Shown piece after piece: positions 1-64,000 of a stretch of DNA of 64,000 bases. Source of the stretch: Solirubrobacteraceae bacterium (GTDB taxonomy: Bacteria; Actinomycetota; Thermoleophilia; Solirubrobacterales; Solirubrobacteraceae). Below the pieces are notes generated by a model, which saw only the letters and a program-made list of their open reading frames with translations, had not been told where the DNA came from and ran no database searches. Made by a program: the position numbers and the translations under genes. Numbering within the stretch: position 1 is the stretch's first letter; the number at the start of each line of letters is the position of its first letter. Location: positions 1-64,000 of the forward strand of contig JAJCYD010000038.1 of assembly GCA_029263125.1 (NCBI GenBank), written 5' to 3'.

Positions 1-2
1 GA

Positions 3-75
3 TGGCGAGACCCGGACTCGAACCGGGGACACCACGATTTTCAGTCGTGTGCTCTACCAACTGAGCTATCTCGCC
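3..75 (-). tRNA. tRNA-Phe (GAA anticodon)
   Basis: The minus strand folds as a 73-nt cloverleaf. Acceptor strands GGCGAGA and TCTCGCC pair, the discriminator is A, the D-loop region reads AGCTCAGTTGGTAGAGC, the anticodon loop is CTGAAAA (anticodon GAA) and the T-arm carries GGTTCGAGTCC. The 3' CCA is not encoded. It lies downstream of the M23 peptidase gene on the same strand, separated from it by a strong hairpin. Confidence 0.97.
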
Positions 76-144
76 GCGGGCGCGGAGGATACCGCTGCCC
101 CGCGCGCCGGTTCAGCGCGCCCGCCCGGCTCGCACGGCGCCGCA

Positions 145-201
145 CCGGGGGGTGTGTCGAATACGTCTCGCCAGGCGCGAGATATTCGACACACCCCCCG
201 G
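145..201. repeat. Dispersed hairpin repeat, copy 1
   Basis: This is a perfect 19-bp inverted repeat (145-163 and 183-201) with core GGGGTGTGTCGAATA, plus a second inner 6-bp stem TCTCGC/GCGAGA in the loop. It starts 13 nt beyond the M23 stop codon and precedes the tRNA gene. Related copies lie at 13601-13655 and 55521-55576. There is no T-run, so it is a U-less terminator, a REP-like repeat, or both. Confidence 0.85.
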
Positions 202-213
202 TCGGGCGGGCCG

Positions 214-1170
214 CTACCCGGTAGCCCAGGCCAGCAGCTCGGGCAGCGGGTCGATCGGATAGCCGCCCCCCACGCGCCAGCCCACGTTCCAGATCTCGAC
301 GTGCAGGTGCGGGCCGCTGGCCGTGCCGGTCTCGCCGACCTGGCACAGGGGCGTGCCCGCGGCCACCAGCTCCCCCTCGACCACCGTCGTCGAGCGGCGG
401 ATGCAGTGCGCGAAGAAGTAGTCGCGGCCATCGATCGCGTCGAGCACGACGTACTCGCCGGCCGCACTGGCCTGGTAGCCGACAGCAGACACGCGGCCCG
501 GATACGGCGCGACGACCGGCGTGCCTGCCGCAGCGCTGATGTCCTGGCCCTCGTGGATGTGACCGGGGCGTCCCGCGCCAAAGCGGCCGTCGGCTGCGCC
601 GAACGAGAAGGTGCCGGCGACGGGAAACACGCCCGCGCCGCCCGGAGATGGAGCCGGGGCGGGGAGGGCGGACGACGTCGCACCGCGCGCCTTCTTGCGA
701 CCGCGCACGACGATCCGAGTGCGCCCCGGTGTGCGAGCGCTGCGGCGAAGCACTCGCCCGCGCGGGTCCTTGACGTGCAGTCGCACGAGGTAGCGCCCGG
801 CGCGCACCGGCACGTTCGCCGGCCATTGCGCCGTCACCAGGTGCCCGGTCCGAACCAGACCGGCGTCGATCCGCGCCACCGCGACGTTGCGCGGGGCGCG
901 CAGCACGACGATGCGCGCGGCGACCGCCCGAACCCCGCGCTGGCGCACGCGAAAGCGCAGCCGGGGCGCAGCGTCGCCGGCGGTGAGCGCACGCGGCGAC
1001 ACCTTCAGCTGGCTGGCGACCGGCCGGGCGTCGGGCTTCGGCGCGCCGGACTCAAACGCCGTCCCGCCGGTCTTCGAGCCCTTCGCGGCCTCACCGTCAG
1101 CCGGCGCGACCGTGCCCAGCGCGAGCAGCGAGAGGAGCGCAACCGACCCGACGAATCCACTCAAGCGCAC
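214..1170 (-). CDS. Secreted M23-family peptidase (LytM-type peptidoglycan hydrolase)
   Basis: A 318-residue protein with an N-terminal hydrophobic signal peptide (about residues 5-25, ending near VAPADGEA). The middle is beta-rich and R/V-rich, and the C-terminal M23 domain runs from about residue 205 to the end. Zinc-site motifs are present: HEGQDI (H-x3-D) and the C-terminal HLHVEIW. M23 enzymes cleave peptide crosslinks in peptidoglycan outside the membrane, although some are non-enzymatic activators. The start is GTG. It stands alone between the helicase gene and a terminator-like hairpin. The exact substrate cannot be read from sequence. Confidence 0.9.
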   Translation of the reverse strand: MRLSGFVGSVALLSLLALGTVAPADGEAAKGSKTGGTAFESGAPKPDARPVASQLKVSPRALTAGDAAPRLRFRVRQRGVRAVAARIVVLRAPRNVAVARIDAGLVRTGHLVTAQWPANVPVRAGRYLVRLHVKDPRGRVLRRSARTPGRTRIVVRGRKKARGATSSALPAPAPSPGGAGVFPVAGTFSFGAADGRFGAGRPGHIHEGQDISAAAGTPVVAPYPGRVSAVGYQASAAGEYVVLDAIDGRDYFFAHCIRRSTTVVEGELVAAGTPLCQVGETGTASGPHLHVEIWNVGWRVGGGYPIDPLPELLAWATG

Positions 1171-1227
1171 GACGACCAGGGTCAGCGATCAGCGAAATCC
1201 CTGCAAGCGCTGCATGCAATCGCCCCG

Positions 1228-3495
1228 TCAGCGCTCAAGCATCCGCGCCATCACCTCGAGCGCCCCCGCCTTGTGCAGTGGCTCGTTGAGGTTGCCGCAC
1301 TTCGGCGACTGCACGCACGACGGGCACCCCAGCTCGCACGGGCATTCAGCGATCAGACGGTGCGCGTCGGCGACGAGCGTCTCGAAGCATGAAAAGCCCT
1401 GGCGGGTGATGCCGACGCCGCCGGGGTGACCGTCGTAGATGAAGATCGTCGGCCCGCCCGTCTGTGGGTGGGCGTTGGTCGACAGGCCGCCGATGTCCCA
1501 GCGGTCGCACATCGCCAGCAGCGGCAGCACCGCGATCTGTGCGTGCTCGGCCGCGTGGATCGACCCGAGCAGCACCTCCAGCGGGAAGTCGTCGGCCAGC
1601 AGGTCGCCATCCAGCTCGTACCACAGCGCCTGCGTCTGGAACGTCGTCTCGGGGAGGTCGAGGCCCTGCAGGTCGACGATCTCGTGGCTGGGAAGCTTCT
1701 TGCGCTGGTAGGCGAGCACCTGGTCGGTCACGTTCACCCGCCCGAAGGAAAGCGTCACGCCCATCGTCGACCGCCGTTCCAGCAGCGCCTCGATGTCGGT
1801 CATCGTCTCCTTCTTGGGCTGCGTGTAGAAGTCGCCTCCAAACGGCTCGACGAGCGCGCGGCGCGCGTCGAGGTCCAGCTCGCGCACGAGGTACGGGCGC
1901 GCCTGATGTAAGTACACCGCCCCGTCGTGGACGGTCATGTGCGAACGCCCGGAGTCCACGGTGCCCAGCAGCTCGCCGCTGACGATGTCGACGATCGCCA
2001 CCGAGTCCGGCGACGCCGAGCGCAGCGAGACGCGCGCCGCGGGGTAGTCCTCGGCGTGGCGCAGCACGTAGCCGTCGTCGCGGCGAACGAGCTCGCCCTC
2101 GGCCTCAAGTGCCTGCGCGTGCGCCTCCCACCGCGGCCCGAGCGTCGCCGAGTCAGCAGCGCTCAGCGGTCCCTCGTGGGCGGCGCACAGCAGATGCGCG
2201 AGGTGGATCGGCTCGTTCTCGTACTCGAGGATCGCGGCTTCCACCGGACGGTCGAGGAACTCGTCGGGGTGGCGGCAGAAGAACTGGTCCAGCGCGTCCT
2301 CGCCGGCGACGTACAGCGCCAGCCCGCGCCCGCGCCGGCCAGCGCGACCCCACATCTGGCGCAGCGAGGCGACCGTGCCCGGGAAGGTCACGACGACCGC
2401 CGCATCCAGCGCGCCGATGTCGATCCCGAGCTCCAGCGCATTCGTCGTGATGACCGCCAGCAGCTCGCTGCGCATGAGCTTGTCCTCGAGGTCACGGCGC
2501 TGCTGGGGCGTGTAGCCGGCGCGATAGGGAACCACGAGATCTGCCAACGCCGGGTCGGCCAACGCGACCAGCCGCGCCACGAGCTCGACGGCCTTGCGCG
2601 ACTTGATGAAGCAGATCGTGCGCGCCCCGCTGCGGGCCAGCGACGTGATGATCTCGGCCGCCTCGCCCAAAGCCGACGCGCGCGTGCCCAGCGCGGGATC
2701 GGTCAGCGGCGGGTTCCACATCGCGATCTGGCGGCGCGCTCCCGGCGAGCCGTCGCGGTCCACGAGCGCGATCTCCTCCAGGCCGGTCAGGCGCTCGGCC
2801 AGCTCGACGGGGTTGGCGATCGTCGCGCTGGCCAGCAGGAAGCGCGGGTCGGTCCCGTAGGCGTTGGCGATCCGCCGCAGACGACGCAGGACGTTGGCCA
2901 CATGCGAGCCGAAGACGCCGCGGTAGACGTGCGCCTCGTCGACGACGACGACCGCGAGGTTTGAGAAGAAGTCCCCCCACGCGCGGTGGTTGGGGAGGAT
3001 GCCCATGTGCAGCATGTCCGGGTTGGTGAGGACGAGGTTCGCGCGCCGGCGGATCTGCGTGCGCTGCTCGCGCGCGGTGTCGCCGTCGTAGATCGCCGGG
3101 CGCACCTGCTTGGACAGGCCGAGCGCGTTGATCGCGCGAGCCTGGTCCTGCGCCAACGCCTTCGTCGGATACAGGTACAGCGCGCGCGCCTTGGCGTCGC
3201 GGCAGAGGACGTCGAGCGTGGGCAGGTTGAAGCACAGCGACTTGCCCGACGCGGTGCCGGTCGTGACGATCGTCGGCCCGTCCCACGCGGCCTGCAGCGC
3301 CTCGGCCTGGTGGCTGTAAAGCGTCGTGATTCCGGCGTCGAGCAGCGCGGCCACGAGCAGCGGGTGCAGCGTGTCGGGCAGTGGCACCACAACGGCCTCG
3401 CGCGCGCCCTCGAACGCCTCGCGCACGAGCCGCTCGTCAGACCGGCCGGCGTCCAGCAGCGCGCTCCATGGCTGGATGTCGGGGGTCACGGACAC
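1228..3495 (-). CDS. SF2 DEAH-box helicase with DUF1998 domain (MrfA/YprA type)
   Basis: Superfamily 2 helicase of about 755 residues. Visible features are a Q-like segment, Walker A GTASGKS (about residue 80), DEAH, SAT-like LLASATIAN, a helicase C domain with GRAGRRGRG, and a C-terminal DUF1998 region with the cysteine cluster CECELGCPSCVQSPKCGN, expected to bind zinc or Fe-S. MrfA homologues repair mitomycin-type DNA damage with the exonuclease MrfB; no mrfB neighbour is seen. The reading frame stays open upstream to 3627. I chose GTG at 3495 (or 3489) because the upstream part is low-complexity and overlaps the divergent ECF42-type promoter. Confidence 0.9.
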   Translation of the reverse strand: MSVTPDIQPWSALLDAGRSDERLVREAFEGAREAVVVPLPDTLHPLLVAALLDAGITTLYSHQAEALQAAWDGPTIVTTGTASGKSLCFNLPTLDVLCRDAKARALYLYPTKALAQDQARAINALGLSKQVRPAIYDGDTAREQRTQIRRRANLVLTNPDMLHMGILPNHRAWGDFFSNLAVVVVDEAHVYRGVFGSHVANVLRRLRRIANAYGTDPRFLLASATIANPVELAERLTGLEEIALVDRDGSPGARRQIAMWNPPLTDPALGTRASALGEAAEIITSLARSGARTICFIKSRKAVELVARLVALADPALADLVVPYRAGYTPQQRRDLEDKLMRSELLAVITTNALELGIDIGALDAAVVVTFPGTVASLRQMWGRAGRRGRGLALYVAGEDALDQFFCRHPDEFLDRPVEAAILEYENEPIHLAHLLCAAHEGPLSAADSATLGPRWEAHAQALEAEGELVRRDDGYVLRHAEDYPAARVSLRSASPDSVAIVDIVSGELLGTVDSGRSHMTVHDGAVYLHQARPYLVRELDLDARRALVEPFGGDFYTQPKKETMTDIEALLERRSTMGVTLSFGRVNVTDQVLAYQRKKLPSHEIVDLQGLDLPETTFQTQALWYELDGDLLADDFPLEVLLGSIHAAEHAQIAVLPLLAMCDRWDIGGLSTNAHPQTGGPTIFIYDGHPGGVGITRQGFSCFETLVADAHRLIAECPCELGCPSCVQSPKCGNLNEPLHKAGALEVMARMLER

Positions 3496-3580
3496 GGCGC
3501 GACAGATCCTACGAGCGGCCCCCGACGCCGGCAGTGCGAATCGCGCGGAGTTTCCGGCGGCGAAACTTCTTTGGGCAGCG

Positions 3581-3607
3581 TGTCGATTTCGCTCGGCCTC
3601 GTTCGAC
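3581..3607 (+). promoter_or_regulatory. Candidate ECF42-type promoter
   Basis: TGTCGA (3581-3586) followed after 17 nt by CGAC (3604-3607) matches the -35 TGTCGA / -10 CG(A/T)C pattern recalled for ECF42 sigma factors. It lies 40 nt upstream of the DGPF-ECF42 operon. The same bases form an inverted repeat CGTGTCGA/TCGACACG (3579-3586/3603-3610). A GAGGAG ribosome-binding site (3635-3640) follows. Confidence 0.6.
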
Positions 3608-3646
3608 ACGGGGGTACAACCCACCAATCACCACGAGGAGGCAGCA

Positions 3647-4060
3647 ATGCGTTTCATGGTTCTGGTCCCCGGCAGCCCCGAGTCCGAGGCGGGCGAGATG
3701 CCCAGCACGGAGCTCTTGGGCGCGATGAACGCCTACAACGAGGAGCTCGTCACGGCGGGCGTCATGCTCGCGGGCGAGGGTCTGCACCCGACCTCCAAGG
3801 GCGCCAAGGTCCGCTTCGACGGCGGCGAGCGCACGGTCATCGACGGGCCGTTCACCGAGGCCAAGGAGCTCATCGCCGGCTACTGGGTGTGGGAGGTCGC
3901 GTCGCGTGACGAGGCGATCGAGTGGCTCAAGCGCGCGCCGTTTGACGGCGGCACCGAGATCGAGCTGCGCCAGATCTTCGAGGCCGAGGACTTCGGCGAC
4001 GAGCTCACCCCCGAGCTGCGCGAGGCCGAGGAGCGGATGCGCCAGCAGATCGCCGAGTAG
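3647..4060 (+). CDS. YCII-related DGPF-domain protein
   Basis: A 137-residue protein opening MRFMVLVPGSPESE with the family hallmark DGPFTEAKE near residue 68 and YWVWEV after it. DGPF proteins are small dimeric alpha/beta-barrel proteins encoded next to ECF42 sigma factors. Their biochemical role is unsettled. The ATG is preceded by GAGGAGG about 6 nt upstream. Its TAG stop overlaps the GTG start of the sigma factor by one base (TAGTG), so the two are probably translationally coupled and co-regulated from the promoter at 3581. Confidence 0.92.
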   Translation: MRFMVLVPGSPESEAGEMPSTELLGAMNAYNEELVTAGVMLAGEGLHPTSKGAKVRFDGGERTVIDGPFTEAKELIAGYWVWEVASRDEAIEWLKRAPFDGGTEIELRQIFEAEDFGDELTPELREAEERMRQQIAE

Positions 4061-5319
4061 TGGGGGCCTCGGCCACGCATCGCGCGATCGACGCCGTCTG
4101 GCGGATCGAGTCGGCCCGGCTGATCGCCGGGTTGACTCGGATCGTCGGCGACGTGTCGGTCGCGGAGGATCTCGCCCAGGACGCGCTGGTCGCCGCGCTG
4201 GAGCAGTGGCCCGAGTCGGGCATTCCGGACGTCCCGGCGGCCTGGCTGATGTCCACCGCCAAGCGCCGGGGCATCGACGCGCTGCGCCGGCGGGTCACGC
4301 TGCAGCGCAAGCGCGAGCTCATCGGGCGCGACCTGCAGACGTTGCAGCAGCTCGACCAGCCCGATCTCGCAGCGCAGGTCGACGAGGTGCGCGACGACAT
4401 CTTGCGCCTCGTCTTCATGACCTGTCACCCGTTGTTGTCCGCGCAGGCGCGGGTCGCCCTCACCCTGCGCTTGCTCGGCGGACTGTCGACGCCCGAGATC
4501 GCCCGCGCGTACCTCGTCTCGGAGGGCACCGTCGCGCAGCGCATCGTCCGTGCCAAGCGCACGCTCTCCGAAGCCCACGTGCCCTTCGAGGTCCCCGGTC
4601 GCGGCGAGCTGGCCGATCGCCAGTCGGCCGTGCTGGAGGTGATCTACCTCGTCTTCAACGAGGGCTACGCCGCCACGGCGGGCGAGCGTTGGACCCGGCC
4701 CGCGTTGTGCGAGGACGCGCTGCGCCTGGCGCGCATCCTGGCCGGGCTCATGCCGCGCGAGCCGGAGGTTCACGGCCTGCTGGCCCTACTGGAGCTGCAG
4801 GCCTCGCGGCTGCGGGCGCGGGTGGGGCCGTGCGGCGAGCCGGTGCTGCTCGCCGATCAGGACCGCGCGCGCTGGGACCACCTGCTCGTGCAGCGAGGAC
4901 TGGCCGGCCTGCGGCGCGCCGAGCAGCTCAGCCGCGCGCTGGGTCCCTACACGCTGCAGGCCGCGATCGCCGCCTGCCACGCGCGCGCCCGCAGCGTCGA
5001 GGAGACCGACTGGCAGCGGATCGTCGCGCTGTACGACGGCTTGGCGGCGCTGACCGGATCCCCCGTCGTCGAGCTCAACCGCGCTGTGGCGGTGACGATG
5101 GCGTTCGGGCCGCAGGCCGGGCTCGAGCTCGTCGACGCGCTGGCCGGCGATCCCGCGCTGCGCGGCTACCACCTGCTGCCCAGCGTGCGCGGCGACCTCC
5201 TCGTCCGCCTGGGGCGCCTGGAGGAGGCGCGCGAGGACTTCGTACGCGCGGCCGGCCTATGCGACAACGAGCAGGAGTGCGAGCTGCTGCGGTCGCGCGC
5301 CGCGGCCTGCGGCACCTGA
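4060..5319 (+). CDS. ECF42-type RNA polymerase sigma factor with C-terminal extension
   Basis: A 419-residue sigma-70 family protein. Sigma2 lies at about residues 10-80 (VAEDLAQDALVAALEQWP) and sigma4 at about 110-165 (ARVALTLRLLGGLSTPEIAR, EGTVAQRI). A long C-terminal extension (about 175-415) carries VIYLVFNEGY, the DUF6596/TPR-like part that defines ECF42 and is thought to replace an anti-sigma factor. It starts with GTG inside the stop codon of the DGPF gene. The regulon is unknown; autoregulation is suggested by the matching promoter motif. Confidence 0.92.
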   Translation: MGASATHRAIDAVWRIESARLIAGLTRIVGDVSVAEDLAQDALVAALEQWPESGIPDVPAAWLMSTAKRRGIDALRRRVTLQRKRELIGRDLQTLQQLDQPDLAAQVDEVRDDILRLVFMTCHPLLSAQARVALTLRLLGGLSTPEIARAYLVSEGTVAQRIVRAKRTLSEAHVPFEVPGRGELADRQSAVLEVIYLVFNEGYAATAGERWTRPALCEDALRLARILAGLMPREPEVHGLLALLELQASRLRARVGPCGEPVLLADQDRARWDHLLVQRGLAGLRRAEQLSRALGPYTLQAAIAACHARARSVEETDWQRIVALYDGLAALTGSPVVELNRAVAVTMAFGPQAGLELVDALAGDPALRGYHLLPSVRGDLLVRLGRLEEAREDFVRAAGLCDNEQECELLRSRAAACGT

Positions 5320-5388
5320 CGCGCGACGGGGGCAGTACTCCGGCGCCGGCCCGCGGCCACCCAGACGGCTTGCGATAGTACGAGCGCC

Positions 5389-6270
5389 TTGAGCCTGCGC
5401 AGCTTCCATCATTCGGAGTTTCCGGCCGATCGTCTGCGCGCCGAGCGCGAGGAGTCGATCTCGGTCTGCGTGCCCGCTCGCGAGGAGGCCGCGACGATCG
5501 CCGGGGTCGTCACGCCGCTGATCGCGCTACGCGAGGCGGGAGTCATCGACCAGGTCGTCGTCGTCGATGCGGACTCGGCCGACGGCACGGCGGCGATCGC
5601 GGCGCGGCTCGGAGCGGAGGTCCACAGTCAGGTCGAGCTCGTGCCCGACTGCGGGCCCGTGATCGGCAAGGGCGACGCGATGTGGCGCGCGCTGACGGTC
5701 CTGACCGGCGACCTCGTCTGCTTCGTCGACGCCGACAGCGACGACTTCGGCGAGCACTTCGCCTGCGGACTGCTCGGTCCGCTGGTGTGCGAGCCCGGCG
5801 TGCAGTTCGTCAAGGGCCACTACCGGCGCCCGTTTCGCGGCGACGACGGCGGGACGGCACCCGCCGGCGGCGGGCGGGTCACCGAGCTGACCGCGCGGCC
5901 GCTGCTGGCCGCGTTCTATCCCGAGCTGGCGGGCCTGCGCCAGCCGCTGGCCGGGGAGATCGCCGCGCGCCGCGACCTGCTGGAGCGCAGCGCGTTCTGC
6001 ACCGGCTATGCGGTCGAGATGGGCCTGCTGCTCGACGTCTACGCCGACGTCGGGCTGGCGGCGATGGCGCAGGTCGACCTCGACGTGCGCCAGAACCGCC
6101 ACCAGCCGATCGAGGCTCTCGCGCCGATGGCCGCCGCGGTCCTGGCAGCGGTCGTGTCCCGCCTGCGACGCGAGGAGCGGCTCGCCGGCGCGGCTCCGAC
6201 CGCAGTCGTCGACGAGGTGCTTGAACGCCCGCCGCTCGTGCAGCTGCGAGCGCTGCGCGGTCCGGCCTGA
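5389..6270 (+). CDS. gpgS: Glucosyl-3-phosphoglycerate synthase
   Basis: A GT-A (GT81-like) glycosyltransferase of 293 residues. Motifs are ISVCVPAREEAATI, VVVDADSADGT, the metal-binding CFVDADSDDFG, FVKGHYRRPF, GRVTELTARPLL and QPLAGE, all typical of GpgS. It transfers glucose from an NDP-glucose to 3-phosphoglycerate to make glucosyl-3-phosphoglycerate, the precursor of glucosylglycerate (a compatible solute, and a methylglucose lipopolysaccharide primer in mycobacteria). The start is TTG. A phosphatase gene follows 5 nt later, forming a two-step operon. Confidence 0.93.
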   Translation: MSLRSFHHSEFPADRLRAEREESISVCVPAREEAATIAGVVTPLIALREAGVIDQVVVVDADSADGTAAIAARLGAEVHSQVELVPDCGPVIGKGDAMWRALTVLTGDLVCFVDADSDDFGEHFACGLLGPLVCEPGVQFVKGHYRRPFRGDDGGTAPAGGGRVTELTARPLLAAFYPELAGLRQPLAGEIAARRDLLERSAFCTGYAVEMGLLLDVYADVGLAAMAQVDLDVRQNRHQPIEALAPMAAAVLAAVVSRLRREERLAGAAPTAVVDEVLERPPLVQLRALRGPA

Positions 6271-6275
6271 GCGCC

Positions 6276-7112
6276 GTGCGCGAGGATGTCGCCGTGCGCG
6301 CGCTGTACGTCGATCTCGACTCGACCCTGCTGGGGCCCGATGGCGCGCTGCTGCGCGGCGGCGACAAGCAGTTCTCGCTGCTCGGGGTGCGCGCGCTGGA
6401 GGCCTGCCACCGCGCCGAGGTCGAGGTCGTGCCGATGACCGGACGGCGCAAGGCCACGGTCGCCGAGTTCGCGCGCCTGTTCAGCCTGCGCGCGTACATC
6501 TACGAGGCCGGGTCGTGCCTCGTGCTCGACGGCGAGGAGCTGTGGCTGACCGGCGACCTGCTGCCCGGGGAGCAGGGAACGATCCACGACCAGATCGAGG
6601 CCTCGGGCGCGCCCGCGATGCTGCTCGAGCACTACGCGGGGCGCTTGGAGTACCACGACCCCTGGCATGACGGCCGCGAGGTGTCGCATCTCTTTCGCGG
6701 TCTCGTCGACGCGCGGGAGGCCGACGACGTGCTCGCGCGGACCGGGCACGGCGCGCTGCGACTCGTCGACAACGGCGGCGTGCACCGGCGCTCCCCGGAC
6801 CTTGTGGGCCTCGAGCAGGTGCGCGCCTACCACCTCGTCCCGCGCGGGGCGTCGAAGGCCAGCGCCGTGGCGCGGCACATGCGCGCGCGGATGATCACCC
6901 CTGAGGAGGCGATCGCCGTCGGCGACTCGCGCGAGGATCTGGAGACCGCCACCCATGTGGGGGCGTTCTGGTTCGTCGCCAACGCGCTGGAGCGCGACCC
7001 GACGCTGCGCGAGGCGATCACCGGACGCTCGAACGTGCACGTCGCCGAGGGCACGCACGGCGCGGGCGTCTACGAGGCCGTCGTCACGACGCTCGCGCGC
7101 CGCGACTGCTGA
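6276..7112 (+). CDS. HAD-family phosphatase, probable glucosyl/mannosyl-3-phosphoglycerate phosphatase
   Basis: A 278-residue Cof/IIB-type HAD enzyme. Motif I is YVDLDSTLLG (nucleophile Asp), motif II-like is PMTGRRKATV, and motif IV is AVGDSREDLE. Coupling to gpgS makes removal of phosphate from glucosyl-3-phosphoglycerate the likely reaction, as in MpgP enzymes. The best-known mycobacterial GpgP is of the unrelated histidine-phosphatase family, so this is the other solution to the same step. GTG starts are possible at 6276 or 6294 (directly before RALYVDLD). Confidence 0.82.
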   Translation: MREDVAVRALYVDLDSTLLGPDGALLRGGDKQFSLLGVRALEACHRAEVEVVPMTGRRKATVAEFARLFSLRAYIYEAGSCLVLDGEELWLTGDLLPGEQGTIHDQIEASGAPAMLLEHYAGRLEYHDPWHDGREVSHLFRGLVDAREADDVLARTGHGALRLVDNGGVHRRSPDLVGLEQVRAYHLVPRGASKASAVARHMRARMITPEEAIAVGDSREDLETATHVGAFWFVANALERDPTLREAITGRSNVHVAEGTHGAGVYEAVVTTLARRDC

Positions 7113-7363
7113 GTCAGCGGGAGGCTATCGGCGACTTCGGGGTGCTCGTCCTCCGGCGCGCGGGCGACGACCTCCTCGGCGGCGGGCCCAACGGCGACCA
7201 CCCCGAGGGAGAAGGCGGCGAGGGCAGCCTTCAGGGGCGCGGCGGCGCCGGCATGCTCTTGGACCGCAAGCACCGCAAGGACCGCAAGGACCGCATCCGC
7301 CGCCGCGAAGACGTTCGCCGCGGCGCCACCCGCCGGTAGTAGCGCGCGCGGCTGCTGATTCAC
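7070..7363 (-). CDS. Hypothetical Ala-rich small protein (doubtful)
   Basis: A 97-residue frame rich in Ala and Val with one hydrophobic stretch (VLAVLAVLAV). It is not recognised. The point in favour is that its GTG start overlaps the TGA of the ice-binding gene (GTGA). Against it are the overlap with 43 nt of the phosphatase gene on the other strand, low complexity, and the hydrophobic stretch arising from a 9-bp tandem repeat. It could be chance in GC-rich DNA. Confidence 0.25.
   Translation of the reverse strand: MNQQPRALLPAGGAAANVFAAADAVLAVLAVLAVQEHAGAAAPLKAALAAFSLGVVAVGPAAEEVVARAPEDEHPEVADSLPLTQQSRRASVVTTAS
7262..7297. repeat. 9-bp tandem repeat (4 units)
   Basis: Four units of GACCGCAAG or near copies run head to tail between the phosphatase gene and the ice-binding gene. 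This is a simple slipped-strand repeat; no function is visible. Confidence 0.7.
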
Positions 7364-8790
7364 CGCGTCGTGACGTACCGTCTCAGCGCTGCCCCCCCGA
7401 GGACCATCAGTGCTGCGGCGATCAGCACCCAGAGGATGGTCATGCCCGTGAACGGGAGATCCGGTGAGCCCGTGCTTGTGCCGGTGGTTGTGCCATCGCC
7501 GCCCGTCCCGGTCGTCGATCCAGGGGTCTGGGTCGTGTCATCGGACGCCTCATCGGACTCCGTTCCCGGCGTGGCGGTGGTGCCGCCGGCGCCAGGACCG
7601 GTGCCCGGCGTGGTGGAGGTGCCGCCCGCGCCAGGCCCGCTGCCCGGCGTCGTGGTGCCGCCGGCGCCGGGCCCGGTCCCCGGTGTGGTGGTGGTGTTCG
7701 CAGCGGCCGGGGTGATCACGATGTCGGCAGTCGCGGTGCCCGACGTACCGTTGCTGCTTGTGACCTGGTAGGTAAAGCTGTCGGATCCTGCATAGCCGGC
7801 GTCGGGTGTGTACTCGACGGTGCCCGCCGCCTGATCGATCGGTGCGAGAGATCCGTGGGACGGACCACTGCCGACCGCATAGGTCAGTGGCGCCCCGGTC
7901 GTGTCGTTGGCGACCAAGTCGACGGTCACCGGTTGTCCTACGGCCGTCGTCGCTGAGGTGTCCATCACTGATGGTGGGGTCGGAGCCTGCGTCGAACACT
8001 CGGCGCGGGTGATCCTGTTGGTGTCGAGGGTGACGGCGGCGTTGCGCGCCAGCGCTCGGCCATGGAGCGTCGCGCCGGTCTTCATCGAGATGGCGGTCAG
8101 TGCCAGGATGTTTCCGACGAACTGGGTCGCTGTCTGGATGGTTGCCGAGCTACCGACCTGCCAGAACACGTTGCACGCCTGAGCGCCGTTTCGAAGCAGC
8201 ACCCTGGTGTTCGGGATGCCCGATGTCGTCCCGGCGGCGGTGATGAGTGTGCCCGTCTTCGCCTGAAAGACGAACACCGAGTCTGGATCGCCGCCGCCGT
8301 CAAGCGTCAAGTCGCCGCCGACAGCGATGTCCGCCGCAGAGGTGTAGACGCCGGCGACCAGCGTCTGGCCGCCTCCGAGCGGCGCCGAGATCGCGGCGCC
8401 TCCCGTACGCCCGAACGCATTGTCGTAGGCGATCGTCAAATCGCTCTGGGCCTGTAGGGCGACAGCGTCCGCGGCGTGCATCGTGCCCGCCGTCAGAATT
8501 CCGGGTGGAAAGCCCGTCACGGCCGACCCCGGGCTCACACCAAGGTCGCCGCTGATAAGGCTGGGCCCCGTATTGGTAACGGTGCTGCCCGCCAGGACCG
8601 CGAAGCTCTGAGTGGTGCCCAAGGGCACCTCGGCCGCCCCAGCGCTCGAAGCGAGCAGACCCATGACCAGCAAGACCGCCAGCGGGCTGAGCGCCAGTGG
8701 CAGTGACCGCCGGCCACCGAACCGACCGTGTACGCGACGGCGCCCGCCGCACACCGCAACGGCGGTAGGAAGGTTCGCGAACGCCATCAT
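7360..8790 (-). CDS. Cell-wall-anchored ice-binding protein (DUF3494) with Ig-like domain and LPFTG signal
   Basis: A 476-residue modular surface protein. A signal peptide follows an Arg-rich n-region (hydrophobic about residues 30-50). The DUF3494 ice-binding beta-solenoid covers about residues 57-265, with DLTIAYDNAFGR, NGAQACNVFWQVGSSATI, FVGNILALTAISM and GRALARNAAVTLDTNRI. A cadherin/Ig-like domain follows (about 275-360, ending DSFTYQVTSSNG), then a linker with three GTGPGAGGT-type repeats. The C-terminal sorting signal is LPFTG, a hydrophobic helix and a basic tail. DUF3494 proteins bind ice; the anchor suggests an adhesin-like or cell-envelope role. Base composition looks less GC-rich than the flanks, so acquisition is possible. 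Confidence 0.92.
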   Translation of the reverse strand: MMAFANLPTAVAVCGGRRRVHGRFGGRRSLPLALSPLAVLLVMGLLASSAGAAEVPLGTTQSFAVLAGSTVTNTGPSLISGDLGVSPGSAVTGFPPGILTAGTMHAADAVALQAQSDLTIAYDNAFGRTGGAAISAPLGGGQTLVAGVYTSAADIAVGGDLTLDGGGDPDSVFVFQAKTGTLITAAGTTSGIPNTRVLLRNGAQACNVFWQVGSSATIQTATQFVGNILALTAISMKTGATLHGRALARNAAVTLDTNRITRAECSTQAPTPPSVMDTSATTAVGQPVTVDLVANDTTGAPLTYAVGSGPSHGSLAPIDQAAGTVEYTPDAGYAGSDSFTYQVTSSNGTSGTATADIVITPAAANTTTTPGTGPGAGGTTTPGSGPGAGGTSTTPGTGPGAGGTTATPGTESDEASDDTTQTPGSTTGTGGDGTTTGTSTGSPDLPFTGMTILWVLIAAALMVLGGAALRRYVTTR

Positions 8791-9021
8791 CTTCTCCGTC
8801 CTGTAGTCGTCCGCAGCGCGGAGGGTTCAGCCACGCTACAACGATGCTGTTTCCAATGCAATACATGCGAAACGGCATGCCGCCAGAACCGATCTAGGAT
8901 TGGTGATGGCTCGCGCTGTCTGCTGTGGTGATGTGTATCTCTGAAACTCGGAGTGCCGGTCACGATCACCAGATGACAACTTGATCCGCTAGGCGTCAGT
9001 AGGTTGGCACGCCGGCGGTAC

Positions 9022-10110
9022 TCAACGCTTCAGTCGGCGACCGGTGCGTGCTCGCACGCGGGTCAGGAAGTCCGGCGCGACGGGTCGCCAGCGGGCGGGT
9101 GGCGGGACCGTCGTGCGCACGAGCGCGACCCAGTCGCCGAGGGGCATCTCGCCGGAGATGAGTTTGGCGAGACCGTCGGTGACCGGGGCCTCCAGCCCGG
9201 CGTGGTTCAGCGCCCGCGCGAGCAGCGGGACGGACTCCAGCGACTCGACGGCCTGGCCGATGCGCTCGGGGATCTCGGTCGCCGGCACGCCCGCGGCAAG
9301 CAGCTCACCGGCACGGCGGTTGCGCGACTGGGGCGCGAGCACGGTTGCGACGAGATCGCCGGTGCCAGCAAGCCCGAGCAGCGACTCGGGCCGCGCGCCC
9401 TGCCCGTCGGCGTAGCGCCAGACCTCCGCGAAGATGTGCCCTGCCGCGGCGCCCGCGGCGTTCAGGCCCTGCGCCTCGGTCGCGCCGGCGGCCAGGCCGG
9501 CGGCGTTCTTCGCCGCGCCCGCCAGCTCGACGCCGATCGGGTCGTTGGACTGCTCGCAGACGACCCCCGCGCGGATGAAGACGCCGGCGAGCGCGAGCGC
9601 GAGGTCTTCGTTGGTCGAGGCGGCGACGAGCCCCGCCCCCTCGCTGACCATCTCGCGGGCATGCGACGGACCGCCGATGCATGCGACGCGCGCCTCGCCG
9701 AAGCGCTCGCGCAAGAGGATCGTCGGGGCGAGCCCATGCGGCGGCGTGAGTCCTTTGGCCAGCGAGATCACGGCGCTGCGGCCGGGCAGGCCGGCCTTCT
9801 TCAGCCCGCCGATCGTCGCGGCGACGCCCGTTGACGGCACGCCGAGGAAGACATAGTCCGCGCGCCCGAGGCCAGCCTCCACATGTTCGATGCGCAGCTC
9901 CTTGGGCAGGTCCACGCCGGGCAGATAGACGCGGTTCTGGCGCTCGTCGAGCAGCACGCGTGCCTGTCCCTCGGTACGCGTCTGAAGCGTCGTGCGGAAG
10001 CCGCCTCGAGCCAGCAGCACCGCGACCGCCGTGCCGAAGGACCCGGCGCCGACGACGATCGCACGCCGCGTGGGCAGCGAGAGACTCGGACGGGAGCGCA
10101 CATCAGGCAC
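9022..10110 (-). CDS. gpsA: NAD(P)-dependent glycerol-3-phosphate dehydrogenase
   Basis: A 362-residue enzyme reducing dihydroxyacetone phosphate to sn-glycerol-3-phosphate for phospholipid synthesis. The N-terminal Rossmann motif is VVGAGSFGTAVAVLLA. Conserved FLGVPSTG, SLAKGL, GPSHA, the catalytic-lysine region AAKNAAGLAAG and GDLVATVLAPQSRNR are all present. The frame is open further upstream to 10227, but GTG at 10110 gives the usual family length and leaves a 35-bp gap to the divergent acetyltransferase. No partner gene. Confidence 0.93.
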   Translation of the reverse strand: MPDVRSRPSLSLPTRRAIVVGAGSFGTAVAVLLARGGFRTTLQTRTEGQARVLLDERQNRVYLPGVDLPKELRIEHVEAGLGRADYVFLGVPSTGVAATIGGLKKAGLPGRSAVISLAKGLTPPHGLAPTILLRERFGEARVACIGGPSHAREMVSEGAGLVAASTNEDLALALAGVFIRAGVVCEQSNDPIGVELAGAAKNAAGLAAGATEAQGLNAAGAAAGHIFAEVWRYADGQGARPESLLGLAGTGDLVATVLAPQSRNRRAGELLAAGVPATEIPERIGQAVESLESVPLLARALNHAGLEAPVTDGLAKLISGEMPLGDWVALVRTTVPPPARWRPVAPDFLTRVRARTGRRLKR

Positions 10111-10145
10111 GCGGCGAGGGTACTCGCGAATGCGATCATCTCCGG

Positions 10146-10709
10146 GTGGCCGATCACACCAGCGCGACCCTGCGCCATGTCGACTTCCGCCGCGACGCCG
10201 AAGCTTGCGCGGCGATCTACGAGCCATATGTCGCGGGCAGCGCCGTCTCCTTCGAGGAGGACGCGCCCGACGCCGTGGTGATGGCGCAGCGCATCGAGAC
10301 CGTCACGCGCTCCTACCCGTGGCTCGTGCTCGAGCGTTCCGGCCTCGTGATCGCCTACGCCTACGCCGCCTCGCACCGGCCTCGCGTGGCGTACCGCTGG
10401 GCGGCGGAGGTCGGCATCTACGTCGACCCCGCGCACCGCCGGGCCGGCGCCGGTCGCAGGCTGTACGCGGCGCTGCTCGATCTCCTGCGCCGCCAGCGCC
10501 TGCGGATCGCCTGCGCGGGCATCACGCTGCCAAACGACGCCAGCATCGGCCTGCACGAGGCGTTCGGCTTCGAGCCGGCCGGCGTGCAGCGCGCGATCGG
10601 CTTCAAGTGCGGCGCCTGGCATGACGTCTCCTGGTGGCAGCTTGACCTCAACCCCGGTGAGCAGGGCCCGCCCCGGGAGCCGCTGGAGCCCCAGCGACTC
10701 CCGAACTGA
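10146..10709 (+). CDS. GNAT acetyltransferase, phosphinothricin acetyltransferase-like
   Basis: A 187-residue GNAT-fold protein. AIYEPYVAGSAVSFEE, the family-typical YRWAAEVGIYVDP, the acetyl-CoA loop RRAGAGRRLY and HEAFGFEPAGV match the Pat/Bar branch, whose members acetylate phosphinothricin or methionine derivatives. The natural substrate here is unknown. It starts with GTG. Its TGA abuts the convergent permease stop (TGATCA at 10707-10712). Confidence 0.88.
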   Translation: MADHTSATLRHVDFRRDAEACAAIYEPYVAGSAVSFEEDAPDAVVMAQRIETVTRSYPWLVLERSGLVIAYAYAASHRPRVAYRWAAEVGIYVDPAHRRAGAGRRLYAALLDLLRRQRLRIACAGITLPNDASIGLHEAFGFEPAGVQRAIGFKCGAWHDVSWWQLDLNPGEQGPPREPLEPQRLPN

Positions 10710-11480
10710 TCAGCCTCCAGCCGAGCGCCGGTAGCGCGACACCGCCAGCGGCGCGAAGATCGCGATGATCACCAGCGACCACACGACGGCGCCCCAGACG
10801 CTGTTGCCCGCCGGCTGGCCGTCGACCCACAGGGCGCGCATCGCGTCGACGACGATCGTGAACGGGTTGATCTCCGCGAACCACTGCAGTGCACTGGGCA
10901 TCGACTCGACCGGCACGAACGCCGACGAGATGAACGTCAGTGGGAACACCGCGATGAAGCCCAGCGAGTTCGCGGCCTCCGGTGAGGAGACCAGCAGCCC
11001 CAGCAGCGCGAAGACCCACGAGAACGCGTAGCCGAAGAGCAGCAGGATGCCAAAGCCGCCGAGGATCTCGATGAGGCTTCCGTTGAAGGAGAAGCCGATG
11101 ATCAGGCCAGTCCCGAGCAGCACGAAGATCGACAGCGCGTTCGTGACGAGGTCGGAGGAGGTGCGTCCCGCGAGCACCGCCGGACGTGCCATCGGCAGGG
11201 ACCGAAAGCGGTCGATCAGGCCCTTCTTGAGATCCTCGTTGAGCCCGAGTGCCGTGACGAAGCCGCCGAAGGCGATGTTCTGCACGATGATCCCGGGCAG
11301 CAGGAACTGCTTGTAGTCCTCATATCCCGGCGTCTGGATCGCGCCGCCGAAGACGTACACGAACAGCAGCAGGAACATCACCGGCTGCACGGTGAAGGCG
11401 AGCACGAGGTCCGGCGCCCGTGTCAGGCGCACGAGGTTGCGCTCGGTGATCACCATCGTGTCGGTGACGAGTCGTCTCAT
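10710..11480 (-). CDS. ABC-2 type transporter permease (DrrB-like)
   Basis: A 256-residue membrane protein with six predicted helices, for example VLAFTVQPVMFLLLFVYVFG and ILGGFGILLLFGYAFSWVFA, and the DrrB/ABC-2 sequence SLPMARPAVLAGRT. It pairs with the ATPase encoded immediately upstream, whose TGA overlaps this ATG (ATGA). The pair probably exports drugs or lipids, as daunorubicin-type DrrAB does. Confidence 0.92.
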   Translation of the reverse strand: MRRLVTDTMVITERNLVRLTRAPDLVLAFTVQPVMFLLLFVYVFGGAIQTPGYEDYKQFLLPGIIVQNIAFGGFVTALGLNEDLKKGLIDRFRSLPMARPAVLAGRTSSDLVTNALSIFVLLGTGLIIGFSFNGSLIEILGGFGILLLFGYAFSWVFALLGLLVSSPEAANSLGFIAVFPLTFISSAFVPVESMPSALQWFAEINPFTIVVDAMRALWVDGQPAGNSVWGAVVWSLVIIAIFAPLAVSRYRRSAGG

Positions 11481-12511
11481 GTCGTCTCCTCCTCCTCGTC
11501 GGCCGCCTCGGTCACATGGCCGGTGAGCGACAGGAACACGTCGTCCAGTGTCGGGCGGCGCAGCCCGAGGTCCTCCACGCCCACGCTCGCCTCGTCCAGG
11601 CGCCGCACGGCCTCGACGATCGTTCCGCTGCGCCCGCGCACGACGAGCTTCACCAGCCCGTCCTCGGTGTACGGCGCCTCGTCGGACATGGGCGCCAGCG
11701 CCTGCGCCGCGACCTCGGCCGCAGCGCGATCTGACAGCCGAACCTCCAGGCGCTCGCCGCCGACGCGATCCTTCAGCTCGTCCGACGTACCCTCGGCGAT
11801 GACGCGTCCGTGGTCGATGACCGCGATGCGGTCGGCGAGGCGGTCGGCTTCGTCGAGGTACTGCGTGGTCAGCAGCACGGTCGTCCCGTCGGCGACCAGA
11901 GCCTCGATCGTCTCCCACAGGGCGATCCGGCTGCGCGGGTCAAGGCCGGTGGTCGGCTCGTCGAGAAACACCACGGGCGGCTTGGCCACGAGCGCCGCCG
12001 CGAGGTCCAGACGCCGGCGCATGCCGCCCGAGTACGTCTTGGCGGGGCGATCGGCGGCATCGAGCAGATCAAAGCGCGTCAGCAGCTCGCGTCCGCGTTC
12101 CTTGGAGGCCGCTCGCGACGCGCCGTACAGGCGACCGACCATCACGAGGTTCTCCAGGCCGGTGAGGTTCTCGTCGATCGCGGCGTACTGGCCCGCGAGG
12201 CCAATCTTGCTGCGCAGCTGTTTGGCGTCCTTGATGACGTCCAGGCCCGCGACGGTGATCGAGCCCTCGTCGGGTGCCAGCAGCGTCGCCAGCACGCGGA
12301 TTGCCGTGGTCTTGCCGGCGCCGTTGGGCCCCAGCAGGCCGAGGACCGTGCCGGGCGCGACGTCGAGGTCGACGCCGTCGAGGGCCCGCACCGTGCCGAA
12401 GGACTTCGACAGCCCGCGGATCCTGATCACGGGTTCGCCGGGCGGTGCGGTCACTCCAACGCCGTTCGCGGACTCCGATGTTGTGGCGGGTGAAGGCATA
12501 CGGGCACCCAT
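11477..12511 (-). CDS. ABC transporter ATP-binding protein (DrrA-like)
   Basis: A 344-residue ATPase. Walker A GPNGAGKTT, Q-loop, signature YSGGMRRRLDLA, Walker B VVFLDEPTTGLD and H-loop LTTQYLDEADRLAD are all intact. The C-terminal DUF4162-like domain ends in an EEEETT tail. It energises the adjacent permease. ATG at 12511 is favoured (purine-rich GAGAG just upstream), with ATG at 12499 as alternative. It is divergent from a WYL regulator that is a plausible controller. Confidence 0.93.
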   Translation of the reverse strand: MGARMPSPATTSESANGVGVTAPPGEPVIRIRGLSKSFGTVRALDGVDLDVAPGTVLGLLGPNGAGKTTAIRVLATLLAPDEGSITVAGLDVIKDAKQLRSKIGLAGQYAAIDENLTGLENLVMVGRLYGASRAASKERGRELLTRFDLLDAADRPAKTYSGGMRRRLDLAAALVAKPPVVFLDEPTTGLDPRSRIALWETIEALVADGTTVLLTTQYLDEADRLADRIAVIDHGRVIAEGTSDELKDRVGGERLEVRLSDRAAAEVAAQALAPMSDEAPYTEDGLVKLVVRGRSGTIVEAVRRLDEASVGVEDLGLRRPTLDDVFLSLTGHVTEAADEEEETT

Positions 12512-12599
12512 CTCTCGTGGTTCGGGGTGGTCGGGGTGTGTCTTGCAGGTCAGACGGCACGGGGCCGGGGAACTCATCGCTGCGTGTCGATGTGGGCAA

Positions 12600-12616
12600 C
12601 CTATGATGCATCTAGG
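12600..12616. promoter_or_regulatory. Palindromic site in the exporter/WYL divergent region
   Basis: CCTA and TAGG bracket the palindrome GATGCATC (12605-12612), and TATGAT (12602-12607) resembles a -10 element for the WYL gene. It lies midway between two divergent starts, so it is a candidate operator. No good -35 is visible. Confidence 0.4.
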
Positions 12617-12654
12617 CCAGATGCTGGCCGCAACATGTGAGATCGTGCGCTCGC

Positions 12655-13611
12655 ATGCACGGCACCTCCGGACGGCTGCTGAAGCTCCTCTCGCTGCTGC
12701 AGACCCGGCGCGACTGGCCTGGCGCCGAGCTGGCCGTGCGCCTCGCGGTGTCGCCGCGCACGATCCGCCGCGACATCGAGCGCCTGCGCGATCTCGGCTA
12801 CCCGGTCGATGCCAGCACCGGTCCCTCGGGCGGCTACCGGCTGCACGCGGGCACGGCGATGCCCCCGCTGCTGCTCGACGATGACGAGGCCGTGGCGATC
12901 GCCGTCGGCCTGCGCACGGCGGCAGGAGCATCGGTGACGGGCATCGAGGAGACCGCGATCCGGGCGCTCGTCAAGCTCGAGCAGGTGCTGCCCTCGCACC
13001 TGCGCCGCCGCGTCAACGCGCTGCAGTCGGTGACCGCGACGCTGCCCGCGTCGGGTCCGACGATCGATCCAGAGACGCTGACGACGATCGCCGGCGCGTG
13101 CCGCGACTCCGAGCGGCTGCGCTTCGACTACAGCGCGCGCGACAAGACGGAGTCGATGCGGCTCGTGGAGCCGCTGAGCCTCGTCAACCTCGGCCGCCGC
13201 TGGTACCTCGTCGCCTGGGACTGCGATCGCGAGGACTGGCGCACGTTTCGCGTCGACCGCCTCCAGCGCGCGCGGCCCGCGGGCGCTCGCTTCCACGCGC
13301 GCGAGCTGCCCGGCGGGGACGCCGCCGCCTACGTCGCCTCGAACCTGTCACGCGCGCCGTCGCGCCATCAGGCACGCGTCACGCTCCACGCGCCGGCCGC
13401 GCAGCTCGCCGCGCGCTGGCCGCACACGCGCGACGCGCTGACGCCGCTTGACGAGCACTCGTGCGAGTACCGCACCAGCGACGACTCGCTGGACTGGCTG
13501 GCGCTGCGCATCGGCATGCTCGGCTGCGAGTTCGAGGTGCACGAGCCGCCCGAGCTCGTGGCGTGCCTGGGTGAAATCGCGCGACGGTTCGCGCGAGCCG
13601 CCGGGGGGTGA
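12655..13611 (+). CDS. HTH-WYL transcriptional regulator
   Basis: A 318-residue regulator. The N-terminal HTH_11 (about residues 8-60) has SPRTIRRDIERLRDLGYPV and the family GPSGGYRL. The central WYL domain (about 150-220) contains VEPLSLVNLGRRWYLVAWD and FRVDRL, followed by a C-terminal WCX extension. WYL domains sense ligands or nucleic acids. It is divergently placed from the DrrAB-like exporter, so control of that exporter is inferred. The last codons and TGA lie inside a dispersed hairpin repeat. ATG 12655 is chosen over an upstream GTG. Confidence 0.9.
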   Translation: MHGTSGRLLKLLSLLQTRRDWPGAELAVRLAVSPRTIRRDIERLRDLGYPVDASTGPSGGYRLHAGTAMPPLLLDDDEAVAIAVGLRTAAGASVTGIEETAIRALVKLEQVLPSHLRRRVNALQSVTATLPASGPTIDPETLTTIAGACRDSERLRFDYSARDKTESMRLVEPLSLVNLGRRWYLVAWDCDREDWRTFRVDRLQRARPAGARFHARELPGGDAAAYVASNLSRAPSRHQARVTLHAPAAQLAARWPHTRDALTPLDEHSCEYRTSDDSLDWLALRIGMLGCEFEVHEPPELVACLGEIARRFARAAGG

Positions 13612-13655
13612 GTCGAATGACTCTCGGCCGGCGCGTCATCTTCGACACACCCCGG
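13601..13655. repeat. Dispersed hairpin repeat, copy 2
   Basis: Imperfect inverted repeat (13601-13621 and 13635-13655) with arms CCGGGGGGTGAGTCGAAT and TTCGACACACCCCGG. Its left arm contains the last codons and stop of the WYL regulator. It lies between that gene and the convergent small gene at 13681, a position that suits a two-way terminator. Confidence 0.8.
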
Positions 13656-13680
13656 CGGGGTGCTCCGCGCGGCCGGCTGG

Positions 13681-13872
13681 CTAGAAGCCGTGCATCGGGT
13701 TGTGCGGCGGGGCGGGGTTGTCACGCGGCGGCTCTTCGGCGCCGCGCTCCTCGGTCGCGGCCGGCACGACGGGCGACGGCATCCCAGGCAGCTTCAGTTT
13801 CATCTTGCGCCCGTCCTTGAGCTTCAGCTCGTGCGGCTTGGGCGTCAGCGGCTCGCCGGGAATCGCGCTCAT
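13681..13872 (-). CDS. Small hypothetical protein, 63 aa
   Basis: An uncharacterised 63-residue protein with a Lys-rich centre (LKLKDGRKMKLKLPGM) and a Pro-rich C-terminus. It has no signal or membrane segment. It begins with ATG and does not overlap its neighbours, and its composition differs from random frames here (Lys-rich in a GC-rich genome), which supports it as real. No function is visible. Confidence 0.55.
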   Translation of the reverse strand: MSAIPGEPLTPKPHELKLKDGRKMKLKLPGMPSPVVPAATEERGAEEPPRDNPAPPHNPMHGF

Positions 13873-13942
13873 GCGTCGAGGCTACCGGCCGGTCGCCTCG
13901 CTGGCAACGGCTGCGGCGAGCGCGGGTATCGTCCGCCTCCAG

Positions 13943-14611
13943 ATGCCGTCGCCGATCGACCCGCAGACGACAACGAGGACTCCGCACCCCGAAGATGTCG
14001 CGACACGCTGGATGTGGCTCGGCGTCGTGATGCCGATCGGCTTCGGGTCGTGGGTTCCGCTCGTCGCCGGCTACCGGGCCCGCCACACGGCGTGGATCCT
14101 CAGCGGCATCGTCCTCGTGGCGCTGTCGATCTTCGCGTTCGGCTACTCGACCTACGAGACCGACGAGTCAAAGAACGTCGGCGGCGGGCTGCTGGTGATC
14201 GCGTGGATGCTGTCGGGCGCGGCGTCCTTCGCCCTGCGCCGGCCGTACGCGCGGCGGATGGCGCTGCAATCGAGCTATGACGACCGCATCGTGCTCGCCG
14301 AGCACGTCGACTCCGAGCGCCGGGCGATGATCGCGCTGGCCGCCGAAAACCCCCGGCGGGCGGTCGGGCTCGGCGTCGGCCGTCCCGATCTGCCGGGCTC
14401 GCGCCACGGGCACGTCGTAGACGTCAACCACGCGCCCGCGCAGGTGCTCGCCGGGCTTCCCGGGGTCAGCGACGAGCTGGCGGCGCAGATCGTCGGCCTG
14501 CGCGACGAGCTCGGGTGCTTTGACTCGATCGAGGACCTCGGGGCGCTGATGACCCTGCATCCGCGCGTCGTCGACGCGATGCGCACCCGCGCGGTCGCGC
14601 TGCCCGACTGA
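13943..14611 (+). CDS. Membrane protein with C-terminal helix-hairpin-helix domain
   Basis: A 222-residue protein with three hydrophobic segments in the first half (MWLGVVMPIGFGSWVPLV, WILSGIVLVALSIFAF, GLLVIAWMLSGAASFAL). A cytoplasmic part follows, ending in a ComEA-like HhH repeat (VDVNHAPAQVLAGLPGV, FDSIEDLGALMTL). HhH motifs usually bind DNA non-specifically; here the protein would hold it at the membrane. The role is unknown. ATG 13943 is chosen. The stop abuts the convergent stop of the next gene (TGATCA). Confidence 0.8.
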   Translation: MPSPIDPQTTTRTPHPEDVATRWMWLGVVMPIGFGSWVPLVAGYRARHTAWILSGIVLVALSIFAFGYSTYETDESKNVGGGLLVIAWMLSGAASFALRRPYARRMALQSSYDDRIVLAEHVDSERRAMIALAAENPRRAVGLGVGRPDLPGSRHGHVVDVNHAPAQVLAGLPGVSDELAAQIVGLRDELGCFDSIEDLGALMTLHPRVVDAMRTRAVALPD

Positions 14612-15424
14612 TCAGAGCGCCTGCGCCAGCCGTTCGCCGACGGCCTCGATCTCCTCGATCGTGCCGGCCTCGACGATCGCCTGGATGTCGAGGATCCGCA
14701 GGTCGAAGCGGTCGATCGCCCGGGCGCCGACGACCGCATGGCACGGAATGCCGGCCTGCCGCGCGCGGACGGCGATCTCGCCGGCCGCGCGGCCTCGCAG
14801 CGTCCCGCCGTCCAGGCGCGCCTCGCCGACGATCACCGCCCTCGCTGCGCGCATCCGCGCATCCAAGCTCAGCTCGTCGAGCACGAACTTCGCGCCCGCG
14901 ACGAGCCGCGCGTCGTGGTGGGCCCACAGGACGCCGGCGATCCCGCCGCCGGCGGCCGTCATCGCGACCCCGCGCGGGTCGCGGCGCAGCCCATCCGCCG
15001 CATCGGCCCACGCCCCGAGCGACTCGCAGAGCACGACGAGCGCGGCGCCGCGCAGCCCGCCGCCGTCCGCGATCGCCTCGACCGCACCCGCGCCGCCGTC
15101 GAAGGATCCCGCCGCGCCGGCCGCGACGATGACGAGCTCGGCGCCCGCATCGGCGGCGGCGGCGACCCGCGTGCCGGTCGCGCGCGCCGACTCGGCGTGC
15201 TCGACGATCGCCGCCGAGCCCTCCTCGATGAGGACGAACCCGTCCGCCGTCTCGCCGCCGAGGACCGCCAGCAAGACCTCGATCGTCCCGCGTCCGCCGC
15301 CGGCGACCGGGCAGAGGTCCGGCGGCGCGAGTCCCGCGCGCTCCAGCCCACGGCCGATCGCCGCCGCGACCACGGGCGCGCGCGGCCCGTCGCCGAACGC
15401 GTCGGGGGCCACGAGGACTGGCAT
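14612..15424 (-). CDS. Glycerate kinase-family protein, divergent and short
   Basis: A 270-residue protein that aligns with GlxK/GarK-type glycerate kinases at both ends: MPVLVAPDAFGDGP at the N-terminus and VGEARLDGGTLRGRAAGE in the C-terminal half. It is roughly 100 residues short of the usual length. The usual DGGEGT is GGGRGT, and the usual central DVTNPL segment is not recognisable. It may have reduced or altered activity. ATG at 15424 shares the palindrome CATG with the divergent methyltransferase start; ATG 15436 is an alternative. Confidence 0.75.
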   Translation of the reverse strand: MPVLVAPDAFGDGPRAPVVAAAIGRGLERAGLAPPDLCPVAGGGRGTIEVLLAVLGGETADGFVLIEEGSAAIVEHAESARATGTRVAAAADAGAELVIVAAGAAGSFDGGAGAVEAIADGGGLRGAALVVLCESLGAWADAADGLRRDPRGVAMTAAGGGIAGVLWAHHDARLVAGAKFVLDELSLDARMRAARAVIVGEARLDGGTLRGRAAGEIAVRARQAGIPCHAVVGARAIDRFDLRILDIQAIVEAGTIEEIEAVGERLAQAL

Positions 15425-16316
15425 GCTGTTCGCCATCGCGGCGAAGCTGTACACGACGCAGCACCGGGCCGCGGAGTCGGGGCGCCTCGCCGCGCCCGCG
15501 CGGATCGCTCGCACGCGCCTGATCTGGCTGCTCATGCGCCTGCTGCCACACGAGCGCATGGGCCGTCTCGCCGCACGCGGCGTGCTCGGGCCGCTGAGGC
15601 CGATCACCGCCCGTGGCGAGCTGGCGATCCTCGGCGGCCTGGGCGTCGGGCTGCGGCTCGACGCGACCACATTCGATCCGTGGGGCGCGCAGGCCTATCC
15701 GGTGCTCACGGGCACGCACGAGATCCAGGTCGAGCAGGCGCTCGTGCGCTCCCTGCGCGCCGGCGATCACGTCTGGGACGTCGGCGCGAACATCGGCTCG
15801 CTCGCGCTCGTCGCCGCGCGCCTGGTCGGTGAGGACGGCCGCGTCCTGGCGATCGAGCCCGACGCGACGTGCGCCGCCGCGATCCGCTGCAACGCCGCTC
15901 TCAACGGCCTGCGCCAGGTCGAGGTGATCGAAGCCGCGGCGGACCGCCAGAGCGGCACGGCGGAGCTGCTCGTCGTGCGCGACCGCCTGTGGACGCGGCT
16001 TGCGAGCGTCGGCGACCACGACCTCGCCGAGCGGCGTGTGACCGTGCCCGCGATCGCGCTGGACGACGTTGACGCCCCGGCCCCGACCCTCATCAAGATC
16101 GACGTCGAGGGCGCCGAGCTGGACGTCCTCGCGGGGATGGCGCGCCTGCTGCGCGAGCAGCGCCCCCTCGTCGTCTGCGAGATGCACGGGCGCAACGCGG
16201 AGTTCTGCGCGGCGATGACACAGGCCGGCTATGTCGTCGAGAACCTCGACGGACCCGAGCTGGTCCACGACGCGGGCGGCAACGTGCATGCCCTGTGCAC
16301 GCCGCTGCACGGCTGA
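15423..16316 (+). CDS. FkbM family methyltransferase
   Basis: A 297-residue SAM-dependent methyltransferase. Motif I is VWDVGANIGSLALVAA, with VLAIEPDATCAAAI and the family hallmark LIKIDVEGAELDVLAGM and VVCEMHG. FkbM enzymes O-methylate sugars or polyketides; the substrate is unknown. The ATG at 15423 overlaps the start codon of the divergent kinase-like gene, leaving no room for two promoters. The true start may be ATG 15534 (MRLLPHERM). The downstream polymerase gene follows after 6 nt. Confidence 0.85.
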   Translation: MLFAIAAKLYTTQHRAAESGRLAAPARIARTRLIWLLMRLLPHERMGRLAARGVLGPLRPITARGELAILGGLGVGLRLDATTFDPWGAQAYPVLTGTHEIQVEQALVRSLRAGDHVWDVGANIGSLALVAARLVGEDGRVLAIEPDATCAAAIRCNAALNGLRQVEVIEAAADRQSGTAELLVVRDRLWTRLASVGDHDLAERRVTVPAIALDDVDAPAPTLIKIDVEGAELDVLAGMARLLREQRPLVVCEMHGRNAEFCAAMTQAGYVVENLDGPELVHDAGGNVHALCTPLHG

Positions 16317-16322
16317 CATCCT

Positions 16323-17357
16323 GTGCGCGGGATGGCCCAGCGCGAGTACACGACGCTCGAAGTGGCAGGCCAGCAGCTGCGGCTCTCCAGCCCCTCGAAG
16401 GTCTACTTCCCCGCTCACGACGGGCGCCCGGCGATCACGAAGCTCGACCTCGCCGAGTACTACCTGCGCGTGGCCGAGGAGACCGTCAACCATCTGCGCG
16501 AGCGCCCGACGGTCCTCAAGCGCTGGAAGGACGGCATCACCGGCGAGTTCTTCTTTCAGAAGCGCGTGCCCGAGAAGCGTCCCGAGTGGCTGCAGACCGC
16601 CACGGTGTCCTTCCCTTCCGGGCGCAGCGCGACCGAGCTCGTTCCCAACGACGCCGCGCATCTCGTCTGGGCCGTCAACCTCGGCAACATCGACTGGAAC
16701 CCGTGGCCGGTGCGCCGCGGCGACCTCGATCACCCCGACGAGCTGCGCATCGACCTCGATCCCCAGCCCGAGGTGCCGTGGCCGCAGGTCCGCGAGGTCG
16801 CCCTGGTCGTCCGCGAGCTGCTCGTAGAGATGGACCTGGAGGGCTATCCGAAGACCTCGGGCTCACGCGGCATCCACGTCAACGTGCGCATCGAGCCCGA
16901 ATGGTCCTTCCTGGAGGTGCGCCGCGCGGCGCTGGCGCTGGCGCGCGAGGTCGAACGGCGCATGCCCGGCAGGGCGACGAGCAAGTGGTGGAAGGAGGAG
17001 CGCGTCGGCGTCTTCCTGGACTACAACCAGAACGCGCGCGACCGGACGGTCGCCAGCGCCTACTCGGTGCGTCCGGTGCCCGACGCGCGCGTGTCCACGC
17101 CGCTGCGCTGGGAGGAGGTCGCCGACGTCGAGCCCGGCGAGCTGCGCCTGGACACCGTGCCCGACCGCGTGCGGCGCCTCGGCGACCCGGCCGCCGACAT
17201 CGACGACCGCCCGGGCCGCCTGGACGGACTGCTGGACCTCGCGCGCCGTGACGAGGAGGAGGGTCTCGGCGACGCGCCGTGGCCGCCGAACTTCGCCAAG
17301 CAGCCCGGCGAGCCCAAGCGCGTGCAGCCCTCGCGAGCTCGCAAGGACACGACGTAG
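16323..17357 (+). CDS. LigD-type polymerase/primase domain protein (NHEJ PolDom)
   Basis: A stand-alone polymerase domain of 344 residues, the archaeo-eukaryotic primase fold found as one part of LigD. SPSKVYFP, LKRWKDGI, FFFQKRVP, the metal-binding LRIDLDPQP (DxD), KTSGSRGIHVNV and SVRPVPDARVSTPL are present. It adds ribo- or deoxyribonucleotides at broken DNA ends during non-homologous end joining. A matching ATP-dependent ligase is 2.5 kb away; no Ku gene is in the window. GTG 16323 or ATG 16332 may be the start. Confidence 0.92.
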   Translation: MRGMAQREYTTLEVAGQQLRLSSPSKVYFPAHDGRPAITKLDLAEYYLRVAEETVNHLRERPTVLKRWKDGITGEFFFQKRVPEKRPEWLQTATVSFPSGRSATELVPNDAAHLVWAVNLGNIDWNPWPVRRGDLDHPDELRIDLDPQPEVPWPQVREVALVVRELLVEMDLEGYPKTSGSRGIHVNVRIEPEWSFLEVRRAALALAREVERRMPGRATSKWWKEERVGVFLDYNQNARDRTVASAYSVRPVPDARVSTPLRWEEVADVEPGELRLDTVPDRVRRLGDPAADIDDRPGRLDGLLDLARRDEEEGLGDAPWPPNFAKQPGEPKRVQPSRARKDTT

Positions 17358-17382
17358 CATCAGCTGCGGTCACACTTGGGGT

Positions 17383-18933
17383 GTGGAGGATCTGCGCCCA
17401 GGTGAGCGGTTCGCCAACTGCCGCATCGAAGCCGTGGCCGGCCGCGGCGGCATGGGCGTCGTGTACCGCGCCGTCGAGCTCGCGCTGGAGCGCCGCGTCG
17501 CGCTGAAGGTCGTCGCGCCCGAGAACGTCGCCGACGAGGGCTTCGCCGAGCGCTTCGGCCGCGAGGTGCGCCTGGCGGCGTCGATCGACCATCCGAACGT
17601 CGTTCCCGTCTACGGGGCCGGCGAGCAGGACGGCCGCCTGTACCTGCTCATGCGCTACGTCGACGGCACCGACCTGCACCGGCTCATCGCCCGTGTCGGG
17701 CGCCTTGAGCCCGCGCGCGCGGCGGCGATCGTGGCACAGCTCGCGGCCGGCCTGGATGCGGCGCACGCCTCGGGCCTCGTGCATCGCGACGTCAAGCCCG
17801 CGAACGTCCTGCTGACGGGCGCCGACGACCATGTCTACCTGACGGACTTCGGGCTGACGGTCGAGGTCTCCTCGGGCACCCGGATGACGACGACCGGGCA
17901 CTGGATCGGCAGCGTCGACTACATGGCGCCCGAGCAGCTGCGCGCCGAGCCCGTCGACGCCCGGACCGACGTGTACGCGCTCGGTGGCGTGCTCTACGCC
18001 GCGCTGACGGGCGAGGCGCCGTTTCGCCGCCAGACCGTCCCGCAGACGATCGCCGCGCACCTCGGCGACCGGCCGCCGCTGCCGACCGCGCGGGTGCCGG
18101 TCGATCCCGCCTTCGACGCGGTCATCGCCCGCGCCCTGGCCAAGGATCCCGCCGACCGCTACCGCTCGGCCGGCGACCTGGGCCGCGCGGCGGTCGCCGC
18201 GGCGCGCGGCGAGCGGGTCACGGAGGGCGAGCGGGTCGTCGCGAGGGGGCCGGCAGCGCCGAGCGAGGAGCTGACGGCCAAGCTGCCACCGGTCGCCCCG
18301 GTGCGGGTGCCCGCCCGGCGGCCGGCGCCGACCCGGCGCGCGGACGCCGATGTCGTCGTGCCGATCGCTCCGCGGGCCCCGCTGAACGGTGGGCGAGGGC
18401 CGGGAACGCCGCCGGTCGCCGCCACGCCGGACCCCGATCCGCAACCGCCCAGACGCCGTCATCGCGCGCTGTCGCCTGTGCCGTTCGCGATCTCGGCGCT
18501 CATCGTCGCGGCGCTGGCGATCGCCGCCGTCGTCGCGCTCACCGGCGGTGGCAGCCCGCGCGCGGTGTCGGCGTCGCTGAGCGTCGACGAGATCCGCGGC
18601 GCGGCGCAGGACTTCGCGGCGGCCTACGGCGGCGAGGACGCGGACGCGCTGAGCCGGCTGCTGACCACCGACGTCCGCAGGGTGGCCCCCGACGGCGCCC
18701 AGCGGGGCAGGTCGACGGTGCTCGCCGTCTACCGTCGACAGTTCGCGGCGGCCGACGTGCAGGACTACAAGCTCGACGACCTGCAGGTCGTCGCCGGCGC
18801 CGCGGGTCGCGCCGCCGGCAGCTACACGGTCCGCCGCGCCGACCGCGACGACATCGATGGTCGCGTGGCCTTCGGCGTCGTGCGCGAGGACGGCCGCGCG
18901 AAGATCGCGCTCATCGCGACGCAGACGGAGTAG
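17383..18933 (+). CDS. Membrane-anchored Ser/Thr protein kinase
   Basis: A Hanks-type kinase of 516 residues. Gly-loop AGRGGMGVVYRA, VALKVV lysine, catalytic HRDVKPANVLL, DFG and MAPEQL are intact (kinase about residues 10-270). A Pro/Arg-rich juxtamembrane linker, one membrane helix (about 367-387) and an extracellular C-terminal NTF2/SnoaL-like domain (DEIRGAAQDFAAAYGG onward) follow, instead of the PASTA repeats of PknB. GTG at 17383, 25 nt after the polymerase gene, is the chosen start. It may share its transcript. Confidence 0.92.
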   Translation: MEDLRPGERFANCRIEAVAGRGGMGVVYRAVELALERRVALKVVAPENVADEGFAERFGREVRLAASIDHPNVVPVYGAGEQDGRLYLLMRYVDGTDLHRLIARVGRLEPARAAAIVAQLAAGLDAAHASGLVHRDVKPANVLLTGADDHVYLTDFGLTVEVSSGTRMTTTGHWIGSVDYMAPEQLRAEPVDARTDVYALGGVLYAALTGEAPFRRQTVPQTIAAHLGDRPPLPTARVPVDPAFDAVIARALAKDPADRYRSAGDLGRAAVAAARGERVTEGERVVARGPAAPSEELTAKLPPVAPVRVPARRPAPTRRADADVVVPIAPRAPLNGGRGPGTPPVAATPDPDPQPPRRRHRALSPVPFAISALIVAALAIAAVVALTGGGSPRAVSASLSVDEIRGAAQDFAAAYGGEDADALSRLLTTDVRRVAPDGAQRGRSTVLAVYRRQFAAADVQDYKLDDLQVVAGAAGRAAGSYTVRRADRDDIDGRVAFGVVREDGRAKIALIATQTE

Positions 18934-19304
18934 CGATCGCGTCCGGTTGGAGTCGCGGCCCGGCCTGGTTCGCCGGAAACGAGCCGCGTGCGTTCGCGTC
19001 GCCGGGCAGTCTCGTGCCGTGCCTTCGGCGGGTGAGTAGCACCGGATAGCACTGGTGATAGCGCCGGCTACTCATGCGGTCGAGGACCGGCGGCCGGGTC
19101 GCATGCGTGCTGGTTCTCGCGCAACGGCCGCTCAGCGACGGCGCGCGTGCCGATCGACGAGTACGACGCGCTGGAGGCGGCTGCCGAGCGTCGTCGCTTG
19201 ACCGGATGCTCGGAGCGTCGTCAGGCTTGCCGCTGGCGTCGTGTTCGTCCGAAGGCCGCGCATCCGCGATCGCATCGCAGACGGCTGACGCCGCGGCGGC
19301 GTCC
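18934..19304. other. Intergenic region between convergent genes
   Basis: This 371-bp region has no convincing gene on either strand. The one structure seen is an inverted repeat TGAGTAGC/GCTACTCA (19033-19040/19067-19074) around two copies of ATAGC, about 100 nt past the kinase stop. It could form a weak terminator hairpin. Confidence 0.5.
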
Positions 19305-19850
19305 TCAGCACGACTTCGACGCCAGCAGCTCGACCTCGCTGTCGGGCTGCACCTGCGAGCCGCTCGCCGGGTCGCTGCGGCAGATGACGCGCGGACGGCG
19401 GCGAAGGGAGTCCAGCAGGCCCTCGTCGATCTTCACGGAGACCTTCAGTCCGAGCGCCTCGAGCGCCTTGACGGCCTCGGTGATGTCCTGGCCCGCGACG
19501 TCGGGGAGCTCGATCGTCGAGCGCCGCGAGATGCGCAGCGCGCGCCAGGTCGCGCGCCGCCGGGGTGCCGAGGCGCCGATGTCGATGACGTTCGAGCCCT
19601 CGTCGAGATCGACGCTCGTCGAGAAGCGCCCGTCGCTGACGGCGACGCGCTCGCCGAGCACGAGCACGCGCGCGGTGGACGGCGACACGCTGCCGCTGAC
19701 CCGCGTCGTCTGCTCGCGCGTCGTGATGGCGTCGCGGGGCTCCGACAGCGTGAGCCGCACGGACTCGCGCGGCGTGGCGGCGCGGTCCTCTCCGCAGCCG
19801 GCGAGCGCCGCGGCGAGCGCGAGCAGGAGGATCGGGAGCACGCGCGGCAC
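19305..19850 (-). CDS. PASTA-domain lipoprotein
   Basis: A 181-residue protein. A lipoprotein signal peptide (hydrophobic ILLLALAAALAGC with a LAGC lipobox, Cys about 20) predicts attachment to the outer face of the membrane. A beta-rich domain follows (about 35-110), then a C-terminal PASTA domain (VAGQDITEAVKALEALGLKV to SEVELL), which typically recognises peptidoglycan fragments. GTG at 19850 places the lipobox correctly. It is encoded 47 nt after the DNA ligase stop on the same strand and converges with a kinase that itself lacks PASTA. Confidence 0.82.
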   Translation of the reverse strand: MPRVLPILLLALAAALAGCGEDRAATPRESVRLTLSEPRDAITTREQTTRVSGSVSPSTARVLVLGERVAVSDGRFSTSVDLDEGSNVIDIGASAPRRRATWRALRISRRSTIELPDVAGQDITEAVKALEALGLKVSVKIDEGLLDSLRRRPRVICRSDPASGSQVQPDSEVELLASKSC

Positions 19851-19897
19851 GATCAGCGCAGCGTAGGACCCCGCGCCGCTCGCCGCCGCGGTCGATG

Positions 19898-20817
19898 TCA
19901 AGATTCCAGCTGCGCGACCAGGCACTGCGACGGCGACTTGTCGTCGCGCCAGCGCAGACCTTCGTCCCATGGCGGATGCGCCCGTCGGAGACGTGGTCGT
20001 AGGTGATCTCGACGACGAGCTCGGGGCGCAGCGCGACCCACTCCAGGTCGCGGCCGGCGGTCCAGCGCGACGGGTCGCCGCTGCCGCGCTCACCGGTCTC
20101 GTACGGCGCGAGCTCGGTGACGAGCTCGCGCTTGCGCTTGGCGGTGAAGCCGCTGGAATGGCCGACCTCGCGCAGGCGCCCGGACTCCTCGTAGAGGCCG
20201 AGGATGATCGCGCCGACCGTGCCCTCCTCCTTGCCCGGCCGCCAGCCCATCACGACGGCATCGATCGTGCGCACGCGCTTGACCTTGACCATGCCCTTGC
20301 GCGCGCCGGGCAGGTACGGGCACGCAAGCTCCTTGGCGATCACGCCCTCCTCGTCGCGAAGCCAGTCCTGCGCCTCGGCGGCGCTGTGGACGACGGGCGT
20401 CAGCTCGATCCCCCCGATCGTCTCCAGCGCGGCCTTGCGCTCCTCATAGGAGCGGCCCATCAGGACCTCGTCGCCGATCGCGAGCACGTCGAAGGCGACG
20501 AATCGCGCCGGCGTCTCCGCCGCCAGGCGCTCGATCCGCGACGCGGCGGGATGGATGCGATTGCCCAGCGTGCCGAACGTCGCGGCCACGAGCTCGCCGT
20601 CGACGACGTAGCGCCCCGGCGGGAAGGTCACCTCGGGGAAGTAGCGCGACAGCGGCTTGGCGTTGCGCGACTGCAGGTAGACCTCGTCGCCGTCGACGAA
20701 CGCGATCGCGCGAAAGCCGTCCCACTTGGGCTCGTATGCCCAGCCCTCGTCGTCAGGCAGCTTCGCGCGCGGGCGCGCAAGCTGGGGCGCGATGGGAGGC
20801 TGCAGCGGGAGCGCCAT
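19898..20817 (-). pseudogene. ATP-dependent DNA ligase (LigC-like) with C-terminal frameshift
   Basis: A stand-alone ATP-dependent ligase of the NHEJ-associated type. Motif I is EPKWDGFR (Lys31 would carry AMP), with VDGELVA, FDVLAIGDE, EGVIAKELACPYLPG and VKVKRVRTIDAVV. The frame is continuous to HGTK, then shifts near 19951-19962. The other frame continues with LRWRDDKSPSQCLVAQLES and a stop at 19898, which is the expected C-terminus and contains motif VI (RxDK). Unshifted translation runs on into unrelated sequence. A single-base deletion or assembly error explains this. ATG 20817 is chosen; it overlaps the exporter gene by 65 bp. Confidence 0.85.
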
Positions 20818-21745
20818 CGCGAGCAACGCTAGCCGCCTCGCCGGCGCGACGACCGCGTGGCGACTGCAGCGCGAGAACCGCCGCGATCACGAGCGCGCCC
20901 CCGAGCAGCTGCGCCGGGCCGAGCGCCTCGCCGAGCACGAGCACCGCAAGGGTGACCGTCAGCACCGGCTCGACCGTCGACACGATCGACGCCGTCGAGG
21001 ACCCCACGCGCGCGATGCCCAGCAGGAAGGTGCTGATCGCCACGACGGTCGACACGAGCGCGATCGCGCCCATCCACAGCCAGCCCGCCGCGCTCGCGGC
21101 CGACAGCCCGCCGTTGACGACGCCGGTCACGGCGAACGTCAGCGCCGCGCCACTGGTCACCAGCGCGCTGAACAGCCACGCGTCGATGCGCCCGATCGCG
21201 GCCTCCGCGACGAGGATGTAGACGCTGTAGGTGACGCCCGCTCCGAGGCCCAGCAGCACGCCCGTTGCCTGGACGGGCCCGCCGCCGCCGCCCAGCAGCA
21301 CGAGTGCGGTGCCCGCGCTGGCCAGGGCGAGCACCCCGGCCTTCCACGGCTCGTAGCGCTCGCGCCCGAGCGCGACCGCTCCGGCACAGACGAGCACGGG
21401 GAAGGTGTAGAGCAGCAGCGAGGTCAGCGACACGTCGATGTGACGCAGCGCCGAGAAGAAGAAGCCGGCCTGGGCGCTGTAGCCGAGCACGCCGAGCGCC
21501 AGCGCGACGAGCACGGTCCGCCGCGGCGGGCGCGCGCTGCTGACGCCGCGGCCGCGGCGCACGCCGACGATCGCCCAGAAGATCGCCGCGGCGAGCGTGA
21601 ATCGCGTCGCCAGCAGGGTCGTGACGCCGACGCCCTCGTCATACGCCAGCCGGGCGAAGATCGCCATGAGCCCGAACGCGCAGGCCGAGACGAGGCACAG
21701 CGCGATCCCCGCGCGGCGGCCGTCAGAGATCGCGGCGCGGGCCAC
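20753..21745 (-). CDS. EamA/DMT-family transporter
   Basis: A 330-residue protein with about ten membrane helices in two EamA repeats (first AGIALCLVSACAFGLMAIFARL, second ATGVLLGLGAGVTYSVYILV, and the family VEPVLTVTLAVLVLGE). DMT exporters move amino acids or other small metabolites; the substrate is unknown. The start is GTG at 21745. The 3' end overlaps the ligase start by 65 bp, and a small membrane protein gene overlaps its 5' end by 23 bp, so the three genes are probably co-transcribed. Confidence 0.88.
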   Translation of the reverse strand: MARAAISDGRRAGIALCLVSACAFGLMAIFARLAYDEGVGVTTLLATRFTLAAAIFWAIVGVRRGRGVSSARPPRRTVLVALALGVLGYSAQAGFFFSALRHIDVSLTSLLLYTFPVLVCAGAVALGRERYEPWKAGVLALASAGTALVLLGGGGGPVQATGVLLGLGAGVTYSVYILVAEAAIGRIDAWLFSALVTSGAALTFAVTGVVNGGLSAASAAGWLWMGAIALVSTVVAISTFLLGIARVGSSTASIVSTVEPVLTVTLAVLVLGEALGPAQLLGGALVIAAVLALQSPRGRRAGEAASVARDGAPAAASHRAPACAPAREAA

Positions 21746-21848
21746 GTTCGGGCTGCTCGTCGAAGCCCGGGCGGGTATCCACGCCGAAGCGAAGGGCCAG
21801 CATCTCGAAGATCGCGAAGCCCGAGATGATGCTCAGCAACAAGGTCAT
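21723..21848 (-). CDS. Small single-pass membrane protein, 41 aa
   Basis: A hydrophobic helix at the N-terminus (LLLSIISGFAIFEMLALRFG) is followed by a charged tail (VDTRPGFDEQPERG). Small proteins with this helix-then-GVD-R plan are common in actinobacteria and related phyla and are uncharacterised. The ATG at 21848 overlaps the exporter gene start. The ALRFGVDTRPG sequence supports a real gene rather than a random frame. Confidence 0.6.
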   Translation of the reverse strand: MTLLLSIISGFAIFEMLALRFGVDTRPGFDEQPERGPRRDL

Positions 21849-21872
21849 GAAGTGATTGTGCGCCCCACGCAC

Positions 21873-21900
21873 CTCAAGCGGTAGCCTTGATTGCCTTGAG
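21873..21900. promoter_or_regulatory. Candidate LysR-type operator
   Basis: CTCAAG (21873-21878) and CTTGAG (21895-21900) form an inverted repeat, with a further CCTTGA (21885-21890) between them, so TCAAG-N7-CTTGA is also present. It lies between the LysR gene and the divergent small protein/EamA genes, as expected for autoregulation and control of the exporter. Confidence 0.5.
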
Positions 21901-21918
21901 TGTCCCAAGGAGCAGCCT

Positions 21919-22860
21919 ATGACGCTCCAGCAGCTGCAGTACGTCATCTCAGCGATCGAGCACGGCTCCTTCTCGGCGGCTGCCGAGACGCTGCATCTCG
22001 CGCAGCCGTCGCTGTCAGAGCAGGTGCGCCGGCTGGAGGCCGAGCTCGGCGTGACGCTCTTTCAGCGCGTCGGGCGCGGTCTCGTGCTGACGGAGGCCGG
22101 GCGCGCGCTGCGACCTCATGCCGAGGCGGCGCTCGCCGCCGCCGAGCAGGCCCGTGCGTCGGTCGGGGCGATCCGCGAGCTGCGCGGCGGGCTGGCGACG
22201 TTCGGGACGTTCGGCACCGCTCGCACCTACCTGGGCGCCGACCTCGTCGAGGACTTCCGCGACAGCCATCCCGACGTGCGCGTGCGCCTGGTCGGCCAGA
22301 ACTCCTCGGAGACCGCCGAGGCGATCCGCTCGGGCGAGCTCGAGGCCGGCCTGGTCGTGCTGCCGATCGACGACCGTGGCCTGGCCGTCCGGCCGGCGAT
22401 GCGCGACGAGATCCTCTTCGTGTCGACCGACCCGCAGCGCCTGAGGCGGCCGATGACGATCGCCCGCCTCGCAGGCGTGCCGCTGATCCTGTCGGAGACG
22501 AGCTGGGGCTCGGAGGATCCCACCCGCCGGCTGCTGTCAGAGCTCGCCCAGCGCGCGGGCGTCGTGCTCGAGCCGCAGATCGACGTCGAGGACGTCGAGG
22601 TCGCGCTGGAGCTCGCCGCTCGCGGTCTCGGCGACACGATCGCCGAGCGCGGCATGCTGCGCCGTCTCGCGCCGCGGGGGATCGGCTGGGTGCCCTTCGC
22701 CGATCCGATCCACGAGACGTTCGCCTTCACCTGGCGTCGCGGGGCACAGCTGTCGCCCGCCACCCGCGAGTTCATGACCTTCGCCGAGCGCCGCCTCGAC
22801 GCCCTCGCGCAGCGGTTGACGACCGATCCGCCTCGCCGCCGCGCTCCTGGCGCGCCGTAA
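21919..22860 (+). CDS. LysR-family transcriptional regulator
   Basis: A 313-residue protein. N-terminal winged HTH (about 1-60) with LQYVISAIEHGSFSAAAETLHLAQPSLSEQVRRLE, then a periplasmic-binding-like effector domain (about 90-300). ATG 21919 has AAGGAG 7 nt upstream. Divergent placement from the EamA exporter suggests that it controls it in response to an unknown ligand. Confidence 0.92.
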   Translation: MTLQQLQYVISAIEHGSFSAAAETLHLAQPSLSEQVRRLEAELGVTLFQRVGRGLVLTEAGRALRPHAEAALAAAEQARASVGAIRELRGGLATFGTFGTARTYLGADLVEDFRDSHPDVRVRLVGQNSSETAEAIRSGELEAGLVVLPIDDRGLAVRPAMRDEILFVSTDPQRLRRPMTIARLAGVPLILSETSWGSEDPTRRLLSELAQRAGVVLEPQIDVEDVEVALELAARGLGDTIAERGMLRRLAPRGIGWVPFADPIHETFAFTWRRGAQLSPATREFMTFAERRLDALAQRLTTDPPRRRAPGAP

Positions 22861-22913
22861 GGCTCACGACCGCGCGGCAGGGCGGCGGTTTGCGCGTGCG
22901 GGGCGGCGTGACC

Positions 22914-23711
22914 TCAGTCGCGCCGGGGCGCCGCGCTGTCGCCGCGCAGGCGCCGCAGCGCCCGGTCTGCCCAGCGCGGGGAGAACCCGTGCAAGATGCC
23001 CATCCCCTTGACCGGCGCCTTCCAGTAGAGACCGCGGCGGTCGCGCTCGATCGCCTTGACCACGCGCACGGCGAGATCCTCGGCGGGCGCCGCTTCGGCG
23101 CCGCGATACCAGTCGGGCATCTCGCCCGCCGGCTGGTGCTCCAGCAGCGATGTCGCGATCTCGCCCGGGAAGACGGTCGTCACCGAGACGCCGGTGCCGT
23201 GCAGCTCGTGGCGGATGGCCTCGGCGAACATCCGCTGCGCGGCCTTTGTCGCCGAGTACGCCGCGGCGCCCGGGAAGGAGCGCAGCCCGGCGCCCGAGGA
23301 CATGACCACGATGTGGCCTCCGCCATCGGCGAGCAGGTGCTCCAGAGCGGCCTTGACCGTGTAGATCGTGCCAAGCCAGTTGACCTCGGTCATGAGCTCC
23401 ATCGTCTCGACGTCCTGATCGATGACCGGTTCGTAATGGGCGATGCCGGCGTTGACGATCAGCAGGTCGATGCCCCCCGTCGCGGCGACGAAGTCCTCGA
23501 CGGCGGCCTGCACGGAGGCGCGGATCGCGACGTCGCAGACGAGCACGTGGTGCGCGCCGGGCAACTCGGCCGCGACGACCTCGAGATCGTGCACCGAGCG
23601 CGCGGCGAGTCCGACGGTGGCGCCTCGGTCGGCGAGCTCGTGCGCGAGCGCGCGTCCGATCCCCCGGGAGGCCCCGGTGACGAGCGCGCGCGTGCCGGAG
23701 CCGATCTGCAC
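22914..23711 (-). CDS. SDR-family oxidoreductase
   Basis: A 265-residue short-chain dehydrogenase. NAD(P)-binding TGASRGIGRAL, NAGIAHYEPV, catalytic Ser (MSSGAG) and YSATKAA (Tyr-x3-Lys) are intact. The C-terminal GLYWKAPVKGMGILHGFSP resembles 3-ketosphinganine reductase-like or acyl-reducing SDRs; the substrate is uncertain. The start is GTG at 23711, divergent from the DtxR-type regulator with a 63-bp gap. Confidence 0.88.
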   Translation of the reverse strand: MQIGSGTRALVTGASRGIGRALAHELADRGATVGLAARSVHDLEVVAAELPGAHHVLVCDVAIRASVQAAVEDFVAATGGIDLLIVNAGIAHYEPVIDQDVETMELMTEVNWLGTIYTVKAALEHLLADGGGHIVVMSSGAGLRSFPGAAAYSATKAAQRMFAEAIRHELHGTGVSVTTVFPGEIATSLLEHQPAGEMPDWYRGAEAAPAEDLAVRVVKAIERDRRGLYWKAPVKGMGILHGFSPRWADRALRRLRGDSAAPRRD

Positions 23712-23774
23712 GGCGGCGATGCTAGTGGCGTTTCCGGGGCGAGGTCAGTGCGGTCCCTATACCATCGCTTTCAG

Positions 23775-24491
23775 ATGACGACCGAGCATGCGACCGTCGC
23801 CGAGGAGGAGTACCTGCAGACGCTGTTCTGGCTGCAGGAGGCCAAGTTGCCGATGACCGGAGCGAACGTCGCGCGCGCGATGCAGCTGTCGGCGCCGACG
23901 GTGCACGAGATGATCGGCCGCCTGGAGCGCGACGGCTACATCACGCGCGGCAAGAACAAGGCGATCAGCTTCACAGAGAACGGCCGCGAGCACGCCGAGG
24001 GCGTGGTGCGCCGCCACCGGCTGATCGAGCGCTTCCTGACCGACATCCTCGGCATTCCCTGGGACGAGGTCCACGAGGAGGCCGAGCGTCTGGAGCACGC
24101 GATGAGCCCCGTGCTCGAGGAGCGCATGCTGGCCGCGATCGGCGACGCCAAGACCTGCCCGCACGGCCATCCGATCATCGGTGGCGCCCGCCTGGAGGGC
24201 GTCCCGCTCGCCGATGTCGCCGAGGGCGCGTCGGTCACGATCCTGCGCTTCGAGAACGAGGCCGAGGACCTCCTGCATTACCTCAAGGAGATCGGCATCG
24301 AGCCCGGCCTGAAGGGCCGGCTGCTGAACACGACGCCCGAGCACGTCACGGTCGGCGTTGAGGACGGCCGCGAGATCGAGGTGACCTTCTCGGTCTCCGA
24401 GACGGTGTCGGTCATCGCCGATCCCTCGCCGCCGCCGCGCATCGCGCTGCCCGAGCAGCTCGTGCTCGCGCGCGAGCGGTACGGCCGCTGA
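23775..24491 (+). CDS. DtxR/MntR-family metal-dependent transcriptional regulator
   Basis: A 238-residue regulator. The HTH (about 8-70) has NVARAMQLSAPTVHEMIGRLERDGYI, followed by the metal-binding and dimerisation helices (HRLIERFLTDILGIPWDEVHEEAERLEHAMSPV read in sequence with His/Glu/Cys ligands such as CPHGHP), and a C-terminal FeoA/SH3-like domain. It would repress metal-uptake genes when Fe or Mn is sufficient. No metal transporter is adjacent. Confidence 0.92.
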   Translation: MTTEHATVAEEEYLQTLFWLQEAKLPMTGANVARAMQLSAPTVHEMIGRLERDGYITRGKNKAISFTENGREHAEGVVRRHRLIERFLTDILGIPWDEVHEEAERLEHAMSPVLEERMLAAIGDAKTCPHGHPIIGGARLEGVPLADVAEGASVTILRFENEAEDLLHYLKEIGIEPGLKGRLLNTTPEHVTVGVEDGREIEVTFSVSETVSVIADPSPPPRIALPEQLVLARERYGR

Positions 24492-24498
24492 GCGCAGC

Positions 24499-24930
24499 TC
24501 AGCCGGCGAGCGGATCGACCCAGCGCAGTCCCGAGAACCGCGAGAAATCCGCGTCGCACGAGCACAGCTCGGCGCCGTGCTCGATGGCAAGCGCCGCGAG
24601 GTGCGCGTCCGTCGTGAGGTTGCCGCCGGCGCCGAGGGGAGCGAGCAGCTCGCGCAGGACTGCCGCGTGCCGGTCGGTGGGATGGACGACCACGACGTTT
24701 GGACGGGCCAACCACCCATCGACGATGTCCAGGGCCTCGTCGATCGCATACGGCGAGACCATGATCGCCGGCTTGGTCGTGAGCCGCACGAACGCGAGCA
24801 GGACGACCCAGGGCAGCGCGACGGTCTCGGCGGCGCTGAAGATCGCCTCCACCCACGGATGGGCGCTCGCGAACCGGGGGGAGTCTTCGTCGACGGCGTG
24901 CAGCAGGAGGTTGACGTCAAGAAGCTTCAC
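24499..24930 (-). CDS. vapC: VapC-type PIN-domain toxin
   Basis: A 143-residue PIN ribonuclease. Acidic residues are at MKLLDVN (Asp5), TTDAHLAALA and CSCDADFSRF, the metal-binding set of VapC. VapC toxins cut tRNA or rRNA and stop translation. The ATG overlaps the antitoxin stop by 4 bp (ATGA), and the gene converges on the DtxR-type gene with a 7-bp gap. Confidence 0.92.
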   Translation of the reverse strand: MKLLDVNLLLHAVDEDSPRFASAHPWVEAIFSAAETVALPWVVLLAFVRLTTKPAIMVSPYAIDEALDIVDGWLARPNVVVVHPTDRHAAVLRELLAPLGAGGNLTTDAHLAALAIEHGAELCSCDADFSRFSGLRWVDPLAG

Positions 24931-25190
24931 TTGCGCAGATCGAGCTTGCGGGCGATCTCGTCATCGTCGACTTGCCCGGCGATCGAGAGCGCCTTGTCGA
25001 GATTGAGACCCGGCCGCGCGCCCAAACGCCGGGAGGGGAGCCTGTAGGGCGTCGCGGGAGCGCGCCCGGCGGCCTGGACGCCGGCCCGTAGCGCATCGTT
25101 GATGACGGTACGCAGTGGCACGCCGCGCTCGCGTGCGAGCGCTCGCAGCCGGGCATCGACGTCAGCGTCCAGCGTTACGGTGGTTCGCAT
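24927..25190 (-). CDS. vapB: VapB-type ribbon-helix-helix antitoxin
   Basis: An 87-residue protein. The N-terminal RHH DNA-binding part is MRTTVTLDADVDARLRALA followed by RTVINDALRAG; the C-terminal half (PGLNLDKALSIAGQVDDDE) would wrap the VapC active site. It starts with ATG only a few bases after the predicted transcription start, so the message is probably leaderless. An inverted repeat over the -35 suits autorepression. Confidence 0.9.
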   Translation of the reverse strand: MRTTVTLDADVDARLRALARERGVPLRTVINDALRAGVQAAGRAPATPYRLPSRRLGARPGLNLDKALSIAGQVDDDEIARKLDLRK

Positions 25191-25198
25191 CGCGCAGC

Positions 25199-25235
25199 AT
25201 CATACGCATCAACTATTGACGCATCAAGATGCGTC
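25199..25235 (-). promoter_or_regulatory. vapBC promoter and operator
   Basis: On the minus strand TTGATG (25227-25222), a 17-nt spacer and TATGAT (25204-25199) form a good housekeeping promoter. A perfect inverted repeat GACGCATC-AA-GATGCGTC (25218-25235) covers the -35, and an extra half-site ACGCATC lies in the spacer (25204-25210). The -10 ends 9 nt before the vapB ATG, predicting a leaderless or near-leaderless mRNA. Confidence 0.7.
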
Positions 25236-25280
25236 TACCGTGCAACCAGATGCCAACCGCGGCAGTAGGCTCAACGTCGC

Positions 25281-26954
25281 ATGCGAATCCAGATGGTCTG
25301 TCTCGAGGACGGCATCACGTCCTGCGGTTTTCGCAAGATGGCCGCCTACGTGGCCCAGCTTCAGCCGGGCACCGAGTCCTGCTACATCTCGACCGAGCGC
25401 TACCGCTCGGTCAAGGCGGCCGTTCGCGGCATGGGTGACAAGGGGCGCATGCCCGACGAGCAGGTCGACGAGATCGCCCAAGGGCTGAAGGACTCCGATC
25501 TTCTCGGGTTCTCCTCGATGACCGGCTATGCGGACCTCACGCACCGCGTCATCAAGCGCGTGCGCGAGCTGAACCCCTCGGCGTACATCGTGTGGGGCGG
25601 CATCCACCCGATCATCCAGCCCGAGGACGCGATCCTCGGCGACGTCGACGCGGTCTGCACGGGCGAGGGCGAGTTCGCCTTCGAGGAGCTCCTGCAGGGC
25701 CTCAAGGACGGTCGCGACGTCACGCAGACCAAGAACTTCTGGTTCAAGCCGACCAACGGCAACGGTGGGCAGGAGATCGTCAAGAACCACTTCCTGCCGC
25801 TGATGAGCGTCGGCGAGATGGAGTCGCTGCCCTTCCCGCAGTACGGCGAGGAGCTGGAGAAGATCTACCTTCCCGGCCGGGGGTTCGTGAAGACGACCGT
25901 CGACGACTACCTGCTCAACGACGGCCTCGGCTACACGACGCTGTGGTCGATCGGCTGCCCGTTTCACTGCGCCTACTGCGGCAACACGAAGTTCATCGCC
26001 AACGACGCCAAGTACAAGCGCATCCGCCATCCCAGCGCGCGCTACATGGTCGACCAGGTCAAGGACGCCCGCGCGCGCTTCCCGCACCTCAGCCAGGTCT
26101 CCTTCCACGACGACAGCTTCATGGCGATCCCCTACGGCCAGCTGGAGGAGTTCGCCCAGCTGTGGCACGACGAGTTGAAGCTGCCCTTCGCCGTCTACGG
26201 CGTGATCCCCAACTACGTGCGCCAGGACAAGTTCGAGCTGCTGTCGTGGGCGGGGATGAACCGCATCCGCATGGGGATCCAGTCGGGCTCGAAGAACATG
26301 CTCGACTTCTACAAGCGCCCGACGCCGCCGGAGAAGATCCTCAAGGCCGGCGAGGTGATCGCCTCGTTCGCCCCGAAGTACCACATCCCGGCGGCCTACG
26401 ACATCATCATGGACAACCCGATCGAGACGCGCGACGACGTGAAGTCCACGCTGCAGTTGCTGTACATGATGGACCGGCCGTACACGCTGTTCATCTACTC
26501 GCTGAAGGTCATTCCGAACACCGGCCTGGCGACGGCGATGGAGGAGCGCGGCGTCGACCTCGACGAGATCGACGACTCATACCTCGCGATCCCGCCGAAG
26601 TGGGCGAACCTGATGCTCTACATCATCGCCCTGTGGCGCCCCCCGCCATGGCTGTGGAACCGCCTGATGGGCCACGTGCGCGCCAGCCACGAGGAGCAGA
26701 CGCTCTACCCGCGCCTGGGGATGTTCCTGCGCACCCTGTATCTCACCAAGCGCGTGCTCTGCCACGTGCGCGTCATGGACTTCTCGATCACCCCCGGCAA
26801 GACCGGCTACGTCGCCTGGAAGCTCGGCCTCGTCGGCCTGTGGCAGAAGCGCTTCACCCGCCGCCCGCCGCGCCCGGCGCGCACGGTCGTCAAGACGCCC
26901 GAGGTCAAGGTCGGCCTGACGGTCATCCAGCCGCCGGACCTGCTGGCCGACTGA
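25281..26954 (+). CDS. B12-binding-domain radical SAM protein
   Basis: A 557-residue class B-like radical SAM enzyme. The N-terminal cobalamin-binding-like domain (about 1-140) includes YIVWGGIHPIIQPEDAI and CTGEGEFAFEELL. The radical SAM core starts at WSIGCPFHCAYCGN, where Cys226, Cys230 and Cys233 hold the 4Fe-4S cluster. The DxHxxG histidine motif for base-off cobalamin is not seen. Relatives methylate or cyclise inert carbons in tetrapyrroles, hopanoids and natural products. No pathway genes are adjacent, so the substrate is unknown. ATG 25281 is chosen. Confidence 0.88.
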   Translation: MRIQMVCLEDGITSCGFRKMAAYVAQLQPGTESCYISTERYRSVKAAVRGMGDKGRMPDEQVDEIAQGLKDSDLLGFSSMTGYADLTHRVIKRVRELNPSAYIVWGGIHPIIQPEDAILGDVDAVCTGEGEFAFEELLQGLKDGRDVTQTKNFWFKPTNGNGGQEIVKNHFLPLMSVGEMESLPFPQYGEELEKIYLPGRGFVKTTVDDYLLNDGLGYTTLWSIGCPFHCAYCGNTKFIANDAKYKRIRHPSARYMVDQVKDARARFPHLSQVSFHDDSFMAIPYGQLEEFAQLWHDELKLPFAVYGVIPNYVRQDKFELLSWAGMNRIRMGIQSGSKNMLDFYKRPTPPEKILKAGEVIASFAPKYHIPAAYDIIMDNPIETRDDVKSTLQLLYMMDRPYTLFIYSLKVIPNTGLATAMEERGVDLDEIDDSYLAIPPKWANLMLYIIALWRPPPWLWNRLMGHVRASHEEQTLYPRLGMFLRTLYLTKRVLCHVRVMDFSITPGKTGYVAWKLGLVGLWQKRFTRRPPRPARTVVKTPEVKVGLTVIQPPDLLAD

Positions 26955-26993
26955 GCCGCTCGGCACCGTCAGGGCGGCGAGTGCGGGGCCGGC

Positions 26994-27030
26994 TTGACAG
27001 ACACGTTGCGACACGGCCACAATTGTGGCC
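26994..27030 (+). promoter_or_regulatory. Promoter and operator of Phd/RelE-type module
   Basis: TTGACA (26994-26999), an 18-nt spacer and CACAAT (27018-27023) precede the ATG at 27031 by only 7 nt, predicting a leaderless mRNA. A perfect 16-bp palindrome GGCCACAATTGTGGCC (27015-27030) covers the -10 and ends at the start codon, ideal for autorepression by the antitoxin. Confidence 0.7.
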
Positions 27031-27297
27031 ATGGCCGCTGAACCGCTGCGCTCCGTTCGAGACCATCTCTCCGAGGTCGTCGATCGAGTGGAGCGTGAGC
27101 ACGAGCGCGTCGTGATCACGCGCAATGGCCACGATGCCGCCGTGATCATCAGTCCCGAAGATCTCGCGCAGCTGGAGGAAACACTCTCGGTTCTGAGCGA
27201 CCCGGAAGCCTTGCAGGACATCCGAGAAGCCGACTCGGCCTACGCCCGGGGCGATGTCTTGCGCGGCGTCGACGCCGTCCGCCGCCTTGCCCGTTGA
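27031..27297 (+). CDS. Phd/YefM-family antitoxin
   Basis: An 88-residue antitoxin. N-terminal Phd/YefM fold with LRSVRDHLSEVVDRVEREHERVVITRNGHDAAVIISPEDL (read in sequence), then an acidic toxin-binding tail with LSVLSDPEALQDIREA. It binds and neutralises the RelE-type toxin and represses the operon. ATG 27031 is preferred over GTG 27025 because of the promoter position. Confidence 0.92.
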   Translation: MAAEPLRSVRDHLSEVVDRVEREHERVVITRNGHDAAVIISPEDLAQLEETLSVLSDPEALQDIREADSAYARGDVLRGVDAVRRLAR

Positions 27298-27574
27298 CCG
27301 CGCAGACGACTACGAACTCGTCTTGACGCCACCGGCTCGCCGGGCGCTGACCGAGCGTCTCCCGGAGGCGGTCGCCGCGGCCGTCATCAACTTCCTCACG
27401 AGCAGCGTCGTGAAGGAGTCCCGTCGCGTGGGCAAGCCATTGCTTGGTGACCTGGCCGGCATCTGGTCAGCCCGCCGCGGCACCTATCGAGTGCTCTATC
27501 GACTCCGTGACGACCCACGCGAGGTCATCGTTCTTCGGATCGAGCACCGCCGGGATGCCTACCGTCCGCTATGA
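27254..27574 (+). CDS. RelE/ParE-family toxin
   Basis: A 106-residue RelE-fold ribonuclease toxin. YELVLTPPARRALTERLPEAV, VGKPLLGDLAGIWSARRG, YRVLYRL and VLRIEHRRDAYRP match the family, including the basic and aromatic C-terminal active-site residues. RelE toxins cut ribosome-bound mRNA. The start may be ATG 27254 (overlapping the antitoxin by 44 bp) or TTG 27287 just before the antitoxin stop; the second gives a typical RelE N-terminus. Confidence 0.9.
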   Translation: MSCAASTPSAALPVDRADDYELVLTPPARRALTERLPEAVAAAVINFLTSSVVKESRRVGKPLLGDLAGIWSARRGTYRVLYRLRDDPREVIVLRIEHRRDAYRPL

Positions 27575-27641
27575 CCCAGGCGTGCTGGAGCATCTCTCAT
27601 TGGCGCAGTCGGCGTGGTGTGTGGCGTGCTTCACAAAGCAG

Positions 27642-28745
27642 CTATGCGGCCGCCGGCGCCCCGCTGATCGAGCGGTAGGCGTCCGCGAGCCGCGCGACAC
27701 CCTCGTCGATGCGGTCCACGGTCACGCCCGAGTAGGCGAGGCGCAGCATGTTGTGGCCGCCCTCCAGCAGGAAGTCCGAGCCCTTGACGAACTGCACGCC
27801 GCGCTCCTTGACGGCCTCGAAGAGCGCGTCGACGTCGGCGTCCTCGGGCAGCGTCACCCACATGAAGTAGCCGCCCTCGGGCGCCTGGTAGACGGCCTCG
27901 GGCAGGTGCTCGCCCAGCGCAGTCGTGAGCGCCTGCACGCGCTCGGCGAGCGCCGCCTTGACGGTCTCGATCGAGCGGTCGATCGCGCCGGACGCGCAGA
28001 ACTCGTGGACGATCGCCTGCGACACCATGCTCGGCGAGATGTACGTGTTCGTCGCGAGCTTCTGGATCTGGGCGATGAGCGGCTTGGGGCCGACGAGGTA
28101 GCCGACACGAATCCCCGGGCACACGGTCTTTGAGAATGACGACGCGTAGACGACGCTGTCGGCCTCGTCGCGCTCGATCATCGTCGGGATGTCCTCGCCC
28201 GAGAAGCGGATGTGGCGGTAGGGGTCGTCCTCGAAGATCGTGAAGCCATGCTCGGCCGCCAGCGCCAGCAGCGCCGTGCGCTTGTCCGGCGACAGCGTGT
28301 AGCCGGCGGGGTTCTGGAAGTTCGGAATGATGTGGACGAGCTTGGGCTTCACGCCGCTCTGAAGCAGCGCGGCCAGCTCGTCGACGTCGATGCCGTCGGT
28401 CTGCAGCGAGACCATGCGCACGTCGGCGCCGAGGCTGCGCAGGTTCAGCAGCGTGCGGTCGTAGGTCGGCTTCTCGACGACGACCGGATCGCCGGCCGCC
28501 ACGAGCGTGGAGAACAGGAACGCGTCGGCCTGCATGGAGCCGTTGGTGACGAGCACCTGCGCCTCTTGCACGCCGTGCTGCTCGGCGATCCAGCGGCGCA
28601 GCGGCGGGTAGCCGATGCTCGTGCCGTAGCCGGTCACGCCGCCCGGGTCGTTGGTGAACGCGGCGACGGCGCTGTCGCGCAGCCCGTCGACGTCGACGAT
28701 GTCCAGCGACGGAGCGCCGCGAGCGAAGGAGATGGTGTCGGCCAT
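27642..28745 (-). CDS. PLP-dependent aminotransferase (class I/II, 2-aminoadipate-type)
   Basis: A 367-residue fold-type I enzyme. ISFARGAPSLDIVD, YGTSIGYPPLRRWIAEQHG, TNGSMQADAFL, NPAGYTLS, the Schiff-base lysine in YASSFSKTVCPGIRVGYL and GGYFMWVTLP match LysN/MocR-like aminotransferases that accept aromatic or alpha-aminoadipate substrates. The substrate here is not determined. It starts with ATG and stands between a convergent toxin gene and a same-strand PEP/pyruvate-binding protein gene. Confidence 0.9.
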   Translation of the reverse strand: MADTISFARGAPSLDIVDVDGLRDSAVAAFTNDPGGVTGYGTSIGYPPLRRWIAEQHGVQEAQVLVTNGSMQADAFLFSTLVAAGDPVVVEKPTYDRTLLNLRSLGADVRMVSLQTDGIDVDELAALLQSGVKPKLVHIIPNFQNPAGYTLSPDKRTALLALAAEHGFTIFEDDPYRHIRFSGEDIPTMIERDEADSVVYASSFSKTVCPGIRVGYLVGPKPLIAQIQKLATNTYISPSMVSQAIVHEFCASGAIDRSIETVKAALAERVQALTTALGEHLPEAVYQAPEGGYFMWVTLPEDADVDALFEAVKERGVQFVKGSDFLLEGGHNMLRLAYSGVTVDRIDEGVARLADAYRSISGAPAAA

Positions 28746-28781
28746 CCGACGAGAGTAGCGAGCGGTTGTGGCCGGTGGCGG

Positions 28782-30686
28782 TCAGTCGACCCAGGGGCGC
28801 GCCTGCTTGACGACGAAGGTTCCATCGGCGTCGATCTTGAACTCGATGTCCATCGCGAACGCCGGGTCGGCCTGGGCGCCGTAGATGACCTTGAAGCGCG
28901 CCTGGATGATCTCCACCGCGCCCGTGAGCTCTACGATCTGCGCGGCGGTCAGGACGGGCGCCCCGCCGCTCGTCAGCGTCGAGCGGCGGATGACCTGCGT
29001 CTCGTACTCGCCGTGCTCGCCGATCGCCGAGATCAGCAGCTCGTCGGGCGTGGCGTTCGGGTCGGGGTTGGTGACGAGGCTCTCGCCGACCTGGACGTTG
29101 ACGTAGAAGCCCGGCCAGTCGTCGTCGAACGGGTTCTTGGTCACGGCGACGCCGTTGGCGATCTCGTCGTCGAAGTTCGGATGCACGAGCACGCCCATCG
29201 CGGCCGCGAGGTGGTCGATGCGGTGAAACTCGCGCTCGTCAAACGCGCGCAAATTCCACAGGGAGGCCCACACCTGCTTGACGGTCTTGCTGAGGTCGCC
29301 CTCGTCGGGGCGATGGGTGAACGAGTCATACAGGCCCGCGCCGTTGAAGCCCTGAAGGTCCTCGTTATTGGTCGACGAGCGGCAGCGGATGTCCTGGCCC
29401 TCGGGGAATCGGGCATGGAGCTCGGAGATCGCCTGCGCGGTCGCCGGCGGAAGCTCGGCCTTCTTGATCTTCTTGCGCAGCTTCTCCAGCGCCTCCTCGC
29501 GCCTGGCAGCATCGGTCGCGAGCTCGGGGTCGGCGATGATCTGCGCCGCTCGGTCATAGAAGCCGTGGGCGGTGATGAACGCGTCATAGAGCGCGAACGG
29601 GATCGCGTAGCCGTCGGGCACCTGAGCGCGCGGCAGCATGTTGCGCAGCTCGCCGACGTTCGCCGCCTTGGCGCCGACGCGGTCGACGTCGCCGTGGCGG
29701 AGGTCGTCGAGGTCGTCGATCGCCGTCGAGGACAGGTCGCGCGGCGGCGTCTGCGGCTGCGTGGGGCGGATGCGCTCCAGCCACTCCTGCACCTCCTCGG
29801 GCTGCGCGGCCTGCAGCTCGAAGTCGTCGGGGGTCACGGCGTAGCGCACGACCTGACCCATCAGCGCGGCGATTCGCGGATCCTCCGGCGCGCCGCGCAC
29901 GTAGGCGTTGGGCGTGTCGTTCTGCTTGGCCTTGAGATTGATGTGCGACAGCGGCGTCTGAGGCGTGGAGCTGATCACGCCGGCGACGTGGCCAAGGTCG
30001 TTTGGCAGCGTCGCGAACAGCGCGACATCGCGGATCGTCGGCGGGCGCGCGGCGGCGGGGTCGATGACCGACAGCACGCCGTAGCCCTCGCCGAGGTTCA
30101 GCGCGACGTAGCTGACCGCGGCGAACAGCTCGGAGGTCAGGATCGTGCGCACGCCGGCCGATTGCAGATCCTGCGCATCGCGGGCGTAGAGCGCCTCCTG
30201 CGTGTCGCCGGCCGGGTGGTAGGCGACCTTGCCCGCCGCGAAGGGCATCGCCGCGGTCACGAGTCCGAACGCGAGCGCCACATGACGCGCGCCGACGGGG
30301 TCGGTCGGCCAGAACTCCAGGGCGTAGATGCCCGCCTCTCCCGGTGCGGGCTCGAAGCGGTCGTGGGCGATGATCGTGCCCGCAAGGTTCGAGCGATCCT
30401 CGCGGAAGTACGTGCGGGCGTTGAACACGCCGTTTGACTGCGCGATGCCCAGGGCGTCGCGGGCGAAGAAGTAGTGGTACGGAAACGTCTTGGTGTTGAC
30501 GAAGTACAGCTCGGGCGCGGGCGTATCGACGCCGATGATGAGGAACTTCATCTCCTCGGCGCCGAGCTGTCCGGGGACGTCGTCGGAGCGTGCCAGCGTC
30601 TCGAAGGTGACACGGTCGGGCACGCGTCGCGCGCCCTGGTCGATCGCTAGCTGCTGACCCGGTGGCCGGTCCTCCGCCTGGCACAT
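28782..30686 (-). CDS. PEP/pyruvate-binding (pyruvate phosphate dikinase-like) protein
   Basis: A 634-residue protein. The C-terminal half is a PPDK/PEP-synthase N-terminal ATP-grasp domain: GAKAANVGELRNML, VPDGYAIPFALYDAFI, CRSSTNNEDLQGFNGAGLYDSF, VGVLVHPNF-like and IDADGTFVVKQARPW. The N-terminal 280 residues (FLIIGVDTPAPELYFVNTKTF onward) are not recognised. The phosphohistidine swivel and the PEP-binding TIM barrel of full enzymes are absent, so it is not a complete PEP synthase. It may be a water-dikinase-like phosphotransferase. ATG at 30686 is chosen; the frame is open upstream. Confidence 0.82.
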   Translation of the reverse strand: MCQAEDRPPGQQLAIDQGARRVPDRVTFETLARSDDVPGQLGAEEMKFLIIGVDTPAPELYFVNTKTFPYHYFFARDALGIAQSNGVFNARTYFREDRSNLAGTIIAHDRFEPAPGEAGIYALEFWPTDPVGARHVALAFGLVTAAMPFAAGKVAYHPAGDTQEALYARDAQDLQSAGVRTILTSELFAAVSYVALNLGEGYGVLSVIDPAAARPPTIRDVALFATLPNDLGHVAGVISSTPQTPLSHINLKAKQNDTPNAYVRGAPEDPRIAALMGQVVRYAVTPDDFELQAAQPEEVQEWLERIRPTQPQTPPRDLSSTAIDDLDDLRHGDVDRVGAKAANVGELRNMLPRAQVPDGYAIPFALYDAFITAHGFYDRAAQIIADPELATDAARREEALEKLRKKIKKAELPPATAQAISELHARFPEGQDIRCRSSTNNEDLQGFNGAGLYDSFTHRPDEGDLSKTVKQVWASLWNLRAFDEREFHRIDHLAAAMGVLVHPNFDDEIANGVAVTKNPFDDDWPGFYVNVQVGESLVTNPDPNATPDELLISAIGEHGEYETQVIRRSTLTSGGAPVLTAAQIVELTGAVEIIQARFKVIYGAQADPAFAMDIEFKIDADGTFVVKQARPWVD

Positions 30687-30727
30687 GCGCCGACTGTACG
30701 CCGGCCTCGGGTGGGGAGGCAACGGGC

Positions 30728-30760
30728 GGGACTCGGGCGCCTGTTCGGCGCCCGAGTCCC
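30728..30760 (-). terminator. Strong hairpin terminator
   Basis: Perfect 14-bp stem GGGACTCGGGCGCC with a 5-nt loop TGTTC. It starts 20 nt beyond the stop of the ferritin-like gene on the minus strand. There is no U-run, as is usual in high-GC actinobacteria. Confidence 0.8.
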
Positions 30761-30780
30761 GGCTCGTCGTGCTGGACGGT

Positions 30781-31596
30781 CTAGGAGATCGAGATCGTGT
30801 TGACGTCCGGATCCTTCGGCGTGCGGGCCGAGACCTCGTCGTACTGGTACGCGACACCCGGCTTGCTGCCCGGCTTGCCGAAGCCGAAGCCCGCCGACTC
30901 GAGGACTGCGACGGCATCCATGATCCGGTAGAAGCCGGGCGTGCCGGTGGTCGGAAGGCCCGGAGCCATCTCGCGCTGACCGAACTTCGCGTACGTGCGG
31001 TCGTTGCCCAGCCGGCCCAGCGACTGCAGCGCCAGAGCGCGGTGGACGGCCTCGGTGGCCATGATCTCCGCCGTGTAGCGGGCGAACTTCGAGCCCGACA
31101 GCGTGCCCTGACGGGCGAAGACCGTCGTGGCGAGCAGGTAGGCGTTGATGAACACCTGGTCGCCGACGACGAGCGTCGTCAGCAGGTTGGCCTCCGACGC
31201 GAACACCTCGTCGGGCACGTAGATCGTCTTCGTGACGGCCTTGCCACCGACGGCGCTGGACGTCAGCAGCTCATAGTGGTTCTTCTCCTGCTGGGCGGCG
31301 GCCCTGATGTTGCGCGCGGTCACGGGATCGAGCTTGCCGCCGAGCTTCTCGGGGCCGACGGTGTTGACGATCGTCGCCAGCACCTCGGCGGTCGCAGCGA
31401 CGGCGGCGAGGTTCTCGACGGAGTTCGCATCGGCCGTCTTGACCTTGGCGAAGGCATCGCTCGTGGCATAGCCCAGCAGTCCCATCGAGCCCAGCGCGGC
31501 GCCCGTGACCTTCACGAGCTGGCGGCGGGTCTGGGCCGGAAGGTGGCTGTTCTGACGGTCGATCGTCTCGAACAGATGATTGTTGACTTCTGACAT
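30781..31596 (-). CDS. Ferritin-like domain protein with twin-arginine signal
   Basis: A 271-residue protein. The N-terminal TRRQLVKVTGAALGSMGLLGYATSDAFA reads as a TAT-type signal (twin Arg, hydrophobic core). A four-helix ferritin-like domain follows (PF13668-like, about 55-210) with metal-ligand candidates in QQEKNHYELL and MATEAVHRALALQ. Export by TAT fits a protein folded around a metal cofactor. The function is unknown; possibly iron handling or stress protection. ATG 31596 is chosen. Confidence 0.82.
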   Translation of the reverse strand: MSEVNNHLFETIDRQNSHLPAQTRRQLVKVTGAALGSMGLLGYATSDAFAKVKTADANSVENLAAVAATAEVLATIVNTVGPEKLGGKLDPVTARNIRAAAQQEKNHYELLTSSAVGGKAVTKTIYVPDEVFASEANLLTTLVVGDQVFINAYLLATTVFARQGTLSGSKFARYTAEIMATEAVHRALALQSLGRLGNDRTYAKFGQREMAPGLPTTGTPGFYRIMDAVAVLESAGFGFGKPGSKPGVAYQYDEVSARTPKDPDVNTISIS

Positions 31597-31737
31597 GCGT
31601 CTCCGATCTACGACGCCGGACGTGGCCGGCGCGCTCGTGGGCAATCTTGGCCGCCGCAGAGCGGCATGGCTGATGGAAGTAGCGATCCGCAGGCAGGATC
31701 GGATCATGGAAGTTGTGAAGGCGGCGTTAGGAGCGCG

Positions 31738-33810
31738 TCAGAACGCCGTCGCCAGGACCAGCGGATAGACCTCGCCCGACCCCCGTCTGAGCAGTTGCCC
31801 GCCGACCATCGCGAGCGTCCAGCCGCTGTGGCGCAGGTCGTCGACGAGCAGGCATCCCCCGGACGGCGGGTCGTCGACGATCGCGAAGGCGCCGCGGACG
31901 TTGGTGACCTGCTGGGCGGCGTTCGCCATCTGACGTTGCGGTGGGCGCTCGTCGGCACGGCGCACGAGGTCGACGCAGGGCAGATCCAATGCCTGCGCTA
32001 GGCGCTGCGCGAAGTCGGGCACGAGCTGGCCGGTGCGGGTCGACGGCACGGCGGCGACCCACGTCGCCGGCGGGCGCCAGTCGCGCACGAGCGCGGCGGT
32101 CGCGCGCACGAGCTCGTCGTCGAAGCGACCCGACCGGCGTCCGTCTCGCACCAGCGGATCCCATCCGCCGTCGCCGATGCGCGCGAGCGCGCGCCCTTCG
32201 CAGACCTGAACATCGGCGGCGATCCTGCGCATCCGCCCGTCGGCGTCCGGGCTCATCTTCTTGGCGTCGAGCGTCAGCGGCCGCGAGCGCAGGTGCTCCA
32301 GCGCGGCGCGCACGAGCTCGGGCTGCGGCTGGGTCGCCAAGCGCGGGCCGGCGCACACCGAGCAGCGCCCGCAGTCGCGCGGGTCCGGGTCGTCGAGCTC
32401 CTCCTGCAGCGCGCGCATGAGGCAGCGCCCGTCGGAGCCGAAGCTCGCCATCGTCGCCTGCTCGCGACGGCGCAGTTCGGTGACCTTCGCGTAGCGCTCG
32501 GCGTCGTAGAACCAGTCGTTCTTTGCGCGCCGCCAGCGCGCCCCGTCGCGGGTGACGGCGCCCTCGACGTCGAGCACCTTCAGCATCGCCTCGATCCGGC
32601 CGCGGCCGAGGTTCACGAGCGACGTCAGCTCGACGGTGCTCGCGCCTTCCTCGCCGGCCTGATCGAGGTGGGTGAGCACGGTGTCGACGACCTCGCGGCG
32701 GGGGAATGCCTGCTCGATGAAGAAGTCCTGGATGCGGCGGTCCTCGGCGCCGCGCAGCAGGATCACCTCGGCGTGCTCGATCGCGCGGCCGGCGCGGCCG
32801 ACCTGCTGGTAGTAGGCGATCACCGAGCCGGGCGCCTGGTAGTGCACGACGAAGCCGAGGTCGGGCTTGTCATAGCCCATCCCCAGCGCGCTCGTCGCGA
32901 CGACGCACTTGCGTTCGTTGCTCAGCAGGCGATCCTCGGTCGCGATGCGCTGCTCGGTCGCGGTCTCGCCGGTGTAGGCCTCGGCGGCGATCCCGCGGCC
33001 GGTCAGCCAGGCGGCGACCTGCTCGGCGTCGCGCTTGGTCAGCGTGTAGACGATCCCGGAGCCCGGGAGGGTCGGCAAGTGGGTGGCCAGCCACGCGAGG
33101 CGGTCGGCCTGGCCAGGCAGCTCTACGACCTCCAATCGCAGGCTCTCGCGGTGAAGGGGACCGCGGTAGGCGACGAGCTGCGCGTCCTGATGGCCGGTCC
33201 TGAGCTGCTCTTCGACGTCCGCGACGACACGGTCGTTGGCCGTCGCGGTCGTGCAGAGGACGCCGACCCCAGCCGGCAGGCGTTGCAGCATCTCGGCGAT
33301 GCGCCGGTAGTCAGGCCGGAAGTCATGGCCCCAGTCGCTGATGCAGTGCGCCTCGTCGACGACGAGCAGCCCGACGCGCTCGGCGAAGGCGGGCAGCATC
33401 GTCTCGCGAAACTGCGGGTTGTTCAGCCGTTCGGGGCTGATCAGCAGCAGGTCGACGGCGTCTGCCTGCAGCAGCCCGTCGATCTCGTGCCAGGCATCGC
33501 GGTTGGTCGAGTTGACGGTGTGCGCGCGGATGCCGAGCTTCTGCGCGGCCGCGATCTGGTTGCGCATCAGCGCCAGCAGCGGGGAGACGATCAGCGCGGG
33601 TCCCGCGCCGCGCTCGCGGAGGAGGGCGGTCGCAATGAAGTAGACCGCCGACTTGCCCCAGCCGGTGCGCTGCACGCACAGCACCCGCGCGCTGCGCTCG
33701 ACAAGGTCTGCGATCGCCTCGAGCTGGTGCTCGCGAAAGCGCGCCTGCGGGCCGGCGAGGTCGTGCAGGAGCTCGGTGGCGCGGGTCGCGAGGTCTGTCG
33801 TCTGCGGCAT
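31738..33810 (-). CDS. RecQ-family DNA helicase fused to a phosphoribosyltransferase-like domain
   Basis: A 690-residue protein. SF2 helicase core with FREHQLEAI, TGWGKS, DEAHCISDWGHDFRPDYR (RecQ motif II), QQVGRAGR and a zinc-binding part (CLMRALQEEL, DCGRCSVC). The C-terminal 130 residues resemble ComF-type phosphoribosyltransferase: AVPSTRTGQLVPDFAQRLA, QRQMANAAQQVTNVRGAF and GGCLLVDDLRHSGWTL (PRPP loop). The fusion may sense nucleotides or be purely structural. ATG 33810 is chosen; the frame extends upstream antisense to the Uma2 gene. Confidence 0.9.
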   Translation of the reverse strand: MPQTTDLATRATELLHDLAGPQARFREHQLEAIADLVERSARVLCVQRTGWGKSAVYFIATALLRERGAGPALIVSPLLALMRNQIAAAQKLGIRAHTVNSTNRDAWHEIDGLLQADAVDLLLISPERLNNPQFRETMLPAFAERVGLLVVDEAHCISDWGHDFRPDYRRIAEMLQRLPAGVGVLCTTATANDRVVADVEEQLRTGHQDAQLVAYRGPLHRESLRLEVVELPGQADRLAWLATHLPTLPGSGIVYTLTKRDAEQVAAWLTGRGIAAEAYTGETATEQRIATEDRLLSNERKCVVATSALGMGYDKPDLGFVVHYQAPGSVIAYYQQVGRAGRAIEHAEVILLRGAEDRRIQDFFIEQAFPRREVVDTVLTHLDQAGEEGASTVELTSLVNLGRGRIEAMLKVLDVEGAVTRDGARWRRAKNDWFYDAERYAKVTELRRREQATMASFGSDGRCLMRALQEELDDPDPRDCGRCSVCAGPRLATQPQPELVRAALEHLRSRPLTLDAKKMSPDADGRMRRIAADVQVCEGRALARIGDGGWDPLVRDGRRSGRFDDELVRATAALVRDWRPPATWVAAVPSTRTGQLVPDFAQRLAQALDLPCVDLVRRADERPPQRQMANAAQQVTNVRGAFAIVDDPPSGGCLLVDDLRHSGWTLAMVGGQLLRRGSGEVYPLVLATAF

Positions 33811-33838
33811 CTCGATGACTGTAGGCGCGAGGGCCGCG

Positions 33839-33869
33839 AAGTTCGCCCCCTCAGCCGGGGGGCGAACTT
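33839..33869. promoter_or_regulatory. Inverted repeat between recQ and Uma2 copy 1
   Basis: 12-bp arms AAGTTCGCCCCC (33839-33850) and GGGGGCGAACTT (33858-33869) lie between two divergent starts, so this is more likely an operator or part of the Uma2 leader than a terminator. GGGGGCGAA-like sequence recurs in the leaders of Uma2 copies 3 and 4. Confidence 0.5.
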
Positions 33870-33922
33870 TGCCCGCCGTTCCCCTTGTCGGAGCATGGAC
33901 GACCGACTCGAGGAGGCTTACG
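33857..33922 (+). promoter_or_regulatory. Conserved Uma2 leader, copy 1
   Basis: GGGGGGCGAA, then GCATGGAC (aligned with TATGGAA of the other copies, 29 nt before the ATG), then TCGAGGAGGCTTACG up to the start codon. The same order is found before the other three Uma2 genes, so it was duplicated with the coding sequence and probably carries promoter and ribosome-binding site. Confidence 0.6.
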
Positions 33923-34495
33923 ATGAACGCCGTGACGGCGACCGCGCCCATGTCATCCGAGGAGTTCCTCGCCCGGCCGTTGGCGTTGACCGCTCGCAGG
34001 TCGGAGCTGATCGACGGTGAGCTCGTGATGAACGAGCCGGGATGGACCCACAATCGTGCGCAGCTGGCACTCGTACGCGCGCTGGACGGGTGGGCGCACG
34101 GCGTGACCGGCCGCGGCGTCGTCGGCCTGCCGCTGGACGTGCAGCTCGACGACCGCAACGTCTACGCGCCGGACGTCGTCTGGTATCGCGATGGGAACGC
34201 TCCCGGCCATGGAGACCCCGCTCCGTATCCGATCCCGGACATCGCCGTCGAGGTGCGTTCGCCGTCGACCTGGCGCCACGACATCGGGGTCAAGAAGGCC
34301 GGCTACGAGCGCCGCGGCGTGGGCGAGCTGTGGCTCGCGGACACGGCCGCGGACGTCCTCCTCGTCTTCCGCCGCTCGCGGCCGAAGGCGCCCCGCTTCG
34401 ACGTCAGCCTGGAGCTCGATCGCGACGCGACGCTCACGTCGCCGTTGCTGCCGGGCTTCACGGTCGCGGTTGGCGAGATCTTCGCCGACGGCTGA
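33923..34495 (+). CDS. Uma2-family (DUF820) putative endonuclease, copy 1
   Basis: A 190-residue PD-(D/E)xK-fold protein. SSEEFLARPL, ELIDGELVMNEPGW, YAPDVVWYRDG, VEVRSPSTWRHDIGVKKAGYERRGVGELWLAD carry the nuclease core (Asp, Glu-x-Arg/Ser and Lys). Uma2 proteins are abundant in cyanobacteria and actinobacteria; their targets are unknown. GAGGAGG precedes the ATG. It has the same 190-residue length as copies 2 and 3, 10 kb away. Confidence 0.9.
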   Translation: MNAVTATAPMSSEEFLARPLALTARRSELIDGELVMNEPGWTHNRAQLALVRALDGWAHGVTGRGVVGLPLDVQLDDRNVYAPDVVWYRDGNAPGHGDPAPYPIPDIAVEVRSPSTWRHDIGVKKAGYERRGVGELWLADTAADVLLVFRRSRPKAPRFDVSLELDRDATLTSPLLPGFTVAVGEIFADG

Positions 34496-34507
34496 CACTC
34501 GGCCTCA

Positions 34508-34741
34508 CTGACTCCTATCTCCCTTCCGGACGAAACCTTCCGCCGCGTGGATGACGCGGCCAAACGGCTGGGTGTCTCGCACAGCGAGTTCTTCGTGCGC
34601 GCCGCAGAGCGCTGGCTGCAGAGCTTGGACGACGACGGCACGACGGTCGCCATCAACCACGCCCTCGCCGGGGTCGAGTCCGATCATCACTTCACCGACG
34701 CCGCGGCGATGGCATTGGCGTCCGGCGATCAGCACGAGTGA
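34508..34741 (+). CDS. Ribbon-helix-helix (MazE-like) antitoxin, start uncertain
   Basis: The frame reads TPISLPDETFRRVDDAAKRLGVSHSEFFVRAA, a typical RHH antitoxin with beta strand and two helices, then ERWLQSLDDDGTTVAINHAL. No ATG/GTG/TTG precedes the beta strand: the only candidate is CTG at 34508, while the first standard start, GTG 34547, would remove the DNA-binding strand. The antitoxin is either initiated at CTG or has lost its start. Its TGA overlaps (GTGA) the start of a broken mazF-like gene. Confidence 0.6.
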   Translation: MTPISLPDETFRRVDDAAKRLGVSHSEFFVRAAERWLQSLDDDGTTVAINHALAGVESDHHFTDAAAMALASGDQHE

Positions 34742-35095
34742 ACCGCGGCGAAGTCTGGTAGGCCGATCTCGGCCTACCCCGGGCTCGGCCCCGGCGCTGC
34801 GGCGCCCGGTGGTGATCATCAGCGCCGACTCCTACAACCGTTCGGATCTGCGTACGGTCAAGGTGGCGGCGCTCACGACCACCACGCAACTCGCGGCACT
34901 GCCGGGGAACGCTGCGGTTCCGGGCGACGTCGACGCGGGTGGAGGCCGCTTCGGTCCTCAACGTCACGCAGATCGCCACCGTCGATCGACATGCACTTGA
35001 GGAACGCGTCGGTGCCGCTGCCAGACTGGCTGATGGCGCACGTCGACGCTGGTCGCTGCCGCGCTCTTGCGATCACGCACCTCCGACGGCAGTGA
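34738..35095 (+). pseudogene. MazF/PemK-type toxin, decayed
   Basis: The start reads MNRGEVW, then TAG (34759-34761) where MazF has a second Trp (family NRGEVWWADLG). Later parts appear in other frames: ALRRPVVIISADSYNRSDLR and TTTTQLAALPGN in one, VLNVTQIATVDRHALEERVG in a second, PLPDWLMAHVDAGRCRALAI in a third, ending at TGA 35093-35095. At least three frameshifts plus the nonsense codon make it non-functional. The last 37 bp belong to a direct repeat also found at 40321. Confidence 0.88.
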
Positions 35096-35176
35096 ACGCC
35101 GCTCAGCGGACTGGTCGCACCCCCTTGCGCGAGAACAGAACGATCGCTCCGCGAGAACGCTCGTTCCACGCGATAG
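35059..35176 (+). repeat. 118-bp direct repeat, left copy
   Basis: It begins at CCGCGCTCTTGCGATCACGC in the mazF 3' end and runs to CCACGCGATAG. Hand alignment with 40321-40439 gives 8 substitutions and one indel (about 92% identity). The two copies bracket the SIR2-small-SMC operon in direct orientation. Confidence 0.88.
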
Positions 35177-35508
35177 CGGAACTCGGCCGCTGCGCCGCAG
35201 CTGCTGTCGCGTGGAACGCGGTACCGCTCGGCCGGGTACCGGTGCGGCATCCAAGCGAATCGAAGCGGTCCGGCTTGCGCACGAAGCTACCGTGCACGGC
35301 CCCTGGCCTCCGTGGCTCGCAAGCGTCGGCCGGGTCGGTAGGCGTCCTCGGGCAGATTGCCCACTTTTCCGCCGCACCGCGATGCTCAACCACGAACGAC
35401 GAGCGCGTGCCACCCCGACCTGCAGCTGACGTGCGAGCGGCGTTGGCGTTGCGGCGCCGCGTGTGGCTCCGCGGCGTCTGCTGACGCGGTTAGGTCTTGT
35501 TGACGGTG
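35096..35508. other. Non-coding stretch upstream of the SIR2 operon
   Basis: 413 bp with no recognisable gene. Besides the end of the direct repeat it holds an inverted repeat with 16-bp arms (35162-35177 and 35203-35218, one mismatch; core GTTCCACGCGA) and a smaller CGGTACC/GGTACCG pair near 35219-35242. It probably contains the operon promoter, but no clear -35/-10 pair is seen. Confidence 0.5.
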
Positions 35509-37281
35509 ATGATGCCTGCGACAACTGTAAGAGTGCCGCGGGTGACGCACACTCCTAGCCCTCCTGCCGACGCCATTACGGTTGTCCAGACCCTGGAGCT
35601 ACTCGATGCGCGGTTCTCGGCCCTGGCGTCGGGAGTAGCCAACGGCCGGTACGTGTTCTGGCTCGGGTCCGGCATATCGCGCGGACGGGCTGCGAACCTT
35701 TGGCAGGTAGTCGAGAAGGTCCTCGAATTTCTTCGGAGGCGGATCGACGTCCGTAGTCCGGACTGCGAATACGGCCGCGCGTTCGCCAAGGCGGTCGGTT
35801 TGGCTGGGCTCGACGCCGCGGAACGGGCTCGGATCGATACGGGCGTCCCGGTCACAGGCTGGGCCGGAGGTCTGGGGGACATGGTGATCAGCCGGCTCGT
35901 TATGCGCTATTCCGAGTTGCTTGATCTCCGAATCAAAGACCAGCCGGCGGACTATCTGCTGTGGGACGGCGTTGACGTTCGGGGGTCGTACAGACCAGGT
36001 CTCAAGCCAGATTGCGAGCACATCTGCCTCGCTGTGCTGGCGCTCGAAGGCGTGCTGCCAGAAGTCGCGTCAGCCAACTGGGACGGGCTCGTCGAATCGG
36101 CGATTGGCGAGCTGGTCGTCGACGCGGACCAAGCGCTGGTCGTCTGCATCCTCGAGGACGACCTCCGCAAATCGGTACGCCTCACCCGCCTGCTGAAGTT
36201 TCATGGCTGTGCCGTCCAGGCGGCCGAGGACCCAGCGACATACCGCCAACGCCTGGTAGCGCGCAAGACACAGATCGCCAAGTGGACCCGCGAGGGCAGC
36301 CACAAACTGATGCGTGAGGAGCTTCAAGGCCTTGCCGCAAAGCGCCCGATGCTGATGGTCGGCCTCTCCGCACAGGACACCGACATCCAGGACATCTTCG
36401 TTGAGGCCCAGGAGAAACTCGCGTGGGTCTGGGAAGCTAACCCGGTGTCGCACGTGTTTGCGGGGGACACCCTGGGCGTCGAGCAGGAAACGATCCTCAA
36501 GGTCGTCTTCGATGACGAGTACGAAGCGCATGGTCCGGACATCGAGGACCAGGCGCTCATCCGCGCCTACGCGAAGCCGCTGCTCACCGCACTCGTCCTA
36601 CACGTCCTTAGCGCGAAGCTCCGGAATTTTGCGCGCACGGCCGACGCGCCGAACCTCGAGGCCTCAGCTCGTGACGAGATCGATGCGGGGATCCAATGGC
36701 TGCGAGATCGTGCCGCCGAGCTCGCAGACCCCGACCAACTGGGCTTTGTTCGCCGACTCGCGGCCGTTCACGGGACCACCGTGGCCCTCTTTCAGGACGG
36801 TGTGCGACCCGTGCCGACAACGAAGCCGCCGTATCGGGCGCTGAGCGCGGTGCCGCTGGATCGGGTGCGCTACGAGCCCGCTTTGACGACAGGTGGGGTG
36901 CCGGAACTCGCCTCTGCGCTCGGCCTCCTAGGAACCGGCGCACGAGGCGGTCGATGGGAGGTATCCATCAACTCCTGCTCGGCCGGCGTCGAGAACGTCA
37001 TCATGGTGACAGCGGCCAGTGGGGCGACCCCGGTCTACTTCGCAGCCAATGCCACGAGCGCAGCTCGCCTTCTCAGCACGGGCGTGATCGAGTCGGCCTC
37101 GGCCGATGCCGTGGTCATCTACAGCAAGGAGGTGCCGTCAGCCCGAACTCGGTCACCCATGGGTGCCTACGGGAGGACGGCAAGTGGGCGCCCACGTGAG
37201 GTGGGAATGGCCGGACTGCTCATCGATGCCCGCAGCGGGGCGGATCTTGCGGATGCCTTCAGGCGGGAGGCAGCACTATGA
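35509..37281 (+). CDS. SIR2-domain protein, candidate defence effector
   Basis: A protein of about 590 residues. The N-terminal SIR2 fold has all key positions: VFWLGSGISRG (about 50-60, NAD loop), SANWDGLVESAIG (Asn190/Asp192), LLKFHGC (catalytic His232) and MLMVGLSAQDTDIQDIF. Such prokaryotic SIR2 domains usually hydrolyse NAD+ to cause growth arrest or death. The C-terminal 260 residues are unrecognised and may be sensor or oligomerisation parts. Its stop overlaps the next gene by 4 bp. The frame opens at TTG 35497; ATG 35509 is the first standard start and GTG 35539 is possible. Less GC-rich than flanks. Confidence 0.85.
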   Translation: MMPATTVRVPRVTHTPSPPADAITVVQTLELLDARFSALASGVANGRYVFWLGSGISRGRAANLWQVVEKVLEFLRRRIDVRSPDCEYGRAFAKAVGLAGLDAAERARIDTGVPVTGWAGGLGDMVISRLVMRYSELLDLRIKDQPADYLLWDGVDVRGSYRPGLKPDCEHICLAVLALEGVLPEVASANWDGLVESAIGELVVDADQALVVCILEDDLRKSVRLTRLLKFHGCAVQAAEDPATYRQRLVARKTQIAKWTREGSHKLMREELQGLAAKRPMLMVGLSAQDTDIQDIFVEAQEKLAWVWEANPVSHVFAGDTLGVEQETILKVVFDDEYEAHGPDIEDQALIRAYAKPLLTALVLHVLSAKLRNFARTADAPNLEASARDEIDAGIQWLRDRAAELADPDQLGFVRRLAAVHGTTVALFQDGVRPVPTTKPPYRALSAVPLDRVRYEPALTTGGVPELASALGLLGTGARGGRWEVSINSCSAGVENVIMVTAASGATPVYFAANATSAARLLSTGVIESASADAVVIYSKEVPSARTRSPMGAYGRTASGRPREVGMAGLLIDARSGADLADAFRREAAL

Positions 37282-37847
37282 GCGGTGCCGACCCGGTCGC
37301 GCGTGCCCTCGACCTCCTACGCTCGGCGGGCTACCGAGAGCTGGGCAAGCCGCTTGTCGTCGCGACAATCCCGTTCGACATTGGCACACCGATGATCAGC
37401 AATCGGTCGCTCAACGTCCTCCTGGTTGTGGACACGCTCAGGCCGCACGATCCGGAGAGCATCCGCCGTCAGACCGACGGCCTGAGCCGCGCGTTGGACG
37501 CTATCGAGTCGCGGAGATCCCTCACGGTTATCTTCGTCGGGCCGACTCCGAGCGTTCGCGTGGTGCACGCGATCTCCCGCGTCGCCCGGGTCTTGGCGGT
37601 CGGGACACCAGTAGGAGATCGGGCCGAGCGCGATCTCGTCGATTCGCTGGCGGTCCTGTTGCCGCTCAGCGTCCCGCATCAGGAGGACGAGCAGGTCCAG
37701 CCGTGGCACGAGATCCTGGGGGCTATGGCTGCCCAGTACGCCGACTCCGAATTCGAGCCGATCTTTGAGGCCACACGCGACGACGCGGTTGAGGAGGCGC
37801 TCGAACGCCTGCTCGCTGAGCCGCTGAAGGGACTCGACCTCGCATGA
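37278..37847 (+). CDS. Small middle component of the SIR2-SMC operon, function unknown
   Basis: A 189-residue soluble protein not recognised as a known family. It looks alpha/beta: strands PLVVATIPF, LNVLLVVDTL and LTVIFVGPTP alternate with helices (ESIRRQTDGLSRALDAIESRR), and the C-terminus is acidic and helical. It overlaps both neighbours by 4 bp (ATGA), so the three proteins are translationally coupled and probably form a complex. Position and size match the middle component of ABC-3C systems and DdmB/LmuC, but no sequence motif proves this. Confidence 0.8.
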   Translation: MSGADPVARALDLLRSAGYRELGKPLVVATIPFDIGTPMISNRSLNVLLVVDTLRPHDPESIRRQTDGLSRALDAIESRRSLTVIFVGPTPSVRVVHAISRVARVLAVGTPVGDRAERDLVDSLAVLLPLSVPHQEDEQVQPWHEILGAMAAQYADSEFEPIFEATRDDAVEEALERLLAEPLKGLDLA

Positions 37848-40270
37848 GCGAACTCAGGCTGGACACGCTGTCAATCACGAACTTCCGCAGCATCTGTGGC
37901 TCAATCGCAATTCCGCTGGATGCGCCGATCGTGCTCATCCATGGCGCCAACGGGGCAGGGAAGAGCAGCGTCATGTCAGCTCTGGAGTTGACGCTCACTG
38001 GCAGGCTGACCGGTCTCGGCTATCCCGAAGCCGACGTGCGGGACCAGATCCATCGCGGAACGGGCGGAGCGCTGCTCGAGCTGACGATGTCGTCCACGAC
38101 CGCGTCTGCTCGGCTGACTGAGCGCGGGGTGGAGCTGGAGCCAGCGCTTGATGCGCCGGACGCGCCGTTCCTCGCAGAGCGCTGCTACCTGCAGCAGATC
38201 ATGCTCACGCGACTCCTCGAGTCCTATGAGAACCGCGAAGGCCAAGCGGACTCACCCCTCACTCGGTTCGTCAAGGAGTTGTTACGGATCGACGAGTTGG
38301 ACTCCCTGATCGACGGCCTCAAGAGCGTCGGTGACAAACGCAACGTCAAGAAGCTCGTTCCCGAGTATGCAAGTGCTGAGCAGCGACTTAAGGATCTCGA
38401 CATCAGAACCCACGAGCAGGGGAACGAGCTCAAGACGTTGTCCCGTGACATCGAGACCGCTGGGATGGCGGCTAGGGAGGCATTCGCCTCCATTGGCATC
38501 GGAACCGGATGGGACGGGTCTATGGCCGAGGCTATCGACTTGCGGAGATCAGTCCAGGCGCGGGATCTCGAGCCGGAGCTTGTTCGGCTGACCGGGCAGA
38601 GACGGGAGATCCGTAGCGCAGTAGCACGGTGGGAGGAGATTGCAAGCACAGACATCGCCAAGCTGTCGGCTGCGGCGACCGCACGGCAATCCTCGGCCCG
38701 TGATGCATTGAACGCGTGGTGGAAGGACCATGGACAGCAACTCGAAGACGTATTGAGCAGGCTGCGACGACATCTTCTCGCGCTGCCGTCGCTGTCAGGG
38801 TCGGATCCCGGAGATGTGTTCGCTCAAGCACGTCAGCAGGGGGAAAGCCGTCTCACCGCCTGCACCGAGCGGCTCGCGCGTGATGACGCTTGGCTCGCGG
38901 ACCGCGAGCGGCTCGCGAGATCAATCGAGCAGTCCGAGGCACGGTTGAAGGTCGTTGACGCCGATCTGACGGAAAGCGCGGCAGGAGGCGGCATCGAGGG
39001 CCTGAGCCAGACACTCGCGACGCTCGTCGCGCAGATCGACGACGAGATGTGCCCGGTCTGCGGCCGTGATTTCAGCGAGGTGTCCCACGAGCCGCTGTCC
39101 GTGCACGTCGCCGGGCAGGTGTCACGGCTGACCCAAGAGGCCAACCGCCTTCAAGTGCTGGCGAAGGCGAAGCTCGAAATCACGGCCGACCTGCGCCGTG
39201 CCGATCAGGAGTTCAAGGTGGCCGTCGCTGAGTCGCTGCCGCAGACCGAACGGGTGCAGCTGAGAGAGCTCGAGGCAGACCTGCGTGAGGCCCTCGGAGA
39301 ACTGGCACCGATGGCCCCAGGTGCCGGCGATGGCGCAGCGCTCATGCGCGCGGTGCGCTCCGCCGAACGCGACCTGGCTCGGGCAGACGAACTCGATCGC
39401 AGCTCGTTGAGCCTGCGCGATTCGATGCTGACTCTTAGCACTGAACTCGGTCAGCCAGTTGCCGACAGCGAGGCGATCGCACCCGTGCTCAGCCGCCTCG
39501 GCACCTTCGTGGACGCCCGCATCGCACGGCTGGAGCTAGAGCTAAGTGTGCGTAGGACCTTAATCTCGAGCGTCGACCGACTTGCCGACCGCGATGAGCG
39601 CCGGCGGTCGGTCAAGACCTCGCTTGAGCAGACTGAGGAAAACATTCGCAGTCTTCGAGCAGCAGTTAAGGAGCTCGAGCGCCGCCGAGATCGGATGAGG
39701 GTGCTGCGAGTGAGTGCGGTGGCGAAGCGCACCGAAATCGTTCAGGAAGTCTTCGGCAACTCGCTGAACTCCTTGTGGAGGGATCTCTTTGTTCGACTTA
39801 CGCCTAGCGAGCCGTTCGTGCCGGCGTTCCGCATCCCCGACAGAGCCAAGGATGCTGTGACTGCGGAGCTGCACACCGTGCATCGCGATGGCGGCGAGGC
39901 CGGTGCACCGGCCGCGATGCTTAGCGCGGGCAACCTCAACACGGCAGCATTGACCTTATTCCTTGCCCTGCATCTTTCAGCTCCGAAACGCCTGCCCTGG
40001 CTGTTGCTGGATGACCCGGTCCAGTCAATGGATGAGGTGCACGTGTCGCAGTTCGCGGCTCTGCTGCGCACCCTAAGCAAGGAGCATGACCGGCGCATCG
40101 TGATCGCGGTCCACGAGAAGCCCTTGTTCGAGTACCTCTCCTTAGAGTTGAGCCCGGCCTTCAAAGGCGACGCGCTGAACACCGTCGAGCTGAGCCGGTC
40201 TTTCGGCGACACCGTCGCCGAGCCGACGTTCCACCGATATGAGGACGAGCCGTCGATCACAGCGGCCTAG
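37844..40270 (+). CDS. Rad50/SMC-like ABC ATPase with zinc-hook motif
   Basis: An 808-residue ATPase. N-terminal FRSICGSIAIPL and Walker A GANGAGKSS (34-42). Long coiled-coil arms run from about 165 to 390 and 415 to 660, joined by CPVCGRDF (Cys403, Cys406), a Rad50-type hook. The C-terminal head has signature-like LSAGNLNTAAL (about 692), Walker B LPWLLLDDPVQSMDE (about 715-730) and the H-loop region IVIAVHEKPLFEYL. This is the plan of LmuB/DdmC and other ABC-3C ATPases that sense foreign DNA or its ends. It is the last gene of the operon; the 92% direct repeat starts 50 bp beyond its stop. Confidence 0.92.
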   Translation: MSELRLDTLSITNFRSICGSIAIPLDAPIVLIHGANGAGKSSVMSALELTLTGRLTGLGYPEADVRDQIHRGTGGALLELTMSSTTASARLTERGVELEPALDAPDAPFLAERCYLQQIMLTRLLESYENREGQADSPLTRFVKELLRIDELDSLIDGLKSVGDKRNVKKLVPEYASAEQRLKDLDIRTHEQGNELKTLSRDIETAGMAAREAFASIGIGTGWDGSMAEAIDLRRSVQARDLEPELVRLTGQRREIRSAVARWEEIASTDIAKLSAAATARQSSARDALNAWWKDHGQQLEDVLSRLRRHLLALPSLSGSDPGDVFAQARQQGESRLTACTERLARDDAWLADRERLARSIEQSEARLKVVDADLTESAAGGGIEGLSQTLATLVAQIDDEMCPVCGRDFSEVSHEPLSVHVAGQVSRLTQEANRLQVLAKAKLEITADLRRADQEFKVAVAESLPQTERVQLRELEADLREALGELAPMAPGAGDGAALMRAVRSAERDLARADELDRSSLSLRDSMLTLSTELGQPVADSEAIAPVLSRLGTFVDARIARLELELSVRRTLISSVDRLADRDERRRSVKTSLEQTEENIRSLRAAVKELERRRDRMRVLRVSAVAKRTEIVQEVFGNSLNSLWRDLFVRLTPSEPFVPAFRIPDRAKDAVTAELHTVHRDGGEAGAPAAMLSAGNLNTAALTLFLALHLSAPKRLPWLLLDDPVQSMDEVHVSQFAALLRTLSKEHDRRIVIAVHEKPLFEYLSLELSPAFKGDALNTVELSRSFGDTVAEPTFHRYEDEPSITAA

Positions 40271-40320
40271 CGTCGATCGCCATCGTGCGACGGCACGACA
40301 GGTCTCTTGCTGGTCTCTGG

Positions 40321-40439
40321 CCGTGCTCTTGCGATCACGCAACTCCGAGGGCAGCGAACGCCGCTCAGCGGAATGGTCGCACTCCCTTGCGCGAGAACCA
40401 GAACAATCGCTGCGCGAGAACGCTCGTTCCACGCGATAG
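40321..40439 (+). repeat. 118-bp direct repeat, right copy
   Basis: The partner of 35059-35176 in the same orientation. Its start still encodes a MazF-like tail (GRALAITQLRGQ), and the preceding bases (from 40271) begin GTCGATCG like the mazF part at 34981, so this copy derives from a mazF 3' end too. Confidence 0.88.
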
Positions 40440-40566
40440 GGAAACGCTGCCAACTCGGCTTCGCGCTGCTCAGATGCAGAAACAATGCAGCGGTGTGGGG
40501 TGGCCACTGCGTCGGTCGGGGCACGTGAAGCAGAGAGGGCGTGCGCTCGGTTTGAATGGTGTCCTC

Positions 40567-40927
40567 GTGCGGATGGCCGAGCGCGGCCAACTCCTCGACC
40601 TGTGCGAGATGCTGCAGTGCTACGACAACACAAGGCGCGGCGCGTTCGATCCCGTCACGACGCCCACCACCAAGTGGGCGCCCTCGTCCGGCCACTACCC
40701 GATCCTGAAGTCGGCCGGCGGGCATCTCGTCCCCGAGAACGTTCGACTGTCCCACACCTGGTGCAGCAACCGGGACTATGGATGGCGGACGCAGGTCCGG
40801 ACGCTTGCTCGCGAAAGGCAAGTCCTTCGTCGAGATCGTCGACGTCCTGAACAGCAAGGGTGTCCCCCCGGCCCACGGTAGGAACCGATGGACGGCCGCG
40901 ATGATGCGCAAGGCCTATGTGTCATAG
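40567..40927 (+). pseudogene. HNH-type/recombinase-tail protein remnant
   Basis: One frame gives MAERGQLLDLCEMLQCYD, then VPENVRLSHTWCSNRDYGWRTQ, resembling the C-terminal half of a common actinobacterial HNH endonuclease-like family. At about 40804-40814 the frame shifts and continues GKSFVEIVDVLNSKGVPPAHG and WTAAMMRKAYVS to TAG 40925. The N-terminal part is missing. It is a frameshifted fragment, probably left from a mobile element. Confidence 0.6.
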
Positions 40928-41122
40928 GCCGGCCGCGACACGTGTAACCGCGATCCTGCGAACCGGACGCCGGGCGCGACAAGCGGGGGCACGCTCGGTC
41001 GCTCGCTGGATCCGGCGGACCCCCTTGGACGGTGGCGGAGAAGCCGGGCCGATTCGACGAGAGCACTCGTATGCGACGAGAAGCAACACACTTTGGGCAC
41101 GACTCGTCGCGTTGGGCTGAAA

Positions 41123-41509
41123 CTACTTCGGCGGCGTCTTGCTGGAATGATCCCGACGCGACGCGGGATTGATCTGACCGTAGTTGTCCGTCGCAAGTGC
41201 CTGGCGCGCCACCTCGCTGAGGTTGCCGTTGTTATTCGTCCGCAAGCCGTCGAACTCTGTGAAGCCTTCTGCCGATCGCACCACGGACGAAGGCGCGTCC
41301 ACGCCTGCCATTCTCCTGAATAGCTCCTCGCTCCGCTCCGCGATGCGAGTCGGAGCATCAACCGCGTCCTTCCAAGCCTTCTGGATCTTGTCGACACCAG
41401 GATCGATGTGGGACCCTGCGGTCTTAGCGCCATCAGATCCACCGTCGCTGAGCGAAGAATCGGTGTGGGCTGGCGCCCCGAGAGGCTCCGGTGGCGAGTT
41501 CGGGCTCAT
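41123..41509 (-). CDS. Hypothetical protein in island, 128 aa
   Basis: Not recognised. A hydrophilic protein with a Ser/Pro/Gly-rich N-terminus (SPNSPPEPLGAP) and a helical middle (VDKIQKAWKDAVDAPTRIAERSEELFRRM), followed by an Asn-rich segment (LRTNNNGN). It is read on the same strand as the large membrane protein gene upstream and may be its partner. ATG 41509 is chosen; TTG 41587 would leave a 49-bp gap to the upstream stop. Composition is less GC-biased than core genes. Confidence 0.5.
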   Translation of the reverse strand: MSPNSPPEPLGAPAHTDSSLSDGGSDGAKTAGSHIDPGVDKIQKAWKDAVDAPTRIAERSEELFRRMAGVDAPSSVVRSAEGFTEFDGLRTNNNGNLSEVARQALATDNYGQINPASRRDHSSKTPPK

Positions 41510-41636
41510 ATTGTGCTCATTGTTACAAGCGGAACCATCTGAGTCTACACACCACTCGATCTCGGACGCAAGTGCTGCCGGGTCCAAGACCAGCGAGCCG
41601 AACTGGACACCTGGTCGAGGATCTGGCGACGGGGAG

Positions 41637-43277
41637 TCACGGAACCCACCCCCCGGGCCGACGGCGCGCGGCTAGCCTCCAGCTCACCAGCGTCGCGAGC
41701 ATCAACGCGCCGGAGACACCTACGAGTACCCACCATGCAAGCCCGATCTGCGGCCAGAAACGGGCAAGGGCGAGTAACGAAGCGCCCGCGAGCGGGCACG
41801 CCGCGACCCCAATCGCAAGGCACCTTAGCCCGAAAAGCATGCTGGTCGTCATCGCGTGCTCGGTAGTGCGTGCAACTGCGGCAGCACCCAGCCCCGGGAA
41901 GAGAAGAAAGATAGGAGCCAGTGCCGCAGCGCGCGGATGGTCAACGTCGGTGAGCGCGTCAAGCTTCCATCTCGCGGCCAGCAACATGGCGAAGGCGCCT
42001 ATAGCAAGCAGTGCGAGCGCGCGAACGATAGTGCTTGTGCGCGGCTTGAGCATCAGTGTAGCGCTGCCCTGAGCGCCGGCGACTATCCCATCCAGATGAA
42101 GATGAGCGTGCTGGAGGCTGCGGACGCCGCGGATGGCGTCGCTGTCCTGAACCGAGTCGCCTTTCATGGCTGCCAGAGTGGCGCGACGAATCTGCGTGCC
42201 ATCCGGTGCATCCATCTGGAGATGGTAGCTGCCGCCATTCCCAACCGCAGGAGCATCAAGCTTAACCACGTGGCCTTTCCACGCGAGAGCCTGGGCGACC
42301 TGCGTTCTCAGACTGATCCGCGGAGGACGTCGGCGTAAGCTGTGACGAGGTTCCCACTCTGCCAAGCCGGCTGCATCGGTGGAAAGCCCCTCTAGTCGAT
42401 CCTCCACGCGCCCCAAGATGGCTCCCGCCCCAACGTCATCAGCGACATCCTTGATACGAGCCACAGCGTGCAACTGCGGCTGCATGATGTGCTCCAGATA
42501 CGAGAACTTGATGATTCGCCGCTGCCGAGGCTCGTGTTGAATAGGGACACACACCGGCCAGACTCGCGCGAGATCCGTCAGCAAACCCCGCATGCGATCA
42601 TCGCGGGCGAGTTCATACCGCCAAGGCGTCTCATCATTAAACACCCAGTCACCACTAGCGTCGCGTTGCCAAGCCCACTCCCACGGACGCACCACTGATG
42701 ATGGGGTGGTCCCGAGAAACGTGTCAAGCACGTTCCGTGAACTCGGCTCGTCACGTTTGGAGTGGTACGCGAGGTACGCAATCCGAAAGAAGTCGTCCTC
42801 TAAATGCCTGGGCAAGGATATGCGACGAGGGTCATCGGGAAAGCCGCCTCCCTCCAGCAGGCGGCTAAATCCGACGCGCTCACCCATGGCAGTCCAGACG
42901 GTCATCTGAGCCAGTGCCGCGAGGGCGCTGGCAGAGATCAGAGCGTTCTTCCGCCGCGTTACTAAGGGTAGCGCATGGCCAGCTTCGTCGCGCAGATCGA
43001 ACCGCAGCATGCGACCCTTACTAAGCAGCGCTACAGGAATATAATGAACTCTCCGGTCGTCCCAGTCCAACACCGGTTCAGGCAGCCACGAATGAAGACG
43101 AAAATCGACGCTAACGCTCCTCTTGACAGTCGTGTCCGAGACGAGCTGGACAGTCTCGACCCGCCGCTTGACCCACTCGTCCCACGCGCCGATGAGGTTC
43201 AGCGCGACGCGGCCGTGATGTCGATCCTCGTCGACGAGTGGCGGCGGCGCAACCTCCTTCTCAAGTCTGCCTGTCAT
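41637..43277 (-). CDS. Large hypothetical protein with four C-terminal membrane segments
   Basis: A 546-residue protein not recognised as any family. The N-terminal 400 residues are soluble, with a DWDDRRVHYIPVALL and TRRKNALISASALAALAQMT region. The last 130 residues hold four membrane helices (IVRALALLAIGAFAMLLAA, ALAPIFLLFPGLGAAAV, LRCLAIGVAACPLAGASLL, LAWWVLVGVSGALMLATLV). A soluble sensor or effector on a membrane module in a defence-rich region is suggestive only. ATG 43277 is chosen; upstream in-frame sequence is low quality. Confidence 0.7.
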   Translation of the reverse strand: MTGRLEKEVAPPPLVDEDRHHGRVALNLIGAWDEWVKRRVETVQLVSDTTVKRSVSVDFRLHSWLPEPVLDWDDRRVHYIPVALLSKGRMLRFDLRDEAGHALPLVTRRKNALISASALAALAQMTVWTAMGERVGFSRLLEGGGFPDDPRRISLPRHLEDDFFRIAYLAYHSKRDEPSSRNVLDTFLGTTPSSVVRPWEWAWQRDASGDWVFNDETPWRYELARDDRMRGLLTDLARVWPVCVPIQHEPRQRRIIKFSYLEHIMQPQLHAVARIKDVADDVGAGAILGRVEDRLEGLSTDAAGLAEWEPRHSLRRRPPRISLRTQVAQALAWKGHVVKLDAPAVGNGGSYHLQMDAPDGTQIRRATLAAMKGDSVQDSDAIRGVRSLQHAHLHLDGIVAGAQGSATLMLKPRTSTIVRALALLAIGAFAMLLAARWKLDALTDVDHPRAAALAPIFLLFPGLGAAAVARTTEHAMTTSMLFGLRCLAIGVAACPLAGASLLALARFWPQIGLAWWVLVGVSGALMLATLVSWRLAARRRPGGWVP

Positions 43278-43615
43278 ACGCGACGTAGTCCCCCCTAGAA
43301 CGATGCGGCAGGATACACATTCAAGGGAGCTTGGCTTCCGCGCCCGCAACTCACCGGCGTCATCTCGAACGCCCGTGCAACGTGGTAGCGCGCCGCGCGC
43401 GCCTCCGGGCGACATCCGCCCCGCCGCGACAACGCTCAAACAGCCTGCCCTGAAGCGCTGACGCACCGGAGAGCGGATATCTCTCCGTGAACGTCCTCTT
43501 ACACGCATCGCAACTAAGGGACGCTAGCGCCTCCGCAAGATCGTACGAGCGACCCCGACAGCAGCGTCTTGTCGGTATGGAAGTACATTGGGGCATGCAT
43601 ACGAGGAGGATTACG
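43278..43615. other. Divergent intergenic region before Uma2 copy 2
   Basis: 338 bp. No convincing gene is seen, although a minus-strand frame with a CxxC (SCDACKRTF) crosses it. The last 63 bp are the Uma2 leader: TATGGAA at 43576-43582 and ACGAGGAGGATTACG before the ATG, with 11 extra bases between the two compared with the other copies. An inverted repeat GGAGAG/CTCTCC lies near 43472-43487. Confidence 0.5.
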
Positions 43616-44188
43616 ATGGATGCTGTGACGGCGACCGCGGAGATGACGGCGGAGGAGTTTCTCGACCTGCCGTACGACGAGCGCACGCGCTGGCGCCAGC
43701 TTGTCGACGGTGAGCTAGTCATGAACGATCCGACGCGGATGCACGACGGGTCGCAGGGTTGCGTCTTCCGCGCGTTGGGCAACTGGTCTCGCGGGGCGCG
43801 GGGCCGCGGTTGGGCCGGCTTCCCGCTCGACGTGATGATCGATGAGCGCAACGTCTACAAGCCCGACGTCGTCTGGTACCGCGAGGGACGCGCACCGCGG
43901 CGCCACGATCCACCGCCCTACCCGGTCCCAGACCTCGCCGTCGAGGTTCGTTCGCCGTCGACGTGGCGCTTTGACATCGGTCGCAAGAAGGACGGCTATG
44001 AGCGCCGCGACGTGGCCGAGCTGTGGCTCGTCGACACCGCGGCGGACGTCGTGCTGGTCTTCAGGCGCTCGCAGGCGAAGGCCGGGCGCTTTGACCTCAG
44101 CCTCGAGCTGACGGCCGCCGACACGCTGAGCTCGCCGCTGCTGCCCGGTTTCTCGCTCTCCGTCGCCGAGGTCTTCGAGCTGGAGTAG
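43616..44188 (+). CDS. Uma2-family putative endonuclease, copy 2
   Basis: A 190-residue Uma2 (PD-(D/E)xK fold) protein with AEEFLDLPYDERTRWRQL, LVDGELVMNDPT, YKPDVVWYREG, VEVRSPSTWRFDIGRKK and AELWLVDTAADVVLVFRRS. It is most similar to copy 3, sharing almost the whole central and C-terminal sequence, so the two arose by recent tandem duplication. GAGGAGGA precedes the ATG. Confidence 0.9.
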   Translation: MDAVTATAEMTAEEFLDLPYDERTRWRQLVDGELVMNDPTRMHDGSQGCVFRALGNWSRGARGRGWAGFPLDVMIDERNVYKPDVVWYREGRAPRRHDPPPYPVPDLAVEVRSPSTWRFDIGRKKDGYERRDVAELWLVDTAADVVLVFRRSQAKAGRFDLSLELTAADTLSSPLLPGFSLSVAEVFELE

Positions 44189-44193
44189 TCCCG

Positions 44194-44260
44194 AGGGGGG
44201 CGAGGAATGGGCCGCCAGTCCCTCATGGGTGTATGGAATGTGGCTTCGAGGAGGCTTACG
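44194..44260 (+). promoter_or_regulatory. Conserved Uma2 leader, copy 3
   Basis: GGGGGGCGA, CCCTCATGGGTG, TATGGAA (44232-44238, 29 nt before the ATG) and TCGAGGAGGCTTACG in the same order as the other leaders. It lies between two tandem Uma2 genes, so each copy seems to have its own promoter. Confidence 0.6.
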
Positions 44261-44833
44261 ATGCGCGAAATGACGGCGACCGCGGAGATGACGGCGGCGG
44301 AGTTCCTGGACCTGCGGTACGACGAGCGCACGCGCTGGCGCCAGCTGATCGACGGTGAGCTGGTCATGAACGATCCGACGTGGGCGCACAACGCGTCGCA
44401 GGGTTGCGTGTTCGCCGCGCTGAGCAACTGGTCTCGCGAGGCATCCGGCCGTGGCGGGGTCGGCCTTCCCCTCGACGTGCAGTTCGACGAGCGCAACGTC
44501 TACAAGCCGGATGTCGTCTGGTACCGCGAGGGACGTGTTCCGCGCCGCGGCGATCCGCCGCCGTATGCGGTCCCGGACATCGCCGTCGAGGTTCGTTCGC
44601 CGTCGACGTGGCGCTTTGATATCGGCCGCAAGAAGGACGCCTACGAGCGTCACGGTGTGGCCGAGTTGTGGCTCGTCGACACCGCGGCGGATGTCGTGCT
44701 GGTCTTCCGGCGCTCGCAGGCGAAGGCCGAGCGCTTTGACCTCAGCCTCGAGCTGACGGCTGCCGACACGCTGAGCTCACCGTTGCTGCCCGGTTTCTCG
44801 CTCACCATCGCCGAGGTCTTCGAGCTGCAGTAG
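44261..44833 (+). CDS. Uma2-family putative endonuclease, copy 3
   Basis: 190 residues. AAEFLDLRYDERTRWRQL, LIDGELVMNDPTW, FDERNVYKPDVVWYREG and VEVRSPSTWRFDIGRKKDAYERHG. Close paralogue of copy 2, with N-terminal and central differences (HNASQGCVFAALSNW). The catalytic residues are intact. It is preceded by a conserved leader with GAGGAGG. Confidence 0.9.
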   Translation: MREMTATAEMTAAEFLDLRYDERTRWRQLIDGELVMNDPTWAHNASQGCVFAALSNWSREASGRGGVGLPLDVQFDERNVYKPDVVWYREGRVPRRGDPPPYAVPDIAVEVRSPSTWRFDIGRKKDAYERHGVAELWLVDTAADVVLVFRRSQAKAERFDLSLELTAADTLSSPLLPGFSLTIAEVFELQ

Positions 44834-44836
44834 CTC

Positions 44837-44902
44837 CAGGGGGCGAATCGCGCGGGGCCGCGCCCTTATGGTGTATGGAAGCGGCGTTCGAGGAGGATTA
44901 CG
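44837..44902 (+). promoter_or_regulatory. Conserved Uma2 leader, copy 4
   Basis: AGGGGGCGAA, CCCTTATGGTG, TATGGAA (44874-44880, 29 nt before the ATG) and TCGAGGAGGATTACG. It matches the leaders of copies 1 and 3 in order and spacing. Confidence 0.6.
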
Positions 44903-45478
44903 ATGGGTGTTGTGACGGCGACCGCAGAGATGACCGCGGCGGAGTTCCTGGCGCTCGGGCTGACCGAACGCCCCAGCGTTCGACAAGAGCTCATCAACGG
45001 TGAGGTCGTGGTGAGCGAGGCCACGTTGAAGCACAATCGCTCGCAGACAAGCATCGTCGGCACGTTGTGGCAGTGGACGCACGCCACGCCCGAACGCGGC
45101 CAAGCCGGTGTTCCGCTCGACGTCTATCTCGACGAGCGCAACGTCCACGTTCCCGATGTCGTGTGGTATCGCCACGGGCGTGTGCCACCGATCGACGACC
45201 CGCCGCCCTATCCCGTGCCCGACCTCGCCGTCGAGGTGCGCTCGCCGTCCACGTGGCGCTATGACATCGGTGTCAAGAAGGCCAACTACGAGCGCTACGG
45301 CGTTGCCGAGCTGTGGCTCGTCGACACGGCGGCGGACGTCCTGCTGGTCTTTCGTCGTTCGCAGCCCAAGGCGCCCACCTTCGACGTGAGCCGTGAGCTG
45401 ACGGCCGACGACACGCTCACATCGCCGCTCTTGCCGGGCTTCGAGCTGCCAGCGAGCCGTGTCTTCGGCGACGCCTGA
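44903..45478 (+). CDS. Uma2-family putative endonuclease, copy 4
   Basis: 191 residues, the most divergent of the tandem three. AAEFLALGLTERPSVRQEL, NGEVVVSEATLKHNRSQTSI, VHVPDVVWYRHG and VEVRSPSTWRYDIGVKKANYERYG keep the nuclease core. The DIGVKK segment and the DTLTSPLLPGF C-terminus are closer to copy 1 than to copies 2 and 3, suggesting that copies 1 and 4 were neighbours before the intervening insertions. Confidence 0.9.
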   Translation: MGVVTATAEMTAAEFLALGLTERPSVRQELINGEVVVSEATLKHNRSQTSIVGTLWQWTHATPERGQAGVPLDVYLDERNVHVPDVVWYRHGRVPPIDDPPPYPVPDLAVEVRSPSTWRYDIGVKKANYERYGVAELWLVDTAADVLLVFRRSQPKAPTFDVSRELTADDTLTSPLLPGFELPASRVFGDA

Positions 45479-45490
45479 GCACCGAGCCGC

Positions 45491-45979
45491 TCAGGAACCG
45501 TGAAACGGCGGCGGGCCGAGCAGCTGCATGCCCCCCGAGCGCTGCGCGGACTCGCGCACGCGGTCGAGGTCGATCGGCCCCGATCCGTCGTCGTCCTCAC
45601 CGGCGGGCTCGCTCGCGCCGCGGTAGAACGCCTCCGCGCTGCCGGGCGTCTGCAGCGTCAGGACGCGCGCCGTCGGCGAGGTGACCAGGAAGGCGTGCGG
45701 GACGCCGCGCAGGGCGACCGCGACGCCGTGCGGGCCAACCGCGTGGTCGACGCCGTCGATGTGTACCAGGAGCTCGCCCTCGAGCACGTAGAGCGTCTCG
45801 TCCTCGTTGGCGTGGGTGTGCAGCGGCGTCGACTTGCCTTCGGCCATGCGGTCCTCGAAGAGCAGGAACGCCCCGTCCGTCTGCGCCGCGGTGGCCTTCA
45901 TCGTGAGCAGCCCGCCGCCGAGAAAGCGCAGGCGCTCGCCCTCTCCCTCGGCCCTGACGATCGCCGTCCCGGTCTTCAT
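45491..45979 (-). CDS. Cupin-domain protein
   Basis: A 162-residue single-domain cupin. Metal motif 1 is TPLHTHANEDETLYVLEGE and motif 2 is GVPHAFLVTSP. Proteins of this type act as small dioxygenases, isomerases or sensors; the substrate is unknown. ATG 45979 is divergent from a TetR regulator whose operator lies in the 50-bp gap, so TetR control is likely. Confidence 0.88.
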   Translation of the reverse strand: MKTGTAIVRAEGEGERLRFLGGGLLTMKATAAQTDGAFLLFEDRMAEGKSTPLHTHANEDETLYVLEGELLVHIDGVDHAVGPHGVAVALRGVPHAFLVTSPTARVLTLQTPGSAEAFYRGASEPAGEDDDGSGPIDLDRVRESAQRSGGMQLLGPPPFHGS

Positions 45980-46013
45980 CGCTGTCCGCCTCCATCGCAT
46001 CCTGCGTAACACG

Positions 46014-46030
46014 TGGTACGACGTGTACCA
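46014..46030. promoter_or_regulatory. TetR-type operator
   Basis: TGGTACGACGTGTACCA is an inverted repeat (TGGTAC/GTACCA, 5-nt spacer) ending at the A of the TetR start codon. A further half-site GTACCA occurs at 46045-46050. It sits between the divergent cupin and TetR genes. Confidence 0.65.
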
Positions 46031-46641
46031 TGATGGACGTGACCGTACCATATGAGCGAACAGGGCGGGTAAACCAGAAGGGCCGCACGCGGCAGGCGCT
46101 GGTGGCGGCGACGCGCGAGCTGCTCGCCGAGGGCATCAACCCCACGATGGAGGCGGCGGCGGCGCGCGCCGCGGTCTCGCGCACGACGGCGTATCGCTAT
46201 TTCCCCAGCACCCGCGCCCTGCTCGTCGCGACCTATCCCCATATCGAACAGGCCTCGCTGCTCGGCGCAGATCCGCCCGCCGACCCGCGGGAGCGCCTCG
46301 CGGCGGTCGTCGACGACCAGCTGCGCCGGATCCTCACCTACGAGCCGGAGATGCGCAGCGTTCTGCGCCTCTCACTGCAGGAGGGTGCGGCGGCCGGCGG
46401 ACCCGCCCTGCCGATGAACCGCGGGTTGCGGATCGGCTGGATCGAGGACGCCCTCAGTCCGCTGCGCGACGAACTGCCGGCGGCGGATCTGCGCCGGCTC
46501 GTGCTCGGGATCGGCTCCACCCTGGGCATCGAGGCGTTCGTCTGGCTGACCGACATCGCCGGCCTGCCGCGCGAGGAGGCGGCCGCGACGATGCGCGCCA
46601 GCGCGCTGAGCCTGTTGCAGGCGGCGCTCGTGCCCGGCTAG
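46030..46641 (+). CDS. TetR-family transcriptional regulator
   Basis: A 203-residue regulator. HTH (about 18-62) with [15 protein letters not shown] and [23 protein letters not shown]; the C-terminal ligand domain ends [16 protein letters not shown]. It probably represses itself and the cupin gene through the operator at its start. ATG 46030 or 46033. The stop codon overlaps the convergent sucD stop (CTAG). Confidence 0.92.
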
Positions 46642-47522
46642 CTCCGCTGGCCCCCAAGCACCTCGACCGCGATCGCGGCGACCTGCGTCGGGGTCCGGCC
46701 GACCCGCACGCCCACGGCCTCCAGTGCCTGCACCTTCGCGGCGCCCCCACCCGAGGACCCGGAGACGATCGCGCCCGCATGGCCCATCGTCTTGCCTGGT
46801 GGCGCCGTCAGGCCGGCGATGTATCCGACCACGGGCTTGGAGACGTGCTCGGCGATGTAGGCCGCCGCCTCCTCCTCAGCCGTGCCGCCGATCTCGCCGC
46901 TCATGACGATCAGCTCGGTCTGCGGGTCGGCTTCGAAGAGCGCGATGATGTCGATGAACGACGAGCCGGGCACCGGATCGCCGCCGATCCCGACGATCGT
47001 CGAGTTGCCAAAGCCGCGCTGGGCAAGCTCGTTGCCGATCTGGTAGGTCAGCGTCCCCGAGCGCGACACGACGCCGACGTTGCCCTGCTTGAAGAACTGC
47101 GCGGGGATGATCCCGACGTTCGCCTCTCCCGGCGACAGCACGCCGGGGCAGTTGGGGCCGATCAGCCGCACGCCGGGATTGCGCGCCAGCGTGTTGTAGA
47201 CGAGCAGCTCGTCGTGCGCGGGCACGCCCTCGGTGATCGCGATGATCGTCGCGATGCCCGCGTCCTCGGCTTCGAGGATCGAATCCGCCGCGAAGCGCGC
47301 GGGCACGAAGATCATCGCGGTGTTGGCGGCGGTCGCCGCGACCGCCTCGCGGAACGTGTTGAAGACGGGAATGCCCTCGACGTCCTGGCCGCCCTTGCCC
47401 GGCGTCACGCCCGCCACGACGTTCGTCCCGTAGCTGCGGTTGTTCAGGGTGTGAAACGAGCCCTCGCGCCCGGTGAGGCCGGAGACGCACAGGCGCGTGT
47501 CCGTGCCGACGAGGATGCTCAC
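46638..47522 (-). CDS. sucD: Succinyl-CoA ligase alpha subunit
   Basis: 294 residues. CoA-binding Rossmann domain ([22 protein letters not shown]), [55 protein letters not shown] and the phosphohistidine motif [10 protein letters not shown] are intact. With SucC it converts succinyl-CoA to succinate, making ATP or GTP in the TCA cycle. GTG 47522 overlaps the sucC stop (GTGA). Confidence 0.96.
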
Positions 47523-48670
47523 GCGCTCGCCTCGGCGGCCATCGCGACGACTCGCGCCGCGGCGCCGTCCATCGTCGCCTCGGTGACCACGCCCGGAAGC
47601 TCTGCCGCGGCCAGCAACTCTCGCGCCTCGACGTCGTTCGTGCCGTCGAGGCGCACGACGAAGGGCACCGTCGGGGAGAGTATTCGCACCGCCTCGATCA
47701 GCCCGCGGGCGACCTCGTCGCAGCGCGTGATCCCGCCGAAGACGTTGAACAGCACCGCCCGCACCTTGGCGTCGGACAGGATCACCTCGATCGCGGCGAC
47801 GATCGACTCGGCCTTCGCGCCGCCACCGGCGTCGAGGAAGTTCGCTGGCGCGCCGCCCGCTCCGGCGACGACGTCCAGCGTGCTCATCACGAGGCCGGCG
47901 CCGTTGCCGAAGATCCCGATGTCGCCGTCGAGCTTGACGTAGGTCAGGCCTCGCTCCTTGGCCATCGACTCCTGCGGATCGACGTCGGAGGGGTCGGTCA
48001 GCGCGGCGTTGTCGGGGTGGCGAAAGAGCGCGTTTGAGTCCAGGGTGACCTTCGCGTCGAGCGCGAGCACCTCGCGCGCGGGTGTCACCACCATCGGGTT
48101 GACCTCGGCGAGCATTGCCTCCTCGCCGACGAAGGCGGCATACAGCTGGCCGACGAGCTCTGCCACCCCCCGGACGACATCGGGTGCCACGCCGGCTTCG
48201 AAGGCCAGGCGTCGCCCATGGAAGGGCTTGAAGCCGACGAGCGGGTCGACGTGCAGTGTCGCGATCGCCTCGGGCGTCTCGGCGGCGACGGCCTCGATGT
48301 CGACCCCGCCGCGCGTGGAGAGCATGACCAGCGGCTTCTTCGCCGAGCGATCGAACACGACCGCCGCGTAGTACTCGTCCTCGATCTCGGCCGCCCGCTC
48401 GATCCACAGCTCCTGCACGACGAGCCCGCGGATGTCCATGCCGAGGATCGCGCTGGCGTGCTCGCGCGCCTGCGAGACATCACCGGCGATCTTGATGCCA
48501 CCGGCCTTCCCGCGTCCACCGATCTTCACCTGCGCCTTGATCGCGCAGGGGTAACCGACCGCTTCGGCCGCGGCCACGGCGCTGTCGACGTCACGCGCCG
48601 CGCGCCCGGGCGACTGCGCCATGCCGTAGCGCGCGAAGAGCTGCTTTCCCTGGTACTCGAGGAGGTCCAT
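47519..48670 (-). CDS. sucC: Succinyl-CoA ligase beta subunit
   Basis: 383 residues. N-terminal ATP-grasp domain ([33 protein letters not shown]) and C-terminal CoA-ligase domain ([45 protein letters not shown]). The ATG is preceded by GAGG. It is first of the two-gene sucCD operon and divergent from the HAD hydrolase gene. Confidence 0.96.
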
Positions 48671-48776
48671 GGGCGGCCGACAATAGACAACCGCTCCTGG
48701 CGTCGCCGAATCGCGTCGTCGCCGCAGGACGAGCTTTCGGCCGTGACGACGGCCGAAGTGCGATCATGCCGCCGCA

Positions 48777-49454
48777 ATGGCACTACCCAAGCAGATCAAC
48801 CTCGTGACGTTCGATGTCTATGGCACGCTCATCGACTGGGAGCAGGGCATCGTCGATGCCTTCGCCAAGGAGGCAGACCGCGACGGGTTCACGATCGATC
48901 GCGACGAGCTGATCCGCAACTTCCACGAGATCGAGCGGGAGATCGAGTCGAGCTCCTACGAGCTCTACGCCGAGGTGCTTCGCCGCACCGCCGTCGAGAT
49001 CTCCAAGCGCGTGGACTGGCCGCTGGAGCCGTCGCGCTCGGGCTTCCTGCCCGACTCCGTGCAGCGCTGGAAACCCTTCAAGGAGACCAACACGCAGCTC
49101 AACAAGGTCTGCAAGAAGTTCCAGACCGGCCTGATCTCGAACATCGACGACAAGCTGCTGGGTCAGACGCGGCGCCACATCCCGCAGGACTTCGACCTCG
49201 TCGTCACCGCACAGCAGGTGCGCTCCTACAAGCCCGACATGGCGCACTTCACCGAATGCGCGCGCCGGATGGGGACCAAGAAGGGCTGGGTCCACGTCTC
49301 CGCCAGCTACTACCACGACGTCGCACCGGCGATGGCCAACAAGATCCCCGTGATCTGGGTCAACCGCCACAAGGAAACGCTCGAGCCGGGTCAGAAGAAG
49401 CCGACCGCCGAGGTCAAGAACCTCCTCGAAGCGACCAAGCTGCTCGGCCTGTAG
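48777..49454 (+). CDS. HAD-family hydrolase (haloacid dehalogenase type II-like)
   Basis: 225 residues. Motif I is VTFDVYGTLIDWEQG (Asp nucleophile); a cap domain, GLISNIDD (motif II) and SYKPDMAHF (Lys, motif III) follow, then VHVSASYYHDVAPA. This resembles L-2-haloacid dehalogenase-like proteins, although many such members act on phosphates. The substrate is unknown. It is followed after 19 nt by a metallo-beta-lactamase-fold gene. Confidence 0.88.
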   Translation: MALPKQINLVTFDVYGTLIDWEQGIVDAFAKEADRDGFTIDRDELIRNFHEIEREIESSSYELYAEVLRRTAVEISKRVDWPLEPSRSGFLPDSVQRWKPFKETNTQLNKVCKKFQTGLISNIDDKLLGQTRRHIPQDFDLVVTAQQVRSYKPDMAHFTECARRMGTKKGWVHVSASYYHDVAPAMANKIPVIWVNRHKETLEPGQKKPTAEVKNLLEATKLLGL

Positions 49455-49473
49455 GCGGGCGCGAGGAAGGCCC

Positions 49474-50235
49474 GTGCGCGTCGTCGGCCTGCACCGCGAC
49501 GTGCTCGTGGCAACGAGCCGCATCTGGCAGACGACCTGCACGATCGTCCGCAGCGGCGAGGAGGGCTTCGTGATCGACTCGCCGGTGCTTCCCGACGAGC
49601 TGGAGATGCTGCCGGCGGTGCTCGAGCACGCCGGCTTCGCCTTCAATGGCCTGCTCGCCACGCACGCCGACTTCGATCACCTGCTCGGCCGGCTGGCGTT
49701 CACGGGTGCGGCGGTCGGCGTCTGCGAGACGACGGCGGCGCGGCTGGCGGCCGAGCCGGGGGCGGCGGCGCGCGAGCTGCGCGCCTTCGACGACGAGCAC
49801 TACGTACAGCGTGCGGCGCCGCTGTCGCTCGGCCAGGTCCAGGCGCTGCCGGTGCCCGGCCATTGCGCGGTCGGCGAGGCCGAGATCGAGCTGCACCCGG
49901 CCGATGGCCACACCGCCGACGGCATGGCCCTGTGGGTGCCCTGGGCGCGCGTGCTCGTGTGCGGCGACTACCTGTCGCCGGTCGAGATCCCGTGGATCGC
50001 CGACGGTGGCTCGCGTTCGGCCTACCTCGCCACCCTGGCGCGGCTGGCCGCGCTCGTCGAGCAGGCCGAGTACGTCGTGCCGGGCCATGGCGCGGTGCTC
50101 GACGCGACCCGGGCGGCGGCGATCTTGCGCGAGGACGTCGCCTACCTGGAGGCGCTGCCCGACGCGCAGCTGCCGATCGCCAGGCGCTCGGCGGCCCAGC
50201 GCAAGATCCACGCCGAGAACGTCTCGCGCGCCTGA
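49474..50235 (+). CDS. Metallo-beta-lactamase-fold hydrolase
   Basis: 253 residues. THADFDHLLG is the metal motif; the usual second His of HxHxDH is Asp here, a variant also seen in some families. Further ligand candidates are PVPGHCAVG, PADGHTADG and VVPGHGAVLD, with CGDYLSP between. Probably a thioesterase- or glyoxalase-like hydrolase. GTG start at 49474; probably co-transcribed with the upstream HAD gene. Confidence 0.85.
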   Translation: MRVVGLHRDVLVATSRIWQTTCTIVRSGEEGFVIDSPVLPDELEMLPAVLEHAGFAFNGLLATHADFDHLLGRLAFTGAAVGVCETTAARLAAEPGAAARELRAFDDEHYVQRAAPLSLGQVQALPVPGHCAVGEAEIELHPADGHTADGMALWVPWARVLVCGDYLSPVEIPWIADGGSRSAYLATLARLAALVEQAEYVVPGHGAVLDATRAAAILREDVAYLEALPDAQLPIARRSAAQRKIHAENVSRA

Positions 50236-50359
50236 TCGTCCAGTCCTGGCGCGTGGCCGTCCAGCGATCGCGGGCGCGTGACGACCCTCTTATGCGGTCC
50301 TTACGCATGGCCGCGATCAACTTAGGGATCATTGACGTCGCCCTCCTACCTTCAACGCC

Positions 50360-51619
50360 ATGAGCAGTGATCCCTCGTCTGGACGCGGCCGCCTCTGGAC
50401 CGATCCACGCGAGGTCGAGGAGCATCAGCCGTGGCTTGCGCCCAAGCGGGCGGCGACACCGCCGCCCGCGCCGCAGCGGCCTGAGCGCGACCCCGACGAC
50501 GACCGCGGGCCGCTGTGGCGCCAGCGGGCCGTCGGCGTTCTCGTCGGCCTCGTGATCGTGGCGCTGCTGGTCGGCGCCGGGGTGCTCGGCGCGAGCCTGC
50601 TGGGGTTGGGCGGAGCCGACGACAACCAGTCCGCCACCCTGCCGGTCGTGCCCGGGGCGGCTCCTGCCGACGCGCGCGCCCGCTCGATCCGTGCGATCTA
50701 CGCAACCGCCAAGGAGAGCGTCGTGCCGGTGCGCGTGCGCGGCGTCTCGACGGCGGGCAGCGGCACCGGCTTCGTCATCGACAAGGGCGGCGTGATCGTC
50801 ACCAACGCCCACGTCGTCAAGGACGCCCAGCAGGTGCAGGTGCGACTGGACGACGACGGCAGCTACGTCGACGCACGAGTCGTCGGGACCGACGTGTCGT
50901 CGGACCTCGCGGTGCTGCGCGTGGACTCCTCCGAGGCCTCGAAGCTGCGCCCGCTCGCGCTCGCGGACTCCGACAAGGTCCAGGTCGGCGACCAGACGCT
51001 TGCGATCGGCTACCCGCTGGGGCTCAACCGCTCGGCCTCTGCCTCTCAGGGAATCGTGTCGGGCCTCGGCCGCTCGATCGACGCCGCCAACAACTTCTCG
51101 ATCGAGAAGGTCATCCAGACCGACGCCGCGATCAACCCCGGCAACTCCGGCGGTCCGCTGCTGGACTCCGCCGGGCGCGTGATCGGCGTGAACACCGCGA
51201 TCCTCACGGCGGGCTCGAGCGGCGGCAGCGTCGGCATCGGCTTCGCGGTGCCCTCCAACACCCTGCGCGACGTCGTTCCACGCCTGGAGAGCGGCGGCAC
51301 CGTCAAGCGGGCATACATCGGTGTGCAGACGCGTCCCAGCCAGACGGGCAGCGGCGCGGAGGTCGTCACCGTCACGCCCGGCACCCCCGCCGCCAGGGGT
51401 GGGCTGCGGGCCGGCGACAGGGTGGTCGAGTCCGCCGGGCGTCCGGTGACCGTTCCGGAGGACATCAGCGCCTCGATCGAGAGCCGCGAACCGGGCGAGA
51501 AGATCACGATCGACGTGCGGCGCGGAGGAGCGCGCCAGAGCCTCGACATCACGCTCGGAACGCGGCCGGACACCGCTCCGGGCGCGGGCACCCCGCCTCC
51601 CGGCCCCTCGTTCCCCTGA
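50360..51619 (+). CDS. HtrA-like membrane-anchored serine protease with PDZ domain
   Basis: 419 residues. A cytoplasmic Pro-rich N-terminus (1-55), one membrane helix (AVGVLVGLVIVALLVGAGVLG), then an extracellular trypsin-like domain with the triad in VTNAHVV (His), SSDLAVL (Asp) and NPGNSGGPL (Ser), and a C-terminal PDZ domain (AYIGVQTRPS to ITIDVRRGG). Such proteases degrade misfolded envelope proteins. It ends 1 bp before the VWA gene, so it heads the VWA-MoxR-DUF58-VWA operon. Confidence 0.93.
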   Translation: MSSDPSSGRGRLWTDPREVEEHQPWLAPKRAATPPPAPQRPERDPDDDRGPLWRQRAVGVLVGLVIVALLVGAGVLGASLLGLGGADDNQSATLPVVPGAAPADARARSIRAIYATAKESVVPVRVRGVSTAGSGTGFVIDKGGVIVTNAHVVKDAQQVQVRLDDDGSYVDARVVGTDVSSDLAVLRVDSSEASKLRPLALADSDKVQVGDQTLAIGYPLGLNRSASASQGIVSGLGRSIDAANNFSIEKVIQTDAAINPGNSGGPLLDSAGRVIGVNTAILTAGSSGGSVGIGFAVPSNTLRDVVPRLESGGTVKRAYIGVQTRPSQTGSGAEVVTVTPGTPAARGGLRAGDRVVESAGRPVTVPEDISASIESREPGEKITIDVRRGGARQSLDITLGTRPDTAPGAGTPPPGPSFP

Positions 51620-51620
51620 C

Positions 51621-52580
51621 ATGAGCTTCGGCCAGCCGCTCTTCCTCGTTGCGCTCGTGCTCGTGCCGGTCGCGGTGCTCGCCTACCTGCGTCACGAGGT
51701 AACGCGCCGCGCCGCGGTCGCGTCGTTCGCCTCGCCGGCGGTCTTCGCGTCGGTTGCGCCGAGCACGCCCGGTTGGCGGCGTCACGTCCCGATCGGCGTC
51801 TACGCCGTCGCGCTGATGGTGCTGCTCGTCGCCCTCGCCAAGCCGCAGACGACGGTCGCGGTCCCGATCGAGCGCGCCTCGATCATGCTGACGACCGACT
51901 TCTCCGGCTCGATGCAGTCAACCGACGTCGCGCCGAGCCGGCTGGTCGCGGCGCGCACCGCGGCGCAGGACTTCCTGCGCGACGTGCCCGACAACGTGCG
52001 CGTCGGCCTGGTCTCCTTCAACCAGGCCGCGAAGCTCGTCTCCAGCCCGACGACCGACCGGACGCTGCTGTCGCAGGCGATCTCGACGCTGCAGCCCAGC
52101 GGCGGGACGGCGACCGGCGAGGCGCTCGCGGTCTCGCTGAACGCCCTCGCCTCCGAGGTCGACGTCGACGGCGTCCGCGCTCCGTCGGCGATCGTGCTGC
52201 TGTCGGATGGGACGTCGACGCGCGGGCGCAGCCCCGAGAAGATCGCGCGGCAGGCGAAGGAGCTGAAGATCCCGATCTACACCGTCACGCTCGGCACGTC
52301 GACGGGCACGATCGACGTGACGCGCAGCGACGGGACCGTCGAAACGAAGCTCGTCCCGCCCGACCCCGTGCAGATGCAGCGGGTCGCCGAGATCTCCGGC
52401 GGGCGCACCTTCACCGCCGACAACGTGCAGGAGCTCAGCACCGTCTACAAGCAGCTCGGCTCGCGGATCGGCTACCGCGAGGAGCCACGCGAGCTGACCG
52501 CCGCCTTCAGCGGTGGCGCGCTCGTCCTGCTCGCCGCCGGCGCGCTGGCGTCCCTCTACTGGTTTCGCCGTCTTGTCTAA
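51621..52580 (+). CDS. VWA-domain membrane protein (BatA-like), copy 1
   Basis: 319 residues. Two N-terminal membrane helices (about 5-22 and 55-75), a von Willebrand A domain (about 85-280) with an intact MIDAS site TTDFSGSMQ (DxSxS) and LLSDGTSTRG, and a C-terminal helix. Such proteins work with MoxR ATPases in envelope protein maturation or stress responses. ATG 51621. Confidence 0.9.
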   Translation: MSFGQPLFLVALVLVPVAVLAYLRHEVTRRAAVASFASPAVFASVAPSTPGWRRHVPIGVYAVALMVLLVALAKPQTTVAVPIERASIMLTTDFSGSMQSTDVAPSRLVAARTAAQDFLRDVPDNVRVGLVSFNQAAKLVSSPTTDRTLLSQAISTLQPSGGTATGEALAVSLNALASEVDVDGVRAPSAIVLLSDGTSTRGRSPEKIARQAKELKIPIYTVTLGTSTGTIDVTRSDGTVETKLVPPDPVQMQRVAEISGGRTFTADNVQELSTVYKQLGSRIGYREEPRELTAAFSGGALVLLAAGALASLYWFRRLV

Positions 52581-52613
52581 GCCTCAGCACCTCACGCGAA
52601 AGGACCGACCCCG

Positions 52614-53651
52614 ATGAGCACGATGTATCCCGGACAGCCCGAGGACGAGGGTCGAGCCCCGCGTCAGGCGCTCGAGGAAGCGCTGTATGAGATCAAGCGC
52701 GTCATCGTCGGGCAGGACGCGATGCTCGAACGGCTGCTCGTCGCGCTGCTCGCCGGGGGCCACGTGCTGCTCGAAGGCGTGCCCGGCCTGGCCAAGACGC
52801 TGACCGTGCGCACGCTGGCCGACGTCATGGGCGGCACGTTCCGGCGTATCCAGTTCACCCCCGACCTCGTGCCCGCCGACCTCGTCGGCACGCGCATCTA
52901 CCGGCCGGACTCCGGGCGCTTTGACGTCGAGCTCGGGCCGGTCTTCGGCAACTTCCTGCTCGCCGACGAGATCAACCGCGCGCCGGCCAAGGTCCAGTCG
53001 GCGTTGCTGGAGGTCATGCAGGAGCACCAGGTGACGATCGGCACGGAGTCCTTCGCGGTGCCCGATCCGTTCCTCGTCCTGGCGACGCAGAACCCGATCG
53101 AGTCCGAGGGCACCTACCCGCTTCCCGAGGCGCAAATCGACCGCTTCCTGTTCAAGGTGCTTGTCGAGTATCCGACGCTCGGCGAGGAGGCGTCGATCGT
53201 CGGGCGCTCGCTGAGCCCGCCCGAGGCCGCGACGGTGCAGCTCTCGATGGCCGAGCTCGTGCGCTTCCAGGACGAGGCGGCGCAGATCTTCGTCGACCGC
53301 GAGGTCGTCGCCTACGCCGTGCAGCTCGTGGACTGCACGCGCAACCCCGAGCGCTACGGGCTCGGCGATCTCTCACACCAGATCCAGTACGGCTCCAGCC
53401 CCCGCGGCGCGATCGGGATGGTCCAGGCCGCGCGTGCCCTGGCGATGCTGCGCGGGCGCCGCCATGCGCTCACCGACGACGTGCGCGATCTCGCGCACGA
53501 CGTGCTGCGCCACCGGATCGTTTTGTCCTACGACGCGCTGTCTGATGGCGTCAGCACCGACCAGATCCTCGATCGCGTCCTCGCAGCGATCGGCGACGGG
53601 CGCCTGGGCATGACGGTCGGGCCGCACCACGAGCAGGAGACGGCCGCCTGA
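52614..53651 (+). CDS. MoxR-family AAA+ ATPase
   Basis: 345 residues. Walker A is LEGVPGLAKT, followed by RIQFTPDLVPADLVGT, Walker B LLADEINRAPAKVQSALLEVMQE, the sensor region LVLATQNPIESEGTYPLPEAQ and a C-terminal lid. MoxR ATPases act as chaperones for VWA partners. It follows VWA copy 1 by 33 nt and overlaps the DUF58 start (TGATG). Confidence 0.95.
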   Translation: MSTMYPGQPEDEGRAPRQALEEALYEIKRVIVGQDAMLERLLVALLAGGHVLLEGVPGLAKTLTVRTLADVMGGTFRRIQFTPDLVPADLVGTRIYRPDSGRFDVELGPVFGNFLLADEINRAPAKVQSALLEVMQEHQVTIGTESFAVPDPFLVLATQNPIESEGTYPLPEAQIDRFLFKVLVEYPTLGEEASIVGRSLSPPEAATVQLSMAELVRFQDEAAQIFVDREVVAYAVQLVDCTRNPERYGLGDLSHQIQYGSSPRGAIGMVQAARALAMLRGRRHALTDDVRDLAHDVLRHRIVLSYDALSDGVSTDQILDRVLAAIGDGRLGMTVGPHHEQETAA

Positions 53652-54553
53652 TGAGCGGCGCGCAGCTGCGGGTTCCGCCGGCCCGCCAGGGGCCGGGGCC
53701 GGCCCCTGCCGCGCTCGTCGATGCGCTGGCGCTATCGCTCGCGCGTCGCGGGTCCGGCGTGCTGCCCGGGGATCGTCTGTCGCCCGGCGTCGGCTCGGGC
53801 ACCGAGCTCGCCCAGCTGCGTCCCTACCAGATCGGTGACGACGTGCGTCAGATCGATCCCGCCGCCAGCGCCCGGACCGGGGTCCCGCACGTCCGCCTCC
53901 AGGTCCCCGAGCGGATCCTCACGACATGGCTGATCTACGACCGCTCCGCGTCGATGGCGTTCGGCACCGCCGACCGGCTGAAGTCTGACGTCGCCGAGGG
54001 CGTCGCCGGCGTCGTCGCTCGTGCGGCGACGCGCCACGGAGGGCGCCTTGCGGTGCTGACGGCGGGTGGCACATCGCGGATGCTGGCGCCGCGCGGCGGG
54101 CCGCACGCGAAGATCGGGTTGCGGCGCCTGCTGGAGGAGGGCGTCGTCGTCGATGGCGTGCCTGACCGAGGATTGGCGCCCGTGCTGCATCGCTGCGGGC
54201 GCGTCGCACGCCAGCCGGGCCTCGTGGTCGTCGTCTCGGACTTTCGCGGCGAGCTGGACTGGCAGCGCGCCATGCGCGCGCTCGGCGCGCGTCATCGCGT
54301 CCTCGCGGTGGAGATCCGCGATCCCCGCGAAGAGCGTCTGGAACCGGCCGGCCGGCTGTCGCTCGTCGATCCCGAGACCGGCGAGCTGCTGGAGGTCGAC
54401 ACCTCGCGGCGCGGCCTGCGCGACCGCTTCGAGGCCGCCGCCGCCGTGGAGCGCGCGGGCGTGGCCGCTGCCGTGCGGCGCGCCGCGGCCGTGCACGTCG
54501 TGCTCTCGACGCGGGGCGACTGGCTGCGCGCGCTGGGGCGGGCGCTGCGATGA
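53651..54553 (+). CDS. DUF58-domain protein
   Basis: 300 residues. The DUF58 core includes YQIGDDVRQIDPAASARTG and a degenerate VWA-like part (WLIYDRSASMAFG, with DxSxS kept). It lacks the N-terminal membrane helices often found in the family, so it looks cytoplasmic. Constant partner of MoxR in these operons. Its stop overlaps the next ATG (ATGA). Confidence 0.9.
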   Translation: MSGAQLRVPPARQGPGPAPAALVDALALSLARRGSGVLPGDRLSPGVGSGTELAQLRPYQIGDDVRQIDPAASARTGVPHVRLQVPERILTTWLIYDRSASMAFGTADRLKSDVAEGVAGVVARAATRHGGRLAVLTAGGTSRMLAPRGGPHAKIGLRRLLEEGVVVDGVPDRGLAPVLHRCGRVARQPGLVVVVSDFRGELDWQRAMRALGARHRVLAVEIRDPREERLEPAGRLSLVDPETGELLEVDTSRRGLRDRFEAAAAVERAGVAAAVRRAAAVHVVLSTRGDWLRALGRALR

Positions 54554-55494
54554 GCTTCGCCACGCCGCTGGCGCTGCTGTGCCTGGCCGCAGTGCCGCTG
54601 GCGGTGCTCGCGCACGTTTCCGCGCAGCGACGCAGACGGCGCTACCCCGTGCGCTTTCCGGCGATCGCGACGCTTGCCACGGTCGCGGGCTCTGAGCCGC
54701 GCTGGCGTCGCCAGGTCCCATTCGCGCTGCTCGCGCTGGCGCTGACCGCGATCGCGCTGTCGCTGGCACGCCCGGAGCGCACGATCGCCGTGCCCGTCGA
54801 GCGGGCGTCGGTCGTGCTCGTCACCGACGTCTCGCGCTCGATGTCGGCGACCGACGTCAGCCCCAATCGCCTCGAGGCCGCACGCCGCGCGGCGCAGAGC
54901 TTCATCGACAAGGTCCCCAAGCAGCTGCGCGTGGGGCTGGTCTCCTTCTCCGAGGCGGCCCAGTCGCTGCGCGTGCCGACGACCGATCGCCATCAGATCT
55001 CAGCCGCGCTGGACAGCCTGCAGCCGATCTCCGGAACGGCGACCGGCGCCGGCCTGCGGGCCGCCCTTGACAACCTCAAGACCGACGGGGAGAAGACCGA
55101 GAAGCCGCCACCCGCGGCGATCGTGCTGCTGTCGGATGGGTCGGCCACCGACGGCTCGGCGGCCTTCGACGTCGCGAGCGAGGCGCGGCGCCTGAAGATC
55201 CCGATCTTCACCGTCGCGCTGGGCACCGAGAGCGGCACGATCACCCTGGGCGGCCGCGTCGTGCGGGTCCCGCCCGATCCGGAGGCCCTGCAGCGCATCT
55301 CGTCGCTGTCGGGTGGGGACGCCTTCCGTGCCGAGGACTCCGAGGAGCTCGGCACGATCTACGACAAGCTCGGCTCGCAGATCGGCACCAAGCCCGAGCA
55401 GCAGGAGATCACCGTCCTGTTCGCGGGCGCGGCGCTGCTGCTCTTGGCGGGCGCGATGACGGCGTCGCTGGGCATCAGCGGCCGCCTGCCGTAG
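54550..55494 (+). CDS. VWA-domain membrane protein (BatA-like), copy 2
   Basis: 314 residues. A paralogue of copy 1 with the same plan: two N-terminal helices, MIDAS VTDVSRSMSATD, PPAAIVLLSDGSATDG and a C-terminal helix. The two VWA genes flank moxR and the DUF58 gene, suggesting duplication and possibly a hetero-oligomer. Its stop is 26 bp before a dispersed hairpin repeat. Confidence 0.9.
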   Translation: MSFATPLALLCLAAVPLAVLAHVSAQRRRRRYPVRFPAIATLATVAGSEPRWRRQVPFALLALALTAIALSLARPERTIAVPVERASVVLVTDVSRSMSATDVSPNRLEAARRAAQSFIDKVPKQLRVGLVSFSEAAQSLRVPTTDRHQISAALDSLQPISGTATGAGLRAALDNLKTDGEKTEKPPPAAIVLLSDGSATDGSAAFDVASEARRLKIPIFTVALGTESGTITLGGRVVRVPPDPEALQRISSLSGGDAFRAEDSEELGTIYDKLGSQIGTKPEQQEITVLFAGAALLLLAGAMTASLGISGRLP

Positions 55495-55520
55495 CGCCTC
55501 TTGATTGCTCGTCGCGGGAT

Positions 55521-55576
55521 GCGGGGGTGTGTCGAATAACTCGCGGTCGGCGCGTGCTACTCGACACACCCCCCGC
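55521..55576. repeat. Dispersed hairpin repeat, copy 3
   Basis: Arms GCGGGGGTGTGTCGAATA (55521-55538) and TACTCGACACACCCCCCGC (55558-55576), with one bulge and one mismatch. It lies between the convergent VWA copy 2 and methyltransferase genes, so it could terminate both. The loop has CTCG and GGCGCG as in copies 1 and 2. Confidence 0.85.
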
Positions 55577-55616
55577 AGTGGGCAGCGCGTGCGCCCGTCG
55601 ACAGCGCTCCCTCGGA

Positions 55617-56375
55617 TCACCGCCGTTGCAGGACCGTGAGCAGGTAGGGGCTCGTCGCGCCGGCCCCGATCCCACCATCGCGCAGCGCGGCGATCACCGC
55701 CTCACGCAACGGCTCCCAGGCATCGGCCGCCTCGAGCTGCTCGCGAGCGCCGATCCACACGGGATGCAGGCGCTCCCAGCGGTCCATGAGGTCCTCGGGA
55801 CTCGTGTGCTCGTGGGCCAGCTCGTGCTCTGACATCTCGACGTCGCCGACCGGGTCGAACAACGCGTGAAGCGCCGACGGATCGCCCCAGTCGACCGGCG
55901 GCCGCGCATCGTCCTCCGGCGGGCGCGAGCGGCTCATCGCGCCGCGCAGCAACGACACGGCATCGAACACCGGCCCGCGAGGCGGCCACGTCGTGATCGC
56001 CACGCATCCGCCAGGTGCCACGACTCGTGCGATCTCCGCTGCCGCTTGCTCGGCCGGGCGGGCGAAGATCACGCCGAACACCGAGACGGCGGCGTCAAAC
56101 CTCCCATCCTCGAACGGCAGCTTCGCCGCGTCGCCCAGCACGAACTCGGCGCCTGGCACGCGCTCACGCGCGACGTCCAGCAGCCGCGGCGAGCTGTCGA
56201 TGCCCGTGACGGCGGCGCCGGCGCTTGCGGCCACGAGCGCGGCGTTGCCCGTTCCGCAGGCGACGTCGAGGAGGCGCTCGCCGCCGGCCATGCCGAGCGC
56301 CGCGATCACGACGTCGGAGGCCGGCGCAAGCTCGGACGCCGTGTCCTCATAGCAGCCGACGCCCCAGGTATCCAC
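55617..56375 (-). CDS. SAM-dependent methyltransferase (class I)
   Basis: 252 residues. LLDVACGTGNAALVAA (motif I), VTGIDSSPRLLDVAR, FVLGDAAKLPFEDGRFD and ARVVAPGGCVAITTW match Methyltransf_11/25 enzymes. The substrate is unknown. GTG 56375 lies 2 bp after the stop of the acetyltransferase gene, so this is the third gene of the carboxylase operon. Confidence 0.9.
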   Translation of the reverse strand: MDTWGVGCYEDTASELAPASDVVIAALGMAGGERLLDVACGTGNAALVAASAGAAVTGIDSSPRLLDVARERVPGAEFVLGDAAKLPFEDGRFDAAVSVFGVIFARPAEQAAAEIARVVAPGGCVAITTWPPRGPVFDAVSLLRGAMSRSRPPEDDARPPVDWGDPSALHALFDPVGDVEMSEHELAHEHTSPEDLMDRWERLHPVWIGAREQLEAADAWEPLREAVIAALRDGGIGAGATSPYLLTVLQRR

Positions 56376-56377
56376 GC

Positions 56378-56854
56378 CTACTCCAGCTCGCGCCCGAAAA
56401 ACAGATCGCGCCCCGCGCCCCCCTTGGAACGCTCCGAGAAGCCGTGGCGGCGATAGAGCGCCAGCGCGGCGGCGTTGTGCTCGTTGGCGTCGAGCTCGAT
56501 CCGCTTGGCGCCGTGCTCGGTCGCCCGCGCCATTGCGAGCGTCAGCAGGGCGTCCCCGACGCCGGCGCGGCGCGTGTCGGCGTCGACGAACAGGTCCTCC
56601 AGCCAGCAGTCGGGCGCCGCGCGCCAGACGCTGAGGCGAAAGCGCAGCTGCAGCACGCCCGTCGGCGGCGAGTCGTCGTCGCGCGCGGCGAGCAGGAACT
56701 CCGAGTCGCGGTCCTCGAACAGCCGCTCGACGGTGGCCAGGAACGAGTTCGCCGACGGTGAGTCGTGGCCGTTGTGATCGCGGAAGGCGACGAGCAGCGC
56801 GGCGACGGTCTCGGCCTCGTCGGGCAGCGCGACCCAGGCCCGCGGCGCGCTCAC
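56378..56854 (-). CDS. GNAT-family acetyltransferase
   Basis: 158 residues. CWLEDLFVDADTRRAGVGDALL (acetyl-CoA loop RRAGVG) and LDANEHNAAALALYRRHGF are typical of GNAT proteins. The frame extends upstream, but GTG 56854 overlaps the carboxylase stop (GTGA) and gives the usual size. The substrate is unknown. Confidence 0.88.
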   Translation of the reverse strand: MSAPRAWVALPDEAETVAALLVAFRDHNGHDSPSANSFLATVERLFEDRDSEFLLAARDDDSPPTGVLQLRFRLSVWRAAPDCWLEDLFVDADTRRAGVGDALLTLAMARATEHGAKRIELDANEHNAAALALYRRHGFSERSKGGAGRDLFFGRELE

Positions 56855-58647
56855 GCCGGCGGGTCCTCGATGACCGCGAGCACGTCGCCGCGGCGCACGC
56901 CGTCGCCTTCGGAGATCGGCAGCGACGCGATCACGCCCGACTTGTGGGCCGGGATCTCGTTCTCCATCTTCATCGCCTCGATGATCGCGACGACGTCGCC
57001 CTCGGCGACCTGCTGGCCCTGGCTGACGGGCACCTTCCAGACGTTGCCCTGCATCGGCGAGGTGAGTGTGTCGCTCCCGGCCACGGCCTGCGCGCGCTTC
57101 TTGGCGACCCCGCGGACGGGCTTGGACACGCCCGCCGCCGGGCCGCCGGCACGGGCGTCGCCTGCCTCGGCGCCCGCGCCGATCACGCGCACATCGAAGC
57201 GCCGCCCCGAGACCTCGACGCTGTAGGTGCGCTCGACGGACGTCTCGGCGTCGGTCTGCGAGGCGGCCGCAGCAGGCTTCTCGGCGAGCTCTCGCAACCA
57301 CGACTTGTCCTCGAGCAGGTCGCGGCAGGTCTCCCCGCGCGCCCATTGCTCGGAGGCCAGCAGCGCGCGGTGAAAGCCGATCAGCGTCGTGATGCCCTCG
57401 ATCCGGTACTCGGCCAGCGCGCGCAGCATCCGCGCCGTCGCTTGCGAGCGGTCGACATCCCAGACGACGAGCTTGGCGACCATCGGGTCGTACATCGGCG
57501 TCACCTCGCTGCCCGCCCGCACCCCGGAGTCCACGCGCACGCCGGGCCCCGACGGCTCGGCGTAGGCGCCGATCGTCCCCGGCGCTGGGGCGAACGCGTG
57601 CGACGCGTCCTCGGCGTTGATCCGGCACTCGATCGCGTGGCCGCGCAGCGCGACATCCTCCTGGGCGATCGACAGCGCCTCACCGGCCGCCACGCGGATG
57701 CCCTCCTTGACGATGTCCACGCCGCTGGTCATCTCCGTCACGCAGTGCTCGACCTGCACGCGCGTGTTCATCTCCAGGAAGAAGTACTCCCCGCTGTCGG
57801 AGGACAGCAGCCCCTCGACCGTCCCCGCGCCGCGGTAGTCGACCGCGCGCGCCGCTTCGACGGCGATCGTGCCGATGCGCTCGCGCAGCGCCTCGTCGAC
57901 GATCCACGCCGGGGCGGGGGACTCCTCGACGAGCTTCTGGTGGCGTCGCTGGATCGAGCAGTCGCGTTCGCCGAGGTGGATGACGCTGCCGTGCCCGTCG
58001 GCGAGGATCTGCACCTCGACGTGACGCGGATCGGGCAGGTAGCGCTCGAGGTAGACCGTCGCGTCGGAGAAGAACCGCTCGCCCTCGCGCGCTGCCCCTT
58101 CGAAGGCCGCCTTCAGCTCGCTCGCCTTCAGCGCGACGCGAAAGCCCTTCCCGCCGCCCCCGCCCGCGGCCTTGACGGCGACCGGATAGCCGATCTCGTC
58201 ATCGACGATGCGTCGCGCCGCGCCCAGGTCGGGCACGGGATCGACGGTGCCCGGCACGATCGGCACGCCGGCATCGCGCATGAGCTCGCGCGCCCGCGTC
58301 TTGGATCCCATCGCCTCGATCGCGCTCGCCGGCGGGCCGACGAACACGACGCCGGCGCGCTCGCAGGCCGTCGCGAACGACGCGTTCTCGGCCAGGAAGC
58401 CGTAGCCGGGGTGGATGGCCCCGGCACCCGATTCGCGCGCGATCCGCAGGATCCGCTCGATGTCGAGGTAGCCATCGGACGGCGAGGCGCCGCCGAGCAG
58501 GTACGCCTCGCTGGCGCGAGTGACGTGGGGCGCGTCGCGATCCAGCTCGGAGTAGACCGCGACCGACGCGATGCCGAGCTCGTCGCACGCGCGAATGACG
58601 CGCACCGCGATCTCGCCGCGGTTGGCGATCAGCAGCTTGGAGAACAC
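56851..58647 (-). CDS. Acetyl/propionyl-CoA carboxylase alpha chain (biotin carboxylase plus BCCP)
   Basis: 598 residues. Biotin carboxylase domain (1-450) with KLLIANRGEIAVRVIRAC, HPGYGFLAENA, KAAGGGGGKGFR, HLGERDCSIQRRHQKLVEE and FLEMNTRVQVEH; a linker; and a C-terminal biotinyl domain with EAMKMEN (biotin on Lys). It carboxylates biotin with bicarbonate and ATP, feeding a carboxyltransferase encoded elsewhere to make malonyl- or methylmalonyl-CoA. GTG 58647 is chosen. Confidence 0.94.
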   Translation of the reverse strand: MFSKLLIANRGEIAVRVIRACDELGIASVAVYSELDRDAPHVTRASEAYLLGGASPSDGYLDIERILRIARESGAGAIHPGYGFLAENASFATACERAGVVFVGPPASAIEAMGSKTRARELMRDAGVPIVPGTVDPVPDLGAARRIVDDEIGYPVAVKAAGGGGGKGFRVALKASELKAAFEGAAREGERFFSDATVYLERYLPDPRHVEVQILADGHGSVIHLGERDCSIQRRHQKLVEESPAPAWIVDEALRERIGTIAVEAARAVDYRGAGTVEGLLSSDSGEYFFLEMNTRVQVEHCVTEMTSGVDIVKEGIRVAAGEALSIAQEDVALRGHAIECRINAEDASHAFAPAPGTIGAYAEPSGPGVRVDSGVRAGSEVTPMYDPMVAKLVVWDVDRSQATARMLRALAEYRIEGITTLIGFHRALLASEQWARGETCRDLLEDKSWLRELAEKPAAAASQTDAETSVERTYSVEVSGRRFDVRVIGAGAEAGDARAGGPAAGVSKPVRGVAKKRAQAVAGSDTLTSPMQGNVWKVPVSQGQQVAEGDVVAIIEAMKMENEIPAHKSGVIASLPISEGDGVRRGDVLAVIEDPPA

Positions 58648-58666
58648 CCTCGCGGAGGCTAGACGC

Positions 58667-58993
58667 TCATGCGGCGGTCCGCGTTGAACAGCGCGGCTCG
58701 GCCGTCGGCACGGGGTGCCCGACATGGAAGCCCTGCACGTGGTCGATGCCCTGAGCGGGCGCGATTGCCTCGACCTCTGCGCTCTCGACGGACGGGGGAT
58801 CGCCTGCTTGCCGATCCCGCGCGCGCAGCAGCGACGCGTCGTTCAGCGACGCCGCGGAGCGGTTCACCTCCAGGCGGGTCGTGCCGTCCGGATCGCCCCG
58901 CGAGTAGCTCGATCGCGCGCGCCGTCACCCGGCCGTCGATCTGCGGTGCGAGGCCGAAGCGTCGGACTCCAGTGCGCCGCGGATGCGTTCGAG
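58667..58993 (-). pseudogene. Decayed EAL (c-di-GMP phosphodiesterase) domain remnant
   Basis: Directly after the stop codon of the GGDEF protein the same frame continues LERIRGALESD, the usual start of an EAL domain. Other frames then give PQIDGRVTARAIELLAG, LEVNRSAASLNDASLL and finally GIDHVQGFHVGHPVPTAEP, the characteristic EAL C-terminal end. The segment is far too short (about 110 codons against roughly 240), so it is internally deleted and frameshifted. The EAL catalytic motif is lost. Confidence 0.8.
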
Positions 58994-61393
58994 TCAGCTC
59001 CGCGCGCGGATCGAGTCGGGCTGCTCGGTGTCGGCCGAGATCAGCGCGAAGCGGTCGCGGCCGGTCTCCTTGGCGTGGTACATCGCGAGGTCCGCTGAGA
59101 TCAGCAGCTGCGCGCCGGTGACGTCGCCCGCCCGGAAGGGCGCGACGCCGACGCTCGTCGTGACGCGGCGATGGTGGTGGGGCGATCCGACGGTTGCCTC
59201 CTCGCGGATCGCGCGCACGAGGTCGCCCGCGACGATCTGCGCCTCGTGCTCGTCGACGTTGGGCAGCAGCACGGCGAACTCGTCGCCGCCGAGACGTGCC
59301 AGCGTGTCGCTCTCGCGCAGCCGCCCGCGCAGCGTGCCCGCCACGCTGAGAATCAGAGCGTCGCCCGCGTGGTGGCCGAGCGCGTCGTTGACGTACTTGA
59401 AGTTGTCGATGTCGAGCACGAGCAGCGCGCCGCGCGGCCCGGCACGCGCGACCTCGCCGACCTGCTGCTCAAGCTCCTGCTCGAAGCGCCGGCGGTTGTA
59501 CAGCCCGGTCAGCGGATCGTGATCGGCGAGGTGGCGCAGCTCGTGCTCGAAGCGCCGGCGCTCGGTCACGTCCTGGACCTGATCGAGGAAGTGCAGCGGC
59601 GCACCCGATGCGTCGCGCACGATGGTCACCGTGCGCGTGACCCACACCACGCCGCCGTTGGCGCGCAGGTAGCGCTTCTCGGTCAGGGAGCTGGACTGCC
59701 GCCCGTCGATCAGATCGGCCATGGCCTTCAGGTCGGCGGTGAGATCCTGCGGGTGGGTGATGGCCGCGAAGCTCATCTCGCACAGCTGCCCGGCCGGACG
59801 CTCGAGGATCTCGCACAGCGCCTGGTTGACCTCCAGGTAGTTGCCCTCGAGGTCGGCGACGGCCATGCCGATCGGCGCGTCCTCGAACGCACGCCGGAAG
59901 CGTTCCTGCGCCTCGCCCATCTGGCGCTCGCGCTCGATGCGCTCGTGGACGTTCTGGGCGATCAGCATCGCCCCGACGATCTCCTCGCCGTCGCCGCGCA
60001 GCGGGCTCGTGCGGATCCACAGCGCGAGGTCGTCACCGGCTGACACGAGGTCGAAGCCGCGCTCCTCGCCGGCCAGCGCCGCGCGGCACGCGTCCTGCAG
60101 GGCGGCGCCATGCGCGGCGGGCAGCAGGCGGTTGACGTGCCCGCCGATCAGCTCGCGTGGCGACGGCGACGCGCCCGCCAGCCGCCTGCCAGACGCGAAC
60201 TCCAGCCGGAGCGTGCGGTCGACGAGGATCACGGTCGTGCCGGGCAGGCCGTGCACGAGCGTCCGGTAGCGCCGCTCGCTGTCAGCGAGGGCGCGCTCGT
60301 CGGCGAGGCGTTGGGTCACATCGCGCCCGGAGGCGTAGATCAGGCCCTCGTCGGGGACCGTTCGCAGCGTCCAGTCGATCCATCGCCACGAGCCGTCGGC
60401 TGTCCGCCAGCGGGCGGTGACGCCGCGGCCCGGAGCGCCGTCGTCGTGCGCTTCGCGAGATGCCAGCAACAGCTCATCGTGGTCTTCGGGCGCGATGAGG
60501 CTGCAGACGGGGCGCCCGATGAGCTCCTCGACGCTCCACCCCAGCGTCCTGCACCACTGGCCGTTGACGCTCTGCAGGCGCCCCTCGAAGTCGACGGTGC
60601 ACAGCAGGTCGCCTGACAGCTCGAAGAAGCGCGTGCTCTCGGCCTGCAGTCGGCGCTCCTCGGTGATGTCGCGCGCGATGCCCAGGGCGCCGATCGTCTC
60701 GCCCGAAGCGTCGCGAAACGGACTCTTGGTGACCGACAGGATCGGCTGGTTGACCCCGAACGTGCCGGTGATCTCGTAGTGGGCCGGCGAGTCGCTGTCG
60801 AGCACGTCGGCGTCGTGGCGCGCGATGTCCTCGGCGACATCCGGCAGAAGCTCGCGGTTCGTGTGACCGATGATCGCGCTGGCAGGCTGGCCGATCAGGC
60901 TGGCGGCCGCGCTGTTGACGAGCAGGTAGCGCCCGTTGCGGTCCTTGAGGTAGATCGAGTCGGTCGTCGCTTGCAGGAGCGCTTCGAGCAGGTGGCGGCT
61001 GCGCAGGGCCCGGTCGGCCATGCGTCCGACGACGAACGCCAGGAAGAGCAGCGCCAGCGAGCGGGGGAGGACCGCGCTCGCACCCTCCGCGGTCCAGCCG
61101 CTGGCGGGCGAGAGGATGACCACGGCCGCGCCGAGCGCCGCGGTGGCGAGCCCCGCCCGCATCCCCATCTCGGCGGCGACGAGCGCGACCGGCAGGATGA
61201 ACGCGACGGCGATCCATGCCGCCGACGCATGGATCCCCAGCGCGGCGGCACTCGACAGCGCGAGGAGCACGGCGGCCAACCCGAGCACCGCGCCGCGGCG
61301 CCGAGCGCCGTAGGTGCCGAGCAGCTGCGCGAGTCCTACCGGCGCGAGACGCGGATCGGTCGCCACGCCGGTGTGGTTGACCGGAGCCTGCAT
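58994..61393 (-). CDS. Membrane PAS-PAS-PAS-GGDEF diguanylate cyclase
   Basis: 799 residues. An N-terminal membrane region with about four helices (AVLGLAAVLLALSSAAALG onward, residues 30-125) precedes several PAS domains (DSIYLKDRNGRYLLVNSAAA; LLCTVDFEGRLQSVNGQW; ILVDRTLRLEFASGR; PIGMAVADLEGNYLEVNQAL). The C-terminal GGDEF domain is intact (DPLTGLYNRRRFEQEL, RLGGDEFAVLLP). It would make c-di-GMP in response to PAS signals. It ends DSIRARS and stops where an EAL domain once followed, so a former dual protein has become cyclase-only. Confidence 0.92.
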   Translation of the reverse strand: MQAPVNHTGVATDPRLAPVGLAQLLGTYGARRRGAVLGLAAVLLALSSAAALGIHASAAWIAVAFILPVALVAAEMGMRAGLATAALGAAVVILSPASGWTAEGASAVLPRSLALLFLAFVVGRMADRALRSRHLLEALLQATTDSIYLKDRNGRYLLVNSAAASLIGQPASAIIGHTNRELLPDVAEDIARHDADVLDSDSPAHYEITGTFGVNQPILSVTKSPFRDASGETIGALGIARDITEERRLQAESTRFFELSGDLLCTVDFEGRLQSVNGQWCRTLGWSVEELIGRPVCSLIAPEDHDELLLASREAHDDGAPGRGVTARWRTADGSWRWIDWTLRTVPDEGLIYASGRDVTQRLADERALADSERRYRTLVHGLPGTTVILVDRTLRLEFASGRRLAGASPSPRELIGGHVNRLLPAAHGAALQDACRAALAGEERGFDLVSAGDDLALWIRTSPLRGDGEEIVGAMLIAQNVHERIERERQMGEAQERFRRAFEDAPIGMAVADLEGNYLEVNQALCEILERPAGQLCEMSFAAITHPQDLTADLKAMADLIDGRQSSSLTEKRYLRANGGVVWVTRTVTIVRDASGAPLHFLDQVQDVTERRRFEHELRHLADHDPLTGLYNRRRFEQELEQQVGEVARAGPRGALLVLDIDNFKYVNDALGHHAGDALILSVAGTLRGRLRESDTLARLGGDEFAVLLPNVDEHEAQIVAGDLVRAIREEATVGSPHHHRRVTTSVGVAPFRAGDVTGAQLLISADLAMYHAKETGRDRFALISADTEQPDSIRARS

Positions 61394-61501
61394 ACACGGA
61401 CCTATCGACGGTCCGTCAGGAGAAACTTAGTGCGCCGGACGATCGGCGGCCGGTGGGGCGCGGCGCCTGCACGGCGTCCCCGGCGACGAGCACGGCTGCG
61501 A

Positions 61502-61669
61502 TTACGCGGTCGGGGTCTGATCCGGCGCGTAGCCGGCGCCCTCGAGCAGCGCCGCCCGCTTCCATGGGCTCGTCGGCTGCAGTGGCGGCGCCGCGACCGA
61601 GCCCGTGTCGCGCGTGAACTGCGCGATCGCGGCGACGATCGCCGCCGCCTCTTCGGGCGACACCGCCAT
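61502..61669 (-). CDS. Acyl-CoA carboxylase epsilon subunit-like small protein
   Basis: 55 residues. SPEEAAAIVAAIAQFTRD, a Pro-rich linker and the C-terminal signature SPWKRAALLEGAGY match the short ACC epsilon family (PF13822-like) that tethers carboxylase subunits in actinobacteria. It starts in the last base of the cysN stop (TGATG), so it is the last gene of the cysDN operon. That place is unexpected: no carboxyltransferase is adjacent, and the alpha chain is 3 kb further on. Confidence 0.65.
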   Translation of the reverse strand: MAVSPEEAAAIVAAIAQFTRDTGSVAAPPLQPTSPWKRAALLEGAGYAPDQTPTA

Positions 61670-62919
61670 CAGCAGATCATTCCCGCGCCGACCGTGTCGT
61701 TGGATGCCTCGTCGATGAGGATGAACGAGCCGACCGCGCGATTGCGCTCGTAGGGATCGAATGCCAGCGGCTTGGACGTGCGCAGTCGCACTCGGCCGAT
61801 GTCGTTGAGCGCGAGCTCCGAAGCATCGGCGTCGGCGTGCAGCGTGTGGATGTCGACGTGATCGAGCACCTCGTCGACGATCGCGCGCGCCTCGTGCGTC
61901 GCGTGCTTGATCGCGTAGCGGGCGCCGGCGCGCAGCGGCCGGTCGGTCATCCAGCAGATCGTCGCCTCCACGTCGCGCGAGAGCTCGGGCGCATCGGCGA
62001 CGCCGCAGATCAGGTCGCCGCGCGAGACGTCGATCTCGTCGTGCAGCAGCAGCGTCACAGACATCGGCGCGTACGCCTCGTCCACCGGCCCGTCGAAGGT
62101 GTCGATGCACGCGATCCGCGACCGCGCGCCGGATGGCAGCACCTGGACCTCGTCGCCCGGGCGCAGGACCCCGCCGGCGACCTGGCCGGCGTAGCCGCGG
62201 TAGTCGGTCTCGCCATCGCGGATGACCCACTGCACGGGGAAGCGCACGTCGTCGAGGTTGCGGTCGTCGGCGACGTGCACCGATTCGAGGTGTTCGAGCA
62301 GCGGCACGCCGCCGTACCACGCCATCCGCTCGGAGCGCGCGACGACGTTGTCGCCGTGCTTGGCGGAGATCGGCATGTAGGCGATGTCGCGCACGCCGAG
62401 ACCGCTCGCGAACTCCGAGAACTCGCGGACGATCGTGTCGAAGACCTCCTCGGAGAAGTCGACGAGATCCATCTTGTTGACGGCGACGGCCATGTGGGGG
62501 ATTCCCAGCAGCGAGGAGATGTAGGCATGGCGCTTGGACTGCTCGAGCACGCCCTTGCGCGCGTCGACGAGGATCACCGCGAGGTCGGCAGTCGACGCGC
62601 CCGTGACCATGTTGCGGGTGTACTGCACGTGGCCGGGCGTGTCGGCGATGATGAACGTGCGCCGCGCGGTCGCGAAATAGCGGTAGGCGACGTCGATCGT
62701 GATGCCCTGCTCGCGCTCGGCTCGCAGGCCGTCGACGAGCAGCGAGAGGTCGACCTCGCCGTCGCCGCCGCGGCGCTTGGACGCCTCCTCGACGTGCTCG
62801 AGCTGGTCGGTCAGCACCTGCTTGGAGTCAAACAGCAGGCGCCCGATGAGGGTGGACTTGCCGTCGTCGACCGAGCCGGCGGTTGCCAGGCGCATGAGAT
62901 CGGCGGCTGCGAGCCCCAT
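61669..62919 (-). CDS. cysN: Sulfate adenylyltransferase subunit 1 (GTPase)
   Basis: 416 residues. The G domain has GSVDDGKSTLIGRLL, DTPGHVQYTRNMVTGAS and NKMD, followed by EF-Tu-like beta-barrel domains (DYRGYAGQVAGGVLRPGDEV; IGRVRLRTSKPLAFDPYERN). GTP hydrolysis drives APS formation with CysD in sulfate assimilation. There is no fused APS kinase domain. The start overlaps the cysD stop by one base. Confidence 0.96.
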   Translation of the reverse strand: MGLAAADLMRLATAGSVDDGKSTLIGRLLFDSKQVLTDQLEHVEEASKRRGGDGEVDLSLLVDGLRAEREQGITIDVAYRYFATARRTFIIADTPGHVQYTRNMVTGASTADLAVILVDARKGVLEQSKRHAYISSLLGIPHMAVAVNKMDLVDFSEEVFDTIVREFSEFASGLGVRDIAYMPISAKHGDNVVARSERMAWYGGVPLLEHLESVHVADDRNLDDVRFPVQWVIRDGETDYRGYAGQVAGGVLRPGDEVQVLPSGARSRIACIDTFDGPVDEAYAPMSVTLLLHDEIDVSRGDLICGVADAPELSRDVEATICWMTDRPLRAGARYAIKHATHEARAIVDEVLDHVDIHTLHADADASELALNDIGRVRLRTSKPLAFDPYERNRAVGSFILIDEASNDTVGAGMIC

Positions 62920-63824
62920 CAGAAGTACCCGGCGATCTTGCGGTCTTCCATCGCGGCTTCGCTGACGCGGTCGTCGGCGCGTGTCTCGCCGCGCTCGGTG
63001 ATCCGCGTCGACGCGATCTCGGCGACGACCGAGTCCAGGTCCGCGGCGGTCGAGCGCACCGCGCCGGTGCAGCTCATGTCGCCGACCGTTCGGTAGCGAA
63101 CCGAGGCGGTGAACGGCGTCTCGCCGTCTGCCAGCTCCACGTGGTCGCAGACCGCGTAGAGCATGCCGTCGCGCTCGAAGACCTCGCGCTCGTGGGCGAA
63201 GTACATGGCCGGAACCTCAAGGCGCTCGGTGGCGATGTACTCCCACACATCGAGCTCGGTCCAGTTGGAGATCGGGAACACGCGCACGCTCTCGCCGCGG
63301 CGGATGCGCCCGTTGTACAGCGACCACAGCTCGGGGCGCTGGTTCTTGGGATCCCAGCCGCCGAAGTCGTCGCGGAAGGAGAAGATCCGCTCCTTGGCCC
63401 GTGCGCGTTCCTCGTCGCGGCGCGCGCCGCCGAACGCCGCGTCGAAGCCGTGCGCCTCGATGGCGTCCAGCAACGTCGTGGTCTGCAGCTGGTTGCGGGA
63501 GGCGCGCGGACCGGTCTGCTCGCGCACGCGGCCCGCGTCGATCGAGTCCTGCACCGACGCGACGACCAGCCGCTCGCCGAGCTCCGCCACGCGCCGGTCG
63601 CGAAACGCGATGACCTCGGGGAAGTTGTGGCCCGTGTCGACGTGCATCAGCGGGAAGGGAAAGCGCCCCGGGCGAAAGGCCTTCTCCGCGAGGCGCAGCA
63701 GCACGATCGAGTCCTTGCCGCCGCTGAACAGCAGCACCGGCATGCTCAGCTGCGCGGCGACCTCGCGCATGATGTGGATCGCCTCGGATTCGAGCTCCTG
63801 CAGGTGAGTGAGCCGGGCCGTCAT
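62919..63824 (-). CDS. cysD: Sulfate adenylyltransferase subunit 2
   Basis: 301 residues. PP-loop LLFSGGKDSIVLLRLA, HVDTGHNFPEVIAFRD, FGGARRDEERARAKERIFSF, NWTELDVWEYI and GDMSCTGAVRS are all conserved. It forms APS from ATP and sulfate with CysN. The ATG overlaps the stop of the upstream membrane protein gene (ATGA), so the operon begins outside the window. Confidence 0.96.
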   Translation of the reverse strand: MTARLTHLQELESEAIHIMREVAAQLSMPVLLFSGGKDSIVLLRLAEKAFRPGRFPFPLMHVDTGHNFPEVIAFRDRRVAELGERLVVASVQDSIDAGRVREQTGPRASRNQLQTTTLLDAIEAHGFDAAFGGARRDEERARAKERIFSFRDDFGGWDPKNQRPELWSLYNGRIRRGESVRVFPISNWTELDVWEYIATERLEVPAMYFAHEREVFERDGMLYAVCDHVELADGETPFTASVRYRTVGDMSCTGAVRSTAADLDSVVAEIASTRITERGETRADDRVSEAAMEDRKIAGYF

Positions 63825-64000
63825 GTTGCCGGCACCTCGGCCGGGCGCCGCGCACGTGCGAGCAGGTAGGCCAGCAGGCCGAACGCCGCGGGCAGCCCGA
63901 GCAGCGCGATCGGCGAGACATCCAGGCCCGCCTTGGACAGCACGCCGAGCGCGGCCGCCAGCAGCATGCAGCCCAGCGCCGGGCGCAGCGCGCCGGCGGG
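63821..64000 (-). CDS. Membrane protein, C-terminal fragment (cut by window edge; possible TauE/SafE type)
   Basis: The last 59 codons of a gene entering from beyond 64000. Two hydrophobic segments are visible (LGCMLLAAALGVLSKAG and IALLGLPAAFGLLAYLLA) with a basic end ARARRPAEVPAT. Direct coupling to cysD (ATGA) suggests a sulfur-compound transporter such as a sulfite exporter/TSUP permease, but too little is present to be sure. Confidence 0.6.
   Translation of the reverse strand, partial: PAGALRPALGCMLLAAALGVLSKAGLDVSPIALLGLPAAFGLLAYLLARARRPAEVPAT

What the first reader, a model, noticed from the sequence alone, without database searches (positions are those of the whole stretch)
7360..8790. 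Wall-anchored ice-binding protein with Ig-like domain and GTGPGAGGT repeats
DUF3494 ice-binding domain, cadherin/Ig-like domain, Gly/Pro/Thr repeats and an LPFTG sorting signal occur in one protein. Most DUF3494 proteins are secreted; surface anchoring by sortase suggests ice adhesion or cell-surface ice control in an actinobacterium. The gene appears less GC-rich than its neighbours, consistent with transfer, which is common for this family.
Basis: partly seen in the sequence, partly recalled or inferred. Interest (0 to 1): 0.6.

Follow-up and report, generated by a model that had tools for sequence, protein, structure and literature searches.

The report
Sortase-anchored ice-binding-type surface protein
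A soil-type actinobacterium encodes an ice-binding-type protein that is very probably fixed to its cell wall; this is a known kind of protein, but its close relatives carry an apparently undescribed short tag (…FTG) at their very C-terminus instead of the usual wall anchor.

Summary
In detail: window 7360-8790 (-) encodes a 476-aa protein with signal peptide, DUF3494 domain (PF11999, E 6e-57), Big_9 Ig-like domain, three imperfect TPGTGPGAGGT repeats and an LPFTG-TM-RR tail. The modelled domain (pLDDT 93) matches solved ice-binding proteins at Z 35, rmsd 0.9-1.2 Å, and keeps a small-residue B-face, including the two positions shown to matter in AnpIBP. The genome has one sortase (nearest class E) and three LPxTG-TM tails found, all LPFTG; in six relatives an LPFTG-TM gene sits near the orthologous sortase. 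Wall anchoring is well supported; ice binding is likely but untested. Recent transfer is not supported. Sortase-anchored Ice_binding 'fibrillar adhesin-like' proteins are already a listed kind (PMC8286594). Unexpectedly, 23 of 24 main-clade DUF3494 relatives sampled in the order end exactly in [F/Y/L][T/A]G-COOH with no membrane helix. The PxFTG-COOH terminus is enriched on unrelated secreted proteins in this order and occurs in other actinobacterial families, without dependence on a sortase. That looks like an undescribed C-terminal signal; the window protein is the exception that uses LPFTG.

The parts
7360..8790 (-). gene of the DUF3494 - Big_9 - LPFTG protein, 476 aa
8635..8790 (-). signal peptide, residues 1-52 (cleavage near SAGA|AE)
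   Evidence: sequence: Arg-rich n-region, hydrophobic core LALSPLAVLLVMGLLASSAGA
8008..8598 (-). DUF3494 / Ice_binding domain (residues 65-261)
   Evidence: PF11999 E 6.1e-57; model matches 7bwy/6eio at Z 35/34.8
8134..8151 (-). B-face strand SSATIQ (residues 214-219), equivalent of AnpIBP S153-G158
   Evidence: alignment, mapping, residues from PMC7277481
7720..7977 (-). Big_9 Ig-like stalk domain (residues 272-357)
   Evidence: PF17963 E 1.6e-15; Z 9.6-12 to adhesin, cadherin and phage collar Ig-like domains
7565..7696 (-). TPGTGPGAGGT repeat linker
   Evidence: 39-bp tandem repeat, 3.5 copies
7444..7458 (-). LPFTG sortase motif (residues 445-449)
7363..7443 (-). hydrophobic helix and basic tail MTILWVLIAAALMVLGGAALRRYVTTR
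   Evidence: maximum hydropathy 2.5

Best explanation
A secreted, sortase-anchored surface protein. After export through its signal peptide, the LPFTG-helix-RR tail holds it in the membrane; the single class E-like sortase cuts at T-G and attaches it to the wall. The Gly/Pro/Thr linker and Big_9 domain act as a short stalk that presents the DUF3494 beta-solenoid outward, where its small-residue B-face binds ice crystals or ice-like water, tethering the cell to ice or limiting recrystallisation at the cell surface. Shown by computation: domain composition, fold, retained face residues, presence of the sortase, genomic link of LPFTG to this sortase family. Inferred: the actual anchoring reaction, ice binding, and the benefit.
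For: PF11999 and Big_9 matches. Model pLDDT 93.3; the top 25 PDB entries are all DUF3494 ice-binding or antifreeze proteins, Z 30-35. 22 of 27 outward B-face positions are A/G/S/T (20 of 27 in AnpIBP); the AnpIBP positions S153 and T156, whose replacement by Tyr cut activity to 17%, are S214 and T217 here. One sortase with His (AGHRT) and Cys (VLSACHPLY) contexts, nearest NCBIfam class E, 127 of 160 bits. Of 28 LPxTG codon matches in the genome, only three have a membrane tail, all LPFTG. In G002, G014, G043, G049, G055 and G085 an LPFTG-helix-RR gene lies within a few kb of the orthologous sortase.
Against: No ice assay. Close homologues occur in many mesophilic actinomycetes (Streptomyces, Nonomuraea, Nocardiopsis) that keep the same face residues, and PF11999 is reported from ice-free habitats (PMC12337378), so ice need not be the ligand. 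One outward B-face position is Lys and two are Asp. The sortase is below the class E cut-off and its gene is on another contig; tail models are below cut-off.
Confidence: 0.6

Rival explanations
1. A wall-anchored adhesin of the same architecture whose DUF3494 face binds something other than ice (mineral, polysaccharide, another cell).
For: Homologues at 55-65% identity in mesophilic soil actinomycetes; PF11999 found in caves, sediments and vents, and described as putative ice- and substrate-binding (PMC12337378); Ice_binding counted among adhesive domains (PMC8286594).
Against: Face composition resembles proven ice-binding proteins; the solved relatives in the top 25 are ice-binding or antifreeze proteins, mostly from cold organisms.
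Confidence: 0.3
2. A secreted or membrane-held ice-binding protein whose LPFTG is not processed; the helix is only a membrane anchor or the protein is shed.
For: Tail models below curated cut-off; most DUF3494 relatives in the order have no membrane tail at all.
Against: Three LPFTG tails plus one sortase in the genome and LPFTG genes near the sortase in relatives.
Confidence: 0.1
3. A recent horizontal acquisition.
For: GC3 0.81 against 0.88 on average; patchy presence (26 of 101 genomes of the order); no shared gene neighbourhood with relatives; DUF3494 is known to move between taxa (PMC7783341, PMC6892780).
Against: Within one SD for GC and GC3; two others in the same genus carry the domain; the tree nests it with order members at 100/99 and 95/84.
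Confidence: 0.08

Closest known systems
Sortase-anchored fibrillar adhesin-like proteins with Ice_binding domain (PMC8286594)
   Same: adhesive Ice_binding domain at the N-terminal side, Ig-like stalk (Big_9 also named as a stalk domain), LPxTG anchor at the C-terminus
   Different: only one stalk domain here, so a short protein; motif is LPFTG; not tested experimentally
EfcIBP (PDB 6eio) and AnpIBP (7bwx/7bwy)
   Same: DUF3494 fold, Z about 35; small-residue B-face with Ser/Thr at the tested positions
   Different: no stalk or wall anchor is described for those; this one has both
Marinomonas primoryensis MpIBP ice adhesin
   Same: ice-binding module on a surface-anchored protein (PMC7616799, PMC5014055)
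   Different: MpIBP is about 1.5 MDa; its ice-binding domain is a different, RTX-type fold and the host is Gram-negative (own knowledge)
DUF3494 proteins with PEP-CTERM (PMC9957290)
   Same: DUF3494 joined to the host's C-terminal sorting signal
   Different: PEP-CTERM in Gram-negative hosts; LPFTG here, FTG-COOH in relatives

Membership tests
DUF3494 / Ice_binding (PF11999) | profile match above the gathering score over the whole domain | tested here: met
   193.1 bits against 28.7; profile 1-208 of 208
DUF3494 / Ice_binding (PF11999) | discontinuous beta-solenoid braced by a long helix | tested here: met
   model helix 60-77 and strands; Z 35 to 7bwy, rmsd 0.9 over 201 residues
Active ice-binding protein | B-face of small residues with key Ser/Thr | tested here: met
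   22 of 27 outward positions small; S214 and T217 kept. Mapped by sequence alignment; flatness not measured on coordinates
Active ice-binding protein | thermal hysteresis, recrystallisation inhibition or ice affinity | not testable with these tools
   needs an assay
LPxTG sortase substrate | signal peptide, LPxTG, hydrophobic helix, basic tail | tested here: met
LPxTG sortase substrate | curated anchor model (PF00746 or NCBIfam) above cut-off | tested here: not met
   10.6 of 20 bits; 22.7 of 27 bits. Not a defining feature of the reaction; it lowers only the automatic annotation
LPxTG sortase substrate | a sortase in the same genome | tested here: met
   one PF04203, 111.7 bits
Class E sortase (NF033747), for the genome's sortase | score above the subfamily cut-off | tested here: not met
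   127 of 160 bits, yet the best of all classes; called class E-like only
Fibrillar adhesin-like protein | adhesive domain plus stalk domain plus anchor | tested here: met
   Ice_binding + Big_9 + LPFTG; definition from PMC8286594

The most novel reading that the evidence does not exclude
FTG-COOH (typically P-x-F-T-G at the extreme C-terminus, no membrane helix) is an undescribed C-terminal sorting or attachment signal of secreted proteins in the window's order and some other actinobacterial families, independent of classical sortases. DUF3494 proteins that live in this order carry it in place of an LPxTG anchor, and the window protein is a lineage in which it was exchanged for LPFTG-helix-RR.
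Probability: 0.45. Interest if true: 0.75.

Novelty: new member of a known kind. Interest (0 to 1): 0.45.

Why it matters
The window protein is a compact candidate for a wall-bound ice adhesin in a poorly studied actinobacterial order, with the sortase and its LPFTG motif identified. Beyond that, comparing it with its orthologues exposes a recurrent FTG-COOH terminus on unrelated secreted proteins. If that is a real sorting signal, these bacteria have a surface-display route with no membrane-spanning tail and no classical sortase, and orthologous pairs (LPFTG tail versus FTG-COOH) make it directly testable.

Tried and rejected
Transfer by composition: within one SD. FTG-COOH as a classical sortase substrate: 9 of 19 genomes with an in-frame PxFTG-COOH ORF have a PF04203 sortase against 50 of 82 others, Fisher p 0.31; 4 of 8 named genomes with DUF3494-FTG-COOH have none, though some of these assemblies may be incomplete. 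FTG-COOH as stop-codon readthrough into a membrane tail: 71 cases show no consistent hydrophobic stretch downstream in any frame, and both TGA and TAG occur (TGA is favoured by the search pattern). FTG-COOH as chance: permuted PxTFG-stop gives 6 hits against 43 in the same 101 genomes, and none of the six looks like the secreted-protein ends seen with FTG. A dedicated enzyme next to FTG-COOH genes: the only neighbours recurring in many of the G376 and G009 stretches were short-chain dehydrogenases, a very common family, so no lead. FTG-COOH in the window's own genome: no convincing secreted example. Known models for the FTG-COOH ends: none beyond generic Ig-like, DUF11 or enzyme domains. Literature: PRFTG none, Thermoleophilia + sortase none, DUF3494 + sortase none; the library holds open-licence papers only.

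Full report
Observation. The ORF at 8790..7360 on the minus strand encodes 476 aa. It has an Arg-rich signal peptide, PF11999 at 65-261 (E 6.1e-57), Big_9 at 272-357 (E 1.6e-15), a 39-bp tandem repeat of 3.5 copies that encodes TPGTGPGAGGT, and LPFTG followed by a hydrophobic helix and RRYVTTR.

Fold and face. A model of residues 50-365 on a 35-sequence alignment has mean pLDDT 93.3. The best PDB matches are all DUF3494 ice-binding proteins: 7bwy Z 35.0, rmsd 0.9, 201 residues; 6eio Z 34.8, rmsd 1.2. The Ig-like part matches adhesin, cadherin and phage-collar Ig-like domains at Z 9.6-12. Using the ice-binding residues published for AnpIBP (PMC7277481) and the phmmer alignment, 22 of 27 outward B-face positions are A, G, S or T (20 of 27 in AnpIBP), and S153 and T156, whose replacement by Tyr cut AnpIBP activity to 17%, correspond to S214 and T217. 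The same face residues are conserved in relatives from mesophilic soil actinomycetes, so they do not prove an ice ligand; PF11999 is also reported from ice-free habitats (PMC12337378).

Anchoring. The genome holds one sortase (PF04203). Its best NCBIfam class is E at 127 bits, under the cut-off of 160; His and Cys contexts AGHRT and VLSACHPLY are shared, with small changes, by an order-wide family at 45-70% identity. Of 28 genomic matches to an LPxTG codon pattern only three lead into a membrane tail, and all three are LPFTG (the pattern demands G or C at third positions, so rarer codons are missed). In six other genomes of the order an LPFTG-helix-RR gene lies within a few kb of the orthologous sortase. 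I therefore take LPFTG as the substrate motif of this sortase family and the window protein as its substrate. Curated tail models stay below cut-off.

Origin. GC 0.689 and GC3 0.809 lie within one SD of 51 window ORFs. In a 109-row tree the domain groups with L008, L009 and L227 (the last from the same genus) at 100/99 and in a 12-row clade of the same order at 95/84. DUF3494 occurs in 26 of 101 genomes of the order and in 3 of the 4 sampled genomes of the genus. Recent import is not supported. The order is taken to be Solirubrobacterales because the closest named relatives are; the window's genome itself is unnamed.

What is known. Ice_binding as an adhesive domain with stalks and sortase anchors is listed in a survey of fibrillar adhesin-like proteins (PMC8286594); DUF3494 with PEP-CTERM is described from the Arctic Ocean (PMC9957290). 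The window protein is a new member of that kind.

Unexpected: FTG-COOH. Reading the complete C-termini of relatives showed that the closest ones do not have an LPxTG tail. L006 and L007, which share the DUF3494-Big_9 architecture, end ...AHTPPGFTG and ...HKTPAFTG, and L227 of the same genus ends ...TPRSPSFTG. In the order sample 23 of 24 main-clade DUF3494 proteins other than the window's end in [F/Y/L][T/A]G-COOH; the exception, L210, has LPKTG near the end of the held stretch. A second, distant DUF3494 clade in the order (L229-L233) does not show it where the end is readable. On the DUF3494 tree this label needs five changes (shuffled mean 26.5): separate DUF3494 lineages resident in the order share it, which fits a host signal more than a family trait.

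The ending is not limited to DUF3494. The codon pattern for P-x-F-T-G-stop gives 43 hits in 25 of 101 genomes of the order, 0 for the reversed pattern and 6 for the permuted P-x-T-F-G-stop. About 22 of the 30 loci read are plausible protein ends, mostly secreted proteins with an Ig-like, DUF11 or Arg-rich C-terminal part, one on an amine oxidase. In 296 genomes of the phylum one family (f45) stands out: G376 has 14, on proteins with Thr/Pro/Ala-rich linkers ending ...TPRFTG. In the G009 contigs examined, terminal PxF[T/A]G is about 200 times the rate expected from internal occurrences (4 against 0.02); those contigs were chosen because they held hits, so this figure is inflated. The ending is not tied to a sortase, not explained by readthrough, and no model in Pfam or NCBIfam covers it. 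I propose a C-terminal signal that does for these hosts what LPxTG or PEP-CTERM does elsewhere; the recognising machinery is unknown. The window's genome, with LPFTG-helix tails and no convincing FTG-COOH ORF, looks like the exception.

Verdict. The given finding is real and mostly correctly read, and ordinary in kind; interest comes from the LPFTG-sortase link and from the FTG-COOH pattern that the comparison uncovered.

Noticed in passing
L006-L009, L011, L051, L064, L205-L228 and L086-L115 (C-terminal ends): Secreted proteins in the window's order, DUF3494 and unrelated ones, end exactly in PxFTG-COOH (or [F/Y/L][T/A]G) with no membrane helix; 43 pattern hits against 6 for a permuted control in 101 genomes.
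   Followed up: yes
L147, L148, L165, L166, L168, L169, L177-L186 (G376, G231; another family of the phylum): Fourteen PxFTG-COOH matches in one 3.9-Mb genome, mostly ...TPRFTG after Thr/Ser/Pro/Ala-rich linkers on different secreted proteins.
   Followed up: partly
L158 (G106): Three tandem related secreted proteins, each ending ...EPTFTG-COOH.
   Followed up: no
L110 (G082): A flavin amine oxidase-type protein with an Arg-rich tail ending ...RRRRPSFTG-COOH.
   Followed up: no
L012, L013, L014, L039, L048: DUF3494 proteins of Streptosporangiaceae and other actinobacteria end ...NLRVAG, ...GGFRTTG, ...GNLPVTG, ...VPVTG exactly at the C-terminus, i.e. LPxTG-like motifs without a tail.
   Followed up: no
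L003, L004 (own genome, C14:74725 and C14:109263): The two other LPFTG-helix-RR proteins of the genome look like paralogues with DNDGDGxxDxxDPGC repeats.
   Followed up: partly
window 5389-7112: Convergent with the ice-binding-type gene lie a glucosyl-3-phosphoglycerate synthase (NF010496, 329.9 bits against 262) and a HAD-like phosphatase gene, perhaps for the compatible solute glucosylglycerate; not found beside DUF3494 in relatives.
   Followed up: partly
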